This document shows positions 1 to 57,513 of a DNA stretch of 57,513 nucleotides, piece after piece (positions within the stretch are counted from its first letter, which is position 1; every line of letters begins with the position of its first letter). Both the position numbers and the translations under genes were made by a program. The DNA is from Ruminococcus sp. (GTDB lineage Bacteria > Bacillota > Clostridia > Oscillospirales > Acutalibacteraceae), in contig JAFQNJ010000035.1 of assembly GCA_017395925.1 (NCBI GenBank), forward strand, positions 1 through 57,513, given 5' to 3'. The notes below the pieces were generated by a model that was given only the letters and a program-made list of their open reading frames with translations, did no database searches and was not told the origin of the DNA.

Positions 1-2
1 AA

Positions 3-374
3 TTACTTAAGCTCAACCTCTGCGCCAGCCTCTTCGAGCTTAGCCTTGAGAGCCTCAGCGTCATCCTTAGAGATACCCTCTTTGAGAGCCTTGGGAGCGT
101 TGTCAACAACTTCCTTTGCTTCCTTAAGACCGAGACCTGTAGCCTCACGAACTGCCTTGATAACAGCAATCTTGTTAGCACCAGCAGACTTAAGAACTAC
201 GTCGAACTCTGTCTTCTCTTCCTCTGCAGCAGCTGCTGCAACGGGACCTGCAACTGCAACTGCAGCAGCAGCGGATACGCCGAACTCATCCTCTACAGCG
301 TGTACGAGCTCAGAAAGCTCGAGAACTGTGAGGCCTTTAAGTGTTTCAATGATAGAAGTAATCTTCTCAGACAT
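3..374 (-). CDS. rplL: 50S ribosomal protein L7/L12
   Basis: Stalk protein of the large ribosomal subunit that recruits translational GTPases. At 123 residues it has the family length: an N-terminal dimerisation helix, an Ala-rich hinge at about residues 37-52, and a C-terminal domain containing [19 protein letters not shown]. The ATG at 374 is preferred because GGAGG lies 7 nt upstream; an in-frame TTG 15 nt earlier would swallow that site. It is the last visible gene of the leftward operon and follows rplJ by 53 nt. The rpoB expected downstream would lie beyond the left edge. Confidence 0.97.
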
Positions 375-427
375 TTTAGTAACCTCCAATAATAAATAGT
401 TATTTTTTAATTAATGTGGGGAGCAGA

Positions 428-1024
428 TTATTCTGCTGCCTCTGTTGCAGGAGCTTCCTCTGCGGGAGCCTCTGCTACCTCTGCAGGAGCTGTCTCTTCA
501 GCTGCTGCGGGAGCTTCGCATGCCTCTACGCCACCCTTATCAACGATAGCCTGGATAGCACGTGCAAAGCTTGCGATGGGTGCCTGGAATGCACCGAGAA
601 CGTTTGCGAGAAGGATCTCTCTGGAGGGCAGCTTGGAGAGCTCTGTGATTTTATCCATAGAGATAACCTGGCCGTCCATGTAACCGCCCTTGACAGTGAA
701 GCCTGTCTTGGACTTGTCAGCAAAACCGCAAAGAATCTTTGCAGCAGCTACATAGTCGTCATCGCTGGTAGCGATAGCGGTTGTACCGGAAAGATGCTGG
801 TCAAGGTCACTGAGACCTGTCTCGGCAAAAGCTCTTGTGAGAAGGGTGTTCTTGATAACTGTGTACTCAACACCTGCCTCACGGAGTTCTTTTCTGAGCT
901 TGGTATCGTCTGCAACGCTGATACCTTCGTAAGAAACAAGCAGACCTGTGCAGGACTTATTAAGTCTTTCGGTAAGTTCAGCAACAAGCTGTTTCTTCTG
1001 CTCTAAAACTTTCTGACTGGGCAA
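428..1024 (-). CDS. rplJ: 50S ribosomal protein L10
   Basis: Anchors the L7/L12 dimers to 23S rRNA; 198 residues with an Ala/Glu-rich acidic C-terminal tail. I place the start at TTG 1024 (MPSQKVLEQKKQ), 8 nt after GGAGG. This gives the usual L10 N-terminus, whereas the GTG at 1033 overlaps the ribosome binding site itself. The gene is preceded by a recognisable L10 leader RNA with a terminator-like hairpin, so the rplJ-rplL pair is probably autoregulated by the L10-L12 complex. Confidence 0.96.
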   Translation of the reverse strand: MPSQKVLEQKKQLVAELTERLNKSCTGLLVSYEGISVADDTKLRKELREAGVEYTVIKNTLLTRAFAETGLSDLDQHLSGTTAIATSDDDYVAAAKILCGFADKSKTGFTVKGGYMDGQVISMDKITELSKLPSREILLANVLGAFQAPIASFARAIQAIVDKGGVEACEAPAAAEETAPAEVAEAPAEEAPATEAAE

Positions 1025-1060
1025 TGATTTCACCTCCGTTAATTTATAACGCAGTTCATA

Positions 1061-1190
1061 AAAAGAGCCTCTTCACAAAGGAAGAGGCGGGAAATACAAA
1101 ATAAATTTGTAAATGCTTCTTCCTCGGCAGGTAAGGCATAAGCCTGTTACGCATAAATGCACCTGCTGTCTTTAGAACAGCGATTTTATA
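1061..1190 (-). ncRNA. L10 leader (ribosomal protein autoregulatory RNA)
   Basis: The 5' UTR of rplJ-rplL carries the hallmark L10-leader elements on the minus strand: GACAGCAGGTG (1160-1170) and, after a stem, CCTGCCGAGGAAG around 1118-1132. A hairpin AGCCTCTTC/GAAGAGGC with a T-run (about 1061-1090) follows and looks like the attenuator. In Firmicutes this RNA binds the L10-L12 complex and reduces expression of the pair. The motif match is clear by eye; exact boundaries are approximate. Confidence 0.88.
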
Positions 1191-1239
1191 TATTCATCTG
1201 CAAAGCAGTGAATAACCTGTTTTTCCGCAAAAGCGGAGA

Positions 1240-1953
1240 TTAGCCGTTGTTAGCAGCTGTAGCTGTGAACTTGTTGGGGTTGAGCTTAACGCTGGGACCC
1301 ATTGTAGAAGCTACTGCGCAGGAACGGATGTACTGACCCTTTGCTGCAGCAGGCTTAGCCTTAACGATAGCATCCATAAGAGTCTCAAGGTTCTCCTGAA
1401 GCTTCTCTTTACCGAATGATACCTTGCCGATAGGGCAGTGAATGATGTTTGTCTTGTCAAGACGGTACTCGATCTTACCAGCCTTAGCCTCTTTGATAGC
1501 CTTAGCGATGTCGGTAGTAACTGTACCTGCCTTGGGGTTAGGCATAAGACCACGGGGACCGAGGATCTTACCGAGACGACCTACAAGGCCCATGCAGTCA
1601 GGAGTTGTGATGAGAACGTCGAAGTCCATCCAACCTTCCTGCTGAATCTTCTGAGTCATATCCTCTGCGCCAACAAAGTCTGCGCCTGCCTCCTGAGCTG
1701 CCTTCTCGTTGTCGCCCTTGCAGATAGCCAGAACGCGAACGTCCTTACCTGTACCGTTGGGGAGAACGATAGCGCCACGAACCTGCTGGTCAGCGTGACG
1801 TGAGTCAACACCAAGCTTTACATGAAGTTCAACTGTCTCGTCAAACTTTGCGGTAGCAGCCTTGGTGCAGAGCTCAAGAGCTTCGTCTGTATCATATAAT
1901 TTGCTTCTGTCGATGAGCTTTGCGCTGTCGACATACTTTTTACCGTGTTTCAT
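1240..1953 (-). CDS. rplA: 50S ribosomal protein L1
   Basis: L1-stalk protein involved in tRNA exit and usually a translational repressor of its own operon. The 237 residues match the family length. Recognisable stretches are [19 protein letters not shown], the [20 protein letters not shown] signature, and [14 protein letters not shown]. Start ATG at 1953 has TGGAGGAAATAATCTT upstream. It lies between rplK and the L10 leader in the canonical order. Confidence 0.97.
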
Positions 1954-2023
1954 AAGATTATTTCCTCCATTGTTAGGTGGTTAAGCGGATAGTTCCTCCC
2001 ACCCGGATAAATTAGCGTGCTAA

Positions 2024-2449
2024 TCAGTCTTCAACAGTAACGCCCATGCTGCGAGCTGTACCTGCGATCATGCTCATAGCACTCTCGATGGAAGCAGCGT
2101 TGAGGTCGGGCATCTTTGTCTCTGCAATCTTTCTGATCTGCTCGCTGGAAATCTTTGCAACCTTGTTCTTGTTAGGAACACCGGAAGCCTTGTCAATACC
2201 GCAAGCCTTCTTGATGAGAACCGCTGCAGGGGGAGTCTTTGTGATAAATGAGAAAGATCTGTCTGCATAAACGGTGATAACGACAGGGATAATCATACCG
2301 ATGTCGTTCTTTGTGCGCTCGTTAAAATCCTTTGTGAACGCAACGATGTTAACGCCGTGCTGACCGAGAGCCGGTCCTACAGGCGGTGCCGGAGTAGCTT
2401 TTCCGGCGGGAATCTGAAGCTTAATAAAGCCGATTACCTTCTGAGCCAT
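2024..2449 (-). CDS. rplK: 50S ribosomal protein L11
   Basis: Component of the GTPase-associated centre. The 141-residue product starts [18 protein letters not shown] and contains [15 protein letters not shown], typical of L11. An upstream in-frame extension from 2491 was rejected because conservation begins at the ATG at 2449, which has GGAGG 11 nt upstream. It is in an operon with nusG (128 nt upstream) and rplA (70 nt downstream). Confidence 0.97.
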
Positions 2450-2577
2450 TGCTTGTTGCACCTCCAAAATTCGTGGTTGATGGCGGAACATTCAAATTCA
2501 GATTATGTTCCTCCCACAAGGGACTTTTAATGCCCCTCAAGTTTAAGAACGCAAGCGTTCCTAAATTACCTAACTGA

Positions 2578-3108
2578 TTATTCCGTGAAGAGTTCAGCCT
2601 GATTCAGCTCAAACTCAACAGGGGTTTCACGTCCGAACATAGAAACTGTAACGCGGACGTAGTTTTTGTCGACAGAAAGCTCGTCTACAACGCCGATGAA
2701 ATCCTCCAGAGGACCATCGATGATGCGGACAGTATCGCCGACCTTGTACGAGACCTCAACTACACGAGTCTCGACGCCCATTCTGTAAACCTCTGCCTCT
2801 GTAAGGGGCACGGGCTTGGAAGAAGGGCCGACAAATCCGGTACATCCGCGGATGTTGCGGACAACGTACCATGTTTCATCGGTATAGATCATCTTGACGA
2901 AAACGTAACCGGGATAGAGTTTGCGCTCTACCTCCTTGGTTTTGTCGTCCTTAATCTCGGTGACAATCTCGGTGGGAACCTTGACTTCGAAGATCATATC
3001 CTGAAGGTTTCTGTTCTCAACGGTGGTCATAAGATTGGACGCAACCTTGTTCTCGTACCCTGAATAGGTATGGACTACATACCATCTTGCCTCATCGGAC
3101 ACAGTCAA
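2578..3108 (-). CDS. nusG: Transcription termination/antitermination factor NusG
   Basis: Elongation factor that binds RNA polymerase and couples it to ribosomes or Rho. The 176 residues show the NGN domain (WYVVHTYSGYENKVASNL, then PGYVFVKM), the WYVVRNIRGCTGFVG segment, and a C-terminal KOW domain (GDTVRIIDGPLEDFIGVV). TTG at 3108 follows GAGAGG and is the likely start; GTG 3102 is an alternative. Sits between secE and rplK, as is standard. Confidence 0.96.
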   Translation of the reverse strand: MTVSDEARWYVVHTYSGYENKVASNLMTTVENRNLQDMIFEVKVPTEIVTEIKDDKTKEVERKLYPGYVFVKMIYTDETWYVVRNIRGCTGFVGPSSKPVPLTEAEVYRMGVETRVVEVSYKVGDTVRIIDGPLEDFIGVVDELSVDKNYVRVTVSMFGRETPVEFELNQAELFTE

Positions 3109-3149
3109 CTCATCCTCTCAAAAAAAGTTAAGCCAAAACAGTGTTCGGA

Positions 3150-3368
3150 TTAGCCTGCTTTGATGTCAATGAGACCGAGCAGTGCATAGAGACCCTGATC
3201 CAGGCCGTAGATGAAAAGACCTACAACAAGGATAACCAGCAGAACGATACCAAAGTTCTTGGTAGTCTGTGAGAATGTGGGCCAAGTGATCTTTTTCAGC
3301 TCGCCGATGCACTCACGAAGATACTTGAAGAATCTCGCAAAAACATTCTTTTTCTTTTTCTCAGCCAT
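3150..3368 (-). CDS. secE: Preprotein translocase subunit SecE
   Basis: Single-span SecE of the SecYEG channel, 72 residues. A basic N-terminus (MAEKKKKN) is followed by the conserved amphipathic segment RECIGELKKITWPTFSQT and one membrane helix at about residues 40-64. It lies between rpmG and nusG, the classic arrangement. Confidence 0.95.
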   Translation of the reverse strand: MAEKKKKNVFARFFKYLRECIGELKKITWPTFSQTTKNFGIVLLVILVVGLFIYGLDQGLYALLGLIDIKAG

Positions 3369-3383
3369 GTTTTGCCTCCGTGA

Positions 3384-3533
3384 TTACTTTGTTTCCCTGT
3401 GCAGAGTATGCTTGCGGCAGAATCTGCAGTACTTGTTCATTTCAAGTCTGTCGGGATCATTCTTCTTGTTCTTCATGGTGTTGTAGTTGCGTTGTTTGCA
3501 CTCTGTGCATGCCAGAACAATTTTTACTCTCAT
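3384..3533 (-). CDS. rpmG: 50S ribosomal protein L33
   Basis: A 49-residue gene read directly from the minus strand: [18 protein letters not shown], then a lysine/asparagine-rich loop, then [16 protein letters not shown]. The two CxxC pairs (CTEC and CRFC) make it the zinc-binding form of L33. GGGAGGTG lies 8 nt upstream of ATG 3533. It is the first gene of the secE-nusG-rpl operon and is 15 nt upstream of secE. Confidence 0.96.
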
Positions 3534-3623
3534 AATAACGGCACCTCCCGTGTTTTTTCGGAAATATTCCAGCCTCCCTCAAAAAGGGCACAAAAAAATA
3601 AGCCCCTTTTCCGAGGTAGAAAC

Positions 3624-3652
3624 ATTGTATCACAACTTTTTCAAGTAGTCAA
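3624..3652 (-). promoter_or_regulatory. Promoter P1 of the rpmG-secE-nusG-rpl operon
   Basis: Minus strand: -35 TTGACT (3647-3652), 17-nt spacer, -10 TACAAT (3624-3629). This is a near-consensus sigma-A promoter about 90 nt upstream of rpmG, positioned to drive the ribosomal protein operon. Confidence 0.85.
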
Positions 3653-3710
3653 CACTTTTTTGCTAAAATTTTTCTATATGTGCCAAGTCTGTGATTTTGC
3701 ACTATATAAT

Positions 3711-3739
3711 AGTATATACATCCCATCCACATCTGTCAA
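3711..3739 (-). promoter_or_regulatory. Promoter P2 (upstream tandem) of the ribosomal operon
   Basis: Minus strand: perfect -35 TTGACA (3734-3739), 17-nt spacer, -10 TATACT (3711-3716). It lies about 87 nt upstream of P1 and faces the same way. Tandem promoters are common for ribosomal operons. Confidence 0.75.
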
Positions 3740-3747
3740 TTCGCCCT

Positions 3748-3775
3748 TTTACAGAGAGAAAATTTGTGATATACT
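3748..3775 (+). promoter_or_regulatory. Promoter of the FliB-like gene
   Basis: Plus strand: TTTACA (3748-3753), 16-nt spacer, TATACT (3770-3775), 24 nt upstream of the TTG start at 3800. It is divergent from, and nearly adjacent to, ribosomal promoter P2. Confidence 0.6.
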
Positions 3776-3799
3776 TTAAATATTGAGAGGTGATTTTCA

Positions 3800-4729
3800 T
3801 TGCACGTATACCCTGACTATTACAAGAACTTCAGATGCATTGCCCACAAGTGCCGCCACAACTGCTGTATCGGCTGGGAAATCGGCATTGACGAGGACAC
3901 TCTGGCAAAATACCGAAGCACAGAGGGAACCCTTGGGGAGAGGCTCAGACAACACACAGACCCCGCAGATGCCTGCTTTATCCTGCCTGAGAGTAAACGG
4001 TGTCCCTTCCTCAACAGTTGCAACCTCTGCGACATTATCATTGAGGGCGGCGAGGAGATGCTCTCTGTAATCTGCCGTGAGCACCCCAGATTTCACACAA
4101 GTCTTCCGGGGAGAGTTGAATCGGGGCTTGGGCTGTGCTGCGAGGAGGCGGCAAGGATAATTCTCTCAAACAAATCTCCCGTGACCTTTATCTGTGAGGG
4201 CGGCGGGGACAACTGCGAGGATGAGATTATTCTCCTTCGGGACAGGATAATCGGGATTCTCCAAAACCGCAGTATCTCTGTTGATGAAAGAATTTCACGG
4301 ATGCTCACCCTCTCAAAGAGAGAAGCTCCTTCGGGCACGCTTTCAGACCGGGCGGACTTTTTACTCTCACTGGAGAGGCTTAATGAGAGTTGGACGGATA
4401 TGCTTCTGCTCCTGAAAGACAAGGGCGACGAAGCGGATATGAGCACCTTCGACCTCTTTATGAAAGAGCGTGAGTACGAGTACGAGCAGTTTCTGGTTTA
4501 CTTAATCTACAGGCATTTCGCGGTGTTCTCCACCTTGGAGGAAGCCGCCTGCGTTGCGTCATTTGCGGCACTCTGCTATCGGATTATCAAGACTCTGGGT
4601 GCAGTTATCTTCGCTCAGAAAGGGAGTTTCACCCTTGAGGACCAAGTGGAGCTTGTACGGCTCTTCTCCTCGGAGGTGGAATACTCCGACGAAAACCTCA
4701 CCGCGGTGCTGGAGGAATTATTCATTTAA
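3800..4729 (+). CDS. FliB-like lysine-N-methylase family cysteine-cluster protein
   Basis: 309 residues. The N-terminus YPDYYKNFRCIAHKCRHNCC is characteristic of proteins annotated as flagellin lysine-N-methylase (FliB-like). Cysteines occur as C-x4-C-x3-CC, CPFLNSCNLC, VICREHPRF and GLCCEE, consistent with a metal or Fe-S cluster. TTG 3800 follows GAGAGG by 9 nt. No flagellar gene is visible, so a role in flagellin methylation is unsupported here and the true substrate is unknown. It is monocistronic or co-transcribed with mscS 84 nt downstream. Confidence 0.75.
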   Translation: MHVYPDYYKNFRCIAHKCRHNCCIGWEIGIDEDTLAKYRSTEGTLGERLRQHTDPADACFILPESKRCPFLNSCNLCDIIIEGGEEMLSVICREHPRFHTSLPGRVESGLGLCCEEAARIILSNKSPVTFICEGGGDNCEDEIILLRDRIIGILQNRSISVDERISRMLTLSKREAPSGTLSDRADFLLSLERLNESWTDMLLLLKDKGDEADMSTFDLFMKEREYEYEQFLVYLIYRHFAVFSTLEEAACVASFAALCYRIIKTLGAVIFAQKGSFTLEDQVELVRLFSSEVEYSDENLTAVLEELFI

Positions 4730-4813
4730 TGTTTACAGATTTTTGTCAATTCCGATATTGCCTTTTCCCCCACTATCCTATATACTTATCGAAAAATTCA
4801 AGGAGATGATTTT

Positions 4814-5635
4814 ATGAATTGGGAAGAAATTTTATCAAATCTTTTTGAAAAATCCGTTGAATTCCTGTCAAGCTGGGGCATCAAGCTGCTTATTGCAATC
4901 TTTGTACTTATCATCGGCATCAAGCTGGTGAAGTTAGCCAGCAAGTGGATAAAGACATCCAAGAAACTTGACAAGGTGGACGACAGCCTGCGCTCGTTTC
5001 TGGCAAGTTTCTCAAACCTTGTGCTCTACTTCGTTCTGGTAATCACCGTGGCAATGATACTGGGCGTTCCTGCCACCTCATTCATCACCATACTCGCCTC
5101 CTGCGGTGTGGCTGTGGGTCTGGCACTTCAGGGCGCACTCTCCAACTTTGCTGGAGGGCTGATGATTCTCTTCTTCAAGCCCTTCAAGGTCGGCGACTAC
5201 ATTGAGGCATCGGGTGAATCAGGCACAGTTGTGGGCATTTCCGTTGTCTACACCGAAATTCTCACCCCCGACAACAAGCGAATTACCATTCCCAACGGCA
5301 CCCTGACAAATTCCGTTATCGAAAACTGCTCCGCAGAGGACACAAGACGTGTTGACCTTGCCATAAATGCAGACTACGGCTCAGACATCAAGACGGTAAA
5401 AGAGGTTATCAGCTCGGTTATCGCCGCCCATCCCCTTGCCTTCAAGGACCCTGCTCCCATGGTGAGGGTTTCTGACCACGCAGACAGTGCTGTCACCTAC
5501 ACTGTCAGGGTCTGGTGCAAGAGCGAGGACTACTGGACTCTCCATTTTGATCTGATGGAGGGCATCAAGGAAGCCTTCGACAAAAACGGCATCAGAATCC
5601 CCTACCCCCAGATGGACGTCCACGTTACAAAATAA
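4814..5635 (+). CDS. mscS: Small-conductance mechanosensitive channel (MscS family)
   Basis: Releases osmolytes on hypo-osmotic shock. 273 residues with an N-terminal hydrophobic helix (about 20-42), a second (about 65-88), and the pore-lining TM3 with the Gly/Ala-rich pattern VGLALQGALSNFAGGLMIL at about 105-125. A beta domain (FKVGDYIEASGESGTVVGI, PNGTLTNSVIENCS) and a C-terminal alpha/beta domain ending IPYPQMDVHV follow. AAGGAG is 8 nt upstream of ATG 4814. A bidirectional terminator follows. Confidence 0.93.
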   Translation: MNWEEILSNLFEKSVEFLSSWGIKLLIAIFVLIIGIKLVKLASKWIKTSKKLDKVDDSLRSFLASFSNLVLYFVLVITVAMILGVPATSFITILASCGVAVGLALQGALSNFAGGLMILFFKPFKVGDYIEASGESGTVVGISVVYTEILTPDNKRITIPNGTLTNSVIENCSAEDTRRVDLAINADYGSDIKTVKEVISSVIAAHPLAFKDPAPMVRVSDHADSAVTYTVRVWCKSEDYWTLHFDLMEGIKEAFDKNGIRIPYPQMDVHVTK

Positions 5636-5647
5636 ACACACATCAAA

Positions 5648-5686
5648 AAAGCTCTCCCTGCGCCAAGCGTGCACAAGGAGAGCTTT
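5648..5686. terminator. Bidirectional terminator between mscS and ktrA
   Basis: Inverted repeat AAAGCTCTCC (5648-5657) / GGAGAGCTTT (5677-5686), with A-run and T-rich flanks. It can end both the rightward mscS transcript and the leftward ktr operon. Confidence 0.8.
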
Positions 5687-5703
5687 GTTATTTTACTCAC
5701 AAA

Positions 5704-6351
5704 TCAGATATGGAAGCACTTCTGAATCGCCTTGTATTCCCCGAGGACAAGCAATGTCTTGTCAGCGGTGAGAACCGTGTCGGGGGTAATGACCATGTTC
5801 ATCTTTCCCTGATTCTTTGTTGCCAGAATGTTGATGTTGTACTTCTTTCTGATGTCTATCTGTCCGATGCTCATTCCTAGCCACGACTTAGGCACAGTCA
5901 CCTCAAATATGGAATGTTCATCATCCAGCTTTATATAATCCAGAATGTGGTCGGCGCTGTATCGGATAGCGGTCCATTTTGCCATCTGCTTCTCGGGATA
6001 CACCACCTCATCGGCACCGTTACGAAGGAGGAATTTCTCCTGAAAGTCCTGCTCTGCACGGGACACAACAAACCTTGCACCCAGCTCCTTGAGAAGGGAC
6101 GTGGTCTCCAGAGAGCTCTGAAAATCATTTCCGATGGCAACTATGCAGACGTCATAGTTATCAACTCCCAAATCCCGAAGGAACTCCTCCTTGGTGCTGT
6201 CGCCTATCTGTGCATTGGTAACAAGAGGAAGCACAGCGTTGACTCTCTCCTCGTCACTGTCCACCGCCATAACCTCGTGGTCCAGCTTATTGAGCTGCTC
6301 TGCCACGTGACGGCCGAATTTTCCGAGACCTATAAGCAATATAGTTTTCAT
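5704..6351 (-). CDS. ktrA: Potassium uptake regulatory subunit (KtrA/TrkA, RCK)
   Basis: Cytosolic gating ring subunit of a Ktr potassium transporter. 215 residues: RCK_N Rossmann domain (MKTILLIGLGKFGRHVAEQL with GxGxxG, acidic D32 ending beta 2) and an RCK_C ligand domain from about 135. The single-RCK length fits KtrA rather than double-length TrkA. Start ATG has GGAG about 9 nt upstream. It lies 13 nt downstream of the channel subunit gene, so the two form an operon. Confidence 0.93.
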   Translation of the reverse strand: MKTILLIGLGKFGRHVAEQLNKLDHEVMAVDSDEERVNAVLPLVTNAQIGDSTKEEFLRDLGVDNYDVCIVAIGNDFQSSLETTSLLKELGARFVVSRAEQDFQEKFLLRNGADEVVYPEKQMAKWTAIRYSADHILDYIKLDDEHSIFEVTVPKSWLGMSIGQIDIRKKYNINILATKNQGKMNMVITPDTVLTADKTLLVLGEYKAIQKCFHI

Positions 6352-6364
6352 TTTCTTAAACTCC

Positions 6365-7711
6365 TTAACCTACCGTAATTTTTTCCTGAGGCAGCTTCGA
6401 GAGGCTGCTGTTTTTGCCTGAAAGTGCCGCATATATGAGGGTAAGTCCTCCTACCCTGCCAAAAAACATAAGCGCAATGAGGATTATTCTGGACCATAAT
6501 GAAAGCTCGGGCGTAATTCCCAGAGTGAGACCCACCGTACCTACTGCCGAGGCGGTCTCAAACAAGCACTCCCCCAGAGAAAGCCCCTCTATCACACTTA
6601 TCACACCTGCGGATAAGAAGCAGAGGGTCATATACATCACAAGGATAACCCCTGCGTTTCTCATCGCAGAATGCTCCACGCGTCTACCGAAGAAATGTGC
6701 GTCTTCCTTACGGCGGAAGGTAGCAAATGCGCTTGAAAAAAGCACCGCTACGGTGGTGGTCTTCATACCGCCTGCGGTGGAGCCGGGAGAACCGCCGATA
6801 AGCATCAGAATTATCATCACCAGCTTGCCCGTTCCTGTGAGAGCACTTAAATTCTCGGTGTTAAAGCCCGCCGTTCTGGGGGTCACCGCCTGAAAGAGAG
6901 AGCTCTGTATCCTCTGCCACAGAGGAAGCGACGAATATTCGAGGAAAAAGTAAATAATTGCAGGAACAACAATGAGTATGGCAGAGGTCACAAGTATAAC
7001 CTTGCTCTGCATACGGTATTTCCTGAATCTCCACTTGTGGTTAAGGACATCCTCCCAAGTGAGAAATCCCAGTCCGCCCAATATAATCAGAAGCATTATA
7101 ACCCCCGTCACAAAGGGATTGTAAGCATAAGAGGCCAGGGACTGAAACTGTGCATCTGGAGTGCCCATAAGGTCAAAGCCTGCATTGCAAAAGGCGGATA
7201 TGGAGTGAAAGAAGGACATCCATACTCCCCGAAGTCCGAAATCCTTTACAAAAGAAGGCATCAGAAGCAAGGCACCTGCAAGCTCTACTATGAGGGTGGC
7301 TCTGAGGATAAAGCCCGTGAGCCTCACAATGCCGCCCACCTTGGGAGCCGACATTGCCTCCTGCATGGTGCTTCTCTGCATCAGTCCGATTTTTCTGCCC
7401 GAGAGAAGGGCGAAGGTCGCCGCCACCGTCACAACCCCCAGTCCCCCAATCTGAATCAGGGTTATTATCACACCCTGTCCGAAGGCTGACCAGTACGTGG
7501 CTGTGTCCTTCACGACAAGTCCCGTAACGCACACCGCGGAGGTGGCGGTAAAGAGAGCATCGGAGAATGGTGTCAGCACACCGCTTTTGGAGGATATGGG
7601 GAGCATCAGCAGAAGTGTGCCCAGAAGTATCACTCCCGCAAATCCCAGAATAATTATCTGAAAGGTGCTGAGTTTTTTCTTGATATGTAACTTGTTCGGT
7701 TTCTTTTCCAT
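6365..7711 (-). CDS. ktrB: Potassium uptake channel subunit (KtrB/TrkH)
   Basis: Membrane K+ translocating subunit, 448 residues with repeated membrane-pore-membrane units. Selectivity-filter-like segments are TSAVCVTGLVVKD, FCNAGFDLMG, GSPGSTAGGMKTTT and ASAVGTVGLTLGI, one in each of four repeats. ATG 7711 has AGGAG 7 nt upstream; an ATG 42 nt earlier lacks this. Partner of the RCK gene immediately downstream. Confidence 0.94.
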   Translation of the reverse strand: MEKKPNKLHIKKKLSTFQIIILGFAGVILLGTLLLMLPISSKSGVLTPFSDALFTATSAVCVTGLVVKDTATYWSAFGQGVIITLIQIGGLGVVTVAATFALLSGRKIGLMQRSTMQEAMSAPKVGGIVRLTGFILRATLIVELAGALLLMPSFVKDFGLRGVWMSFFHSISAFCNAGFDLMGTPDAQFQSLASYAYNPFVTGVIMLLIILGGLGFLTWEDVLNHKWRFRKYRMQSKVILVTSAILIVVPAIIYFFLEYSSLPLWQRIQSSLFQAVTPRTAGFNTENLSALTGTGKLVMIILMLIGGSPGSTAGGMKTTTVAVLFSSAFATFRRKEDAHFFGRRVEHSAMRNAGVILVMYMTLCFLSAGVISVIEGLSLGECLFETASAVGTVGLTLGITPELSLWSRIILIALMFFGRVGGLTLIYAALSGKNSSLSKLPQEKITVG

Positions 7712-7773
7712 AGTTTCACTCCTGAAAAAGGAAAATCTCTCCCCACGCATCAAAGGGGAAAAACGATATATGT

Positions 7774-7802
7774 ATTATACCACCCGAAAATGCAATTAAC
7801 AA
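7774..7802 (-). promoter_or_regulatory. Promoter of ktrB-ktrA
   Basis: Minus strand: TTGTTA (7797-7802), 17-nt spacer, TATAAT (7774-7779), 62 nt upstream of the ktrB start. Confidence 0.65.
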
Positions 7803-7937
7803 TAGTAAGTTTTGAAAGACATTCCGACACTCACAGATTTCCTGTGGGGCGGGCGAAGTTTCTCTTGCCGCTCTGCAAAGAAAAAGCCATCGCTGCACCA
7901 TTATTACACAAATTACTTCACCGCAGTTGCGAGAATA

Positions 7938-7966
7938 TTTACATCAAAAATGCGGTGTGGTATAAT
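7938..7966 (+). promoter_or_regulatory. Promoter of the small orphan gene
   Basis: Plus strand: TTTACA (7938-7943), 17-nt spacer, perfect -10 TATAAT (7961-7966), 23 nt before the ATG at 7990. Confidence 0.75.
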
Positions 7967-7989
7967 GAAATAAAGTGAGGTGTGTTAAC

Positions 7990-8208
7990 ATGACAAGACC
8001 TAAATTTTTAGAACTATGCAACAAACAGAACATTTCACTTAATCTTGTTCATTTTGAAAATTCCGTTGCAGACGGATATTACATAATTAAAAACTATTCT
8101 CGCTGGGAAGTCTTTTACCGCGAACGCGGAAAAGATTACGATTGTATTGGTTTTCCCTCTGAAAGTGATGCATTAGAATATTTGCTTAAAAAGTTATTAA
8201 AGGCTTGA
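7990..8208 (+). CDS. Small hypothetical protein (72 aa)
   Basis: Not recognised. 72 residues, no signal peptide or membrane span, rich in aromatic residues (YYIIKNYSRWEVFYRE), ending in a Leu/Lys helix (YLLKKLLKA). The gene has a strong promoter, a GAGGTG ribosome binding site 7 nt before the ATG, and a terminator hairpin that overlaps the stop codon, so it is a complete single-gene unit. Its AT-rich codon use differs from the ktr genes and resembles the adjacent MerR gene, suggesting arrival in the same segment. Confidence 0.7.
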   Translation: MTRPKFLELCNKQNISLNLVHFENSVADGYYIIKNYSRWEVFYRERGKDYDCIGFPSESDALEYLLKKLLKA

Positions 8209-8230
8209 CCGGTTTGGTCAAGCCTTTTGC
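8200..8230 (+). terminator. Terminator of the small orphan gene
   Basis: Perfect inverted repeat AAGGCTTGACC (8200-8210) / GGTCAAGCCTT (8216-8226) followed by T residues. The TGA stop codon lies inside the left arm. Confidence 0.85.
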
Positions 8231-8231
8231 G

Positions 8232-8363
8232 TTAGAATAAAGTAGTTATCCAATAAATAATTCCGTATATTACCGATGCCGATACACCATATACTATGAC
8301 GGGTCCTGCGATGGTAAACATCTTGGCGCAAAAACCACTGCTGTCAATATAGGACACACGATT
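8232..8363 (-). pseudogene. Remnant of a spoVAC 3' end
   Basis: Reading leftward, this stretch encodes KMFTIAGPVIVYGVSASV (8324-8271), then IYGIIYW and a short tail to a stop at 8232. It matches the C-terminus of the intact SpoVAC at 9687 almost residue for residue. A partial S-S-G-F match lies upstream, with about five codons missing between them, and a TAG at 8364-8366 closes the frame. No start or ribosome binding site is present. I read it as a truncated, diverged second copy separated from the intact gene by the MerR-family gene. Confidence 0.8.
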
Positions 8364-8373
8364 CTATCCGGGT

Positions 8374-9606
8374 TTATTCCCATTGTAACAACAAAAAGTA
8401 TGGATCATCGTCTATTTCGCAGTCCATTGAATAACTTGCAATATATCTGACTCCACCGGTTTTCTCGTTGTAAGCAAATATCAGATAATAATAATAATCA
8501 AGGTCTTCGGCTTCATTAAAATCAAGAGTGTCATCTGTAAAACTCAAACAAGTCCATTCACCCCACCGAGTTTGTTGATTTGCACCTTCCGGATAATAAT
8601 TATGAATTCGGGTTAATTCTTCAGCAAATTCTTTTTTCGGCAATACCCATTCAGCATAGACGTGAAAACTGGGGTCAATGACCTCTTCAAAATAGTAATA
8701 ATATTTGGTGGTATCTAAAAATTTATTCGGTGGATACCAATTGGAATCTTTTTCTATCGCGCTTCTCGGTATGTTTGCAGGAAACAGCTTATATATATCA
8801 TCTCCAAACATTTTCACACTGTTGCCCATAGTTAAATAATTTTTAGGGTTGTCCGTTTCAGAATAAATCGGAGGTATTAAAAACACCGATGCTGCGCCAA
8901 GCGGTTGTATAACTATCAAAAGTGCAAGTACTAAAGCAGCCCCTGCAATCCATCTATGTATTTTATGTCCTTTAGAATGAAACAGGCGCTTTCGATATAA
9001 CAACAGAACTGTAATTGCCAATATAATGGGAATCAGTACATATATTACTCCAATATAATATGCAGGATGCGCATAAAACCGCGGAAACGGAAAATCTCTG
9101 TGGTAAAAAATCAACACACCAATACCAAACAAACTCCAAATCGCAAGTAAAATAATAGCAGGAATTCGCATCAGCCACTTTTCAATCCGCTCTCCTATTG
9201 TTTCTTTTTCGTCTGTTTCAGGCAGGGGCGTGTTCTCAATGCTCTCTTTAATTTTCGCGCAAACACTTTCCATTGTCACAGATTCTTGTGCAGAAAAACC
9301 TTTTAGAGCCTCTACGATTTTTTGTCCCATAACCACAGATTCCTGCTTTGCAGTCAGGTACTCAAGCAAGACTTCCCGTGCAGATTCTCCTCCTAACTTA
9401 AGTATCTTGATTTGTTCCAAAGAAAAATCAGCTTTTCGTAGCATTGCAATTTTCTCAAGACAATCTATATCTGCCTGCGTAAAATTATAGTTATTGCGTC
9501 CTGTATAAGATTTTTGATTTTCAGGTGTTACCAAACCATGTTCAATATACAACCGAACAGCTCGGTCCGTCAGACCGGTTTTTTCGATCACTTCTTTGAT
9601 TTTCAA
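8374..9606 (-). CDS. Membrane-anchored MerR-family transcriptional regulator
   Basis: 410 residues. The N-terminus is a MerR winged helix-turn-helix (MKIKEVIEKTGLTDRAVRLY, residues 1-20; wing to about 45) plus a helical dimerisation region to about 130. Three hydrophobic helices follow at roughly 147-167, 178-203 and 218-240. A C-terminal ~165-residue polar domain, rich in Tyr/Asp, is probably outside the cell. TTG 9606 lies 8 nt after AAAGGGG and gives the usual MerR start; GTG 9615 is the alternative. The promoter carries a MerR-type operator, so autoregulation is likely. The gene is visibly AT-richer than its flanks. The signal and target genes are unknown. Confidence 0.85.
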   Translation of the reverse strand: MKIKEVIEKTGLTDRAVRLYIEHGLVTPENQKSYTGRNNYNFTQADIDCLEKIAMLRKADFSLEQIKILKLGGESAREVLLEYLTAKQESVVMGQKIVEALKGFSAQESVTMESVCAKIKESIENTPLPETDEKETIGERIEKWLMRIPAIILLAIWSLFGIGVLIFYHRDFPFPRFYAHPAYYIGVIYVLIPIILAITVLLLYRKRLFHSKGHKIHRWIAGAALVLALLIVIQPLGAASVFLIPPIYSETDNPKNYLTMGNSVKMFGDDIYKLFPANIPRSAIEKDSNWYPPNKFLDTTKYYYYFEEVIDPSFHVYAEWVLPKKEFAEELTRIHNYYPEGANQQTRWGEWTCLSFTDDTLDFNEAEDLDYYYYLIFAYNEKTGGVRYIASYSMDCEIDDDPYFLLLQWE

Positions 9607-9629
9607 AAGAATCACCCCTTTTCAAAACG

Positions 9630-9660
9630 ATTATAACAATTTACCCAGGGTAAATGTCAA
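9630..9660 (-). promoter_or_regulatory. MerR-type promoter with operator dyad in a 19-bp spacer
   Basis: Minus strand: consensus -35 TTGACA (9655-9660) and consensus -10 TATAAT (9630-9635) are separated by 19 nt instead of 17. The spacer contains the perfect palindrome TTTACCC-T-GGGTAAA (9640-9654), centred on 9647. An over-long spacer with a centred dyad is the signature of promoters activated by MerR-family DNA distortion. It sits just upstream of the MerR gene at 9606. Confidence 0.9.
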
Positions 9661-9686
9661 TAATAATTTATAAAAAAGTCAGTCCG

Positions 9687-10130
9687 TCAAAAGACGAACT
9701 GACAAAAATAATAGATTAAGCCGTAAACCACACTTGCACTCACGCCGTAGACAATAACAGGACCTGCGATGGTGAACATCTTGGCACCCACGCCGAGGAT
9801 AAAACCCTCTGACTTGAACTCTATGGCGGGGGACGACACCGCGTTTGCGAAGCCTGTGATGGGGAGCAGGGTGCCTGCACCTGCGCGCTTGGCGATATTG
9901 TCAAAAACTCCCAGAGCTGTCAGCAATACTCCAAGGAAAATCAGGCTCACCGAGGTCAGGGTCTTTGCCTCCTCCTCGGGGAGTGAAAGCGAGGTGTAGA
10001 CCTTGGTCAGCACCTCTCCCAGAGAGCAGATAAGTCCCCCCACCACAAAGGCGAATGTGCAGTTTTTCAGGGTGGGACTTTTCGGGGATTTCTCCTTCAC
10101 CAGTCGGCTGTATTCTTCTTTTGACATCAT
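9687..10130 (-). CDS. spoVAC: Stage V sporulation protein AC
   Basis: Inner-membrane component of the SpoVA channel that moves dipicolinic acid in endospores. About 147 residues with four to five hydrophobic helices. Family features include FVVGGLICSLGEVLT, GVLLTALGVFDNIAKRAGAG, LPITGFANAVSSPAIEFKSE and GAKMFTIAGPVIVYG. The start is placed at the ATG pair near 10130 behind GGTGAT; an upstream in-frame ATG at 10154 is possible. No spoVAD or spoVAE neighbours are present. It indicates sporulation ancestry. Confidence 0.9.
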   Translation of the reverse strand: MMSKEEYSRLVKEKSPKSPTLKNCTFAFVVGGLICSLGEVLTKVYTSLSLPEEEAKTLTSVSLIFLGVLLTALGVFDNIAKRAGAGTLLPITGFANAVSSPAIEFKSEGFILGVGAKMFTIAGPVIVYGVSASVVYGLIYYFCQFVF

Positions 10131-10249
10131 ATTAATCATCACCAACAATATCATTCCCTATATTTTCTTTAAATATTATAAAATTAACTGTTTTCTTTTT
10201 CTCAAGTTTGTTGTATAATTAGGATTGACGAAATATTGGGACTGATATA

Positions 10250-11380
10250 ATGACTATACATTATCTTGACAATTCCGCCACCACGAGGGTGTCGGAGAAT
10301 GCCGCAAAGAAGGCATATACACTGATGACCGAGGAGTTTGCAAACCCCTCCTCCCTTCATTCAATGGGTTTTCGCGCATCAAAAGAACTTGAGAACGCCC
10401 GCGACACAGTAGCATCTGCCTTAGGCGCCGAGAGCAGCGAAATCATCTTCACCTCGGGCGGCAGCGAGGCAAACTGCCTTGCGATACTGGGGGCGGCTCA
10501 CGCTCACAAAAAGCGTGGGGGCAGAATCGTCACCTCCGCCTTGGAGCACAGCTCGGTTTATGACACTATGCTGCACCTTAAAGAGGAAGGCTTCGACGTG
10601 GTGTTCCTGCCCACAAAGGCAGGGGGCAAAATCGACATCGACGCGGCTTTTGAGGCTATCGACGAGAGGACCATTCTGGTCTCCCTGATGCACACCAACA
10701 ACGAGGTAGGCATCATAAATCCTGTAGAAGAACTTAAAAAGATTATAAAACATAAAAACTCCCCTGCTCTTATTCACATTGATGCGGTGCAGGCTTTCGG
10801 CAAAACCGATATAAAGGTTAGCAGAACAGGTTGTGATTTGCTCACGGTTTCATCCCACAAGATTCACGGTCCCAAGGGTGTGGGTGCACTCTACATACGA
10901 AAGGGTGTCCGCATACTTCCCTTAACCTTCGGCGGCAAGCAGGAGCGGAAGCTTCGCCCCGGCACCGAGGCTCTGCCTCTAATAGGCGCGTTCGGTGAAG
11001 CGGTAAAGGAGCTTAATATCAAAGGAACCACAGAGCACGTCAGAGCTCTCAACACATATCTGAGAGAACAGCTTTCCGAGATAGATGGAATTGTTATCAA
11101 TTCCCCCGAGGATGCCTCTCCCTATATACTCAACTTTTCCACCTGTGCGGTAAGGAGCGAGACTATGCTCCATCACCTTGCCGCAAGGGATGTTTTTGTC
11201 AGCAGCGGGAGCGCCTGCTCAAAGGGCGGCAAAAGCCACGTGCTTAAGGCGCTCTCTCTTCCCGACGAGGTAGCCGACACCGCCATAAGAGTGAGCTTTT
11301 CAAAGCACAACACCAAGGACGACTGCGATGCACTCATTGAGGGTATCAGAGACGGTCTTTCCACCCTTGCAAGAAGATAA
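10250..11380 (+). CDS. Cysteine desulfurase (NifS/IscS-like)
   Basis: PLP enzyme that strips sulfur from cysteine and passes it as persulfide. 376 residues starting MTIHYLDNSATT. The PLP lysine is K204 in SSHKIHGPKGVGALY, and the catalytic cysteine is C323 in SSGSACSKGGKSH. The gene lies 21 nt upstream of thiI, so it is most likely the dedicated sulfur donor for tRNA 4-thiouridine rather than a general Fe-S enzyme; no iscU is adjacent. A TATAAT at about 10213 suggests a promoter but its -35 is poor. The ribosome binding site is weak. Confidence 0.93.
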   Translation: MTIHYLDNSATTRVSENAAKKAYTLMTEEFANPSSLHSMGFRASKELENARDTVASALGAESSEIIFTSGGSEANCLAILGAAHAHKKRGGRIVTSALEHSSVYDTMLHLKEEGFDVVFLPTKAGGKIDIDAAFEAIDERTILVSLMHTNNEVGIINPVEELKKIIKHKNSPALIHIDAVQAFGKTDIKVSRTGCDLLTVSSHKIHGPKGVGALYIRKGVRILPLTFGGKQERKLRPGTEALPLIGAFGEAVKELNIKGTTEHVRALNTYLREQLSEIDGIVINSPEDASPYILNFSTCAVRSETMLHHLAARDVFVSSGSACSKGGKSHVLKALSLPDEVADTAIRVSFSKHNTKDDCDALIEGIRDGLSTLARR

Positions 11381-11401
11381 TAATCAAGAAGGTAAATATA
11401 T

Positions 11402-12568
11402 ATGAAAGAAATCGTACTTATCAAGCTGGGCGAAATCGCCCTGAAGGGACTCAACCGCTTCTCCTTTGAGGATGCACTGAAAAAGAACATCAAGAGTGCT
11501 CTCTACGGAGCAGGCTACTTCAAGGTCTCCATTGCCCAGTCAACTATATATGTAACTCCACAGAGCGAGGTGGATATGGACGAGGTCTGCGACAGAATAT
11601 CAAGAGTATTCGGTATCGTCAGCTTCTCCAGAGCCTGCGTATGCGAAAAGAACATCGAGGACATTTTCTTAAAGGCTCCCGAGTATCTCGCCGACACCCT
11701 CCGCTATGCAAAGACCTTCAAGGTTGAGGCAAAGCGCTCGGACAAGAAATTCCCCCTTACCTCCCCCGAGATTTCAAGAGAGGTAGGCGGACTTCTCCTT
11801 GAGCATTTCCCCCACCTCACCGTTGACGTGCACAATCCCGAGGTGAAGGTTGTGGTTGAAATCCGCGACTTCGGCGCATATATCCACGCAGGTGCCGAGA
11901 AGGGTGCAGGCGGCATCCCCGTCGGCACAGGCGGTAACGCCGCTATCCTCATAAGCGGAGGCATCGACTCCCCCGTTGCCGCTTATATGCTTGCAAAGCG
12001 CGGAGTAAAACTCACCGCCATCCACTTTGCAAGCCCTCCCTATACCAGCGAGCGTGCCGAGGACAAGGTGCAGAGACTTCTTCGCAAGGTCTCCCGCTAT
12101 GCAGGTCCCATTGAGATGATTACCGTTCCCTTCACCAAGATTCAGGAACGTATCAAGGACGAGTGTGAGGAGGAGCTCTTCACCATTATCATGAGAAGAA
12201 TGATGATGAAAATTTCAAACATCATCGCCGAAAAATATGACTGCACCGCCCTCATTACAGGCGAGAGTCTGGGTCAGGTTGCAAGCCAGACCATCTCCGC
12301 CATTGCCTGTACCGACGAGGCGGCAGAGATGCCTGTGTTCAGACCCCTTATCGGTATGGACAAGGAGGAAATCATACAGATTTCCAGAAAAATCGACACC
12401 TTCGATATTTCCATAGAACCCTTCGAGGACTGCTGTACGGTCTTCACCCCCAAGCATCCCCGCACCAAGCCTGTGCTTAAATTCGTGAAGTACGCCGAGG
12501 AGGATGCCCACCTTGACGACCTCATAGCCGAGGCTGTGGAAAATGTAAAGGTAATTACCATAAGATAA
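11402..12568 (+). CDS. thiI: tRNA 4-thiouridine synthetase ThiI
   Basis: Adenylates and thiolates U8 of tRNA. 388 residues: NFLD/THUMP RNA-binding region (about 1-165) and a PP-loop ATPase with SGGIDSPVAAYML from residue 185, then ITGESLGQVASQT. There is no C-terminal rhodanese extension, as in most Firmicutes, so sulfur must come from the partner desulfurase encoded directly upstream. AGAAGG ribosome binding site before ATG 11402. Confidence 0.95.
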   Translation: MKEIVLIKLGEIALKGLNRFSFEDALKKNIKSALYGAGYFKVSIAQSTIYVTPQSEVDMDEVCDRISRVFGIVSFSRACVCEKNIEDIFLKAPEYLADTLRYAKTFKVEAKRSDKKFPLTSPEISREVGGLLLEHFPHLTVDVHNPEVKVVVEIRDFGAYIHAGAEKGAGGIPVGTGGNAAILISGGIDSPVAAYMLAKRGVKLTAIHFASPPYTSERAEDKVQRLLRKVSRYAGPIEMITVPFTKIQERIKDECEEELFTIIMRRMMMKISNIIAEKYDCTALITGESLGQVASQTISAIACTDEAAEMPVFRPLIGMDKEEIIQISRKIDTFDISIEPFEDCCTVFTPKHPRTKPVLKFVKYAEEDAHLDDLIAEAVENVKVITIR

Positions 12569-12628
12569 ACAGTAAATCCTTTTATCTGAAAGAATTTATA
12601 TCCCGAAAAAATCAGAGGAGGAATGTAT

Positions 12629-15340
12629 ATGAGAACCGAATTATACTCCCTGCGGTTTGACAGGCAGGAGATTCTCTATATTGAACAGCACAAGCGCGAC
12701 ATCGTCAGGGCGCTTGACAAGGGTGCATCCATCCGTGTACTCTTCAAAACCGAAATAGACCCCACTCCCAGAAAACTCCGCAATGAGTTTGTGGACACCT
12801 TCAATACCGACAATCCACCGGAGTTCAATATCTACGCCAATGCCCTTGATACAAAGGACAGCAGCTCCTTCCGCAGACTCTTCACTCCCCTTATCACCCT
12901 TGTGGAAAAGGAACTCAAGGAGACCGAGGACCTGCGTGAATATTCCAGGAAGGCACAGCTTCACCTGAATATTATGCCCATTATGGTGGAGGGTCAGAGC
13001 TATCCTGCATACTGCTTCAGAATTATAAACAAGAAGCTTCTGGTGCTCCCCAGAATGAAATTTGTCAAAGGCGACTACACCGAGTATATGGTGAAGGCGG
13101 TTAACCTTGCCAAGGAAACTCTGCTTCAGGACATTGAGAAAAATCCTGCCGGCTACGTTATAGCAGAGCCCGGCACCACTCCCCGTAGAGAGACCCCCGT
13201 CAGGGAAACTCCCTCTGAAACAAAGTCTCCCGAGGCAAAAGCTCCCGAGGCAAAAGCTCCCGAGGCAAAAGCTCCCGAAGTTAATTCTCCCGAGGCAATG
13301 GTGGCCGATGAAAAGGTAACACCCGCTCCTCCCGTAAAGGTCAGAAGAAGTGACAGGGACACCGCAAAGGATATCCGCGAGGATATTCTGGCGGCGGTGA
13401 ACAGCGAAATCCCCGCAGAAGCCGAGAGCACAGCGAAGCCTGCAGAGGCAACTGCAAAGGCAGAAGCCGAAGGCAACAACCGCAACGAGAGAGAATCTCA
13501 CAAAGAGAAAACCCGCCACAGCGAACCCTCCCGCGATATCCGCGAGGATATTCTGGCGGCGGTAAACAGCGATACCCTCTCAAAGCCCTCTGCAGAGGAA
13601 AAAGAGAATTCCGAAAAGGCTCACGCCCCCTCCTCTGAAGACAAAAAAGAAAGACCCCGCAAAAAGAGAGCAAGAGAGGAAGCCCCTCAGCGTGATATCC
13701 GTGAGGATATTCTGGCGGCTGTGGGCAAGGATACCGACCCTATAAATGACAAGACCGATATCAGCAAAAACGCCGCTAACATTTCTAATTCAAAGGTTGA
13801 CATAAACAAGCCCGAAATCAAAGGCGAGGATAAAAAGCCTCTTGAAAGCAAAGAGGAAAGCCTCCCCGAAACAGAGGATAAGAGCAAAAAGAAAAAAGGT
13901 TCCTTCAAGGACTTTATCCTCAGCTTCTTCCCCCACAAGGGCGACTCCGTCAAGGGCATCATCCTCAAGGTCGTGGTGCTTGTTGCCATTGCAGTTTTCT
14001 TCGTGGGCGGATATATGCTCCTTGACTTCTACCTGATTTCACCCTCTATCAATAATTCCGATATCACCGATATCCAGAACGTGTTCTATCAGGGCTCCAC
14101 AGTTATTACCACCGACGCAGAGGGTAATGTCATTGAGACCACCGCAGAGAAAAACTGGGAGGGACTTAAGAAAATCAACGACGAAATCGTGGGCTGGGTG
14201 AAGATAGAGGGCACCGAAATCAACTACCCCGTACTTCTCCACGAAGGCGACAATGCCGATTCCCAGTACTACCTCTACAGAAACTACAAGGAGAAGCAGT
14301 CCGACTTCGGCAGTATCTTCGTTGACTACCGCTGTCCCGAGGGGCTCGAAAGCCGCCACGTGATTCTCCACGGTCACAATATGGGCAGCGACAACTCTAT
14401 GTTCGGAATGCTCACCAAGTATCCCGGCAATCCCGATTTCTACAAGAAGGCGGCGCTGGTTGAGCTTGATACTCCCGAGGTTGAGGGAGATTACATCATC
14501 TTCGCCGTTATGAAGATTAATGTATCCAACGACAACAAGGCTATCTTCAACTACCTTATGGGTGAATTTGACAGCGATGCCCAGTATATGAACTTCATCT
14601 ACAACATCAAGGAGCGTTCATATTTCGACATTGACGTCCCCATCAACGAAACCGACCAGCTCCTCACCCTCTCCACCTGCTCCTACGAGCGTGACAATAT
14701 GCGCACCGTAGCTGTGGCAAGAAGAATCCGCGAGGGCGAGGACGTGACAGAATACATCAACTCCGTGAAGAAGGCAGCCCCCGCAAGCGAGGTTACCTCT
14801 ACCTTCAGAAACGAGTTTGAAGAAGGCAAAATCGCCTGGTATGACAAGGACAAGGCTCCCGAGGGCGACGAGGCTCTGCCCTTTATGGAGCAGGCGGATA
14901 TGTTTGTGGTAAAGTTTATGGACGCCACAGGCAAGAAGGCTATCTCTACCCAGCACGTTATCAAGGGCAAGGATGCCAAGGCTCCCGAGAACAATCCCAG
15001 AAAGGCCGCCGCTGACGGCTATTACTACACCTTCAAAAAGTGGGATAAGAGCTTCAAGAATGTAACTTCTGACCTTATTATCAATCCTGTATTCACAAAG
15101 CACAAGATTCCCGTGGTGGACGAAACCACCCGTCCCACCCAGACCGAAGAGGCAGTTGTTCCCGATACACCCGTGACTCCTCCCACTCCCGTCACACCCG
15201 ATCCTCCCGAGGTAACCACACCTCCTGAAACCACCAATCCTCCTGAGACAACACCTCCCAAAGTCACCACTCCTCCCGTCACAACACCTCCCGAAACATC
15301 GCCTGCAACCGAGGCGGCAGCTCCTGCTTCCGAGGGTTAA
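12629..15340 (+). CDS. Large class B-like sortase with cytoplasmic N-terminal domain
   Basis: 903 residues. In order: an unrecognised ~190-residue N-terminal globular domain; a disordered Pro/Ala/Glu region with tandem PEAKA units (about 201-215) and three DIREDILAAV motifs at about 248, 303 and 356; one membrane helix at about 444-466; then a sortase domain from about 505. Catalytic residues are His583 (HGHNM), Cys684 (TLSTCSY) and Arg692 (MRTVAVARR). A beta-rich module shared with the second sortase in this window follows, then a Thr/Pro-rich tail. ATG 12629 follows AGGAGG by 7 nt; ATG 12623 is too close. The sortase role in surface attachment is family knowledge; substrates are unknown. 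Confidence 0.88.
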   Translation: MRTELYSLRFDRQEILYIEQHKRDIVRALDKGASIRVLFKTEIDPTPRKLRNEFVDTFNTDNPPEFNIYANALDTKDSSSFRRLFTPLITLVEKELKETEDLREYSRKAQLHLNIMPIMVEGQSYPAYCFRIINKKLLVLPRMKFVKGDYTEYMVKAVNLAKETLLQDIEKNPAGYVIAEPGTTPRRETPVRETPSETKSPEAKAPEAKAPEAKAPEVNSPEAMVADEKVTPAPPVKVRRSDRDTAKDIREDILAAVNSEIPAEAESTAKPAEATAKAEAEGNNRNERESHKEKTRHSEPSRDIREDILAAVNSDTLSKPSAEEKENSEKAHAPSSEDKKERPRKKRAREEAPQRDIREDILAAVGKDTDPINDKTDISKNAANISNSKVDINKPEIKGEDKKPLESKEESLPETEDKSKKKKGSFKDFILSFFPHKGDSVKGIILKVVVLVAIAVFFVGGYMLLDFYLISPSINNSDITDIQNVFYQGSTVITTDAEGNVIETTAEKNWEGLKKINDEIVGWVKIEGTEINYPVLLHEGDNADSQYYLYRNYKEKQSDFGSIFVDYRCPEGLESRHVILHGHNMGSDNSMFGMLTKYPGNPDFYKKAALVELDTPEVEGDYIIFAVMKINVSNDNKAIFNYLMGEFDSDAQYMNFIYNIKERSYFDIDVPINETDQLLTLSTCSYERDNMRTVAVARRIREGEDVTEYINSVKKAAPASEVTSTFRNEFEEGKIAWYDKDKAPEGDEALPFMEQADMFVVKFMDATGKKAISTQHVIKGKDAKAPENNPRKAAADGYYYTFKKWDKSFKNVTSDLIINPVFTKHKIPVVDETTRPTQTEEAVVPDTPVTPPTPVTPDPPEVTTPPETTNPPETTPPKVTTPPVTTPPETSPATEAAAPASEG

Positions 15341-15386
15341 GGACAGAGAAAAAAGACACATCAATTCCTGAAACGAGGGAAAGCCC

Positions 15387-15806
15387 ATGAAAAGCGATCT
15401 GATTTTTTACCTTGCCAGACGTACCAGCTACTGCGAAAAAGCCCTGAGGAAAGAGCTCTCTGAGCTTTCCATCGGGCTCAATCAGGTAGCCGCCTCCACC
15501 ACCGCAATGATGCTGGGCGAGAAGCTCTGCGAGTCCTTCAAGCGTTGCAACCTTGTGTTTATCATCGGCGGTCTGGGATTTTCGGGCAAAAACGGACTCA
15601 CCGAGGTGCTCTCCAAGGCGCTGTCCGCCACCCGTGTCAACGTGGGCGACATCAGAAAGCTACGTAATCCCGAGGGCAAGCAGTACGGATACCTTATCCG
15701 TTGCGGAAAGCAGATTATTGTTGCCTTCCCTGACAAGCCCGAGGAGCTGTCCCAGATGTTTTCACAGGAGCTCAAGGACTACATCCGTAAGGCTTACAGC
15801 CTGTGA
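15387..15806 (+). CDS. Small CinA/MoaB-like domain protein
   Basis: 139 residues, soluble. The second half resembles the molybdopterin-binding fold of CinA/MoaB: VFIIGGLGFSGKNGLTEVL sits where CinA has its TGGxGPTxDD loop, and NPEGKQYGYLI followed by IIVAFPDKPEEL matches the CinA NPxGxxPGF / LPGxPxEM stretch. The aspartates usual in the loop are absent, so activity is doubtful. GAGG is 7 nt upstream of the ATG, 46 nt after the sortase gene, so it may be co-transcribed. The family assignment rests on motif resemblance. Confidence 0.65.
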   Translation: MKSDLIFYLARRTSYCEKALRKELSELSIGLNQVAASTTAMMLGEKLCESFKRCNLVFIIGGLGFSGKNGLTEVLSKALSATRVNVGDIRKLRNPEGKQYGYLIRCGKQIIVAFPDKPEELSQMFSQELKDYIRKAYSL

Positions 15807-15811
15807 GTGCC

Positions 15812-15892
15812 CTTGAGCAGGTTGTCTGAACAGTCTGTCTGAGCAGCCTGTTTGAGCAGTTTATTTAAGTAGTCTATTGAGCAGTCTATAAA
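15812..15892. repeat. Degenerate 13-14 bp tandem repeat
   Basis: About six imperfect copies of a unit like TGAGCAGTCTGTC run head to tail directly after the CinA-like gene. No coding sense is apparent. Confidence 0.8.
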
Positions 15893-15901
15893 ATAACTAA
15901 C

Positions 15902-15934
15902 GCCGTCTTCCGCTTTGGGAGACGGCATTTTGTT
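15902..15934 (+). terminator. Terminator after the sortase/CinA-like genes
   Basis: GCCGTC (15903-15908) pairs with GACGGC (15921-15926), followed by ATTTTGTTTT. Confidence 0.75.
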
Positions 15935-15968
15935 TTGATGAGAGGCATCGGTGGCGCCTATGGTCAGA

Positions 15969-16130
15969 GGGCGGAGGCGGATTCTCGGGCGGAGGCGGAT
16001 TCTCGGGGCGAAGGCGGATTCTCGTGGGGAAGGCATATTTTCCCACCTCATCCGTCACCTGCGGCGATACCTTCCCCGTGGGTCGGAAGGCTTCACGGGC
16101 GGAGGAGATTCTCGGGCGGCAGGTACGATT
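15969..16130. repeat. 18-bp tandem repeat and interspersed-repeat fragment
   Basis: Three near-perfect copies of GGGCGGAGGCGGATTCTC lie at 15969-16023. A fragment of a dispersed element (CACCTCATCCG... CACCTGCGGCGATACC, about 16047-16110) and another partial unit follow. Related fragments recur near 33960 and 56315. With the neighbouring 13-14 bp repeat this fills the gap between 15806 and 16257; I see no gene in it. Confidence 0.75.
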
Positions 16131-16210
16131 CAAAAAATCCTCCCATTGTTTTTTGAAGGTGAGCGGCAGGTCATTTCAATTCTATTATAATCGGAGGTTT
16201 TCTCAATACA

Positions 16211-16241
16211 AAAGCCGACAATGAATTTCATCGTCGGCTTT
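16211..16241 (-). terminator. Terminator of the LRR-dockerin gene
   Basis: Long stem AAAGCCGAC / GTCGGCTTT, with an inner ATGAA/TTCAT extension, 16 nt after the stop at 16257 on the minus strand. Confidence 0.8.
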
Positions 16242-16256
16242 AATCTGTATTGTTAA

Positions 16257-17978
16257 TTAGTTTTTCACATCTCCAATAGGGAAATCCACAGTAATACCTG
16301 CAGCCCACTTCTGAATTACTGTTGCATCCTTGACATTAACCTCACCGCTCAAATCTGTATCCGCTGCAAGGTTCTGAATATCGTCGAGCGTTACAAGGGA
16401 AGCAACAGCCTTCTGTATCAGTGTTGCGTCCCTTACATTTACATTGTCGTCACAATTAGCGTCACCTAAAACGTAAGTATTCTCTTTTGCATAGTGGATA
16501 TTTATAGTTCTTCTCAGGCCGGTTTTATACTCATCACCAACTGCTCTGTCCCATTGAAATTGGGAACCTTCATAAAACACGTCAGTAAGAGAATCACAAC
16601 TTGCAAATGTCCAACTTCCTATATATATTACACTTTCAGGTATTGCAATATTATTAAGTGCCCTACATCCTCCGAATGCTTTGTAGCCAATGGATTTAAC
16701 CGTAGAGGGAATTGTAAGTTTTTCAAGTGTTCTGCCATTGTAGAAAGCATAATCAGCAATTACATTCGTACCATCTTTTATGTTGTATTCATTAATTTTA
16801 TTAAAAGTATAAGATTCAATCCCTATCAAAGCTTTGTCTATATAAAGCACCCCGTCCTGCCAATTATCTGTATTGCTATAATAAGCGGTATCTCCGAACG
16901 CGTCTATACCTATGGTTATTACACTCTCAGGAATAGTAATATCCGCAAGAGAAGTGCAGCTTAAGAAAGCTCTGTCACCTATGCTTGTTACACCTTTGGG
17001 GATTACAATGCTTTTAAGAGAAGCACAAGCGGAAAATGCTGTTTCATTTATATTTGTCACTCCCGATGGGATGATGACTTCGTCAAGTGAAGAACAAACC
17101 GAAAAAGCACTGGCGCCTATACTTGTCACGCTCTCGGGCATTGTAACCCTTTCAAGTGATGAACACCAAGAAAATGCATGCTCACCTATATCTATAACTC
17201 CATCAGGAATGTCAACTTTTTTTAATGACGAACAGTTAGCAAAAGCAAATGTTCCTATATTTTTAACTCCTTTGGGAATTGTAACGCTCTCAAGAGCTTT
17301 GCAGTCGTAAAATATATATTCACCTATGCTTGTAACACCCTGCGGAATTGTGACACTACCCAGTAACTCACAACCATCAAAAGCGCGATCTGCAATAACC
17401 GTTGTGCCATCCTTTATCTTAAGTTCTCCGCTAACAGACTCCTTAGCAGATATCAACGCAGAATCTATATACAGCACATCATCCTGCCAATTCTCTTTCG
17501 TATTATAATAACCTGTACTACGAAACGCCGATTCACCAATATGCTTTACACTTTTGGGAAGTGTGATACTATCAAGTAGTTGACTCGAATAAAAAGCAAA
17601 GGCGCTGATATCCGTAACACTGTCAGGAATAATAATACTCTTAATTTTGATGCCGGAAAATGCATAAACTCCTATACTTGTAACAGTATCAGGAATTGTA
17701 ACCTCGGTAATAAATCTGGGTGCAGAAATAACACTTCTGAATGCATTTGCACCAATAGAAGTAACAGGATAGCCTTCTATTGACGAGGGAATCTTTACTT
17801 TCGGCTCATCACTGACATAATCTGTAATTTCTACTTCCTCATTATCAATCTCGTATACAAAGCCGTCTTTTGTAACTCCTGTGGTATTTGCAGATACACT
17901 CACCACCGGACAAACACCAACAAGAATAAATATTGCCATCAACAAAGACAGAGTTTGCAAAAATGTTCGTTTTTTCAT
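16257..17978 (-). CDS. Secreted leucine-rich-repeat (BspA-type) protein with dockerin
   Basis: 573 residues. A signal peptide (MKKRTFLQTLSLLMAIFILV, cleavage near VSVSA-NT) is followed by roughly 14 LRR_5/BspA repeats of ~23 residues with the recurring pattern VTIPxGVTSIGxxAFxxC. At least two repeats are interrupted by a YYxxxDNWQDGVLYID insert. The C-terminus (about 507-573) is a two-repeat type I dockerin: GDANCDDNVNVRDATLIQK and ADTDLSGEVNVKDATVIQK. ATG 17978 has AGGAGGGG upstream. BspA-type LRRs are commonly adhesive; the dockerin should dock to a cohesin, none of which is present here. Confidence 0.92.
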   Translation of the reverse strand: MKKRTFLQTLSLLMAIFILVGVCPVVSVSANTTGVTKDGFVYEIDNEEVEITDYVSDEPKVKIPSSIEGYPVTSIGANAFRSVISAPRFITEVTIPDTVTSIGVYAFSGIKIKSIIIPDSVTDISAFAFYSSQLLDSITLPKSVKHIGESAFRSTGYYNTKENWQDDVLYIDSALISAKESVSGELKIKDGTTVIADRAFDGCELLGSVTIPQGVTSIGEYIFYDCKALESVTIPKGVKNIGTFAFANCSSLKKVDIPDGVIDIGEHAFSWCSSLERVTMPESVTSIGASAFSVCSSLDEVIIPSGVTNINETAFSACASLKSIVIPKGVTSIGDRAFLSCTSLADITIPESVITIGIDAFGDTAYYSNTDNWQDGVLYIDKALIGIESYTFNKINEYNIKDGTNVIADYAFYNGRTLEKLTIPSTVKSIGYKAFGGCRALNNIAIPESVIYIGSWTFASCDSLTDVFYEGSQFQWDRAVGDEYKTGLRRTINIHYAKENTYVLGDANCDDNVNVRDATLIQKAVASLVTLDDIQNLAADTDLSGEVNVKDATVIQKWAAGITVDFPIGDVKN

Positions 17979-18034
17979 AAATGTCCCCTCCTGAAAAAGA
18001 TATAAACTTTGCAACACCTCTGTGTCACAAAAAA

Positions 18035-18063
18035 ATTGTATCACATCTCTTTGTCTATTACAA
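18035..18063 (-). promoter_or_regulatory. Promoter of the LRR-dockerin gene
   Basis: Minus strand: TTGTAA (18058-18063), 17-nt spacer, TACAAT (18035-18040), 57 nt upstream of the ATG. Confidence 0.65.
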
Positions 18064-18111
18064 TAGTCACACTAAACAAAATTCGTCCACTGCTTTGTCA
18101 CATTTGCAAAA

Positions 18112-18142
18112 AAAGACCGCAACCAAATCGGCTGCAGTCTAT
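18112..18142 (-). terminator. Terminator of the carD-like gene
   Basis: AGACTGCAG / TTGCGGTCT hairpin followed by TTTTTTT on the minus strand, about 40 nt after the stop at 18179. Confidence 0.7.
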
Positions 18143-18178
18143 CTGAATCTTTCATTCTGATATATTCACTTTGAATAC

Positions 18179-18697
18179 TTACTCCGCAAGCTTTCCCTCA
18201 ATATAAGGGATTACCTCGTCCTTATTAATGGAGAGCGGAAACGCAAACGCCTCACAGATGATTTTCTTGGAGGTGGATATCATCCTCTCGTCGTGGGCGA
18301 AGAACTTGCCTTTTTTAAGGAGTGCCTCCTGCTTTTTGGCAGTATAAATCATATAGAGGGAAACTATCAAAGCAAGGTCCTCCGAGGCGACGACCTCTTC
18401 CGAATACATTTTACGCTGTGATGCAGTATCCTGCCACTGTGCGGGGGATTCTTTGCTCTTTGCGATAATGGCATCTATCTGCTCCTTTTCAAGGGGTGCC
18501 TCCATCTGGGACACCAGCGCCTCGTTGTCGGCAGGAACGCACACCGTTAACCTCTCGTCATACACCGAGCGCAGGGCGTAATAATCCTTAAACTCCGTGC
18601 CGATTTTTTCTCTGCGGATTTCATAGACACGATAAACTCCGCGCTTCTTATATACTACATAATCTCCTACATTTACTGATAATTTTCCGCCAGTCAA
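18179..18697 (-). CDS. CarD/CdnL-family RNA polymerase-binding regulator
   Basis: 172 residues. The N-terminal Tudor-like RNAP-interacting domain includes VNVGDYVVYKKRGVYRVYEI and a following YYALRS; a helical C-terminal domain follows (QWQDTASQRKMYSEEV to the end). CarD proteins bind the RNAP beta subunit and stabilise open promoter complexes. TTG 18697 sits 8 nt after GAGG and is the likely start. It has its own promoter and terminator, so it is monocistronic. Confidence 0.88.
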   Translation of the reverse strand: MTGGKLSVNVGDYVVYKKRGVYRVYEIRREKIGTEFKDYYALRSVYDERLTVCVPADNEALVSQMEAPLEKEQIDAIIAKSKESPAQWQDTASQRKMYSEEVVASEDLALIVSLYMIYTAKKQEALLKKGKFFAHDERMISTSKKIICEAFAFPLSINKDEVIPYIEGKLAE

Positions 18698-18751
18698 AAC
18701 CTAAACCTCATCTCATTTTTCGGTGGCACACGCCACTCTCTGATAATTGAG

Positions 18752-18780
18752 ATTATACCATATTTCTACACTTTTTTCAA
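18752..18780 (-). promoter_or_regulatory. Promoter of the carD-like gene
   Basis: Minus strand: TTGAAA (18775-18780), 17-nt spacer, TATAAT (18752-18757), about 55 nt upstream of the start. Confidence 0.75.
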
Positions 18781-18800
18781 AAGGCATTATCACCAAAAAT

Positions 18801-18905
18801 AGAAGGCTTACGAATTAACTTTTATTCATCAATTTGAAAGCCTTCAGACCCCCGGGAAAACTCCCGAAAAAAACTCTTTATTTTATCTTCATAATGTGTT
18901 AATAT
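18801..18905 (+). promoter_or_regulatory. Hairpin and putative promoter upstream of the two-component genes
   Basis: An inverted repeat GAAGGCTT / AAAGCCTTC spans about 18801-18843, and a CCCGGG/CCCG mini-hairpin follows. TTTATT (18877-18882), 17 nt, TAATAT (18900-18905) is a moderate promoter match 55 nt before the response regulator start. The hairpin could terminate read-through or be the leftover of an older gene. Confidence 0.4.
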
Positions 18906-18959
18906 GATTTTGAATAGGGTTTTTGTGCCCTACATCTCCACCGACAAAGGAGGATATGT

Positions 18960-19631
18960 ATGATTTACTTTGTTGAAGACGACGAAAATATAAGAGAGCT
19001 TGTGGTGTACACCCTCTCCACCGTGGGGCTTCCTGCCAAGGGATTTTCTCACCCCACTCTTTTCTGGGAGGCACTTGAGGAAAAGCTGCCCACCATGGTG
19101 CTCCTCGACATAATGCTCCCCGAGGAGGACGGTCTTTCCATCCTCAAGAAGCTCCGCTGTGACAAAAAGACCGCCAAACTTCCTGTTATTATCCTCACCG
19201 CCAAGGCTGACGAATACGACAAGGTCAAGGGCTTTGACCTTGGGGCTGACGACTATGTGCCCAAGCCCTTCGGAATGATGGAACTGGTGGCAAGAATCAA
19301 GGCGGTGCTTCGCCGCAGCGAAGAAGCATCACCGAAATCCGACATTTTTGAAATAGGCGCACTTTATGTATCTCCCCAAAAGCACAAAGTCAAGGTAAAC
19401 GGCGAAAGAATCGAGCTCACCTACAAGGAGTTCGAGATGCTCTGCTACCTTCTGGAGAACAGGGATATGGTGCTGTCCCGCGACCAGATTCTCAACCACA
19501 TCTGGGGATATTCCTTTGACGGCGAGAGCAGAACCGTGGATGTCCACATCAGAACCCTCCGACAGAAGCTGGGAGTAGCAGGGGAACTTATCACCACCGT
19601 CCGCGGCGTAGGCTACAAAATAGGAGAATAA
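18960..19631 (+). CDS. Response regulator, OmpR/PhoB family (PhoP-like)
   Basis: 223 residues: receiver domain with acidic pair D7-D8, phospho-acceptor D50 (MVLLDIMLPEEDG) and K104-P105 (DDYVPKPFG), followed by an OmpR-type winged helix ending TVRGVGYKIG. AGGAGG is 6 nt upstream of the ATG. Its kinase is encoded 3 nt downstream. A Na/Pi cotransporter with PhoP-like boxes lies just beyond, so phosphate is the best-supported signal, by inference. Confidence 0.92.
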   Translation: MIYFVEDDENIRELVVYTLSTVGLPAKGFSHPTLFWEALEEKLPTMVLLDIMLPEEDGLSILKKLRCDKKTAKLPVIILTAKADEYDKVKGFDLGADDYVPKPFGMMELVARIKAVLRRSEEASPKSDIFEIGALYVSPQKHKVKVNGERIELTYKEFEMLCYLLENRDMVLSRDQILNHIWGYSFDGESRTVDVHIRTLRQKLGVAGELITTVRGVGYKIGE

Positions 19632-19634
19632 CAA

Positions 19635-20966
19635 ATGAAAAAACGTATCTTTTACGGCACCTTCCTCACCTGCGTCACAGCAATCCTCCTGTGCATAGTC
19701 ATTGTTTCGGGAGTATTCTACACCTACTACGCCTTCACCCAAAAGAACAACCTCTTCACCGAGTTCACCTATCTTCTGCATATGGCAGAGAGCCACGGCA
19801 CAGAACACATCGACTCTCTGGATACCTCCGACCGGATAGTTATCGCAGACAGTCTGGGAGATATCATCATTGACGGCAAAGAGTCCGAAAAATTCAAAAC
19901 TCCCTTTGAAAAGAGAACCGAGTTTATTAATGCCGCAGAAACTTCCCCGCAGTATACCAAGAGGTATCTTACCATCTATACAATGCAGAACTGCGTATAT
20001 CAGAAGCTTTCAAACGGCAATATTCTCTGCCTGTATAACACCTACAACACCTATCTCTCCTTGGTGACTACCCTAATTCCCTACATTCTGGGAATACTGC
20101 TGATTTGTGCACCTGTGTGTCTGTTGCTTTCAAAGAAGCTCTCCGACAGTATTGTAAAGCCCGTGTATGAAATCAATCTGAGAAACCCCGACAAAGAAAA
20201 AATCTACACGGAATTTCATCCTCTTATCGACAAAATCAACGACCAGAATCAACGGCTTCTCAGTCATCTGCAGAATATTTCGGAGGAGCACGAGCTTCAG
20301 GACAAGATGCGTCGGGAGTTCACCGCCAACGTATCCCATGAGCTGAAAACTCCCCTGACCTCCATTGCAGGCTACGCGGAGATTATGCGTGACGGACTTG
20401 TAAAGGACGAGGACATCAAACGTTTCTCGGGCAAAATCCATGACGAGTCCATGCGAATGATTGCCCTTGTGGGTGACATTATAAAGCTCTCGCAGCTTGA
20501 CGAAAACGAAATCAATGTGAAAATCGAGCGAATCGACCTCTACGAGTGTTGCCGCGCGGTGGTGGAGAGTCTGGAGCATCAGGCGAAAACGAAGAATGTC
20601 ACCGTCACCCTCTCAGGCGACAAGGCACAGATTAGCGGTGCCGAGGTGATTATCGAGGAGATAATACACAACATCTGCGACAATGCCATCAAGTACAACA
20701 AAGAAAACGGTAGGGTGGATATCCGTATCAATCAGTGCATCGACGGTGTTGAACTGTCCGTCAGGGATACGGGCATCGGCATCCCGAAAGAAGACCTTGA
20801 ACACGTTTTCGAGCGATTCTATCGGGTCGACAAGAGCCACTCCAAGGAAATCGGCGGAACGGGACTGGGACTTTCCATTGTCAAGCACGGAGCGAAATTC
20901 CACAATGCCTCCATCTCTATAGACAGCGAGCTGGGCAAAGGCACCACCGTGAGACTCCTTTTCTGA
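19635..20966 (+). CDS. Sensor histidine kinase (PhoR-like)
   Basis: 443 residues. TM1 at about 10-31, an extracytoplasmic loop to about 148, TM2 at about 149-172, then a DHp domain with H235 in VSHELKTPLTSIAGYAEIMR. The HATPase domain carries the N-box (NICDNAIKYN), G1 (DTGIGIP), F-box (FERFYRVDKS) and G2 (GGTGLGLSIVKH). It has the full complement of catalytic motifs, with no obvious PAS domain. It forms an operon with the response regulator. Confidence 0.92.
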   Translation: MKKRIFYGTFLTCVTAILLCIVIVSGVFYTYYAFTQKNNLFTEFTYLLHMAESHGTEHIDSLDTSDRIVIADSLGDIIIDGKESEKFKTPFEKRTEFINAAETSPQYTKRYLTIYTMQNCVYQKLSNGNILCLYNTYNTYLSLVTTLIPYILGILLICAPVCLLLSKKLSDSIVKPVYEINLRNPDKEKIYTEFHPLIDKINDQNQRLLSHLQNISEEHELQDKMRREFTANVSHELKTPLTSIAGYAEIMRDGLVKDEDIKRFSGKIHDESMRMIALVGDIIKLSQLDENEINVKIERIDLYECCRAVVESLEHQAKTKNVTVTLSGDKAQISGAEVIIEEIIHNICDNAIKYNKENGRVDIRINQCIDGVELSVRDTGIGIPKEDLEHVFERFYRVDKSHSKEIGGTGLGLSIVKHGAKFHNASISIDSELGKGTTVRLLF

Positions 20967-21031
20967 TAAAAGCACCGTGGCACTGTGCAAATTTCACGGC
21001 AAAATAATGCCACGGCAGAATATAGTATAAG

Positions 21032-21072
21032 ACGATAAGGCGGCTTTCCTTTTGGGTGAGCCGTCTTTTTTG
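21032..21072 (+). terminator. Terminator of the two-component operon
   Basis: AGGCGGCT pairs (with G-U wobble) with AGCCGTCT and a TTTTTT run follows, about 70 nt after the kinase stop. Confidence 0.7.
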
Positions 21073-21089
21073 TACCCTTGCCACGGGTG

Positions 21090-21165
21090 CCTCCCCTACA
21101 TTTACCTATTACCTCTTCACTATTACCTCTTACCTCAGCATCTTACCTCTTACCTCAACTCGCCT
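21090..21165. repeat. TTACCTCT/TTACCTAT degenerate repeat tract
   Basis: A tract of 7-9 bp units built on CTATTACCTCTTACCTCA follows a GCCTCCCCTACATTTACC stretch. The same tract recurs at about 29990-30085, 33770-33790, 34070-34090, 56105-56132 and 56508-56528, always in intergenic DNA. Confidence 0.7.
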
Positions 21166-21172
21166 ATTGATT

Positions 21173-21221
21173 TTTACAAAATTTTACATAGATTTAACAT
21201 TTCCCTATCACCGATTTTACA
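21173..21221 (+). promoter_or_regulatory. Array of PhoP-type (TTTACA/TTAACA) boxes upstream of the Na/Pi transporter
   Basis: Direct repeats lie on one face of the helix: TTTACA 21173-21178, TTTACA 21183-21188, TTAACA 21194-21199, a degenerate CTATCA 21205-21210, and TTTACA 21216-21221, spaced 10-11-11-11 bp. In Bacillus, PhoP binds TTHAYA hexamers repeated with about 11-bp spacing. The array is 69 nt upstream of the cotransporter ATG and downstream of a PhoP/PhoR-like pair. Confidence 0.75.
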
Positions 21222-21289
21222 TCGCTTTGTTATATTAAATTTAAATAAAATGTAAGATAAACGCAAAATCTGAAAGGATGTGCTATTTT

Positions 21290-23050
21290 ATGGGACTTTC
21301 TGATATATTCGCGCTGATTACCGGTCTTGCACTTTTCCTCTTTGGTATGAACGCCATGGGCGACGGACTCAAGAGGGTTGCAGGCAGCAAGCTGGAGACC
21401 GTTCTCTGGAAGCTCTCCTCCACTCCTCTCAAGGGTGTGGCTCTGGGTACAGGTGTCACCGCGGTTATTCAGTCCTCCTCTGCCACCTCTTGCATGGTAG
21501 TCGGCTTCGTTAACTCGGGTATGATGACCATTGCACAGGCAATCGGTATCATTATGGGTGCCAACATCGGTACCACCGCCACAGGCTGGATTCTCTCCCT
21601 CTCCGCAGTTGACGGCGGCGGCGAGGCTTGGTGGGCGGAATTCCTCTCCACCGCATTCATCAGTGCTATATTTGCCCTTATCGGAACCTTGATGACAATG
21701 CTCTCCAAAAAGTCTACCATAAAGCACACAGGCGAGATTATGCTGGGCTTTGCCGTTCTTATGAGCGGTATGAAAATGATGAGCGGCGCTATGAGCGGTC
21801 TCAAGGACAGCCAGGCATTCAGCGATATGATGACCTCCTTCTCCAACCCCTTCCTGGGTATTCTGGCAGGTACCATTATCACCGCAATTCTCCAGAGTGC
21901 TTCCGCTTCCATCGGTATTCTTCAGGCTCTTGCTGACTCGGGTGCTGTCAATAATACCACCGCACTCTATCTCATTATCGGTATGTGCATCGGTGCTTCT
22001 ATGCCCGTTCTCCTCTCTGCAATAGGTGCCACCACCAACGGCAAGCGCGCATCCATTATCTATCTGATATTCAACTCTCTGGGTGCTCTTATCCTGACCC
22101 CCGTTTGGTTCGGTCTGGATGCCGCATTCCAGTTCCCCCTTATGGACCTTGAGGCAAATGCATTCAGCATTGCTATGGTAAACACCGTGTTCAATGTTGC
22201 CACTACGGTGATTCTCCTGCCCTTTGTCAAGCTGTTCGACAAACTGGTGTGCTTCCTCATCAAGGACAAGAAGACCGACCAGGAGGCAAATATTCTGGAC
22301 CGTCTGGAGGAAAGATTCCTCACCCACCCTGCCATTGCTATTGGGCAGAGCCGCGACGTGCTCTACTCTATGGCAGAAAAGTCCGAGCGAAACCTCTCCC
22401 GCGCCATTGCTTTGCTCAAAAATTTCAGCGACGAGGAGTATCAGGTTGCACAGGAAAAAGAGGAAATCATCGACAACTACGAGGACAAGCTGGGCTCCTA
22501 TCTGGTTAAGATTACCGCCCTCGACCTCACAGCTCCCCAGAGCCGTGAGGTGTCCAAGTTCCTGCACACCATCGGCGACTACGAGCGTATCGCCGACCAC
22601 GCAGTGAACATCTCCCACGTTGCCAAGGAAATCCACGACAAGAAGCTGGTGTTCTCTCACGAGGCGTACCGCGAGCTTGATATCCTTGCCGCCGCTGTAG
22701 AGGAAATCGTCTCCCTCTCCGTGAAGGCATTTGAAGGAGACAACATTCAGGATGCCTACAGAGTTGAGCCTCTGGAGGAGACCATCGATATGCTCTGTGA
22801 CGAGCTGAAACTCCGTCACATCAACCGCGTTCAGAACGGCAACTGCACTCTGAATCAGGGCTTTGTATTCTCCGACCTCATCACAAACTACGAGCGAATC
22901 GCCGACCATTGCTCCAACATCGCTGTTGCTCTCATTGAGCTTGCCCACGATGAATACGACATCCACGCATACTTAAGCGACGTCAAAGAGCACAAGAGCA
23001 CCGACTTCATTAACCTCTTTGATGAATACAAGGCAAAGTACGCTCTCTGA
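21290..23050 (+). CDS. Na+/phosphate cotransporter with PhoU-like C-terminus
   Basis: 586 residues. Two inverted NptA-type repeats carry the family QSSSATS motif (VIQSSSATSCMVVGF) and its partner LQSASASIGIL, in about eight membrane helices to residue ~330. A cytosolic C-terminal half has two PhoU-like helical repeats with the signatures YERIADHAVNIS and YERIADHCSNIA. The ATG at 21290 (MGLSD) is preferred to 21278, which overlaps the AAAGGA ribosome binding site. PhoP-like boxes upstream imply induction in low phosphate. Confidence 0.93.
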   Translation: MGLSDIFALITGLALFLFGMNAMGDGLKRVAGSKLETVLWKLSSTPLKGVALGTGVTAVIQSSSATSCMVVGFVNSGMMTIAQAIGIIMGANIGTTATGWILSLSAVDGGGEAWWAEFLSTAFISAIFALIGTLMTMLSKKSTIKHTGEIMLGFAVLMSGMKMMSGAMSGLKDSQAFSDMMTSFSNPFLGILAGTIITAILQSASASIGILQALADSGAVNNTTALYLIIGMCIGASMPVLLSAIGATTNGKRASIIYLIFNSLGALILTPVWFGLDAAFQFPLMDLEANAFSIAMVNTVFNVATTVILLPFVKLFDKLVCFLIKDKKTDQEANILDRLEERFLTHPAIAIGQSRDVLYSMAEKSERNLSRAIALLKNFSDEEYQVAQEKEEIIDNYEDKLGSYLVKITALDLTAPQSREVSKFLHTIGDYERIADHAVNISHVAKEIHDKKLVFSHEAYRELDILAAAVEEIVSLSVKAFEGDNIQDAYRVEPLEETIDMLCDELKLRHINRVQNGNCTLNQGFVFSDLITNYERIADHCSNIAVALIELAHDEYDIHAYLSDVKEHKSTDFINLFDEYKAKYAL

Positions 23051-23070
23051 TAAATCAAATACACACAACA

Positions 23071-23099
23071 AAAGCCGATGCATCAACGCATCGGCTTTT
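23071..23099. terminator. Bidirectional terminator between the Na/Pi transporter and aroK
   Basis: Perfect hairpin AAAGCCGATGC / GCATCGGCTTT with A- and T-rich flanks, between convergent genes. Confidence 0.85.
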
Positions 23100-23134
23100 A
23101 CTTATTCTTACTGAAAAATTCTACTGACAAATTC

Positions 23135-23635
23135 TTACTGCAAATCCAGTTTATCAATGATTTTTCTCACGGTTTTCTCAATGGTACCCGAACTCACATT
23201 CAGAGTGATATCCGCGTATTTCTGATAAAAAGCGCGGCGGTATTCATACAAATCCCGAAGGCTCTCCCCTTCTCTGAAGGTGATGCCTCGGGTCTTTATA
23301 TTTTTAACCCGCCTTTTAAGCTCAGGGTAGCTTACGTCGATGAAGACTACTTTTCCCAGAGACTTAAGGTTTTCCATTGCATCGGGGTAGAGCACCATGG
23401 AGCCTCCTGTGGCAATGACGCAGTTGTTGCTCCTGAGATTCTTGCCCACGTCGCTCTCCACCTTGGAGAAATATTCTAGACCGCGGCTCTCAATAATATT
23501 CTGGAGCTTGTCCTTCTGCGAGGCACAGATAATCAGATCCGTATCAATGAAGTCCATTCCCAGAGCCTTGGCAAGCAATACTCCCACCGTACTCTTTCCG
23601 CAACCGGGCATTCCGATTAAAACGATGTTGCTCAT
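23135..23635 (-). CDS. aroK: Shikimate kinase
   Basis: Phosphorylates shikimate in chorismate synthesis. 166 residues: P-loop GMPGCGKSTVG at about 8-18, shikimate-site aspartate in FIDTDLII, and VIATGGSMVLYP, the GGG-type substrate loop. The lid region has RGITFREGESLRDLYEYRRAFY. The start is the second ATG of an ATGATG pair; the first overlaps the TGA of the upstream sortase, so translation is coupled. No other aro genes are adjacent, so the pairing with a sortase is probably positional. Confidence 0.92.
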   Translation of the reverse strand: MSNIVLIGMPGCGKSTVGVLLAKALGMDFIDTDLIICASQKDKLQNIIESRGLEYFSKVESDVGKNLRSNNCVIATGGSMVLYPDAMENLKSLGKVVFIDVSYPELKRRVKNIKTRGITFREGESLRDLYEYRRAFYQKYADITLNVSSGTIEKTVRKIIDKLDLQ

Positions 23636-24933
23636 CATTGCTCCTTCACGACCTGCTCAAATATGGGGGCAATGGTCATATTGCAATGAACCTTCGAGAA
23701 GTCAAGTCCCCATCCGACGAACTTGTAGGAGCAGTAGTCATTCTCGGGCTTGGTGGGGTCTTCGGGAGCAACCGCCGCGTGTCCGTGATAAACGTTCTGG
23801 GTGCTGAGGATGGTGCCGTCGTAGTTAACGAAGGTGACGGTGTAGGTTTTGTTGCCCTGAACGCTTACCAGCCACTCGCTGCCCTGAGGCTCCTCTGCGC
23901 CGTCATACCACGAGATATTGCCCTTCTGATACTCGGTCTTGAAGGTAGTGAGCTCGGGTCTGGGAACACCTGTGGAGTTGTGATGCACCTCGGGCCATAC
24001 GGGGTTGGGATTCAGGGTTGCACCGCTTACATAGGCAGAAGCACTCTCGCCGGGGCGAAGTTTCCTTGCCACCACAACGGTTCTGAAGTCCGTATACTCG
24101 TAGGAGCAGGTGGAGAGGGTGATAATCTGGTCGTTTTCGTTGATGGGTACGGGAACGTCGAAGAAGGAGCGTTCCTTCACGTTGTAAACATAGTTCATGA
24201 ACTGGGCATCGCTGCTGAAGTCGCCCATGAGATAGTTGAAGAAATCGCCGTGGCTCTCCAAGGTGTTGGTCTTGTAAACCGCGAAGATAATCCACTGCTC
24301 GTTGCCTGCAGGTGTGTTAAAAAACAGAGTGGGGGCGGACTTGTAGAAGGAGAGGTCGCCCTGATACTTGCCGTATTTAAGCAGTGCACCATACATGGAG
24401 CCGTCGTTCATATTGTGTCCGTGAGTGATTATGTTCTGACTGTTCACGCTATTAGAGCTTCTGTAGTCAATGAACACACTTCCTGCAAAGAGGTAGGATT
24501 TGTCATAGTTGCGGTGGAGGTAGTACTGATATCCCACGCCGTCCCCATCGTGTCGAAGCACCGGGTAGTTGACGGTGGTGCCGGGGATATTGATCCAAGC
24601 CTTGATTTCGCTGTTGATGCCTGCAAGCTCTGCCCAGTCCTGCTTGATGTAATACACCTTACCGTCAGGAGTTGTGGGCTCGGTATTCTCCGAGGTCACC
24701 TGTGTGGGCAAAGTGGTGGACACGGTGGGAGCCGCCTCGTCGGGAGTTGTAGGAGTTGTGTCAACTCCGCACTTGTCCACTATGAAGCACGCCGCAACCA
24801 CCGCCACGGCAATAAGTACCAAAGACAGCACCGCAACGGTTACTATATTGATGATTTTTTTAGTTGTGGAATTATTCTTGCCCTTGTCCGCCTCATTCTG
24901 CGGAAGGTCAATTCTCTCTTTATTCTCTTCCAT
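23635..24933 (-). CDS. Class B-like sortase with C-terminal beta-rich module
   Basis: 432 residues: short cytoplasmic N-terminus, one membrane helix (about 27-52), a Thr/Pro-rich linker, then a sortase domain. Catalytic candidates are His173 (THGHNM), Cys276 (TLSTCSYEY) and the Arg in DFRTVVVARK. From about 320 the C-terminus carries the same module as the 903-residue sortase (FxxEYxxGNISWYD, then VTFVNYDGTILSTQNV and YKFVGW), resembling Listeria-Bacteroides/InlB-type B-repeats. ATG 24933 follows GGGGTGAG. Substrates are not evident nearby. Confidence 0.9.
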   Translation of the reverse strand: MEENKERIDLPQNEADKGKNNSTTKKIINIVTVAVLSLVLIAVAVVAACFIVDKCGVDTTPTTPDEAAPTVSTTLPTQVTSENTEPTTPDGKVYYIKQDWAELAGINSEIKAWINIPGTTVNYPVLRHDGDGVGYQYYLHRNYDKSYLFAGSVFIDYRSSNSVNSQNIITHGHNMNDGSMYGALLKYGKYQGDLSFYKSAPTLFFNTPAGNEQWIIFAVYKTNTLESHGDFFNYLMGDFSSDAQFMNYVYNVKERSFFDVPVPINENDQIITLSTCSYEYTDFRTVVVARKLRPGESASAYVSGATLNPNPVWPEVHHNSTGVPRPELTTFKTEYQKGNISWYDGAEEPQGSEWLVSVQGNKTYTVTFVNYDGTILSTQNVYHGHAAVAPEDPTKPENDYCSYKFVGWGLDFSKVHCNMTIAPIFEQVVKEQ

Positions 24934-24973
24934 ATTCTCACCCCATCGAGCGTTAAAGTTTCGATACATATTC

Positions 24974-25002
24974 ATTCTACCATATTTCTTCCCCCTTGTA
25001 AA
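24974..25002 (-). promoter_or_regulatory. Promoter of the sortase-aroK operon
   Basis: Minus strand: TTTACA (24997-25002), 17-nt spacer, TAGAAT (24974-24979), 40 nt upstream of the ATG. The rest of the gap to 25245 holds a GGTGC/GCACC inverted repeat (about 25012-25067) and a short TTACCTATTACTTCAAC repeat fragment. Confidence 0.65.
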
Positions 25003-25183
25003 CCACAGAAAGCACCGAGGACTTGGTTTTTACAGTTTTTTCACATTCTGCCCGGTGCAGAGGCACCGAGAAACAGTATGGGCTGAGAACTGAATTATGA
25101 GGGGCTACTGCTTATTAACTTTTCATATTACCTATTACTTCAACTTGTCGCCACACATAGAGAATTGCCGCAAGAGGACAAAA

Positions 25184-25211
25184 AAGTCCCCGACAAAAAG
25201 TTCGGGGACTT
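25184..25211 (-). terminator. Terminator of the pgk-tpiA-gpmI operon
   Basis: Perfect 10-bp stem AAGTCCCCGA (25184-25193) / TCGGGGACTT (25202-25211) with T-run on the minus strand, 35 nt after the gpmI stop. Confidence 0.85.
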
Positions 25212-25245
25212 AACAGATATTAAATTATTCCTCTTTTGTCCTTCA

Positions 25246-26757
25246 TCAGAGGATGATAGAGGTACCTGTCATCTCTTCGGGCTGGGGAAGTCCCAGAATA
25301 CGGAGCATTGTGGGTGCGATATCTGCCAGAACGCCGCCCTCGCGGAGTTCACAGGGATAACCCACAACGGAGAACTTGACGGGATTTGTGGTGTGTGCGG
25401 TAAAGGGTGAGCCGTCGGTATCCACCATTCTGTCGGCGTTGCCGTGGTCAGCGGTAATGAGAGTGACGCCGCCCATCTTCTCGATGGATGCCGCCACCTT
25501 GCCCATACAGGTGTCAACTGCCTCGACAGCCTTGACTGCGGCATCAAAGTCGCCTGTGTGACCTACCATATCGCAGTTTGCGAAGTTGAGGATGATAACA
25601 TCGTACTTGCCGCTTTCAATAGCCTCACAGCACTTGTCGCAAACTTCATAAGCACTCATCTCGGGCTGCATATCGTAGGTTGCAACCTTGGGAGAAGCCA
25701 CAAGGATTCTGTCCTCGTTGTCGTAGGTCTTCTCAACGCCGCCGTTGAAGAAGAAGGTTACGTGAGCGTACTTCTCGGTCTCGGCGATTCTCAGCTGTGT
25801 GAGACCCTTTGCGGAAATGTACTCACCGAAGGTATTGGTAAGGCTCTGGGGCTTGAATGCAACCTGAACATTAGGCATAGTTGCATCGTACTGTGTCATA
25901 CAAACGTAATTAAGGAGGAAGAAGCCGTTTCTTCTCTCGAAGCCGTCGAATGCCTCGTCAACGAAGGTACGGGTAATCTCTCTTGCTCTGTCGGGGCGGA
26001 AGTTGAAGAACACGATGCTGTCGTTTGCACCGATTGCCTCGCCGCCCTCAACTACTGCAGGGATAACAAACTCGTCGGTAACGCCCTCTGCGTAGGAGTC
26101 CTCAACAGCCTTCACTGCATCGGATACCTGAACGCCCTCGCGGAGCACCATGGCGTCGTAAGCCTTCACAACGCGCTCCCAGCGGTTATCTCTGTCCATA
26201 GCGTAGTATCTGCCCATTACTGTGGCAATTTTGCCCACGCCGATTTCATCGAGCTTCTCCTGACAGGCGGCTACGAAATCTCTACCGCTTGAAGGGGGAA
26301 CGTCTCTGCCGTCGAGGAAAGCGTGGATATATACCTTCTCAAGACCCTTGCGCTTTGCAAGCTCTACGATTCCGTAGAGATGAGTGATGTGGCTGTGCAC
26401 ACCGCCGTCAGAGAGAAGACCCATCAGGTGAAGTGCTGTGCCGTTCTTGACTGCATTGTCGATAGCGCCACAGAGAGCCTCGTTCTCGAAGAAATCGCCG
26501 TCCTTGATGGACTTGGTGATTCTGGTGAGCTCCTGATATACAATTCTGCCTGCGCCGATATTGGTGTGACCTACCTCGGAGTTACCCATCTGACCATCGG
26601 GAAGACCTACGTCCATACCTGATGCACCGATAGCGGTGGTGGGGTTCTCTGCGAAGAGTCTGTCCAGATTGGGAGTATTTGCGGCGGCGATAGCGTTGCC
26701 CTTCTCGGGAGCAATGCCGAAGCCGTCAAGGATACATAAAATAAGAGGTTTTTTCAT
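25246..26757 (-). CDS. gpmI: 2,3-bisphosphoglycerate-independent phosphoglycerate mutase
   Basis: Interconverts 3- and 2-phosphoglycerate with Mn2+. 503 residues of alkaline-phosphatase superfamily fold. The phosphoserine loop is [18 protein letters not shown], metal sites lie in LCILDGFG and in [13 protein letters not shown], and substrate arginines in [19 protein letters not shown] ribosome binding site. It is the last gene of the leftward glycolytic operon, 75 nt after tpiA. Confidence 0.96.
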
Positions 26758-26832
26758 ATTTTCATCTCCTGATTAGAAACTCACATCCGCGAGGTCTCCC
26801 CCACGGATGCAATGATAAATTACCGTATAAAA

Positions 26833-27600
26833 TTACTTGGAAGCAGCAGAGACGATTTTTGCAAATTTCTCTGCAACAAGGGATGCGCCGCCGATGAGAC
26901 CGCCGTCAACGTTAACCTTGGAGAGAAGCTCCTCAGCATTGCCGTCGTTCATGGAACCGCCGTACTGAATGGTGGTAGCCTCTGCTACCTCTGCATTGTA
27001 AAGACCTGCGATAACGTCTCTGATGATGCCGCAAACCTCGTCAGCCTGGTCAGCAGTAGCTGTAAGACCTGTGCCGATAGCCCATACAGGCTCGTAAGCG
27101 ATGATGATTCTCTCCATCTCCTCGGCAGTAACGCCCCCCAGTGCAATCTTTGTCTGCATTGCGCAAACCTCTGCGGTAACGCCCTGCTCTCTCTGCTCAA
27201 GGTACTCACCTACGCAGAGGATAACTGTGAGACCTGCCTTGAGGGCTGCCTTTACGCGCTTGTTAACGGTTACGTCTGTCTCGCCGAAATACTGACGACG
27301 CTCGGAGTGACCGATGATAACATACTCAATGCCCATAGCGGAGAGCATCTGTGCGGAAATCTCGCCTGTGAAGGCACCGGACTCTGCCCAGTGGCAGTTC
27401 TCTGCACCGATTTTGATGTTTGTGCCTTTGGTAGCCTCCTGTGCTGCATAGAGGTCAACGAAGGGTACGCATGCGATAACGTCGCAGTCTGCGTCCTTAA
27501 CCAGAGGAATCATAGAGGTGAGAAGCTCTGCGCCCTCTGCGGGAGTTTTGTTCATTTTCCAGTTACCTGCGATAACTGTCTTTCTTGTAGCCTTGTTCAT
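26833..27600 (-). CDS. tpiA: Triosephosphate isomerase
   Basis: TIM-barrel enzyme, 255 residues: catalytic Lys in AGNWKMNKT, His in YVIIGHSERRQYFGE, Glu in IAYEPVWAIGTGLTA, and the phosphate loop GGSMNDGNA / DGGLIGGASL. AAAGGA ribosome binding site upstream. Middle gene of the pgk-tpiA-gpmI operon. Confidence 0.97.
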   Translation of the reverse strand: MNKATRKTVIAGNWKMNKTPAEGAELLTSMIPLVKDADCDVIACVPFVDLYAAQEATKGTNIKIGAENCHWAESGAFTGEISAQMLSAMGIEYVIIGHSERRQYFGETDVTVNKRVKAALKAGLTVILCVGEYLEQREQGVTAEVCAMQTKIALGGVTAEEMERIIIAYEPVWAIGTGLTATADQADEVCGIIRDVIAGLYNAEVAEATTIQYGGSMNDGNAEELLSKVNVDGGLIGGASLVAEKFAKIVSAASK

Positions 27601-27684
27601 TTTGTGTCGTCCTTTCCGTATTATGTGTAAGTATTAACATAGCATTGGGGCGGATTACTCCGCCCCTTGTATTAAAAGTTCTGA

Positions 27685-28893
27685 TTATTTGTCAGCAATT
27701 ACTGCTACACCGGGGAGAACCTTACCCTCGAGGTACTCAAGGGATGCACCGCCGCCTGTGGAGATGTGGCTCATTGCATCAGCAAATCCAAGGTTGATAA
27801 CTGCTGCTGCGGAGTCGCCGCCGCCGATGATGGTGGTAGCATCTGTCTCTGCAAGAGCCTTTGCAACTGCGATGGTACCGTTTGCGAAAGAGGGGTTCTC
27901 GGAAACGCCCATGGGTCCGTTCCAAACAACTGTCTTTGCGCTCTTTACAGCCTCAGCAAACATCTCTGCTGTCTTGGGACCGATATCGAGACCCATAAGG
28001 TCCTCGGGAATCTCATTTGTGGGAGCGATGGATGTCTCAACGGGCTGGTCGATGGGATCGGGGAAGTCCTTTGTGCAGGTTGTGTCAATGGGAAGCATAA
28101 GGGTCTTGCCCAGAGTCTTTGCCTTCTCGATCATCTCAAGGCAGTAGTCGATCTTGGTGTCATCAACAAGGGATGTACCAACGTTGCCGCCCTGTGCCTT
28201 GATGAATGTATAAGCCATACCGCCGCCGATGATGAGAGTGTCGCACTTCTCAAGAAGGTTGGAGATAACGTTGAGCTTGTCTGCAACCTTTGCACCGCCG
28301 AGGATAGCAACGAAGGGTCTGACGGGATTCTCAACAGCATTGCCGAGGAAAGCGATTTCCTTCTGCATCAGGTAGCCGACTGCTGTGTCCTTGATGTGCT
28401 CTGTAACGCCTGCGGTGGAGCAGTGTGCACGGTGAGCAGAACCGAAAGCATCCATTACGAAAACATCTGCAAGAGATGCAAGCTCGGAGGAGAAGGGCTC
28501 AAGATTCTTGGTCTCTTCTGCTCTGAAACGGGTGTTCTGGAGAAGAACAACGTCACCCTCCTGCATAGCCTCAACAGCCTTCTTTGCGTTCTCGCCCACA
28601 ACTGTGTCGTCATTTGCGAAAACAACCTCTTTGCCCAGGAGCTCGGAGAGGCGGACTGCTACGGGAGCCAGAGAGAACTTCTCCTCGGGGCCGTTCTTGG
28701 GCTTGCCGAGATGTGAGCAGAGGATGAGCTTTGCGCCGCCCTCAAGAAGCTTCTTGATGGTGGGGAGAGCTGCTGTGATACGGTTGTCGTTGGTGATAAC
28801 GCCCTCTTTGAGGGGAACGTTGAAGTCACAACGGCAAAGGACTCTTTTGCCCTGTACGTTAATGTCGTCGACTGATACTTTGTTGAGATTCAT
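27685..28893 (-). CDS. pgk: Phosphoglycerate kinase
   Basis: 402 residues. N-terminal 3PG site ([24 protein letters not shown]), hinge, and nucleotide-domain elements [19 protein letters not shown] and [15 protein letters not shown], ending GGGDSAAAV and [16 protein letters not shown] 28893 with GAAAGGG upstream is chosen over an ATG 18 nt earlier. First gene of the operon. A GAPDH gene is not in this window. Confidence 0.97.
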
Positions 28894-28971
28894 AGTCAAA
28901 AACCCTTTCATATTTAATAGATTTAATAATAGTCACACTTTGTTAAATTCTAAACAAACTTAACCTTATAA

Positions 28972-29000
28972 ATTATATCAAAAGAATGTCCGCTTGGCAA
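28972..29000 (-). promoter_or_regulatory. Promoter of pgk-tpiA-gpmI
   Basis: Minus strand: TTGCCA (28995-29000), 17-nt spacer, TATAAT (28972-28977), 79 nt upstream of pgk. Confidence 0.75.
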
Positions 29001-29104
29001 GTGTTTCCTGCGGATTTTACCATTTTTATAGTATTATTTTTGACATTGGGTGAAACAATATGCAAAATAGCAATTTTCATCTTTTATCAAGAACTTTTTG
29101 CCGC

Positions 29105-29620
29105 TTATGTTGACGCTTCATCCCATGAGTGGCGGTGAAGCTCTCCGCGGGTCAGAAGACGGGGATAATTCCACTGGCGCAGAGTCTCATAGACCGCTAT
29201 GGCTACGGAGTTTGAGAGGTTGAGGCTTCTTGCCTCTGAGAGCATGGGAATACGCACACAGCTTTCCTTGTGCTCAAGAAGCAGCCACTCGGGAAGACCC
29301 CTTGTCTCCTTGCCGAAAACCAGGTACACCTTACCCTCGGGGTAGCTTACATCGGAGTGGATTTTCTGTGCTTTTGTGGAAAAATAGTAAAAATTACCAT
29401 GGGGATTCTTTGCATAAAAATTCTCAAGATTTTCGTAGTATGTAATATCCAGAAGATACCAGTAGTCAAGTCCTGCACGCTTGAGCTTTTTGTCGTCCAC
29501 CTCAAAGCCCATAGGGTGCACAAGGTGGAGTCTGGCGCCTGTGGCGGCACAGGTGCGGGCTATATTTCCCGTGTTCTGGGGAATTTCGGGTTCTACAAGT
29601 ACAATGTTGAGTTCTGGCAA
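29105..29620 (-). CDS. trmL: tRNA (cytidine/uridine(34)-2'-O)-methyltransferase TrmL
   Basis: SPOUT methyltransferase modifying the wobble base of leucine tRNAs. 171 residues: NIVLVEPEIPQNTGNIARTC at the N-terminus, and the trefoil-knot SAM site KVYLVFGKETRGLPEWLL and RIPMLSEARSLNLSNSVAIA. TTG 29620 follows GAGGTGAT and gives the usual N-terminus. It diverges from the small gene at 29709. Confidence 0.93.
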   Translation of the reverse strand: MPELNIVLVEPEIPQNTGNIARTCAATGARLHLVHPMGFEVDDKKLKRAGLDYWYLLDITYYENLENFYAKNPHGNFYYFSTKAQKIHSDVSYPEGKVYLVFGKETRGLPEWLLLEHKESCVRIPMLSEARSLNLSNSVAIAVYETLRQWNYPRLLTRGELHRHSWDEAST

Positions 29621-29708
29621 AACTTATCACCTCTAACACATTCTAAACTGTGAATAATAATAAAGCAAGGAAAACTTGCGAAATCATAATATTTTGCAGG
29701 AGGTTTGT

Positions 29709-29891
29709 ATGAATAACTCTGTAATGAGCGTTATGAAAGGTATGGCGTGGGGTGCCGCGTTGGGAGTTGCCGCAGGAGTTGTGGGTTCAAAGATGATGGA
29801 ATCCAATAAGAAGACCATGAAGAAAAAGGCAAACAAAGCTCTGCGCTCCATGGAAAATATGATAGACACCGCTTCGTATATGTTTAAATAA
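29709..29891 (+). CDS. Small hypothetical protein with Gly/Ala helix (60 aa)
   Basis: Not assigned to a family. 60 residues: MNNSVMSVMKGMAWGAALGV begins a Gly/Ala-rich hydrophobic helix (about 10-27) that is followed by a lysine-rich stretch (SNKKTMKKKANKA) and an amphipathic tail. The layout recalls small YtxH-like membrane-associated proteins. AGGAGG is 5 nt upstream of ATG 29709; conservation cannot be judged here. Confidence 0.65.
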   Translation: MNNSVMSVMKGMAWGAALGVAAGVVGSKMMESNKKTMKKKANKALRSMENMIDTASYMFK

Positions 29892-29964
29892 CCATTTGCT
29901 CCTGATATGCTTGCACCGTAATGAGCTTGCGATGCAAGCATATTCTCTGTCATCACGCAGAGAA

Positions 29965-30085
29965 ATTTTCTGGCGGCAGGTTACCGCCCCTACGTTCACC
30001 TATTACATATTCACTATTACCTATTACCTCAACTCTCCGCCCCTACGTTTACCTATTACCTATTCACTATTACCTCTTACCTCAA
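29965..30085. repeat. Intergenic repeat tract (GCCCCTACGTT / TTACCTATT)
   Basis: Two copies of CGCCCCTACGTTyACCTATTAC are each followed by short CTATTACCTCTTACCTCA units, directly downstream of the 60-aa gene. Same family as the tract at 21090. No coding content seen. Confidence 0.7.
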
Positions 30086-30090
30086 AAAAA

Positions 30091-30118
30091 GCACCCTGCC
30101 GGATAACTGACAGGGTGC
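30091..30118 (-). terminator. Terminator of the G5-M23 peptidase gene
   Basis: GCACCCTG (30091-30098) / CAGGGTGC (30111-30118) stem with T7 on the minus strand, 23 nt after the stop. Confidence 0.8.
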
Positions 30119-30140
30119 AGAATTTTGCTTGAAGTTTTGC

Positions 30141-31595
30141 TTAACTTACATATATAAGGGGGTCAACCAGCACGCCGCCCTCGCAGATTTCGAAGTGGAG
30201 GTGAGGACCTGTGGAATAACCTGTGGAGCCAATGGCAGAGATAACGTCGCCCTTTGCCACCTTGTCGCCGATGGATACATACACCTCGGAGCAATGTCCG
30301 TAGAGGGTGGTGTAGCCGTTGCCGTGGTCAATAATAACGTAGTTGCCGTAGCCGGAATTGTCCCAGCCTGCCCAGGTAACCGTACCTGCATCAGAGGCAA
30401 CAACTGCCTGTCCGTAAATTGCGCTGTCGGCAATGTCAATGCCGTAGTGGAAGGTTCCCCAACGAGGCTCGAAGGGGCTTGTGATCATGTGGGTGTAGGG
30501 TACGGGCCAGAGGAAGTTTCCTGTGCCGATGTAGCTCTCCTGTGTGCCCACAACCACTACCTCGGTGACAGTTTCCTTCACAACTGTGGTGGAAGCGGGT
30601 ATGGAATCCACAAGCTCTCCGTCCACATATACAAGGCGGTAATTAATAAGGCTTGTGCCGTTTTCGCCTGCTACCTTAACCTCGCGGTAGGTGTTGAGCT
30701 GTGTGTCGTCATACTCATAGACAGTCTCGTACTCCACCTCAAACTCTACGGGAAGGTCGGTTTCCAGCTTCACGGAAAAATAGCTCTTTGCATCATTTAC
30801 TATCTGCTCTACATCCTTGATGCAATCGGATGCATAAACATCGGTAACAACCTGAACATCGTTTGCAAAGGTTGTCACGGTGGTGTCGTCGTAGTTTGCC
30901 TTGGCCTCGTTGAGCACTGCTACCAGTGCCTGCTGAAGCTCTGCTGAATTCTCTGCCGCACCGAAAAAAACTCCGTCAACGTAGAGACCGCCTGCGTCAC
31001 CCACAACTGCGTCGGAGTAGTTTACAAGCTTGCGGTAAACCTCGTTTGCAGAGGATTTCGGAGTGGAAGTGAACTTGGGGTATGAAATCTGAAGAACAGG
31101 AGTAACGCTCTTGTCCTCGCTGGTCTTTGCAAGTGCATCGTGAAGGGTTGCAGATGCCTGAGTGAGAACAGCCTCGTTCTCGATAGCACCCAGATACTCG
31201 CCGTCAACGTTGACGGTAAGGGGCTTGTCACTCATAGTCCAGAAGCAGACTGTCAGCAGGAGCACTACAGCCGCCGCTACGGGACACAGTGCAGTGGCGA
31301 TGCCCTTGGGGCTTCTCATAAACATAAAATATGAGGAATCAAGGTGGAATCTCTTCACTGCGCGAAAAGCCTTTGCGGGGGTCAGAGTCTCCCATGTAAT
31401 GTCCTTAACCTTGCTTTTAATGGACTTCATATCTCTGACGATACCCTTCAGGGCACGTCTTGTAAATCTTATTGCTTTCTCAAAATTATTAAGTTGTCTC
31501 TGTGATTTTTTCTGATTTAAATTCTTGGGGGTTGAGGCTTTTGCGATATTCTCGATTTTGCCGAAGCCGTCAACACTTATAAACTTTGTACTCAA
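30141..31595 (-). CDS. Membrane-anchored G5-domain M23 metallopeptidase
   Basis: Peptidoglycan endopeptidase of the LytM/M23 family. About 484 residues: basic cytoplasmic N-terminus (~100 residues), one membrane helix (IATALCPVAAAVVLLLTVCF), an extracellular ~150-residue region, a G5 domain (EVEYETVYEYDDTQLNTYRE to about VVVVGT), and a C-terminal M23 domain. Zn ligands lie in HYGIDIADS and HLHFEI, with YGHCSEV between. TTG 31595 has AAGGAGAG upstream; an in-frame ATG at 31613 lacks a good site and is the alternative. Monocistronic. Confidence 0.92.
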   Translation of the reverse strand: MSTKFISVDGFGKIENIAKASTPKNLNQKKSQRQLNNFEKAIRFTRRALKGIVRDMKSIKSKVKDITWETLTPAKAFRAVKRFHLDSSYFMFMRSPKGIATALCPVAAAVVLLLTVCFWTMSDKPLTVNVDGEYLGAIENEAVLTQASATLHDALAKTSEDKSVTPVLQISYPKFTSTPKSSANEVYRKLVNYSDAVVGDAGGLYVDGVFFGAAENSAELQQALVAVLNEAKANYDDTTVTTFANDVQVVTDVYASDCIKDVEQIVNDAKSYFSVKLETDLPVEFEVEYETVYEYDDTQLNTYREVKVAGENGTSLINYRLVYVDGELVDSIPASTTVVKETVTEVVVVGTQESYIGTGNFLWPVPYTHMITSPFEPRWGTFHYGIDIADSAIYGQAVVASDAGTVTWAGWDNSGYGNYVIIDHGNGYTTLYGHCSEVYVSIGDKVAKGDVISAIGSTGYSTGPHLHFEICEGGVLVDPLIYVS

Positions 31596-31664
31596 AAAAA
31601 CTCTCCTTGACATTTGATATTTCCCGACGGAAAATAAAGATTACAAAACTGTAACAACTCGTTA

Positions 31665-31693
31665 ATTATACCCGAGTTATCAAATTTTTACAA
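31665..31693 (-). promoter_or_regulatory. Promoter of the G5-M23 peptidase gene
   Basis: Minus strand: TTGTAA (31688-31693), 17-nt spacer, TATAAT (31665-31670), about 70 nt upstream of the start. Confidence 0.65.
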
Positions 31694-31776
31694 CCTTTTG
31701 AGCCGATTTTCGTACATTCAGCCATTGTCGACAATACCACAGGAGAGTTTTTGTGCATATTGACTATGAAATTCAA

Positions 31777-32229
31777 TTAATACTGCAGGTCGTAGATACT
31801 AAGATTCTTGAATACATCATAATATTCAGCCATCGCCTTCTTGGCACCCTCAAGGTCGTGCTCCAGATAGTTGCCGCATTCCTTTCTCTCGCTGCCGGGG
31901 ATTACACCCTCAAAAGCCATAGCCTCACGGAGCACCTCGTCGATAAGGGTAAGTGTGTCCTTGCTTGACAGGTCTCTGACAATGAGATAGAAGCCTGTTC
32001 TGCAACCCATAGGTCCGAAATAAACAATATTGCGGGAAAATCTGCTGTTGCGGGCAAAGGTTGCAAAGAGATGCTCAATAGTGTGCAGAGCCTTCTGCTC
32101 AAGGAAAGGGGGCGTGTTGGGCTTGATGAATCTTAAATCATAGGTGGTGATATCCCCGTCAAGTCGGGACACATAGCAACCGGGAAGCAGTGTATCGTGG
32201 TCAACTGTAAAGCTTGCAATTTTTTCCAT
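31777..32229 (-). CDS. luxS: S-ribosylhomocysteine lyase LuxS
   Basis: Cleaves S-ribosylhomocysteine to homocysteine and the AI-2 precursor DPD. 150 residues. Zn ligands His49 and His53 are in LHTIEHLFAT, the catalytic Cys is in GPMGCRTGFYLI, and the third Zn ligand Cys is in KECGNYLEHD. ATG 32229 with AGAGAGGT upstream. It lies 35 nt after the GH25 gene and probably shares its transcript. No pfs/mtnN is adjacent. Confidence 0.96.
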   Translation of the reverse strand: MEKIASFTVDHDTLLPGCYVSRLDGDITTYDLRFIKPNTPPFLEQKALHTIEHLFATFARNSRFSRNIVYFGPMGCRTGFYLIVRDLSSKDTLTLIDEVLREAMAFEGVIPGSERKECGNYLEHDLEGAKKAMAEYYDVFKNLSIYDLQY

Positions 32230-32264
32230 TGGAATTACCTCTCTTTTCATTATATATAATATTA

Positions 32265-33293
32265 TCAGTCATAATTTTTCATACATACATTCAGGTCAAC
32301 GTCGCCGTAGATTCCGTCCACCTCGCCTGTGCTGGAATACTGCCACATTGTGTACTTGTAGTACATTGAGGGGGAGTCATTATAGAAAGCGTACCACAAG
32401 TCGATGTCCCGAAGTTCGGTGAGGTCATACTTGAAGTAGGCAAGGTTTGAGCCTGTATATATCTGGGGGATATAGCCCTCCGCCTTTACAGTATCGCAGA
32501 AAGCTCTGGCGCATTTTGTCAGAGTTTCGGGGGTGACATCGTCAATTCGGGTCTCCACGGAGTCGATAATCTCCCAGTCGAAAGCCAAGGGGTAGTGGAG
32601 TTTTTCCCCCGACAGGATATCAAGGGCAAATTCTGCTTCTTCCACAGCTTCCTCCTCACTGCGAGCCTGAGAGAAGAAGTAAGCCCCCACCTCAAGTCCT
32701 GCCGCCTTGGCACCTCGGAGGTTTTCCTTGAAGGTATCATCCGTATAGAGGACACCCTCTTCGCCGTAGCCTCTGCCACCGATGCGGAGCATAGCAAAGT
32801 CCACCCCTGCCGCCTTGACACGCTCCCAGTCAATTTCGCCGTTGAAGGAGGATACATCCACCCCCACATAGGAGCAGTCCTCGCCCTGATGGTAGTAATG
32901 CATAAAGCCCTTTTCGTCAATAATAAAACCGTCCTCGTCGTACTGTGCTTTGGGCACACCATCCGCCGCAGGGATGCTGATATCCCCCAGAGCATAGTTA
33001 TAGAGGGAGATTCTGTCCTGTGAGCTGTCTGCAAGGTCAAGGTCGCTCTTGCTGTTGTATACCGCCTTGTGTCCGTCCTTGGTAAAGTAAAGCACCGTCA
33101 TCACCGATGACACTACCATAAACACAAGGGAAACCACCAGCAGAATACTCACCACAGGCACAAATACACCAACAGGTACCACGAAGCTCTTTTTCTGCGG
33201 TTTTCCCGTATGTATCCCTTTTTCCCTTGGAATCACACTCTCCGCGCTCTCACTCTGCTCATTTACTATTTCTTTAAGTTCTGTATTTTCCAT
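32265..33293 (-). CDS. Membrane-anchored GH25 lysozyme
   Basis: N-acetylmuramidase of the Chalaropsis-type GH25 family. 342 residues: cytoplasmic tail, one membrane helix (about 42-70), a linker, then the GH25 barrel from about 140. Features are YVGVDVSSFNGEIDWERVK (catalytic Asp), LAFDWEIID (acidic pair), and YTMWQYSSTGEVDGIYGDVD at the C-terminus. ATG 33293 has GGAG 11 nt upstream; TTG 33302 is too close to that site. It precedes luxS in the same direction. Confidence 0.94.
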   Translation of the reverse strand: MENTELKEIVNEQSESAESVIPREKGIHTGKPQKKSFVVPVGVFVPVVSILLVVSLVFMVVSSVMTVLYFTKDGHKAVYNSKSDLDLADSSQDRISLYNYALGDISIPAADGVPKAQYDEDGFIIDEKGFMHYYHQGEDCSYVGVDVSSFNGEIDWERVKAAGVDFAMLRIGGRGYGEEGVLYTDDTFKENLRGAKAAGLEVGAYFFSQARSEEEAVEEAEFALDILSGEKLHYPLAFDWEIIDSVETRIDDVTPETLTKCARAFCDTVKAEGYIPQIYTGSNLAYFKYDLTELRDIDLWYAFYNDSPSMYYKYTMWQYSSTGEVDGIYGDVDLNVCMKNYD

Positions 33294-33390
33294 ATATATC
33301 AATTCTCCGATATTCGTCTGAAACTCTTTACTTCATAGAATATCACAAAAATCGACAGGTGTAAACAAATTTCATCGTAAACCCTTACAC

Positions 33391-33419
33391 TTGCAATGAC
33401 GGTGAAAATTTTGTATAAT
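33391..33419 (+). promoter_or_regulatory. Promoter of the 80-aa hypothetical gene
   Basis: Plus strand: TTGCAA (33391-33396), 17-nt spacer, TATAAT (33414-33419), 26 nt upstream of ATG 33446. Confidence 0.75.
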
Positions 33420-33445
33420 AATAAAAAAAGGAAAGGAGGAGGATT

Positions 33446-33688
33446 ATGCTGCAAAGAGGTTACAAGAAGAAAACCAAGGACGAGCTTATCAAAGCCATTG
33501 ACGAATGTAAGTCCATAAGCCAGCTCTTTGCTCTTGTTCAGCACGAGCAGATTGAGCTCCGTATGCAGAGTATGTGCAGCGCATCAAATCTCCCTCCCAG
33601 AACTCCCAACATTCCGAGAGATCCCTCCGAGTCTCCTTTGCAGAGGCTCAAGGATGCGGTTCGTGAGTGTGTAATGAACACCCGATAA
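33446..33688 (+). CDS. Small hypothetical protein (80 aa)
   Basis: Unrecognised. 80 residues: basic helical N-terminus (YKKKTKDELIKAIDECKSIS), a central helix, a Pro-rich stretch (LPPRTPNIPRDPSESP) and a C-terminal helix. No signal peptide or membrane span. The AGGAGGAGG ribosome binding site, consensus promoter and terminator make it a convincing single-gene transcription unit. Confidence 0.75.
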   Translation: MLQRGYKKKTKDELIKAIDECKSISQLFALVQHEQIELRMQSMCSASNLPPRTPNIPRDPSESPLQRLKDAVRECVMNTR

Positions 33689-33710
33689 ATTCATACTTTA
33701 AACAAAGCTT

Positions 33711-33738
33711 CAGGCGGATACTCTCCGCCTGTTTTTTA
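33711..33738 (+). terminator. Terminator of the 80-aa gene
   Basis: CAGGCGG (33711-33717) / CCGCCTG (33725-33731) stem followed by TTTTTTATTTT. Confidence 0.85.
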
Positions 33739-33788
33739 TTTTCAGAGGGATGTTGAAGCTGCCACCCCTACGTTTACCTCTTGCCTAA

Positions 33789-33952
33789 ACTCGCCTCCCT
33801 TGTGAAAGGGAGGTGGCTGTGCGTCAGCACAGACGGAGGGATTGAGAATTTGAAGTAACAGGAAAATCAAAAGAGCAACAAATGACAATCCCCCACCGCC
33901 CTGTGGGCGGAGCCCCCTTTGCACAAGGGGGCCTTTTTCGCTATGCTCAAAC
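33789..33952. repeat. Dispersed hairpin-rich repeat, copy 1
   Basis: A ~160-bp element built of short palindromes: CCTCCCTTGTGAAAGGGAGG, CCGCCCTGTGGGCGG and GCCCCCTTTGCACAAGGGGGC, joined by GAGAATTTGAAGTAACAGG and AATGACAATCCC. Further copies lie near 55900-56600. It is followed to about 34095 by CCTCATCCGCCGCCTGCGG fragments, CACACGGCAGGTTG tandem units and a TTACCTCTTACC tract. There is no gene between 33688 and 34149. Confidence 0.85.
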
Positions 33953-34105
33953 GGGCAGGGGGCACCTCATCCGCCGCCTGCGGTGACACCTTCCCCGTGG
34001 GTCAGAAGGCTTCTCGGGCGGTGGATTCTCACACGGCAGGTTGATTCTCACACGGCAGGTTGCCCCCTACATTTACCTCTTACCTCACCTTGCCGCTGAA
34101 GCAAA

Positions 34106-34140
34106 AAAAGAAGACCCGCCTTTAGCGAATCTTCTCTCTT
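34106..34140 (-). terminator. Possible terminator of the AI-2E permease gene
   Basis: AGAAGA / TCTTCT short stem with a T-run on the minus strand, close to the stop at 34149. A weak hairpin. Confidence 0.5.
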
Positions 34141-34148
34141 AAACTTGA

Positions 34149-35312
34149 TTATTCATCCGAGCCTGCGGATTTTGACTGCGACTTCTTCTCTTTCTTTGAG
34201 AACAACCTTCTCATAAGGGGAACCTTATGGGTATCGTCCTTCTCGGGGATATTCCAGATATGGATAATGCCGTTTTCCTGAAGCTTCACAATAATGATAA
34301 TGGAAACAGGAAGCAGGAGCATTCCCACAACGCCGAAAATCTTCAGACCCACATACATCGCAATAAGAGTCACAATAGGAGGCAGACCCACCTGATCGCC
34401 GATAATCTTGGGCTCGATGATATTTCTGATTATTGTAATCAGCACATAGACAATAAGCAGTCCCACACCCATATAGATGTTGCCGATGCAGAGACTGATG
34501 ATGCCCCAGGGGATAAGTACCGTGCCTGTTCCCACTACGGGAAGGATATCAAGCACCGCAATAAACGCCGCCAATATGGGGGCATATTCCACCTTGAGAA
34601 TGGAGAGACCTATGAGTATCTCCAGATAGGTTATGAACATTATGATGATATAACCGCGGAGCATACTGAGGATGTTGGTAACAAAGAGTTGCTTTACGTT
34701 GATGACAACCTCGCGCTGTTTCTCATTAAGCTGAAGCAGAATGAAGCGTGTAATTTTGTTGTAATCCTTGGTGATGTAGCAGGATGCCACAATAGAAAAT
34801 ATAGTGGAAATCAGAAGTCCGGGACCGTCAACGATAATCTTCTCGGCAAATATTGTGAGGATGCTTGTCACTCCCGACACAGCGGTATCAACAAGGGTTG
34901 AGGGCAGATTTGTTATTGCCTTCGTCACATCAACGGGAAGTCGCTCGGTGATAATGGAAAACCACGCCATCAGGCTTGTGAATGTATGTTTGATATCAGG
35001 TGCCAGTCCCATGAGCCACTTGGTAAAGCCCGGCACCTCTTTGGTGAGCTGCCACACAACCAAGAATATCAGGGCAAAAATAGCACACAGCACAGTAAGC
35101 ACCAACAGACAGGACCAGAAACCTCTGGCAACCCTGGTCTTTTGGGTAAGCCACGCAACGGGTCGCTGAAGCACTATGGCAACGATAAGACCTATCACAA
35201 AGGGCAGAAGCCATATCATCAGATACTCAACAGCCACATAGACAAGGGCAAGTATCACTACGATAAAGAAAATATCGATGATAAACTTTCGTTTCTTTTC
35301 GGTTTTGTTCAT
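34149..35312 (-). CDS. AI-2E family transporter (PerM/YtvI-like)
   Basis: 387 residues, about eight membrane helices with the family's long amphipathic central region. Conserved C-terminal segments are LDILPVVGTGTVLIPWGI, IRNIIEPKIIGDQVGLPPIV and GLKIFGVVGMLLLPVSIII. ATG 35312 follows AAGGAG by 7 nt. Members export AI-2 (TqsA) or act in Na+/H+ exchange or other transport. luxS is 2 kb away in a separate unit, so an AI-2 role should not be assumed. Confidence 0.9.
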   Translation of the reverse strand: MNKTEKKRKFIIDIFFIVVILALVYVAVEYLMIWLLPFVIGLIVAIVLQRPVAWLTQKTRVARGFWSCLLVLTVLCAIFALIFLVVWQLTKEVPGFTKWLMGLAPDIKHTFTSLMAWFSIITERLPVDVTKAITNLPSTLVDTAVSGVTSILTIFAEKIIVDGPGLLISTIFSIVASCYITKDYNKITRFILLQLNEKQREVVINVKQLFVTNILSMLRGYIIIMFITYLEILIGLSILKVEYAPILAAFIAVLDILPVVGTGTVLIPWGIISLCIGNIYMGVGLLIVYVLITIIRNIIEPKIIGDQVGLPPIVTLIAMYVGLKIFGVVGMLLLPVSIIIIVKLQENGIIHIWNIPEKDDTHKVPLMRRLFSKKEKKSQSKSAGSDE

Positions 35313-35370
35313 CTGAACACTCCTTCGCAAAAAAATCCTGTATATCCAAATCCTTCTTCTCGGATTATTG

Positions 35371-35399
35371 TTGACTAAAATAACCAGTTATATTATACT
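35371..35399 (+). promoter_or_regulatory. Promoter of the LRR-dockerin gene at 35432
   Basis: Plus strand: TTGACT (35371-35376), 17-nt spacer, TATACT (35394-35399), 32 nt before the ATG. Confidence 0.75.
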
Positions 35400-35431
35400 A
35401 ATATATATAATAATTTACAAGGGTGAATTTT

Positions 35432-36712
35432 ATGAAAAAAGTTTTTTCGTTAATCCTTGCTCTGCTCACCTTGGTGAGTATGACAACTTTTGCAACTTCC
35501 ACCGTTCTGGCGGCTGAGGAGGACTTCTTTATCAAGCCGCTCACAGACACCACAGCCGAGATTACAGGCTATGCAGGCGACGGCGGCAATGTCATCATCC
35601 CCGACACCATCGGCGGTTACACCATTACAAGAATCGGCGACCAGGCATTCTATCAGAACAAGAATCTCAAGAACGTCACCCTTCCCGAAGGTGTTACCGA
35701 AATCGGCTTCAAGGCATTTGCAGGTGCTTTCATTACCGGAATCAAAATGTCCGACAATGTCACCACTCTGGGCAACAATGCCTTTTCCTACTGCATTAAC
35801 CTTACCGATGTTGCTCTCTCCAAAAACATCAAAGTCATCCCCAACAATGCATTCTCCTTCTGCACACGTCTTGAGAGCATCACCATTCCCGAGGGTGTTG
35901 AGGATATCGACATCAGCGCCTTCCAGTCCTGCTACCATCTGGTGAATGTAAACCTCCCCAACAGCCTCAACACTGTGGGCGAATACGCCTTTGCATACAC
36001 CGCCATCAAGAACCTCACCCTCCCCGAGGGTCTTGAGGAAATCAAGAGTCAGGCATTCTTTATGTGCGAGAAGATGGAGTCTGCCATTATCCCCTCCACA
36101 GTCAAGACCATCGGCAAGTGGGCATTCGGCAGCTGCTTTGCCCTGACAGACCTTATTATTCGTGACGGCGTAGAGATAATCGAGGCTTATGCCTTTGACT
36201 CCTCCCCCATTGCCGTTGTGGAGATTCCCTCTTCCGTTTATGAAATCGGCGAGTATGCTCTTGGCTACTACTATGTAGAGGAAGACTTCAGCTACTATAA
36301 ATACGAGGATTTTGAGATTATCTGCGAAGAAGGCTCTGCCGCCGCAATGTATGCAGCAAACAACGATATGACCTTCAGCAAGCCCGGCGAGGACAATCCC
36401 ACAAACCCCACAGAGCCTGACGACACAAAGCCTTCAGAGCCTGACGACACAAAGCCTTCAGAGCCTGACGAAACAGACCCCTCTGCTCCCACCGACACAG
36501 AGCCCTCTTCCCCCGAGGACGACTTCAAGCAGGGCGACGTCAATATGGACGGCAATGTGAACATCAAGGATGCCACCGCGATTCAGAAGCATCTGGTTGA
36601 CCTGATTAAGCTTAACGAAAAAGCTCTTGAGCTTGCCGAGTTTGACGGGGACAACAAGATTACTGTCCGTGATGCCACAGCAATTCAGAAGCACATCGCA
36701 GGCCTTGCCTGA
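35432..36712 (+). CDS. Secreted LRR (BspA-type) protein with dockerin
   Basis: 426 residues. Signal peptide (MKKVFSLILALLTLVSMTTF), about nine LRR_5 repeats (LPEGVTEIGFKAF, IPSTVKTIGKWAFGSC and so on) to about 290, an acidic Thr/Pro linker with DDTKPSEP repeated, and a C-terminal dockerin. The two dockerin repeats are GDVNMDGNVNIKDATAIQKH and FDGDNKITVRDATAIQKHIA. AAGGGTG precedes ATG 35432; a GTG at 35423 overlaps it. A shorter relative of the gene at 16257, with its own promoter and terminator. Confidence 0.92.
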   Translation: MKKVFSLILALLTLVSMTTFATSTVLAAEEDFFIKPLTDTTAEITGYAGDGGNVIIPDTIGGYTITRIGDQAFYQNKNLKNVTLPEGVTEIGFKAFAGAFITGIKMSDNVTTLGNNAFSYCINLTDVALSKNIKVIPNNAFSFCTRLESITIPEGVEDIDISAFQSCYHLVNVNLPNSLNTVGEYAFAYTAIKNLTLPEGLEEIKSQAFFMCEKMESAIIPSTVKTIGKWAFGSCFALTDLIIRDGVEIIEAYAFDSSPIAVVEIPSSVYEIGEYALGYYYVEEDFSYYKYEDFEIICEEGSAAAMYAANNDMTFSKPGEDNPTNPTEPDDTKPSEPDDTKPSEPDETDPSAPTDTEPSSPEDDFKQGDVNMDGNVNIKDATAIQKHLVDLIKLNEKALELAEFDGDNKITVRDATAIQKHIAGLA

Positions 36713-36738
36713 ACACAAAGTGAACAATCAAACCCAAA

Positions 36739-36767
36739 GCCGTCGGTTAATCGCCGACGGTTTTTTT
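36739..36767 (+). terminator. Terminator of the LRR-dockerin gene
   Basis: GCCGTCGG / CCGACGG stem followed by TTTTTTT, 27 nt after the stop. Confidence 0.85.
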
Positions 36768-36787
36768 ATTAGCAGAAAACCAATCAA

Positions 36788-36843
36788 AAACCCCACCGAG
36801 ACAGACCGCACGTTCGCCTCGGTGGGGTTTAATCTATGCTTTT
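36788..36843 (-). terminator. Terminator of dockerin operon 1 (shared with operon 2)
   Basis: Strong stem AACCCCACCGAG / CTCGGTGGGGTT with T-run on the minus strand. The segment CAGACCGCACGTTCGCCTCG and its right flank through TTTAATCTATGCTTTT recur almost unchanged at 41047-41087. Confidence 0.85.
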
Positions 36844-36866
36844 TTTGGAGAATGGAAAATTCACAT

Positions 36867-37046
36867 TTATCCGAAATAAGGAAACACCCCTGATGAATAC
36901 TTCTGAATTGCAGTTGCATCGTGGATGTTCAGGGTATAGTCAAGGTTAGCATTTCCTGTTTTTTCATGCCTTGCCGTTGCAACCACCGAGAAAGCACAAG
37001 ATAAGGTCATAATACACACAAGAGTTAATGCTAATATCTTTTTCAT
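36867..37046 (-). CDS. Tiny secreted single-repeat dockerin-like protein (59 aa)
   Basis: Read from the minus strand: signal peptide MKKILALTLVCIMTLSCAFS, cleavage near VVATA, then about 30 mature residues with one dockerin half-repeat, NANLDYTLNIHDATAIQKYS. AGGAG is 6 nt upstream of ATG 37046. It starts 22 nt after the preceding dockerin gene, so it is the third gene of that operon. It could be a remnant of a larger dockerin protein, but signal, ribosome binding site and reading frame are intact. Confidence 0.75.
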   Translation of the reverse strand: MKKILALTLVCIMTLSCAFSVVATARHEKTGNANLDYTLNIHDATAIQKYSSGVFPYFG

Positions 37047-37067
37047 AATTATCTCCTATTCATAATT

Positions 37068-37682
37068 TTACGCAGGTAAAACATATTCATCAAGATTTAC
37101 GTATTTCAAATCAAAATTTGCTCTGTAATCCAATGCTTTTAATGCTTCTAATAAGTTCTCTTTGCCCGGCTCCTGTAAATACAGCATATAATAAGTGCGC
37201 TTGGAATAACTCAACTCTGTTTTTTCGATTCTGCTGAAATTCAACTCAGGGAAATCCGCCAGCGTATAGTCATAATCTGCATTCTTGGGAGTGATGACAA
37301 GGTATCTTCCTTCGAAGAGTGCATTCAATGTTTTTCCTTGCGAAAATTTATCCGTATATGTCATCTTTACAACTTCATCCACCGAAGAGGCTGTGTCAAG
37401 CCCTGCCAGATGCTTCTGAATGGCGGTGGCATTACGTACCGAGAAGCCCTCGCCCTCTGTATCGGCAAGATATCTCTGAACCGCAGTAAGGTAAACTACC
37501 TCTGCCACACCCTTCTGCACCAATGTGGCATCGCGGACGGTAACCTCGCCGTCCATATCCACATCGCCGTAGATAAACTCCTCTGGCGGTGTATATGTGC
37601 TCTCGGCTGATGCACCTGTCGCCACAAACGATGAACCTGTTATCATCAACAGTGCGATTAGTACACATAATATCTTTTTCAC
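37068..37682 (-). CDS. Secreted dockerin protein with I9-propeptide-like domain (copy B)
   Basis: 204 residues: signal peptide (MKKILCVLIALLMITGSSFV), then an N-terminal dockerin (GDVDMDGEVTVRDATLVQKG; RYLADTEGEGFSVRNATAIQ), then a ~95-residue C-terminal domain with YLVITPKNADYDYTLADFPE and KENLLEALKALDYR. The last part resembles the peptidase inhibitor I9/subtilase propeptide pattern. GTG 37682 has GGGGG 7 nt upstream. Tandem paralogue of the next gene; the dockerin-coding DNA is nearly identical. Confidence 0.85.
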   Translation of the reverse strand: MKKILCVLIALLMITGSSFVATGASAESTYTPPEEFIYGDVDMDGEVTVRDATLVQKGVAEVVYLTAVQRYLADTEGEGFSVRNATAIQKHLAGLDTASSVDEVVKMTYTDKFSQGKTLNALFEGRYLVITPKNADYDYTLADFPELNFSRIEKTELSYSKRTYYMLYLQEPGKENLLEALKALDYRANFDLKYVNLDEYVLPA

Positions 37683-38240
37683 AATGCTACCCCCTCATTT
37701 AATCAATGTTCGGTAAATATATAGTTAGGTTCAACACTTTTTATATCCAGATTAGCCCTATAATCCAGGACTTCTATTGCCTTCAGCACATTTTCTCTTG
37801 TAGGTTCTCGGAGATATAGGCAATAAACAAGAAAATTTCTGTCTACGGAACCTATAGATGTTATTTTATCAAATTCAAACTCCGGGAAATCCTCAAGTGT
37901 ATATTCAAATTCAAGGTGTTTTGAGATAACCATAATCAGACTATCATCAAAATCCGCGTCTTCAGGTACATTGCTTGAAAACTTATCCGTATATGTCATC
38001 TTTACAACCTCATCCACCGAGGAGGCTGTGTCAAGCCCTGCCAGATGCTTCTGAATGGCGGTGGCATTACGCACCGAAAAGCCCTCGCCCTCTGTATCGG
38101 CAAGATATCTCTGCACCGCAGTAAGGTAAACTACCTCTGCCACACCCTTCTGCACCAATGTGGCATCGCGGACGGTAACCTCCCCGTCCATATCCACGTC
38201 GCCGTAGATAAACTCCTCGGGGGGTGTATATGTGCTCTCG
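37378..38240. repeat. Direct duplication of dockerin-coding segments
   Basis: About 220 bp encoding the dockerin and part of the signal peptide of copies B (37378-37600) and A (37999-38236) differ at only a few positions, while their flanking C-terminal domains have diverged widely. This points to recent tandem duplication or gene conversion restricted to the dockerin segment. Confidence 0.8.
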
Positions 38241-38323
38241 GCTGATGCACCAAACACGCACACACTCGCCATCATAACGGATATAATCAGAATAAACGAA
38301 ATAATCTTAAAATACTGTTTCAT
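37703..38323 (-). CDS. Secreted dockerin protein with I9-propeptide-like domain (copy A)
   Basis: 206 residues: signal peptide, N-terminal dockerin almost identical to copy B (GDVDMDGEVTVRDATLVQKG), then a diverged C-terminal domain: LIMVISKHLEFEYTLEDFPE, then ENVLKAIEVLDYR, ending KSVEPNYIFTEH. The VEPNY ending is typical of I9/subtilisin-propeptide folds. First gene of dockerin operon 1; AGGAGG upstream of the ATG. Such domains inhibit or chaperone subtilases, but no protease is fused here, so the role is inferred only. Confidence 0.85.
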   Translation of the reverse strand: MKQYFKIISFILIISVMMASVCVFGASAESTYTPPEEFIYGDVDMDGEVTVRDATLVQKGVAEVVYLTAVQRYLADTEGEGFSVRNATAIQKHLAGLDTASSVDEVVKMTYTDKFSSNVPEDADFDDSLIMVISKHLEFEYTLEDFPEFEFDKITSIGSVDRNFLVYCLYLREPTRENVLKAIEVLDYRANLDIKSVEPNYIFTEH

Positions 38324-38369
38324 AAAAACTCCTCCTGAATAGTGTTGATGATTTGCTTCTTAATACCCA

Positions 38370-38487
38370 TGGGTATCGCCGCTTTCTTTTATGTTTTGCC
38401 TACGTTTTTGCAAGTAAACACATAATTATTGTGAATATTTACCATATCTTCATTTTTAGTATATCATCACACAAAAGTACTTGTCAA
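38370..38487 (-). promoter_or_regulatory. Promoter and conserved leader of dockerin operon 1
   Basis: Minus strand: TTGACA (38482-38487), 18-nt spacer, TATACT (38458-38463), then a ~100-nt untranslated leader. The leader contains GTAGGCAAAACATAAAAGAA, GCGGCGATACC and the palindrome ACCCATGGGT (about 38370-38400). The same promoter-leader block occurs before dockerin operon 2 (43450-43573). No known riboswitch class is recognised in it. Confidence 0.75.
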
Positions 38488-38596
38488 GAATATTTTGTTT
38501 ATCATAATATATATTTACACTCCTCATACTGTTCATCGTCAAAAACGAAATACAGAAAAGCGAAATGTACTGTACCTCCTGTTTGCATCACACACA

Positions 38597-38628
38597 AAAA
38601 GGCACACTCCATATCGGGAGTGTGCCTC
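38597..38628 (-). terminator. Terminator of the EF-G-like gene
   Basis: AGGCACACTCC / GGAGTGTGCCT stem followed by TTTTTG on the minus strand, 52 nt after the stop. Confidence 0.85.
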
Positions 38629-38679
38629 TTGATTTATGCCCAAATTTCAAACAAATCTTAAGCAATATTAATTTTTAAA

Positions 38680-40749
38680 TCAGTCCTCGGCATCCTGCTT
38701 TGCCTGCTCGATAACCTTCTGGGCAATGTTTGCAGGTGCGTCCTCGTAGCGGACAAACTCAAAGGTGTATGTACCTCTACCCTGGGTAGCCTGACGGATG
38801 AAGGTGTTGAAGTCGTGCATCTCTGCCATGGGAACCTCAGCCTCGATAACCTGCATTCCGTCCTCGTCGGTATCCATACCGAGGATTCTGCCGCGGCGCT
38901 TGTTGACCTCACCCATAATGTCGCCCATGTGAGCATCGGAGACGGTGGCTCTCAGTGTGCCGTAGGGCTCAAGGAGTGTGGGGTTGGCAAGTGCCATACC
39001 GTTCTTGTATGCGATTTTTGCCGCCATCTTGAATGCCATTTCGTTGGAGTCAACGGGATGGTAGGAGCCGTCATAGAGGGTAGCCTTCAGACCGACAACG
39101 GGATATCCTGCCAGAGGACCCTTGTTGATAGCTTCAAGGAGACCCTTCTCAACTGCGGGGAAGAAGTTCTTGGGGACGGAGCCGCCCACAACTCTCTCGC
39201 CGAACTCCAGACCTGCTGCACCGCAGGGCTCGAACTCGATCCAAACGTCACCGAACTGGCCTGCACCGCCGGACTGCTTCTTGTGTCTGCCCTGAACCTG
39301 AACTCTCTTGCGGATAGCTTCTCTGTATGCAACCTTGGGAACCTGAAGTGTAACCTCAACGTTGAACTTTGACTTGAGCTTTGCCACTACAACCTCAAGA
39401 TGCTGGTCGCCCAGACCTGTGATAACCATTTCCTTGGTTTCCTTGTCGGACGTGAACTTGAGGGAGGGGTCTTCCTCCAGAAGTCTTGCAATACCCTGAG
39501 CAACCTTATCCTCTTCACCCTTCTTCTTGGGGTACACAGCCATCTTGTGGGTTGCGTGGGGATAACGGATACCGCTGAGGGTCAGTTTGCGCTGGGGTGC
39601 GCAGAGAGTGTCGCCTGTCTGTGCCTGTGAAAGCTTGGGAATGGCACCGATGTCGCCTGCGCCGATGTATGCGGCATCCTCCTGCTTCTTGCCCTTGACG
39701 AAGAGAACCTTGGAAATTCTCTCGCTCTCGCCTGTACGCATATTGACAAGGGGAGCATCGGGAGATACTTTACCCGAGATAACCTTGAAGTATGAAAGTT
39801 TTCCGACAAAGGGGTCGGCAACTGTCTTGAAGATAATTGCGGCTGTGGGGTCAGCCTCGTTAACCTTAACGGTAACCTTCTCGCCCGACTCGGTTTCGGC
39901 AACCTCCTCTGTACCATCTGCTGCTGTGGGAGCAATGGCGCAGATAAGGTCCATCATCTGGGGAATACCGTCAAGAGTGATGGCATCGGCACAAACTACG
40001 GGATAAACAGAAGAATTCTGCACGGCTGTCTTCACACCGCGGAGCATCTCCTCGGGAGTGAAATCCTCGCCGCCGAAGTACTTCTCCATAAGCTCCTCGT
40101 CGGTTTCGGCAACAACTTCCTTGAGGGCATCAAGGTACTCGTCATAGTAATCAAACTCGGGAAGTGCAACCTCAGTTGCCTTGCCCTGAGCGTATTTATA
40201 AGCCTTGCCGTTGAGGATATCAATGTAGCACTCTGCCTTGCCGCCCTTCACAACGGGAACGAAAACAGGGCAGACCTTGTTGCCGAAGGTATCCTTGAGG
40301 GTGCCGATAATGCTTGAGTAGAAGTCAACGCTCTCGTCACAGAGACCGTTTACGATGAACATTCTGGGAAGTCCGCGTCTTCTGGCGTAGATGAAAGCCT
40401 TCTCGGTACCGACGCCGCAGCCGTGCTTTGCAGAAACAACAACGCCTGCAATATCAGCCGCACGCATACCCTCAGCCTCGCCTGCCTTGAAGTCGAACAG
40501 ACCGGGAGTATCCATAACATTAAGCTTCTTGCCACTCCATTCAACGGGAGCAATAGCAATAGAAATAGATGCCTTTCTCTTTATTTCCTCGGGGTCGAAG
40601 TCCATCACGGTATTGCCGTCGGCAACCTTACCCAGACGGTCGCTTCCGCCCGATACATAAATCATAGCCTCGGCAAGAGAGGTCATACCGGAGGAGCCTC
40701 TGCCTGCAAGAGCGATGTTGATAATCTCTTGTGCTTTGTACTGTTTCAA
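38680..40749 (-). CDS. Elongation factor G-like protein with degenerate GTPase site
   Basis: 689 residues with full EF-G architecture: G domain, domain II (about 290-390), III, IV (QGRHKKQSGGAGQFGDVWIE), V (EPYGTLRATVSDAHMGDIMG). The G domain departs from consensus: the P-loop reads GRGSSGMTS, so the lysine is Met22; the hydrolysis histidine of DTPGH is Leu84 (DTPGLFDF); and NKxD is NGLCD (134-138). TTG 40749 lies 9 nt after AAGGAG. It is probably an FusA2-type paralogue, with the housekeeping fusA elsewhere. GTP binding may be altered or lost. Confidence 0.88.
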   Translation of the reverse strand: MKQYKAQEIINIALAGRGSSGMTSLAEAMIYVSGGSDRLGKVADGNTVMDFDPEEIKRKASISIAIAPVEWSGKKLNVMDTPGLFDFKAGEAEGMRAADIAGVVVSAKHGCGVGTEKAFIYARRRGLPRMFIVNGLCDESVDFYSSIIGTLKDTFGNKVCPVFVPVVKGGKAECYIDILNGKAYKYAQGKATEVALPEFDYYDEYLDALKEVVAETDEELMEKYFGGEDFTPEEMLRGVKTAVQNSSVYPVVCADAITLDGIPQMMDLICAIAPTAADGTEEVAETESGEKVTVKVNEADPTAAIIFKTVADPFVGKLSYFKVISGKVSPDAPLVNMRTGESERISKVLFVKGKKQEDAAYIGAGDIGAIPKLSQAQTGDTLCAPQRKLTLSGIRYPHATHKMAVYPKKKGEEDKVAQGIARLLEEDPSLKFTSDKETKEMVITGLGDQHLEVVVAKLKSKFNVEVTLQVPKVAYREAIRKRVQVQGRHKKQSGGAGQFGDVWIEFEPCGAAGLEFGERVVGGSVPKNFFPAVEKGLLEAINKGPLAGYPVVGLKATLYDGSYHPVDSNEMAFKMAAKIAYKNGMALANPTLLEPYGTLRATVSDAHMGDIMGEVNKRRGRILGMDTDEDGMQVIEAEVPMAEMHDFNTFIRQATQGRGTYTFEFVRYEDAPANIAQKVIEQAKQDAED

Positions 40750-40831
40750 AATGTTTATCTCCTTTCGGGCTCACACGCGTGAGCGGGTAAACTGTTTAGC
40801 GATTTCGCATAATAAAATCGACTACCCTTAA

Positions 40832-40860
40832 ATTATATCAAAGCGAAATTCATAACACAA
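40832..40860 (-). promoter_or_regulatory. Promoter of the EF-G-like gene
   Basis: Minus strand: TTGTGT (40855-40860), 17-nt spacer, TATAAT (40832-40837), 83 nt upstream of the start. The rest of the gap to 41030 is AT-rich and shows nothing I can name. Confidence 0.6.
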
Positions 40861-41032
40861 CAAAAAAATGGCATTGTACCCAAAAATCAACTTCTTACCC
40901 AATTAGAAGTCCAAATATTTGTGCATATTGCATAATAGTTATTATAGTTATGTGAATTATTTAACAGTTCATTACAATTATATTTCCCGATAGGAAATTT
41001 ATGCACACCTTGCGATTTCCCGCCCCCCAAAA

Positions 41033-41087
41033 AAAATCCACCGAAGCAGACCGCACGTCCGCCTCGGTGGGGTTTAATCTATGCTTT
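41033..41087 (-). terminator. Terminator of dockerin operon 2
   Basis: ATCCACCGA / TCGGTGGGGT stem with a T-run on the minus strand. About 40 bp of it match the terminator of dockerin operon 1 at 36803-36843. Confidence 0.8.
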
Positions 41088-41130
41088 TATTTCAGATTTG
41101 CTTTTTGTGGATAATGAAACTTATCTCAAA

Positions 41131-41805
41131 TTAATACTCAAGTCCTGCGATATATTTCTGAATCGCGGTGGCGTCCTTAATGTTTATTATATAATCCAGA
41201 TTCATATCTATAACGTAGTGATAAAGTTCCCCATTCAAATAATTATTATAAACTTTATCCAGACCGGCTATTTTCTTCTGAAGCAAAGTCACGTCCTTTA
41301 TATTCAATTCGCCGTTGAAATCAACATCACCGCGCAGTCCAACTTGAACAGGGCTCCGCTGTGTCATTGCATTGAGTCCGGGCACCATTTCTTCGGGATA
41401 TTTTTCATAGGCTTCTCTGATGTGAAGCACTTCGTCCGTAGAGGAAACATATACATATATACGGGGCGCCCTAGGATAGGTATACTGATAATCAAAAAAC
41501 ACATAGTCACCTATTATACGAAGAAATATCGCAGGTTCTCCGTAATAATCAGGAGATGGCTCTACTATAATATAATCCGGAACGATTTCATCTGAACTGG
41601 CTACTTCTGTATAATGCACATACAATTCTTTGTAAGTATTAAACCCCATTTCAGGACCGTTTGGAGATAATCTGTCACAACATTCTTTAAATCGAGGACT
41701 ATAAAACTCATTTGAATAGAGGTTGCCTTCTTCCGTTACTGCGGAGACACTCACTACTCCCAAAAGCATCATCAGCGCAATGGTAAAGCATAATATCTTC
41801 TTCAT
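41131..41805 (-). CDS. Secreted dockerin protein with conserved ~90-aa domain (copy 3)
   Basis: 224 residues. Signal peptide MKKILCFTIALMMLLGVVSV; variable N-terminal segment; then a domain with PDYIIVEPSPDY, IIGDYVFFDY, IYVYVSSTDEVLHIREAYEK and PEEMVPGL. A C-terminal dockerin follows (RGDVDFNGELNIKDVTLLQK; DMNLDYIINIKDATAIQK). ATG 41805 is preceded by GAGGTGAT. Last gene of dockerin operon 2; its signal peptide is nearly identical to that of the gene upstream. Confidence 0.87.
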   Translation of the reverse strand: MKKILCFTIALMMLLGVVSVSAVTEEGNLYSNEFYSPRFKECCDRLSPNGPEMGFNTYKELYVHYTEVASSDEIVPDYIIVEPSPDYYGEPAIFLRIIGDYVFFDYQYTYPRAPRIYVYVSSTDEVLHIREAYEKYPEEMVPGLNAMTQRSPVQVGLRGDVDFNGELNIKDVTLLQKKIAGLDKVYNNYLNGELYHYVIDMNLDYIINIKDATAIQKYIAGLEY

Positions 41806-41819
41806 AATTATCACCTCAT

Positions 41820-42770
41820 TAAACCGATTTCATAAATAATACAAATGAGTTCGGCAAAATATCTCAAATTAATGCTCAAGTCCTGCAAATTTGAAAAGCA
41901 GCAACGCTATCATTCATAGTGATTATATTTAGAATAACCACTACCTTCTATGAAAGGAAGACCCGCTATTTTTTTCTGGATAGCAGTGGCATCCTTGATA
42001 TTTATGTAATGGTCCACATTGAAATCAATCATAACACTATAAAGATAACCGTCCATTTCCTTTGGGTGCTCGTACATATATTCCAACCCTGCAAGTCTCT
42101 TCTGAAAGATAGTTACATCTTTGATATCCAGTTTGCCGTTGCAATCCATATCTCCTCTTCTGCCTATCTGCCAGTATCCCTCCTCCACAAGAGCCGCAAG
42201 TCCCAAGTCTATTTCCTCGGGATACAGTTCAAACGCTTCGTGTAAGGTATATACTTCTTCATCCTTAGGAACATAGACGGTAAGTCCGTAGGGATACGGA
42301 TACTCAATTCCGGGTACATAAATAATATAGTTTCCCATAATACAACAGTGTAGCATTGGCAATTCCTGCCAACCGGGTAAGGGATTTATAATTACATAGT
42401 CGGGAGTTGCCGAAGGATTCGAGGCTTCGTCAGGGGTGGAATAATGACGGTAAAGTTCTTGGTACTTTTTATACTGAGGTATACTACCAGGTGGTTCTGG
42501 AGGATTTTTCTCAATTAGTCTTTCAATATAAGCAGTAAATCGAGGCTGATAGAATTCATTTGAATAGAGGTTGCCTTCTTCCGTTACTGCGGAGACACTC
42601 ACTACTCCCAGAAGCATAATCAACGCAATGGTAAAACATAATATCTTTTTCATAATATCACCTCATTAAACCGATTTCATAAATAATACAAATGAGTTCG
42701 GCAAAATATCTCAAATTAATACTCCAGTCCTGCGATATATTTCTGAATCGCGGTGGCATCCTTTACATTG
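41820..42770. repeat. Repeated intergenic and dockerin blocks within operon 2
   Basis: The block AAACCGATTTCATAAATAAT with its following ~45 bp occurs at 41820-41885 and 42668-42730. The latter part, from ATCTCAAATTAATACTC into the dockerin end, also occurs at 41114-41170. This shows the operon grew by tandem duplication of a whole gene plus spacer. Confidence 0.8.
41910..42653 (-). CDS. Secreted dockerin protein with conserved ~90-aa domain (copy 2)
   Basis: 247 residues. Signal peptide MKKILCFTIALIMLLGVVSV; the shared domain reads PDYVIINPLPGW, IMGNYIIYVP, LTVYVPKDEEVYTLHEAFEL, PEEIDLGLAAL. The dockerin repeats are GDMDCNGKLDIKDVTIFQKR and DFNVDHYINIKDATAIQKK. The C-terminus is 12 residues longer than in its paralogues. 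Just beyond its stop (41866-41885) lies a leftover AGLEH-stop fragment of another dockerin end, a scar of recombination. Confidence 0.87.
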   Translation of the reverse strand: MKKILCFTIALIMLLGVVSVSAVTEEGNLYSNEFYQPRFTAYIERLIEKNPPEPPGSIPQYKKYQELYRHYSTPDEASNPSATPDYVIINPLPGWQELPMLHCCIMGNYIIYVPGIEYPYPYGLTVYVPKDEEVYTLHEAFELYPEEIDLGLAALVEEGYWQIGRRGDMDCNGKLDIKDVTIFQKRLAGLEYMYEHPKEMDGYLYSVMIDFNVDHYINIKDATAIQKKIAGLPFIEGSGYSKYNHYE

Positions 42771-43390
42771 CGCTCGCCGTCACGGTTGAAGTCGGAGACA
42801 TAACCCTTTTGCTTGCCGTTATAGCAGTATGTGTCACAGGGAACTTCCTCTGTGCCCAAAAGACCTGCAACCCGCTTCTGAATTTCGGTGGCATCCTTGA
42901 TGTTTATCTCGTTGTCTCCATTGGCATCACCGATGCGTCTTCCGATGTTTTCTTCATATTCGGTGAAGACCGCCTCTATTCCTTCCACAGGCAAATCCCA
43001 AGCCTCGCGGAGTGTATAGAGCTTATCTTCTCCCGGCAGGTAGATGTGCAGTCCCAGATGATATGGCTCAAAGATTGAGTAGGAAAAGAACACGTAATCG
43101 CCGAAAATATCGCCTTCGCATACAGTGGGGGTGAGCCCTGCAGATGCGGCAAACACAAGAACGTAATCGGGAGTTGCCGATGGCTCTTCTTCAGAATTGC
43201 TGTACTCAAACAACTCATAGTATATAGGTTCAGGATAGCCTTCAATTTCAATTCCCAACCTCGGGACAATAGAATCTCGGTATTTTTCCTCTCTGGGTAC
43301 GTGGATATCAAATGCCGAAACTGACATCACCCCTGCTGCAATCAACGCTATTGCCAGAACTACTGATATAATTTTTCTTGCGGGTTTCAT
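42716..43390 (-). CDS. Secreted dockerin protein with conserved ~90-aa domain (copy 1)
   Basis: 224 residues. Signal peptide MKPARKIISVVLAIALIAAG; shared domain PDYVLVFAASAG, IFGDYVFFSY, LHIYLPGEDKLYTLREAWDL; dockerin GDANGDNEINIKDATEIQKR and DFNRDGERNVKDATAIQKY. AAGGAGG precedes the ATG. First gene of dockerin operon 2, under a promoter/leader shared with operon 1. The domain between signal and dockerin is not one I recognise. Confidence 0.87.
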   Translation of the reverse strand: MKPARKIISVVLAIALIAAGVMSVSAFDIHVPREEKYRDSIVPRLGIEIEGYPEPIYYELFEYSNSEEEPSATPDYVLVFAASAGLTPTVCEGDIFGDYVFFSYSIFEPYHLGLHIYLPGEDKLYTLREAWDLPVEGIEAVFTEYEENIGRRIGDANGDNEINIKDATEIQKRVAGLLGTEEVPCDTYCYNGKQKGYVSDFNRDGERNVKDATAIQKYIAGLEY

Positions 43391-43449
43391 AACAAAGCCT
43401 CCTTAAAATCAATAAACTAACAAATATTTAGAACGCGAATAAATGTAAT

Positions 43450-43573
43450 TACCCATGGGTATCGCCGCTTTCTTTCATGTTTTGCCTACATTTTCGCAAG
43501 CAAACACATATTTGTTGTGAATAATTACCATTATTCTCATTTTCAGTATATCATCGGCTGAATTGCATGTCAA
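43450..43573 (-). promoter_or_regulatory. Promoter and conserved leader of dockerin operon 2
   Basis: Minus strand: TTGACA (43568-43573), 17-nt spacer, TATACT (43545-43550), followed by a leader with GTAGGCAAAACATGAAAGAA, GCGGCGATACC and ACCCATGGGT. It matches the block at 38370-38487. Conservation extends past the promoter through the leader, implying more than shared sigma-factor use. Confidence 0.75.
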
Positions 43574-43636
43574 GAATATTTTGTTTTTCACAATATTGAT
43601 AAAATCCCAATATTATCACAGCCAACGACAGAAAAA

Positions 43637-43675
43637 ATCCGCTGTGGGATGTATGAAAACACCCCATAGCGGATG
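43637..43675 (-). terminator. Terminator of the cysK unit
   Basis: ATCCGCT / AGCGGAT stem with an inner GGG/CCC and TTTTTT on the minus strand, 50 nt after the cysK stop. Confidence 0.8.
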
Positions 43676-43724
43676 GCTTTTAATCTTAACTTTTGATGAA
43701 TTCCTGCAGGAGGCTGTGCGCAAA

Positions 43725-44651
43725 TCAGAAGAACACCCCTGTGGAGAGGTATCGCTCTCCTGTGTCGGGCAGAAGCACCACGATGTTCTTGCCTGCGTTC
43801 TCATCTTCTTTCGCCAGCTTCTTTGCCGCAAAGAGTGCCGCACCCGAAGAGATTCCCGTGAGGATTCCTTCGCTTCTCACCAGCTCCTTTGCCGCTTCAA
43901 AAGCCTCATCTCCCGAGACGGTGATGATTCTGTCAATGAGACTTGTATCCAGCACCTTGGGCACAAAGTTTGCTCCGATTCCCTGCAGAGGATGCGGTGC
44001 ACTCTCGCCCCCTGACAGCAGGGGGGATGCCGCAGGCTCCACGGCAACTATCTGCACCAAGGGGCTCTTGCTTCTTAAATACCTTGCAATTCCCGTCAGG
44101 GTGCCGCCTGTGCCCACGCCTGCCACAAAAATATCCACCTTGCCCTCTGTATCCTCGAAAATCTCGGGGCCTGTGGTCTCAAAATGGGCTCTTGCGTTGG
44201 CACCGTTTTCAAACTGTGAGGGCATAAATGAGCCTTCGTTCTGCGAGAGGATTTCCTTCGCCTTTTCAATGGCACCCTTCATTCCCAGAGCACCCTCTGT
44301 GAGGACTATCTCCGCACCAAAGGCTTTCAGCAGGTTCCGCCTCTCCTCGCTCATGGTGTCGGGCATTGTGAGGATTACTCTGTAGCCGCGGCTGACACCT
44401 ATTGCCGCAAGTCCTATTCCCGTATTGCCGCTGGTAGGCTCAACGATAACTCCCCCTTCTTTGAGAAGTCCCGACCTTTCGGCATCGTTTATCATATACA
44501 GGGCGGCTCTGTCTTTGACACTGCCTGCGGGATTGAAATACTCAAGCTTCGCCATAACATTTGCCGAGAGACCCTCTTTCTCCATAGTCTTCTCAAGGAG
44601 CATCAGAGGGGTCCTTCCCACCAAGGAATCTATACTCTTGTAAATATTCAT
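43725..44651 (-). CDS. cysK: Cysteine synthase (O-acetylserine sulfhydrylase)
   Basis: PLP enzyme joining sulfide and O-acetylserine. 308 residues: PLP lysine in EYFNPAGSVKDRAALYMI, substrate loop VEPTSGNTGIGLAAIG, phosphate loop VAGVGTGGTLTGIARYL, and a C-terminal ISSGAALFAAKKLA. AGGGTGA precedes the ATG. A cysE-like acetyltransferase gene lies 1.2 kb upstream in the same direction. Confidence 0.95.
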   Translation of the reverse strand: MNIYKSIDSLVGRTPLMLLEKTMEKEGLSANVMAKLEYFNPAGSVKDRAALYMINDAERSGLLKEGGVIVEPTSGNTGIGLAAIGVSRGYRVILTMPDTMSEERRNLLKAFGAEIVLTEGALGMKGAIEKAKEILSQNEGSFMPSQFENGANARAHFETTGPEIFEDTEGKVDIFVAGVGTGGTLTGIARYLRSKSPLVQIVAVEPAASPLLSGGESAPHPLQGIGANFVPKVLDTSLIDRIITVSGDEAFEAAKELVRSEGILTGISSGAALFAAKKLAKEDENAGKNIVVLLPDTGERYLSTGVFF

Positions 44652-44667
44652 ATTTTGTTCACCCTAA

Positions 44668-45003
44668 TCAAACAACCAATGATTTTTTCTTGCCGTTTTT
44701 ATTTCTGGGATACTCGCGGAGTCGGAGAATATAATCAAAATTCACAGCCTCCGTGCTGTCCTTTGTCTCAAGGAGCAAAGCTCCCTCTCCCACTTCCTTC
44801 ACAGTACCTGTGAGCTGTGAGTTGAGAGTATATACGATACACTCCTTACCAATAAATTTATTTGCCATATCCTTCATTTTTATTCTTATCTCCTTTTTGT
44901 CTGATGTTATTATATGTCGGGCAGCTGCCCTGCGCTTATTATCATTCATAATGATGATTATCAGAACCAACATTATCAGTATCGCTGTAAAAGACGGATT
45001 CAA
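44668..45003 (-). CDS. Membrane-anchored hypothetical protein (111 aa)
   Basis: One N-terminal membrane helix (SFTAILIMLVLIIIIM), a basic linker, then a small beta-rich domain: MANKFIGKECIVYTLNSQLT, GTVKEVGEGALLLE, FDYILRLREYP. The pattern looks like an Sm-like barrel, inferred from the alternating strands only. TTG 45003 follows GAGG by 7 nt. It starts 4 nt after the upstream nucleotidyltransferase gene and is followed 16 nt later by cysK, so it is within an operon. Confidence 0.75.
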   Translation of the reverse strand: MNPSFTAILIMLVLIIIIMNDNKRRAAARHIITSDKKEIRIKMKDMANKFIGKECIVYTLNSQLTGTVKEVGEGALLLETKDSTEAVNFDYILRLREYPRNKNGKKKSLVV

Positions 45004-45007
45004 AATT

Positions 45008-45790
45008 TCACCTCATTATCAAGACCTTGTCAAGTTCTCTCACTATCTCCTCAATATCTGCCGACACCGCCGAGGGATTCCCGAAAAGGTCCTTATAAAG
45101 CTTGCTAATATTCTCCTCAAAATTCCGAGGAAGAATTTTCGCGTCCCTCAAAGCCAGCTTCACAAGGCGTTTTTCTCCGGGGTGAGTTATGCGGTTGAGA
45201 GCAAAGATAATGTCAAAATACGACTCCATAAAGGCGGCGGTACGGTGACAGACACTGACCGAATCGCCCCTTGCCACAGCCTTCATAATCTGTCCGTCAT
45301 AGGAGGGGAGCTTGCCCGAGAGGAGCGCTCTGTTCTTCTCTATAATATTTTTGCGAAGCTCTTCGGGATACTCCACAGAAAACCGCTCCTGAAGAGCTTT
45401 GAATCTTCCCTCTTTGTCACAGATGATTTTTGAGTTCACCAGATTGTGCCACATACAGGTGGTATAGCCTGTGCGGGCGCCATATCTCTCCACCACAGAG
45501 GCGACGTCTTCGGTGAAGGCATCAAGATTTCTGTAGAGTATATCCATATCCACACCGTCTTTCAGGGTGCAGTTGTCCTCATACTCCCAGAAATGATTGC
45601 CGATTTCCATATAGTCGCAGTATTTTGTGAGGATTTCCTCGCGGATTTCAGGTGCGATATCCTCCTTTATATAAAGGTATACGTCATAGTCGGACTTCTC
45701 ATCAAAAGCCGCCCCTGCACGGGAGCCGCCCAGAGCAACAGCCTCCACCTGCCCAAGGGATGAAAGCTCCTCAAAAAGTTTTTCTACCAT
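45008..45790 (-). CDS. Nucleotidyltransferase-fold protein (DUF4037-like)
   Basis: 260 residues. The N-terminus has the Pol-beta-type signature ALGGSRAGAAFDEKSDYDVY (GGS...DxD, residues about 22-41) and a third acidic site in DGVDMDILY. The C-terminal half is helical (FMESYFDIIFALNR) and matches the DUF4037 arrangement. Substrate unknown; relatives include aminoglycoside nucleotidyltransferases and toxin-antitoxin MNT enzymes, but no HEPN partner is adjacent. ATG 45790 has AGAGG 8 nt upstream. Confidence 0.8.
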   Translation of the reverse strand: MVEKLFEELSSLGQVEAVALGGSRAGAAFDEKSDYDVYLYIKEDIAPEIREEILTKYCDYMEIGNHFWEYEDNCTLKDGVDMDILYRNLDAFTEDVASVVERYGARTGYTTCMWHNLVNSKIICDKEGRFKALQERFSVEYPEELRKNIIEKNRALLSGKLPSYDGQIMKAVARGDSVSVCHRTAAFMESYFDIIFALNRITHPGEKRLVKLALRDAKILPRNFEENISKLYKDLFGNPSAVSADIEEIVRELDKVLIMR

Positions 45791-45823
45791 AGTATCAGCC
45801 TCTTTTTGTTTCAAATTCTAAGT

Positions 45824-46414
45824 TTAATTTCGGGTAATCTTCACTACCTTTGCAGGAACTCCTGCCACTGTGGCACCCTCGGGAACGTCCTTCACCACCA
45901 CGGCTCCTGCCGCAATGGTGGCACCCTTGCCCACATTTACGCCGCCTATAACCTTGGCGCCTGCGGTAATACGGACGTCATCACCGATTATCGGTGCCTC
46001 CTTGCCGTTATATCCCACCGTCACCTGCTGATTGATATGACAACGCTCGCCAATTTCCTCGGCGGCAACAATGGTGGAAAATCCGTGCTGAAATGCCAGT
46101 CCTCCGCCGATTTTCTCGGGAGGCATATTTATATAGCAACTGTCCAGAGGGCTGAAGAAAACCCTTGTTATCACATACATTATTATATTGCGGTGCAGTC
46201 GGTTGAGAAGCACATTGCGGCAAGCCTTGTCAAAAAGCATAAGATAGCCGAACTGAAACAGCCTGCCCCGCCTTTGCAGTTCGGGGTAATAAACAATCCA
46301 CTCCGTCAAATCCATCAGGCACTTATCCTTGAAGCGGTTTGTTCTGAAAAAGAAATATACAGGCAGTACTCTGCCAATATTAAAATACACCCATAACGCT
46401 TTCAGCTTTTCCAT
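45824..46414 (-). CDS. Serine O-acetyltransferase-like hexapeptide protein
   Basis: 196 residues. Helical N-terminal half, then a left-handed beta-helix: [60 protein letters not shown] and AGVPAKVV. His in HGFSTIV and the overall order match CysE; acetylserine is the substrate of CysK, encoded 1.2 kb downstream in the same direction. The N-terminal half is less typical, so a sugar or other acetyl acceptor remains possible. Confidence 0.78.
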
Positions 46415-46446
46415 AATACCTCACCCACACTCTACATATTTCTATC

Positions 46447-46475
46447 ATAATACCACACCGCAGGTGCAAAATCAA
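46447..46475 (-). promoter_or_regulatory. Promoter of the cysE-like to cysK gene group
   Basis: Minus strand: TTGATT (46470-46475), 17-nt spacer, TATTAT (46447-46452), 33 nt upstream of the start. Confidence 0.55.
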
Positions 46476-46571
46476 TAAATACATAATAACAAGAGCAATC
46501 CGAACCTTTTGATTAAAGGACGATTTTTCCTCTCACTTGTCGCAAAATAAAATACATATAAAACAAAACAG

Positions 46572-46603
46572 ACCACGGTCTGCACCATAGTCTGTTACTG
46601 TAT
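46572..46603 (-). terminator. Possible terminator of the zinc-ribbon/TPR gene
   Basis: ACAGACTATGG / CCACGGTCTG-type imperfect stem, with T-rich DNA following on the minus strand, about 20 nt after the stop at 46619. Confidence 0.5.
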
Positions 46604-46618
46604 TTACCCTATATCGGC

Positions 46619-47365
46619 TCAGAAGAACCAACCCTTCTTGATTCCTATCATTTTTCTCACGGCATCGCCGTTTTTGTAGCCGTTGTCCTCGGCAATTTTC
46701 AGGTACTTCTTCGCCTCTTCCTTTTTGCCCTGCTTGCCAAGAGCTACCGCCAGATTTGAGTGAGCCACCGCATAGTCGGAGTCTGTATACTCCTTGCGGT
46801 TTCTTGACATCAGCTCAATACCCTTACGGCACGCCGCCTCTGCGTCCTTGGGGCGGTTTGTCAGCACATAAACTGCGCCCATATTGGTGTATATCGAGGC
46901 ATATTCGGGATTAATCTCCTTTGCCTTTTCATAGCACTCAACGGCCTGCTGCAGCATATCATTTCTGCGGTATGCACGGCCCAGTTTGACCAAATAGAGA
47001 GCATTGTCACGAACCTTGCCCTCAATGCTCCTGAGACACTGAAGCTCTGCCTGAAAGTTGTTCTGGGTCTCGAACTCTGCGGCTTTACAGAAAAGGTCCC
47101 AGATTTCCTTATCGGTAATTTTAGAGGACTCAACCTCTCTTTCATTGTTGAGGAAGTACTCCGAACCGCAGTACTCACAAATATAATGATTAGGTGTCAG
47201 CTTCTTGAGAAAAGCACCACAGGACTCGCACTTATTTGTGAAAACGTTGCTCTTCGGAGCTGTTGGCTCCGCCTTCACTCTCTCGCCGCATTTGCTGCAA
47301 AACACCGCATCATCACCAAGTTTATAACCACATTTACTGCAATACATAATCACATTCTGCCTCAA
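46619..47365 (-). CDS. Zinc-ribbon and TPR protein
   Basis: 248 residues. Two zinc ribbons: YCSKCGYKLGDDAVFCSKCG at the N-terminus and KCESCGAFLKKL...YICEYCGSEY at about 45-70. From about 95 follow tetratricopeptide repeats (LVKLGRAYRRNDMLQQAVEC, IYTNMGAVYVLTNRPKDAEA, HSNLAVALGKQGKKEEAKKY). TTG 47365 is 9 nt after GGGAGG; ATG 47347, directly before the ribbon, is the alternative. Probably a cytosolic scaffold; partner unknown. Confidence 0.83.
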   Translation of the reverse strand: MRQNVIMYCSKCGYKLGDDAVFCSKCGERVKAEPTAPKSNVFTNKCESCGAFLKKLTPNHYICEYCGSEYFLNNEREVESSKITDKEIWDLFCKAAEFETQNNFQAELQCLRSIEGKVRDNALYLVKLGRAYRRNDMLQQAVECYEKAKEINPEYASIYTNMGAVYVLTNRPKDAEAACRKGIELMSRNRKEYTDSDYAVAHSNLAVALGKQGKKEEAKKYLKIAEDNGYKNGDAVRKMIGIKKGWFF

Positions 47366-47488
47366 AAGGCATTTCCTCCCGTTAATAATTGTGGAGCATT
47401 TTCGTCGTTATCCGACAAAATATCCTATCAATATTATAGTATTACTCACGGCGAAAATCAATAATTAATCTTGCCCGAATATAAAAAA

Positions 47489-47513
47489 GGCTGTGACGTT
47501 TTCTGTCACAGCC
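47489..47513 (-). terminator. Terminator of greA-lysS
   Basis: Perfect GGCTGTGAC / GTCACAGCC stem followed by TTTTTT on the minus strand, about 20 nt after the lysS stop. Confidence 0.88.
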
Positions 47514-47533
47514 TTCGCTATTCTGTAAACTGA

Positions 47534-49456
47534 TTAATAGAGCTTTGCGCCTGCGGGGATGCGGTTTGACACCATAAGCAGGTTGAGTTTCTCCTCGCCC
47601 TCCTCGGAGTGCACTGCAGAGAGGAGCATACCGTTGGACTCGATACCCATCATTGCTCTGGGGGGAAGATTTGTAATGGCAACAAGGGTCTTGCCAATGA
47701 GTTCCTCGGGCTCGTAGTATGCGTGAATGCCCGAGAGGATAATTCTCTCGTTGCCTGTGCCGTCGTCAAGGGTGAACTTCAGGAGCTTCTTTGACTTGGG
47801 AACTGCCTCGCAGGAGAGAACCTTAACGACTCTGAAATCGCTCTTTGAGAAGGTCTCAAAGTCCACACAGTCCTCAAAGAGAGGCTCTATCTGAACCTTG
47901 GAGAAGTCGATTACCTCCTCCTTCTCCTCTGCCTTGGGAGCAAGGTTCTTTCTGCTCATATCCATGGGCTTCATTGTGGGGAAGAGCAGTACGTCGCGGA
48001 TGGATGCGGAGTCGGTGAGGAGCATAACAAGTCTGTCAATACCCATACCCATACCGCCTGTGGGAGGCATACCGTAGGAGAGTGCGGTGAGGAAATCCTC
48101 ATCAATCTCATTAGCCTCGTCGTCGCCTGCCTCGCGGAGCATCATCTGATGCTCAAAACGTGAGCGCTGGTCAATGGGGTCATTGAGCTCTGTGTAAGCA
48201 TTGGCAAGCTCTCTGCCTGTAACAAACAGCTCGAAGCGGTCAACCAGAATGGGGTTGCTCTCAAGACGCTTGGTAAGAGGAGAAACCTCTACGGGATAGT
48301 CGGTGATGAAGGTGGGCTGAGTGAGTTTGTCCTCTACGAATTCCTCAAAAGCGGTGTTGAGGATATTGCCCCAGGTGTCTGTGGGCTTAACCTCAAGGTT
48401 CAGAGTCTTTGCAACTTCCTTAGCCTTCTCTGTATCTCCCATAAATTCGGAGAAATCAACGCCTGAATACTGCTTCACGGCGTCAATCATTGTCATTCTT
48501 GCAAAGGGGAGCTTGAGGCTTATTGCCTCGCCCTGATATGTGATTTCGTCGGTACCATTGGCGGCAACGCAGCAACGGTTCACAATCTGCTCGGTTCTTT
48601 CCATCATACCGCGCAGGTCTGTATATGCCTCGTAAATCTCAATAGTGGTGAACTCGGGGTTGTGCTTGACGTCCATACCCTCATTTCTGAAGAGTCTGCC
48701 GATTTCGTAAACTCTCTCCATACCGCCTACGATAAGACGCTTGAGGTAGAGCTCGGTGGCAATTCTCAGGTACATATCAATGTCCAGAGTGTTGTGGTGA
48801 GTGATAAAGGGTCTGGCGTTTGCACCGCCTGCGATAGTGTTGAGCACGGGGGTCTCAACCTCAAAGTAGTTATTTGCATCAAGATACTTTCTGATTTCGG
48901 ACACAATCTTTGTGCGCTTTCTGAAGGTATCCATAACGTCGGGATTCATAATCATATCCACGTATCTCTGACGGTAACGGAGGTCGGGGTCCTTGAGACC
49001 GTGGAACTTCTCGGGGAGAGGAATCAGGGATTTTGCCAGAAGTTTAACCTCTTTGGAGTGAATGCTCACCTCGCCCATCTGGGTTCTGAACACAAAGCCC
49101 TTAATCTCAACGATATCGCCGATGTCCCATTTCTTGAGACCGGCATAAGCCTCTTCGCCCAAATCGTCAAACTTGGAGAAAATCTGGATTTTGCCTGTGA
49201 CATCCCACAAGTCCATAAACATAACCTTGCCCTTGCCGCGCTTCGACTTGATTCTGCCGGCAACGCAAACGGTCTTGTCCTCGTATTTCTCAAAATTTTC
49301 TGTTATATCCTTGGCATAAGTGTCTCTGTCAGAGGTATTGACCATAAAGGGGTCGGAGCCTGCCTCCTGCAGAGCCTTGAGCTTGTCCATTCTGATCTGC
49401 TGCTGCTCGCTGACATTCTCGAAAGCTGCATTGTTCTTCTGATTATTCTCGCTCAT
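47534..49456 (-). CDS. lysS: Lysyl-tRNA synthetase with C-terminal tRNA-binding domain
   Basis: Class II synthetase, 640 residues, about 140 longer than a standard bacterial LysRS. N-terminal OB anticodon-binding domain (VCVAGRIKSKRGKGKVMFMD), catalytic core with motif 2 (GRLFRNEGMDVKHNPEFTTI) and motif 3 (GMGIDRLVMLLTD). A linker is followed by a ~110-residue extra domain (FSKSDFRVVKVLSCEAVPKS to SNGMLLSAV), which matches the EMAP-II/MetRS C-terminal tRNA-binding module. ATG 49456 follows AAAGGA. It lies 69 nt after greA. Confidence 0.95.
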   Translation of the reverse strand: MSENNQKNNAAFENVSEQQQIRMDKLKALQEAGSDPFMVNTSDRDTYAKDITENFEKYEDKTVCVAGRIKSKRGKGKVMFMDLWDVTGKIQIFSKFDDLGEEAYAGLKKWDIGDIVEIKGFVFRTQMGEVSIHSKEVKLLAKSLIPLPEKFHGLKDPDLRYRQRYVDMIMNPDVMDTFRKRTKIVSEIRKYLDANNYFEVETPVLNTIAGGANARPFITHHNTLDIDMYLRIATELYLKRLIVGGMERVYEIGRLFRNEGMDVKHNPEFTTIEIYEAYTDLRGMMERTEQIVNRCCVAANGTDEITYQGEAISLKLPFARMTMIDAVKQYSGVDFSEFMGDTEKAKEVAKTLNLEVKPTDTWGNILNTAFEEFVEDKLTQPTFITDYPVEVSPLTKRLESNPILVDRFELFVTGRELANAYTELNDPIDQRSRFEHQMMLREAGDDEANEIDEDFLTALSYGMPPTGGMGMGIDRLVMLLTDSASIRDVLLFPTMKPMDMSRKNLAPKAEEKEEVIDFSKVQIEPLFEDCVDFETFSKSDFRVVKVLSCEAVPKSKKLLKFTLDDGTGNERIILSGIHAYYEPEELIGKTLVAITNLPPRAMMGIESNGMLLSAVHSEEGEEKLNLLMVSNRIPAGAKLY

Positions 49457-49525
49457 ATCAAAATTCCTTTCCGTTAGGTTATAAAAGGTGAAAAGGGCGA
49501 CTCCAAAGCCGCCCGAAAAAATCAC

Positions 49526-49999
49526 TTATTTTAAGATTTCAAGCACCTTGAATCCCATAACTCCTGCGGGAGTCTCAATCTCGGCAACATCGCCGACCTT
49601 GTGTCCCAGAAGACCCTTGCCCACGGGAGATTCGTCGGAAATCTTGAACTCTCTGGGGTTTGCCTCGTTGGAGCCTGTGATGCGGTATGTTACCTCTTTG
49701 CCTGCGGTGATGTTCTCAAGTCTTACCTTGGAGCCGACGCGGACAATTTCACTGGAGATTTCGTTTTCGTCAATGACAACTGCAACCTTGAGAGTAGCTT
49801 CGATAGTGGCAATTCTTGCCTCCAGAATAGCCTGCTCATTCTTTGCATCGTCATACTCGCTGTTTTCGGAGAGGTCGCCGTAGGAACGTGCAACCTTGAT
49901 TTTCTCTGCAATTTCTTTTCTTTTTTCGCCTTTGAGGATATCCAGCTCTTCCTCAAGCTGTTTGAGACCCTCTGCGGTAATCATTATGGATTTTGCCAT
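49526..49999 (-). CDS. greA: Transcription elongation factor GreA
   Basis: Rescues backtracked RNA polymerase by stimulating transcript cleavage. 157 residues: N-terminal coiled coil with the acidic tip (SYGDLSENSEYDDAKNEQAI) and a C-terminal FKBP-like domain (SPVGKGLLGHKVGDVAEIET). AAAGGATC upstream. greA-lysS is a common Firmicutes pair. Confidence 0.96.
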   Translation of the reverse strand: MAKSIMITAEGLKQLEEELDILKGEKRKEIAEKIKVARSYGDLSENSEYDDAKNEQAILEARIATIEATLKVAVVIDENEISSEIVRVGSKVRLENITAGKEVTYRITGSNEANPREFKISDESPVGKGLLGHKVGDVAEIETPAGVMGFKVLEILK

Positions 50000-50113
50000 T
50001 TGGGACAGATCCTTTCATTTATAATTGCGATTTTATAGCACAACTTATATTATATGTTTTATTCCGCTCAATGTCAAGAGCAGTATTATGCTATTTCTCC
50101 GCGATTTCTACTC

Positions 50114-50947
50114 TCATTTTGAAAAGTGCTCCTCCAGATGACGTCCCAGAGAAACATAGGTCTGGCTGTCCCTTTCCGAGTGGCACATAAGCGGCACCAG
50201 AGAGCCAAGATTATACACCCCCGCCAAAGTATACAGTCCTGCCGCTATAAGTTCTCCGTCGGTGACATACTCCTCCCACTCCTTCTCAATTTCAGGGAGT
50301 TTTACTGTGTATCGGCTGTACACCCGACAGGGAATCCCCACCGAAGGAGGTGATGAAGTGAGAAGCACCGCTTCCGCTTCAGGCGAGAAAGCTGTTTCCA
50401 CCGCGGAAGGGGCAATTATCAGAGAGCAGGACGAGAGGGAGTTTATTCGTCGGCTGACAAAGGGTGCGGCACCCTTCTCCCACATCAAACGCCTTGCTTC
50501 TGCTTCGTAAAGCTCCGTGTTATCCGTCACCACTGTGAACTTCCCCACCAGTTCCAGAAAAGCCTCACACACAGGTGCATAATCTCCGCTTTTGTCATAG
50601 AGCCCCACCTTTATATGACGTGCCGTGCTGTGCATTGCCTGAAGGCAGGCGACCGCCATATTGATGCTCATCCGCCCTCGGTAAAGTGCGGGTGAAAACA
50701 TAGTTATCTTAGGAGACGGCACCTTCACGCGGGAAAAATTAAGCAGATTTTCTCTTCCCTCTTTTGCTCTGCGGCAGATTCGCTTTCCACCTATTCTCCC
50801 GTTTCGGCAGATATATCTCAGGTGCCTCACAGGCACATTCATAATGCTCCCTTTCCTCACCTTCAGGGAATTCACGGGGAGCATTGCCATAGGGTGCTTT
50901 CTCCACAGAGAGTTCTCTCTGTCCTCAACTGTCAGAATAGTAAGCAT
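50114..50947 (-). CDS. Hypothetical protein (277 aa)
   Basis: No family recognised. 277 residues, no membrane span. The N-terminal ~80 residues are basic (HLRYICRNGRIGGKRICRRA). The rest alternates strands and helices in Rossmann-like fashion (ARHIKVGLYDKSG, KFTVVTDNTELYEAEARRLM, SCSLIIAPSAV), and the end is helical. GGGAGG lies 6 nt upstream of ATG 50947. It is followed by an intergenic stretch and then greA. Function cannot be inferred. Confidence 0.75.
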   Translation of the reverse strand: MLTILTVEDRENSLWRKHPMAMLPVNSLKVRKGSIMNVPVRHLRYICRNGRIGGKRICRRAKEGRENLLNFSRVKVPSPKITMFSPALYRGRMSINMAVACLQAMHSTARHIKVGLYDKSGDYAPVCEAFLELVGKFTVVTDNTELYEAEARRLMWEKGAAPFVSRRINSLSSCSLIIAPSAVETAFSPEAEAVLLTSSPPSVGIPCRVYSRYTVKLPEIEKEWEEYVTDGELIAAGLYTLAGVYNLGSLVPLMCHSERDSQTYVSLGRHLEEHFSK

Positions 50948-50998
50948 AAAAAACCTCCCGCAGGTACTTTCTTCAAGTATATGCGGGAGATGATTTAT
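50945..50998 (-). terminator. Inverted repeat downstream of the ftsE-ftsX operon
   Basis: CATCTCCCGCA (50983-50993 region) pairs with TGCGGGAGG (50949-50957), and a T-run follows on the minus strand. It lies just past the S41-like stub gene and overlaps the ribosome binding site of the next gene at 50947, so it could modulate as well as terminate. Confidence 0.55.
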
Positions 50999-51043
50999 TT
51001 ATTAAGATAAGGGATATCCGTAACCCTTTTTAGTTCTATTCGG

Positions 51044-51406
51044 TTACTTCAGGATAACCACTGCGTCGCCGTTTGAAAGCACGTCCACAACGTAGCCGTC
51101 CTTTGCCCTGTATTCGCTGTCTTTATACTCCTCTGCAGTAAGATAGAGGACTTTCCCGCCATAAGCCTCGCAGTATGCCTTGCAAACCTCTCTCTGAATG
51201 GCTTCCTCGTCCTTATCCCCCTGATACTTCTCTCTCACAAAGCCGTCCACCTCGGAGAGAGAGGAAAACACCGCCTGCTTTTCAGCAAGTTCGGTGAGGT
51301 CCTTATTGAATGAAAAGTATGCAAAAATATATGCCGCTGAGAAAGCTATTGCGGCGGCGATAAGCACCGCGGTAATTACAACGGGAAGGGATATTCTCTT
51401 GCTCAT
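51044..51406 (-). CDS. S41 peptidase N-terminus-like stub protein (120 aa)
   Basis: One N-terminal membrane helix (about 8-30), then a helical region AVFSSLSEVDGFVREKYQGD and YLTAEEYKDSEYRAKDGY, ending VVDVLSNGDAVVILK. The stretch from the membrane helix through YLTAEEY resembles the N-terminus of carboxy-terminal processing proteases (S41, CtpA/B), which usually follow ftsEX-M23 in Firmicutes. No PDZ or catalytic domain follows. Either a truncated remnant or a short derived protein. Intact ribosome binding site (AAGGAGAG); 37 nt after the M23 gene. Confidence 0.65.
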   Translation of the reverse strand: MSKRISLPVVITAVLIAAAIAFSAAYIFAYFSFNKDLTELAEKQAVFSSLSEVDGFVREKYQGDKDEEAIQREVCKAYCEAYGGKVLYLTAEEYKDSEYRAKDGYVVDVLSNGDAVVILK

Positions 51407-51443
51407 TATAATCTCTCCTTGAAAGTAGGATTATGCCTTAAAA

Positions 51444-52646
51444 TTACATATAGGGATACTCGGACATAGGGTCGTAGCGAGTGCCGTAGTATCTTGCCTC
51501 GAAGTGGAGATGAGGACCTGTGGAGTAACCTGTGGAGCCTGCATAGCCGATAACCTGACCTGCTGACACATACTCGCCTGCATAAACTGTGGGATAGCTC
51601 AAATGGGCATAAATTGTAGCCTTGCCGTCGCCGTGGTCTATCCAGACGTAGTTGCCCCAGCCGCCGTTACATCCGCAGCTGCCCCATTTGCCCCAGTTGT
51701 GCTCGCACCAGCTGTAGCTGTCAATGACAGTACCCGACTGTGCCGCCACAATGGTGGTGCCCATAAAGCCCGAACCTGCGATATCAATACCGCCGTGGTA
51801 GTAACCTGTTCTCTCCTCGTAGTACTGGGAACTCAGGTAGTAATGTCCCGGTGCAGGCCATACCCAACTGCCGTCTCCGGGAGGAGTTACTCCCTGATTG
51901 TTATTGCTGTTATTGTTCTGATTCTGAGATGCATAGTAGTCCTGAATCTTCTGCTCAGTCTCGGACTGGGAATCCAGAATAGCATCAAGATGTCCTGCCG
52001 CATCCTCCTTCTTGCCGTAGAGAGATGCCAGTGCCTCCTCATGTTCGGAAAGGAGGGCATTGAGCTCCGCCTGCTTTGCGGCAAGTTCAGTTTCCTCTGC
52101 CTCCAGCACCGCCAAATCGGCATTGAGCACCTCGACCTCGGCATTTATATCGTCCATCTGTGCCTCTATCTCATCAATGAGCTTGCTGTCCTTTTCGTTC
52201 ATACTGTCAATAAGCTGAACCTTGTCAACAAAATCGTTGAAGTCGGAAGCTCCCAGAATAATCTCCAGAGTAGAGACGTCGCCTGCAACATAGAGAGCAC
52301 GCAGACGCTGTCTGAAAAGCTCCATATTCGCCTCAGCCTCAGCCTCCAGAGCAGAAATCTCGCTTTTCTTGTCCTCGATACTGCCCTCAATAGCCGCGAT
52401 TTTCTCACGGCTTACGGCTATCTCATCATTGACGAGCTTAACCTTGGCGGCAACGGCATCCACAAGCTCCTGCTGCTTGTCGATATCTCCCTGCAGAGAA
52501 TCTATAATCGCCTGATACTCCTGTGCCTCCTGACGGAGCCTGTCCTGCTCAGCCTGAAGGTCACTGAGGGTATCCGCACTTGTCATAATAACCGCAAAGA
52601 GCACCATAACCAGTGCCATTACTGCGGATAATATTTTCTTAAACAA
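51444..52646 (-). CDS. Secreted coiled-coil M23 peptidase (FtsEX-associated)
   Basis: 400 residues: signal peptide (MFKKILSAVMALVMVLFAVI), a long coiled coil (about 25-245) of the PcsB/EnvC type, an Asn/Gln linker, and a C-terminal M23 domain. Zn-ligand motifs are HGGIDIAGSG and HLHFEARYYG. TTG 52646 follows GAGGTGA. Encoded 38 nt after ftsX; such proteins are activated at the septum by FtsEX through the coiled coil (family knowledge). Confidence 0.93.
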   Translation of the reverse strand: MFKKILSAVMALVMVLFAVIMTSADTLSDLQAEQDRLRQEAQEYQAIIDSLQGDIDKQQELVDAVAAKVKLVNDEIAVSREKIAAIEGSIEDKKSEISALEAEAEANMELFRQRLRALYVAGDVSTLEIILGASDFNDFVDKVQLIDSMNEKDSKLIDEIEAQMDDINAEVEVLNADLAVLEAEETELAAKQAELNALLSEHEEALASLYGKKEDAAGHLDAILDSQSETEQKIQDYYASQNQNNNSNNNQGVTPPGDGSWVWPAPGHYYLSSQYYEERTGYYHGGIDIAGSGFMGTTIVAAQSGTVIDSYSWCEHNWGKWGSCGCNGGWGNYVWIDHGDGKATIYAHLSYPTVYAGEYVSAGQVIGYAGSTGYSTGPHLHFEARYYGTRYDPMSEYPYM

Positions 52647-52684
52647 TAAAAATCACCTCTTTGTGATAACCCGTGGGTTGTCAC

Positions 52685-53590
52685 TTACCATCCAAGAAGC
52701 TCGTTGCCTTCTTTTCTCAGGTATCTGCCGATAGAGAGCATACTGCCCAGAGCGCCGATAATCACACCTGCACCTACAAAGGCGATGCTGACAAAAACCG
52801 CAACCTCGGAGTAGTTGAGCAGTTCAAACTTTGCGATACTCTGCACCGACTTCATAATGGCATCGTAAAGGAACACCATAAGCACCGATGTGGTGATACC
52901 TGAAATGGCACCGATGGTCATACCCTCCACAATAAAGGGAATACGTACAAAGGTATCGGTGGCACCTACCGACTTCATAATGCTTATCTCGAAGCGACGT
53001 GCATACATTGTCATTCTGATGGTGTTGGAAATAATGAAAACTGATACCAACGTCAGTGCCAGAATTATCCAGAAGCTCATGGTGTTTACCAGCTTCTGAA
53101 GGCTTGTGAGTTTCTCCGCGATTTCTCTGGTGTCACGGACAGACTCAACCCCCTGCACCTTCATAATATTCTCCACGGTACGGTCATACTGAGCCAGGTC
53201 CTCCATAGTAACATCCACCGCATGAGGCAGAGGGTTGCCCTCGCCGATAAGCTGGTTGAAGATGTCCTCTCTGAGAGACTCCTGGTAATCCTTGATAGCC
53301 TCGTCCTTGGAGACAAACTCGGTCTTCACAACATTGTCGATTCTCTTGATATCTTCCTCAATATAGCGTGCCTCGTCATCCAGCACATCCATGGAAAGGA
53401 AAACTCTGGTGACGTTGGTGCCGCCGATTTTGTCAACTGCGTTTGATACATTGAGAGAAAGCAGGGACGCCGCCCCTGTCAGCAAAAGGCAGGAGATAAG
53501 CACACCCACCGAGGCGATACTCATCATACGGTTGGTCCAGATACTCTTGATGCCTTCTTTCAGCAAATATCCCAGTCCGCTTAAATTCAT
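52685..53590 (-). CDS. ftsX: Cell division ABC permease FtsX
   Basis: 301 residues: TM1 (about 20-44), a large extracellular loop that contacts the hydrolase (about 45-170), then three membrane helices at about 175-197, 220-245 and 270-290. The ATG overlaps the ftsE stop by 4 nt, so the two are translationally coupled. FtsX relays ATP-dependent signals from FtsE to the M23 peptidase encoded next. Confidence 0.94.
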   Translation of the reverse strand: MNLSGLGYLLKEGIKSIWTNRMMSIASVGVLISCLLLTGAASLLSLNVSNAVDKIGGTNVTRVFLSMDVLDDEARYIEEDIKRIDNVVKTEFVSKDEAIKDYQESLREDIFNQLIGEGNPLPHAVDVTMEDLAQYDRTVENIMKVQGVESVRDTREIAEKLTSLQKLVNTMSFWIILALTLVSVFIISNTIRMTMYARRFEISIMKSVGATDTFVRIPFIVEGMTIGAISGITTSVLMVFLYDAIMKSVQSIAKFELLNYSEVAVFVSIAFVGAGVIIGALGSMLSIGRYLRKEGNELLGW

Positions 53591-54279
53591 ACCTGTCCCC
53601 CCTCACTCGGCTTTATCTCCATAGCGTCCTCAACAACCACGCCCTTATCAATGGTAATGCAACGGCTGTTGAAGCTGTGGACAAGATTATGCTCATGGGT
53701 AACAATAAGAACGGTGGTGCCGCGCTTGTTGATTTCATGAAGCAGTTCGATAATTTCATAGCTCATCTCGGGGTCTACGTTACCGGTAGGCTCGTCGGCA
53801 ATAATCATCTGAGGGTTATTCACCAGAGCACGTGCCAGTGCAACTCTCTGCTGTTCACCGCCGGAGAGCTCGCTGGGGTAGTTTTCTGCCTTGTTCTCCA
53901 GTCCCACAAGTTCCAGAATATATGGAACCCTCTTCTTGATAGCACGGGGACGTGCACCTACGGCACGCATGGCAAATGCCACGTTCTCATAGACAGTCAT
54001 CTTATCAATAAGTCGGAAATCCTGAAAAACTATGCCCATGGAACGGCGAAGCATAGGAACTTTTCTGCGTTTGAGCTTTTCAAGCTGTATATCGTTGACG
54101 ATGATGGAGCCCGAAGTGGGAGTTTCCTCGCGCATAATCAGCTTGAGGAAGGTGCTCTTGCCTGCACCCGAGGAGCCCACAATAAACACGAACTCGCCTT
54201 TTTCTATAATAAGGCTCACCTGATTCAGTGCGTGGGTTCCTGTATGGTAAACCTTTGATACATTACGGAATTCAATCAT
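53587..54279 (-). CDS. ftsE: Cell division ATP-binding protein FtsE
   Basis: 230 residues: Walker A GSSGAGKST (about 36-44), Q-loop IVFQDFRL, signature LSGGEQQRVALARAL, Walker B MIIADEPTG, H-loop VTHEH. FtsE shows the typical YHTGTHALNQVSL start. First gene of the ftsE-ftsX-M23-stub operon. A TATAAT lies about 40 nt upstream, but no -35 is convincing. Confidence 0.95.
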   Translation of the reverse strand: MIEFRNVSKVYHTGTHALNQVSLIIEKGEFVFIVGSSGAGKSTFLKLIMREETPTSGSIIVNDIQLEKLKRRKVPMLRRSMGIVFQDFRLIDKMTVYENVAFAMRAVGARPRAIKKRVPYILELVGLENKAENYPSELSGGEQQRVALARALVNNPQMIIADEPTGNVDPEMSYEIIELLHEINKRGTTVLIVTHEHNLVHSFNSRCITIDKGVVVEDAMEIKPSEGGQV

Positions 54280-54464
54280 TTTCTTACCTGCCTTTTCGGG
54301 TCACATATACATATATTATATAACGCAAATGTGACAAGCACCTGAAATACCGAAGATTATTCAGGCGGTAAAATCTGTCATTTTTCTTCTCATTCTAAAA
54401 TCGCTTTGCACGCAGCTTAACATAAGTAAAGTTTCGTACAAAGCGAATCAGAGCTTTTTAAAAA

Positions 54465-55550
54465 TTAAAATTGTGCGGGACTTGCGGAGAGGTACTTCTT
54501 AACCATAAGTGCTACCTTGAACACAATGGCATCCTCAAACTCACGGAGGTCAAGACCTGTGAGCTTCTTGATTTTTTCAAGTCTGTACACCAGAGTGTTA
54601 CGGTGAACGAAGAGCTTTCTGGAGGTCTCGGAAACGTTCAGGTTGTTCTCAAAGAACTTCTGAATTGTAAAGAGGGTCTCCTGGTCAAGGCTCTCGATGG
54701 AACCGCGCTTGAAGACTTCCTTGAGGAACATATCACAGAGAGTTGTGGGAAGCTGGTATACAAGTCTTGCGATACCGAGGTTGTCGTAGCTGACAACAGC
54801 GCGCTCTGTGTCGAAGACCTTACCTACCTCAAGAGCCACCTGAGCCTCCTTGAAGGAATGAGCCAACTCCTTGATACCTGTAACAGGTGTGCCGATACCA
54901 ACGTTGCAGTGAGTGTAGAACTCGCTGGAGAGAGTATCAACAATGGAGCTTGCCAACTTCTCCAGGTCGCGGCTGTCGATGCCGGTCTTGATTTCCTTGA
55001 CAAGGGCAATGTCAGTCTCGTTGATGTTGATAACGAAATCCTTAGTCTTGTCAGGGAAGAGATTCTGGACTATATCATAAGCGGAAATATCGGTTTTGGA
55101 TGTAATCTTGATGAGCATACAAACTCTGGTGACATCGTTTGAGAAATGGAGTTCTCTTGCCTTGATGTAGATATCACCGGGGAGAATATTGTCAAGAATG
55201 ACGTTCTTGATAAAGTTACTTCTGTCGTACTTCTCATCATAGTACTGCTTGATGCTGGTGAGCGATACAGAAAGAAGCTGAACATATCTCTGGGCAATTT
55301 CGTCGGAGCCCGAAACAAAAACAGCATAGTCAGCACGGGTGCTGCTGCCGAAAGCCTTGTAGGTGCAACCGTTAATAACAAAAGGAACGGTAGCGCTCAA
55401 GGTCTCGGAGTTGATATTCTCGTTAACCTCACCGATACGACCCAGTTCTGAACAGGCGATGACTACGGAAGTCTCGTCCACAACGCCCACGACTCTGTCG
55501 ATAGCGTCCTTCATCTGATGAATAATACCCTGAAACAATCTGTTTGACAT
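54465..55550 (-). CDS. PucR/CdaR-family transcriptional regulator
   Basis: 361 residues. An N-terminal sensory region (VVGVVDETSVVIACSELGRI, then VINGCTYKAFGSSTRADYAV) is followed by a GGDEF-like/CdaR central domain (HCNVGIGTPVTGIKELAHSF) and a C-terminal PucR-type HTH (NNLNVSETSRKLFVHRNTLVYRL up to about 340). Family members regulate sugar-acid or purine catabolism. No such genes are adjacent; the ABC ATPase gene beyond the repeats is a possible but unproven target. GGAGG upstream of ATG 55550. Confidence 0.85.
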   Translation of the reverse strand: MSNRLFQGIIHQMKDAIDRVVGVVDETSVVIACSELGRIGEVNENINSETLSATVPFVINGCTYKAFGSSTRADYAVFVSGSDEIAQRYVQLLSVSLTSIKQYYDEKYDRSNFIKNVILDNILPGDIYIKARELHFSNDVTRVCMLIKITSKTDISAYDIVQNLFPDKTKDFVININETDIALVKEIKTGIDSRDLEKLASSIVDTLSSEFYTHCNVGIGTPVTGIKELAHSFKEAQVALEVGKVFDTERAVVSYDNLGIARLVYQLPTTLCDMFLKEVFKRGSIESLDQETLFTIQKFFENNLNVSETSRKLFVHRNTLVYRLEKIKKLTGLDLREFEDAIVFKVALMVKKYLSASPAQF

Positions 55551-55902
55551 AAGCTTGCCTCCGCATATTAAAAATTAGATATAGTCAAAATCCCCACTCG
55601 TTTGGAGAAATGATACCAAAATGCAACTGATATCATATACATATTACACAAAGAAATTAAAAAATGCAACCTTTTTTCGAAAAAAAACTTATTTTTTTAT
55701 CAAAATTGCTGAATTTTATATTTGGTCTGCAGAAAAATAATCTCTGCCCGTTACAAATTCCCATTTTTTGCACCCAAATTTTCTCTCATCCGCCCCTCGT
55801 TCCTTCGCAGAATATATCGTGTACGGCAGCAACCAGAGAGGAAACCGCGTAGCATATAATCCGTCTCGTCACTGATAAAACCTTGTAGCAGATAATCCCA
55901 GC

Positions 55903-56045
55903 CTCTTTTATAAAAGGGAGGTGGCTGTGCATCAGCACAGACGGAGGATTGGAAAAGCAATACAGCAGATAATAGCGAAGCAAATGACAATCCCCCACCG
56001 CCCTGTGGGCGGAGCCCCCTTTGCACAAAGGGGCCTTTTATTGCG
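55903..56045. repeat. Dispersed hairpin-rich repeat, copy 2
   Basis: Same element as at 33789: AAAGGGAGGTGGCTGTG, CAGCACAGACGGAGG, AATGACAATCCCCCACCGCC, and a GCCCCCTTTGCACAAAGGGGCC hairpin end. The middle section is diverged relative to the other copies. It is followed by a GGCGGCAGGTTGCCGCCCCT palindrome. Confidence 0.85.
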
Positions 56046-56129
56046 TCATCTCCAAGCGGGCGGCAGGTTGCCGCCCCTACGGTTCAGAGAAACCTCTTGC
56101 CAAGCCGCCCCTGCATTTACCTCTTACCT

Positions 56130-56288
56130 AAACTCGCCTCCCTTGTGAAAGGGAGGTGGCTGTGCGTCAACACAGACGGAGGGATTGAGAATTTGAAGTA
56201 ACAGGAAAATCAAAAGAGCAACAAATGACAATCTCCCACCGCCCTGTGGGCGGAGCCCCCTTTGCACAAAGGGGCCTTTTATTGCGTC
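56130..56288. repeat. Dispersed hairpin-rich repeat, copy 3
   Basis: Almost identical to copy 1 at 33789-33952, including GAGAATTTGAAGTAACAGG, separated from copy 2 by a TTACCTCTTACC tract. It is followed at 56315-56375 by the CCTCATCCGTCGCCTGCGG fragment and then by GGCGGCAGGTTGCCGCC palindromes to about 56470. Confidence 0.85.
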
Positions 56289-56525
56289 ATCTCCAAGCGG
56301 GCGGGTGGATTTTCCACCTCATCCGTCGCCTGCGGCGACACCTTCCTCTCAACTGGAAGGCTTCTCGGGCGGCGGGTAGTTTTTCGGGAAGTGGTGGATT
56401 AGCGGGCGGCAGATGCCGCTATGGTCGGGGAACTCCTGCGTTTAGCGGGCGGCAGGTTGCCGCCCCTACGGTTCAGAGAAACCTCTTGCTCAAGCACTCC
56501 GCCCCTGCATTTACCTCTTACCCAA

Positions 56526-56598
56526 ACTCGCCTCCCTTGTGAAAGGGAGGTGGCTGTGCATCAGCACAGACGGAGGGATTGAGAATTTGAAGTAAGAA
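56526..56598. repeat. Dispersed hairpin-rich repeat, truncated copy 4
   Basis: Begins CTCGCCTCCCTTGTGAAAGG, continues to GAGAATTTGAAGTAA and stops there, abutting the terminator of the ABC ATPase gene. The whole gap 55551-56663 is repeats of this family; no gene is visible in it. Confidence 0.8.
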
Positions 56599-56602
56599 AA
56601 AA

Positions 56603-56625
56603 GCAGCAGAGGAAAACTCTGCTGC
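56603..56625 (-). terminator. Terminator of the sugar ABC ATPase gene
   Basis: Perfect GCAGCAGAG / CTCTGCTGC stem followed by TTTTTT on the minus strand, about 38 nt after the stop at 56664. Confidence 0.88.
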
Positions 56626-56663
56626 CTGATGTTATGTTTGGTTATTTATACCTTAAAGATATA

Positions 56664-57512
56664 TCAGTTTACAATTGTCTGCTCTGTTTCCTTGTCGAAG
56701 ACGTGAATCTTGTCAAGAGCAAAAGCAATCTTGATGCTGTCGCCGGGTTTTGCTGTGGATGTAGGAGCAACACGTGCTGTAATGGGAACACCGTTGATGT
56801 TTACATAGAGGTAAATCTCAGCACCCATAAGCTCGGTAACGTCTACTGCAGCCTCGATAACGCTGTCGCCTGCCTTTGCGATGAACTCGGGCTCATCGTG
56901 AACGTGCTCGGGACGGATACCGAAGCGAACTTCCTTGCCGATGTAATCGTTGAGAGCGCCGTTTGCGTTCTTCTCTGCAGGAAGCTTGATCTCGTACTTG
57001 TCAAACTTCAGAGCAACGCCGTCACCCTTCTTAACGAGAGTAGCATCAACAAAGTTCATCTGGGGAGAACCGATGAAGCCTGCTACGAACTCATTGCAGG
57101 GCTTGTCGTAGAGGTTCTGGGGAGTATCAACCTGCTGAATGAAGCCGTCCTTCATAACAACGATTCTGGTACCCATTGTCATAGCCTCTGTCTGGTCATG
57201 AGTAACGTAGATGAATGTTGTGCCAAGTCTCTGATAGAGCTTGGAGATCTCGGTTCTCATGTTAGCACGGAGCTTTGCATCAAGGTTGGAGAGAGGCTCG
57301 TCAAGAAGGAATACCTTAGGATCACGAACGATAGCACGACCCAGAGCAACACGCTGTCTCTGACCACCGGAGAGAGCCTTGGGCTTTCTGTCGAGAAGGT
57401 GACCGATGTCGAGGATCTTAGCAGCCTATTCAACCAGCTTCTTGATCTCGTCCTTGGGAACCTTACGGAGCTTCAGACCGAATGCCATGTTGTCGAATAC
57501 GGACATGTGGGG
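56664..57512 (-). pseudogene. Sugar ABC transporter ATP-binding protein (MalK/MsmX/UgpC type), partial, in-frame stop
   Basis: The gene enters from the right edge. Reading leftward: PHMSVFDNMAFGLKLRKVPK, then an in-frame TAG at 57428-57426 where relatives have Glu, then AAKILDIGHLLDRKPKALSGGQRQRVALGRAI (signature), VFLLDEPLSNLD (Walker B), FIYVTHDQTEAMTM, and the regulatory TOBE domain (FGIRPEHVHD). The N-terminal Walker A lies outside. A single change GAG to TAG would explain it. Without it this would be the shared ATPase energising sugar importers. An ATG at 57260 could start only a fragment lacking the signature motif. A sequencing error near the window end cannot be excluded. Confidence 0.8.
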
Positions 57513-57513
57513 G

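What the first reader, a model, noticed from the sequence alone, without database searches (positions are those of the whole stretch)
36788..43573. Two dockerin operons duplicated as complete cassettes, with promoter, leader and terminator
Operon 1 (genes at 38323, 37682, 37046) and operon 2 (43390, 42653, 41805) share the promoter plus ~100-nt leader and the terminator DNA, but their mature domains differ. They flank the EF-G-like gene. The cassette behaves like an expression slot into which different dockerin cargo is placed.
Basis: partly seen in the sequence, partly recalled or inferred. Interest (0 to 1): 0.75.

Follow-up and report, generated by a model that had tools for sequence, protein, structure and literature searches.

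The report
Swappable protease-inhibitor cassettes on dockerins
A bacterium, likely a gut Ruminococcus, carries at least four copies of an expression cassette that share promoter, leader and terminator while the proteins they encode differ in one variable domain; in two of the cassettes that domain is predicted to inhibit subtilisin-type proteases and was likely exchanged by recombination, which would give the cell's enzyme scaffold a changeable set of protease blockers.

Summary
Promoter plus leader (38364-38510 vs 43450-43596, 86% over 147 nt) and terminator (36786-36851 vs 41031-41096, 88% over 66 nt) are shared; between them only short pieces match. The genome holds four such cassettes. All four leaders precede dockerin genes, one of them a dockerin-bearing subtilase.

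Operon 1 and its copy on contig C1 differ in gene 1 by synonymous divergence 0.11 in the signal-dockerin part and 1.56 in the cargo (p 2e-11); gene 2 shows no such step (0.13 vs 0.19). That fits exchange of cargo behind a constant frame.

The operon-1 cargo is homologous to the propeptide of subtilases (profile match 93.3%, maximum of 100 column shuffles 3.6%), and 5 of 15 op1-type loci in relatives lie directly beside a dockerin-bearing subtilase. The operon-2 cargo is another, unnamed domain, beside a subtilase in 12 of 113 listed loci, above chance.

Best reading: scaffold-docked, propeptide-type subtilase inhibitors in recombining cassettes. Inhibition is untested. The leader has no Rfam match and no covarying pairs. 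Dockerin-borne protease inhibitors are known, so this is a new variant.

The parts
43545..43573 (-). operon 2 promoter: TTGACA, 17-nt spacer, TATACT
   Evidence: sequence; pattern hit 43541-43573
43450..43544 (-). operon 2 shared leader, ending in the 12-nt palindrome TACCCATGGGTA
   Evidence: no Rfam match
42716..43390 (-). operon 2 gene 1: signal peptide (by eye), op2-type domain, C-terminal dockerin (224 aa)
   Evidence: Pfam Dockerin_1 28.2 bits, over cut-off; domain alignment A5
41910..42653 (-). operon 2 gene 2: op2-type domain and dockerin (247 aa)
   Evidence: (Dockerin_1 below cut-off)
41131..41805 (-). operon 2 gene 3: op2-type domain and dockerin (start 41805 ATG, or 41814 GTG)
   Evidence: (Dockerin_1 below cut-off)
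41031..41096 (-). operon 2 terminator DNA, shared with operon 1
   Evidence: 88% over 66 nt; further copies on C1 and C16
38680..40749 (-). EF-G-like gene between the two cassettes (689 aa), not part of either
   Evidence: Pfam EF-G domains; NCBIfam NF009381 835 bits
38458..38487 (-). operon 1 promoter: TTGACA, 18-nt spacer, TATACT
   Evidence: sequence
38364..38457 (-). operon 1 shared leader
37703..38323 (-). operon 1 gene 1: signal peptide (by eye), dockerin, C-terminal subtilase-propeptide-like domain (residues about 117-206)
   Evidence: Dockerin_1 19.4 bits, below cut-off 22.9; propeptide homology; model
37068..37682 (-). operon 1 gene 2: same architecture, different cargo (45% aa identity of residues after 96-98 to gene 1)
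36867..37046 (-). operon 1 gene 3: 59 aa, signal peptide plus one dockerin repeat, likely a remnant
   Evidence: sequence; same reading frame in the C1 copy, 59 aa; no Pfam match
36786..36851 (-). operon 1 terminator DNA, shared with operon 2
37977..38251 (-). dockerin block of gene 1, 96% identical to that of gene 2 (37342-37616) over 275 nt; ends at the cargo boundary
   Evidence: synonymous-site step

Best explanation
These are expression cassettes with a shared promoter, leader and terminator for small dockerin-bearing proteins that are predicted to be secreted and docked on the cell's scaffold, and whose variable domains are predicted to block subtilases and were likely exchanged between cassettes by recombination. 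Shown: four cassettes in one draft genome; shared ends; in the op1 type a sharp step in synonymous divergence at the cargo boundary; homology of the op1 cargo to subtilase propeptides; dockerin and cohesin domains in the same genome; op1-type and op2-type genes beside subtilases in relatives far above chance. Inferred: the op1-type cargo acts like a free propeptide, filling the active site of a subtilase; the dockerin would place it beside the enzymes it protects; the op2-type cargo serves the same end on a second subtilase class, or against other proteases (weaker); the shared promoter and leader would give all cassettes one control. Recombination between near-identical frame parts and terminators would replace or add cargo, as the broken terminator followed by an extra gene in operon 3 suggests. 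Where no partner subtilase is seen (here and in two relatives, all incomplete genomes), the inhibitors would be aimed at foreign proteases.
For: Four full promoter-leaders in the genome. Terminators follow operon 1, operon 2, the C1 operon and C16 operon 3; operon 3 has a terminator without its 3' arm, one more gene, then an intact terminator. Synonymous step in op1 gene 1 vs C1 gene 1, p 1.8e-11, with none in gene 2 vs gene 2, p 0.46 (with the boundary at residue 98 instead of 116 the step is 0.11 vs 0.99). Of 5 pairs in relatives, G103a/b shows the same (0.17 vs 1.06, p 6e-7) and G091:C33 is a chimera of two C32 genes. P0011 joins a gene-1-type signal peptide to gene-2-type cargo. Op1 cargo vs propeptides of the paired subtilases: hhalign 93.3%, maximum of 100 column shuffles of that set 3.6%; other sets 94.8%, 94.7% and 96.2%. 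hmmsearch E 9e-5 and 2e-4 with 1000 shuffles, best shuffle 0.059. A genome scan with the op1 cargo alignment hit, as 1 of 6 loci, the propeptide of an uncultured Bacilli subtilase (L162, 31% identity). Model: cargo residues 111-200 at pLDDT 77-88, order strand, 3-residue helix, strand, strand, helix, strand. Same strand within 5 kb: op1-type beside 5 of 17 subtilase rows (0.07 expected), op2-type beside 12 of 48 (0.51 expected), on printed rows; gaps 6-161 nt in the 14 loci measured. The 5 op1-paired subtilases carry dockerins over the Pfam cut-off. Dockerins 55 places, cohesins 7 (E <= 0.01).
Confidence: 0.62

Rival explanations
1. Plain duplication of whole operons followed by faster change of the cargo under selection, with no exchange.
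For: Op1 and its C1 copy align end to end (1717 columns, 88.8%); gene 2 and its copy are equally diverged along their length.
Against: Selection on protein does not raise synonymous divergence from 0.11 to 1.56 inside one gene; dN/dS of the cargo is 0.23, so it is not fast protein change alone; chimeric genes P0011 and in G091. Strong constraint on synonymous sites of the dockerin part was not ruled out.
Confidence: 0.15
2. The propeptide-like proteins are foldases that help the dockerin subtilases mature in trans rather than inhibitors, or do both.
For: Subtilase propeptides are known to be both intramolecular chaperones and inhibitors (recalled); five such genes lie directly beside subtilases.
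Against: Each of those subtilases already has its own propeptide; op1-type genes occur in genomes with no S8 hit (G103, G090) or only another class (G000), though these genomes are 75-90% complete.
Confidence: 0.2
3. The leader is a regulatory RNA (riboswitch or attenuator) and the finding is a regulon around it; cargo exchange is secondary.
For: About 95 nt of leader is kept in four copies; one op2 leader stretch folds better than shuffles (43440-43528, z -2.29, 5 of 200 shuffles as good).
Against: No Rfam match; the longer op2 stretch z -1.56, op1 stretches z 0.15 and -1.37; the RNAalifold consensus of the four copies has 0 of 14 pairs with compensating changes; the hairpin is disturbed in two copies (by eye). 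A DNA operator at TACCCATGGGTA remains possible.
Confidence: 0.1
4. The cassettes are mobile elements whose conserved ends are element termini.
For: Shared ends with different interiors; cassettes lie between housekeeping genes.
Against: The shared ends lie in direct, not inverted, order and look like an ordinary promoter and terminator; by eye no transposase or recombinase among the interior ORFs. Target duplications were not looked for.
Confidence: 0.05

Closest known systems
Dockerin-bearing serpins of cellulosomes (C. thermocellum PinA; serpins in R. flavefaciens and R. albus)
   Same: Secreted protease inhibitors fixed to a scaffold by a dockerin; PinA is described as inhibiting subtilisin-like proteases (passages and reference titles in PMC5301203 and PMC12484212).
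   Different: Serpin fold against a 90-residue propeptide-like domain; no cassette structure was mentioned in the passages seen.
Dockerin-containing protease inhibitors of C. cellulovorans and C. cellulolyticum (Dpi)
   Same: Cellulosomal inhibitors; Dpi is reported to protect cellulases from proteolysis, and secreted proteases and inhibitors co-accumulate in C. cellulovorans (passages of PMC6547498 and PMC12484212).
   Different: Those of C. cellulovorans act on plant cysteine proteases (passage); their fold family (papain propeptide, I29) is recalled, not looked up. Here the relation is to subtilase propeptides.
Stand-alone subtilase propeptide inhibitors (SPI-1 of Arabidopsis; yeast IB2 and POIA1 recalled)
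   Same: A free propeptide-like protein that inhibits subtilases (SPI-1 passage in PMC11371169).
   Different: Bacterial, dockerin-bearing, in recombining operon cassettes; no Pfam I9 match; inhibition untested.
Dockerin-bearing S8 and papain-like peptidases of cellulosomes
   Same: Proteases on the scaffold are known (PMC12484212 passages; R. flavefaciens papain-like module, PMC3573020, listing and abstract start only).
   Different: Here they lie in operons with small dockerin proteins.

Membership tests
Dockerin-borne (scaffold-docked) protein | Dockerin type I repeats | tested here: met
   Dockerin_1 over the Pfam cut-off in op2 gene 1; found but below cut-off in op1 genes 1-2 and op2 genes 2-3 (E 0.0012 to 0.026); no match in op1 gene 3. 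Repeats plain by eye in the five
Dockerin-borne (scaffold-docked) protein | Cohesin scaffold in the same genome | tested here: met
   7 cohesin places at E <= 0.01, 5 over cut-off, 5 on contig C8; binding itself not testable
Subtilase propeptide (op1-type cargo) | Sequence-profile homology to propeptides of S8 proteases | tested here: met
   hhalign 93.3%, shuffle maximum 3.6% on the same set; L162 propeptide found by scan
Pfam Inhibitor_I9 (PF05922) | Match to the Pfam model | tested here: not met
   no match at E 0.1 for op1 genes; none for the five paired subtilases at E 0.5 (two) or 0.05 (three)
I9-type fold | Beta-alpha-beta-beta-alpha-beta sandwich as in solved propeptides (recalled) | tested here: inconclusive
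   model has E-h-E-E-H-E; only generic ferredoxin-like matches
Subtilase inhibitor | Inhibits a subtilase | not testable with these tools
   needs enzyme assay
Op2-type cargo as propeptide | Homology to class I or class II propeptides | tested here: not met
   hhalign 0.1% and 0.5%
Known structured RNA (leader) | Rfam model match | tested here: not met

The most novel reading that the evidence does not exclude
Gut Ruminococcus species keep a rack of interchangeable protease-inhibitor genes: a constant expression and docking frame is homogenised by gene conversion while inhibitor domains are swapped in, giving the scaffold a fast-changing inhibitor repertoire against proteases of competitors, plants or the host, much as polymorphic toxins or variable surface proteins swap their tips.
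Probability: 0.35. Interest if true: 0.8.

Novelty: new variant of a known kind. Interest (0 to 1): 0.62.

Why it matters
Scaffold-bound enzymes must survive in a gut full of proteases, and how these complexes are guarded is poorly known. This gives a concrete, testable protease-inhibitor pairing (dockerin subtilase plus neighbouring free propeptide-like dockerin protein), a second unnamed cargo domain found in 74 of 161 genomes of the genus at E 1e-5, and a simple genetic design for renewing such inhibitors. It would also offer small dockable subtilase inhibitors for designer scaffolds.

Tried and rejected
RNA element: no Rfam family fits the leader, and the four copies show no compensating pairs. 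Leader peptide: an 8-codon frame is readable with its stop in all four copies (start ATG in three, CTG in one) and an 18-aa frame in three of four; too few changes to judge, no clear ribosome-binding site; left open (by eye).

Leader as a genus-wide element: 1 of 161 genomes (own only) at E 1e-4. A looser search of 59 genomes gave one 33-nt hit in G019 (E 2e-4); no dockerin repeats were seen by eye in the ORFs printed for that stretch, and it was dropped. The promoter alone is not dockerin-specific: 5 of 6 distinct pattern sites lead op1/op2-type or subtilase-dockerin genes; the sixth (C67) leads a gene of which I saw only the first part, without dockerin.

Idea that P0018-P0022 carry a class II propeptide next to the op2 domain: not supported (hhalign 0.2%, shuffle maximum 6.3%; no hmmsearch hit to those five; one other op2-type gene, L126, matched weakly, E 3e-4). 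Idea that op2 cargo is a propeptide: not supported. Fold search for op2: best matches are dockerins (E 0.18 and 0.37), the rest unconvincing. Among the 50 entries shown by the second look at the op1 model no subtilase propeptide is listed, which excludes nothing. Solved-structure sequence search with the op1 cargo: nothing better than E 0.097. NCBIfam: no match for 5 op1 and op2 proteins at E 0.01. A genome-contig scan with op2 gene 1 found no relative.

Papers: the listings (15 of 36 papers listed; 14 of 14; 10 of 10; 2 of 2; 10 of 59) showed none on dockerin plus subtilase-propeptide-like inhibitors, or on cargo exchange behind dockerin frames; I saw listings only, and passages of PMC6547498, PMC5301203, PMC12484212 and PMC11371169.

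Counting limits: one search used the printed rows (23, 150 and 150; searches had more, unlisted), genome sizes as printed (rounded; 1.9 Mb for genomes to which I gave no size), and some subtilase genes fill two rows; loci G099:C8 and G067:C55 have the same ORF lengths and the same printed translations, so one of the 16 pairs is a repeat. One search compared 9 gene pairs; the two within-operon pairs (op1 g1/g2 p 9e-13, C1 g1/g2 p 9e-11) also show the step, and for G098a/b the first gene has no op1-domain hit, so its cargo comparison means little.
Full report
WHAT IS THERE. On the minus strand of the window lie, in order of transcription, operon 2 (43390-41131), an EF-G-like gene (40749-38680) and operon 1 (38323-36867). 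The two operons share a 147-nt promoter-leader stretch (86%) and a 66-nt terminator stretch (88%); a blastn of operon against operon finds only these and a 26-nt piece, and adds two 42-50 nt matches at 74% between signal-peptide starts. By eye the genes read as signal peptide, dockerin and a further domain, except the third gene of operon 1, a 59-aa remnant that is also present in the C1 copy.

MORE COPIES. The draft genome (1.54 Mb, 71 contigs, 75% complete) holds two more full leaders. Contig C1 carries a second operon 1, with genes 1, 2 and the remnant gene 3, and its terminator. Contig C16 carries operon 3: a dockerin-bearing subtilase, two relatives of operon-2 genes 2 and 3, a terminator that lacks its 3' arm, one more op2-type gene, and an intact terminator. 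C1 ends and C16 begins with the same 72 nt inside a glutamine-synthetase-like gene (name by eye), so these two cassettes probably flank that gene as op2 and op1 flank the EF-G-like one. Promoter relatives without the leader precede two more op2-type dockerin genes (C5:5307, C16:34937). Counting loci that hold an op1 or op2 domain in this genome, 6 of 8 have the promoter.

EXCHANGE OF CARGO. If the operons were simply copied and then selected, synonymous changes should be spread evenly along a gene. In gene 1 of operon 1 against gene 1 on C1, the signal-dockerin part (116 codons) has 8.0 changes in 80.5 synonymous sites (dS 0.11) and the cargo (90 codons) 35.8 in 54.5 (dS 1.56), p 1.8e-11. Gene 2 against gene 2 of the same operons is the control: dS 0.13 and 0.19, p 0.46. 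Within operon 1, gene 1 and gene 2 have dockerin parts with no amino-acid difference over 68 codons but saturated cargo. In the op2 type (op2 genes 2-3, op3 genes 2-3; 6 pairs) the first 33 residues are 94-100% identical with dS 0.26-0.59, the cargo 35-58% with dS 0.83 to saturated, but the dockerin has diverged too (48-72%), so only the signal region is constant there. Of the five pairs tested in relatives, G103a/b shows the same step (0.17 vs 1.06, p 6e-7); in G091 the C33 gene shares the signal region of one C32 gene (dS 0.19) and the rest of the other (dS 0.07), a chimera (two of the five pairs); the pair G091C32a/b shows no step (p 0.65); G098a/b shows 0.66 vs saturated, but its first gene has no op1-domain hit. 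The boundary was set by script at the DKF motif or at residue 110, so for G091 it falls near the end of the signal region (all). Protein P0011, from another contig, joins a gene-1 signal peptide to gene-2 cargo. Relatives P0005, P0017, P0025 and P0029 list the same longest contig length (243,546), so a relative probably keeps op1-type and op2-type genes on one contig.

WHAT THE CARGO IS. Neither Pfam nor NCBIfam names it. In relatives of the same genus, op1-type genes lie directly beside dockerin-bearing subtilases in five of 15 loci (G010, G067, G106, G104, G091; gaps 24, 6, 18, 28, 161 nt). The N-terminal propeptides of those subtilases are homologous to the op1 cargo: hhalign 93.3%, against a maximum of 3.6% in 100 column shuffles of the same set; 94.7-94.8% with other sets, and 96.2% when a propeptide from an uncultured Bacilli subtilase is added, which a genome scan with the op1 alignment had found by itself (L162). 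The match is specific: op1 cargo against class II propeptides, and op2 cargo against class I propeptides, give 0.1%. The predicted model of the cargo is an alpha-beta sandwich at pLDDT 77-88 in the order strand, short helix, strand, strand, helix, strand, as expected for such a propeptide (recalled); the fold search only shows the common ferredoxin-like arrangement.

THE SECOND CARGO. The op2-type domain occurs in 74 of 161 genomes of the genus. It too is found beside subtilases, mostly of a second class with another propeptide: 12 of the 48 listed subtilase rows in genomes that hold it, against 0.51 expected by random placement; for op1, 5 of 17 against 0.07; for either, 16 of 52 against 0.58 (one pair is a repeat). 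Conversely only 12 of 113 listed op2 loci have a subtilase within 5 kb. The domain is not a propeptide by sequence and its model is too weak to read. Of six class II subtilases scanned, three have a dockerin over the Pfam cut-off, two below it and one none. In G010 one operon holds a papain-like dockerin protease, an op2-type gene, an op1-type gene and a subtilase (Peptidase_C1 just below its cut-off).

MECHANISM. Dockerin-bearing proteins whose cargo resembles a free subtilase propeptide most likely bind and block subtilases, as the plant inhibitor SPI-1 does (passage, PMC11371169). Bound to the cohesins that this genome encodes, they would guard the scaffold and its enzymes, or hold the docked protease in check. 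Because op1-type genes occur where no S8 gene is seen (G103, G090) or only another class (this genome), some are likely aimed at foreign enzymes; all three genomes are incomplete. Repeats of frame and terminator give places for recombination, and the broken terminator of operon 3 looks like the scar of an added gene.

KNOWN RELATIVES. Dockerin-bearing serpins, cysteine-protease inhibitors and the inhibitor Dpi are published (passages), as are scaffold-bound S8 and papain-like proteases. A propeptide-type member and a recombining cassette were not seen in the listings, from a library without most subscription journals. Hence a new variant of a known kind.

OPEN. The leader: four copies, no Rfam match, no covariation, limited to this genome among 161 of the genus. 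It may be an operator (TACCCATGGGTA), a short leader peptide, or only a shared relic.

Noticed in passing
1052-1193 (-): Ribosomal protein L10 leader, 71.3 bits, the only Rfam match of the window at gathering threshold.
   Followed up: no
35423-36712 (+): BspA-type leucine-rich-repeat protein with a C-terminal dockerin and a 24-nt tandem repeat coding a DDTKPSEP-like linker, convergent to operon 1.
   Followed up: no
L027:672-3221 and class II relatives (L147, L149, L150, L153): In the class II subtilases the residue at the usual catalytic aspartate (position recalled) reads as glutamate in three (GVVE, GMVE, GLFE) and aspartate in two (GMVD); activity may be altered. By eye.
   Followed up: partly
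L079 (contig C8 of the own genome): Cluster of cohesin proteins, some with repeats that look like starch-binding modules and with membrane-spanning ends, both by eye: a scaffold locus.
   Followed up: partly
G099:C8 (L154) and G067:C55 (L155): Two genomes share a locus with the same ORF lengths and printed translations; possible cross-binning or recent transfer.
   Followed up: no
L148, L151, L134: In other species too, upstream leaders and signal peptides are repeated before tandem op-type genes (VYKYQRRLIMKK, LSADKRL..GDFMKK, MFMKKILCITMVL), so frame duplication may be general.
   Followed up: partly
L126 (G158:C4): A 353-aa op2-type gene that is no subtilase matches the class II propeptide profile weakly (E 3e-4).
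   Followed up: no
L005:1501-1731 (C5): The C5 copy keeps the promoter but has a different leader of about 160 nt before a gene with two op2 domains; no Rfam match there.
   Followed up: no
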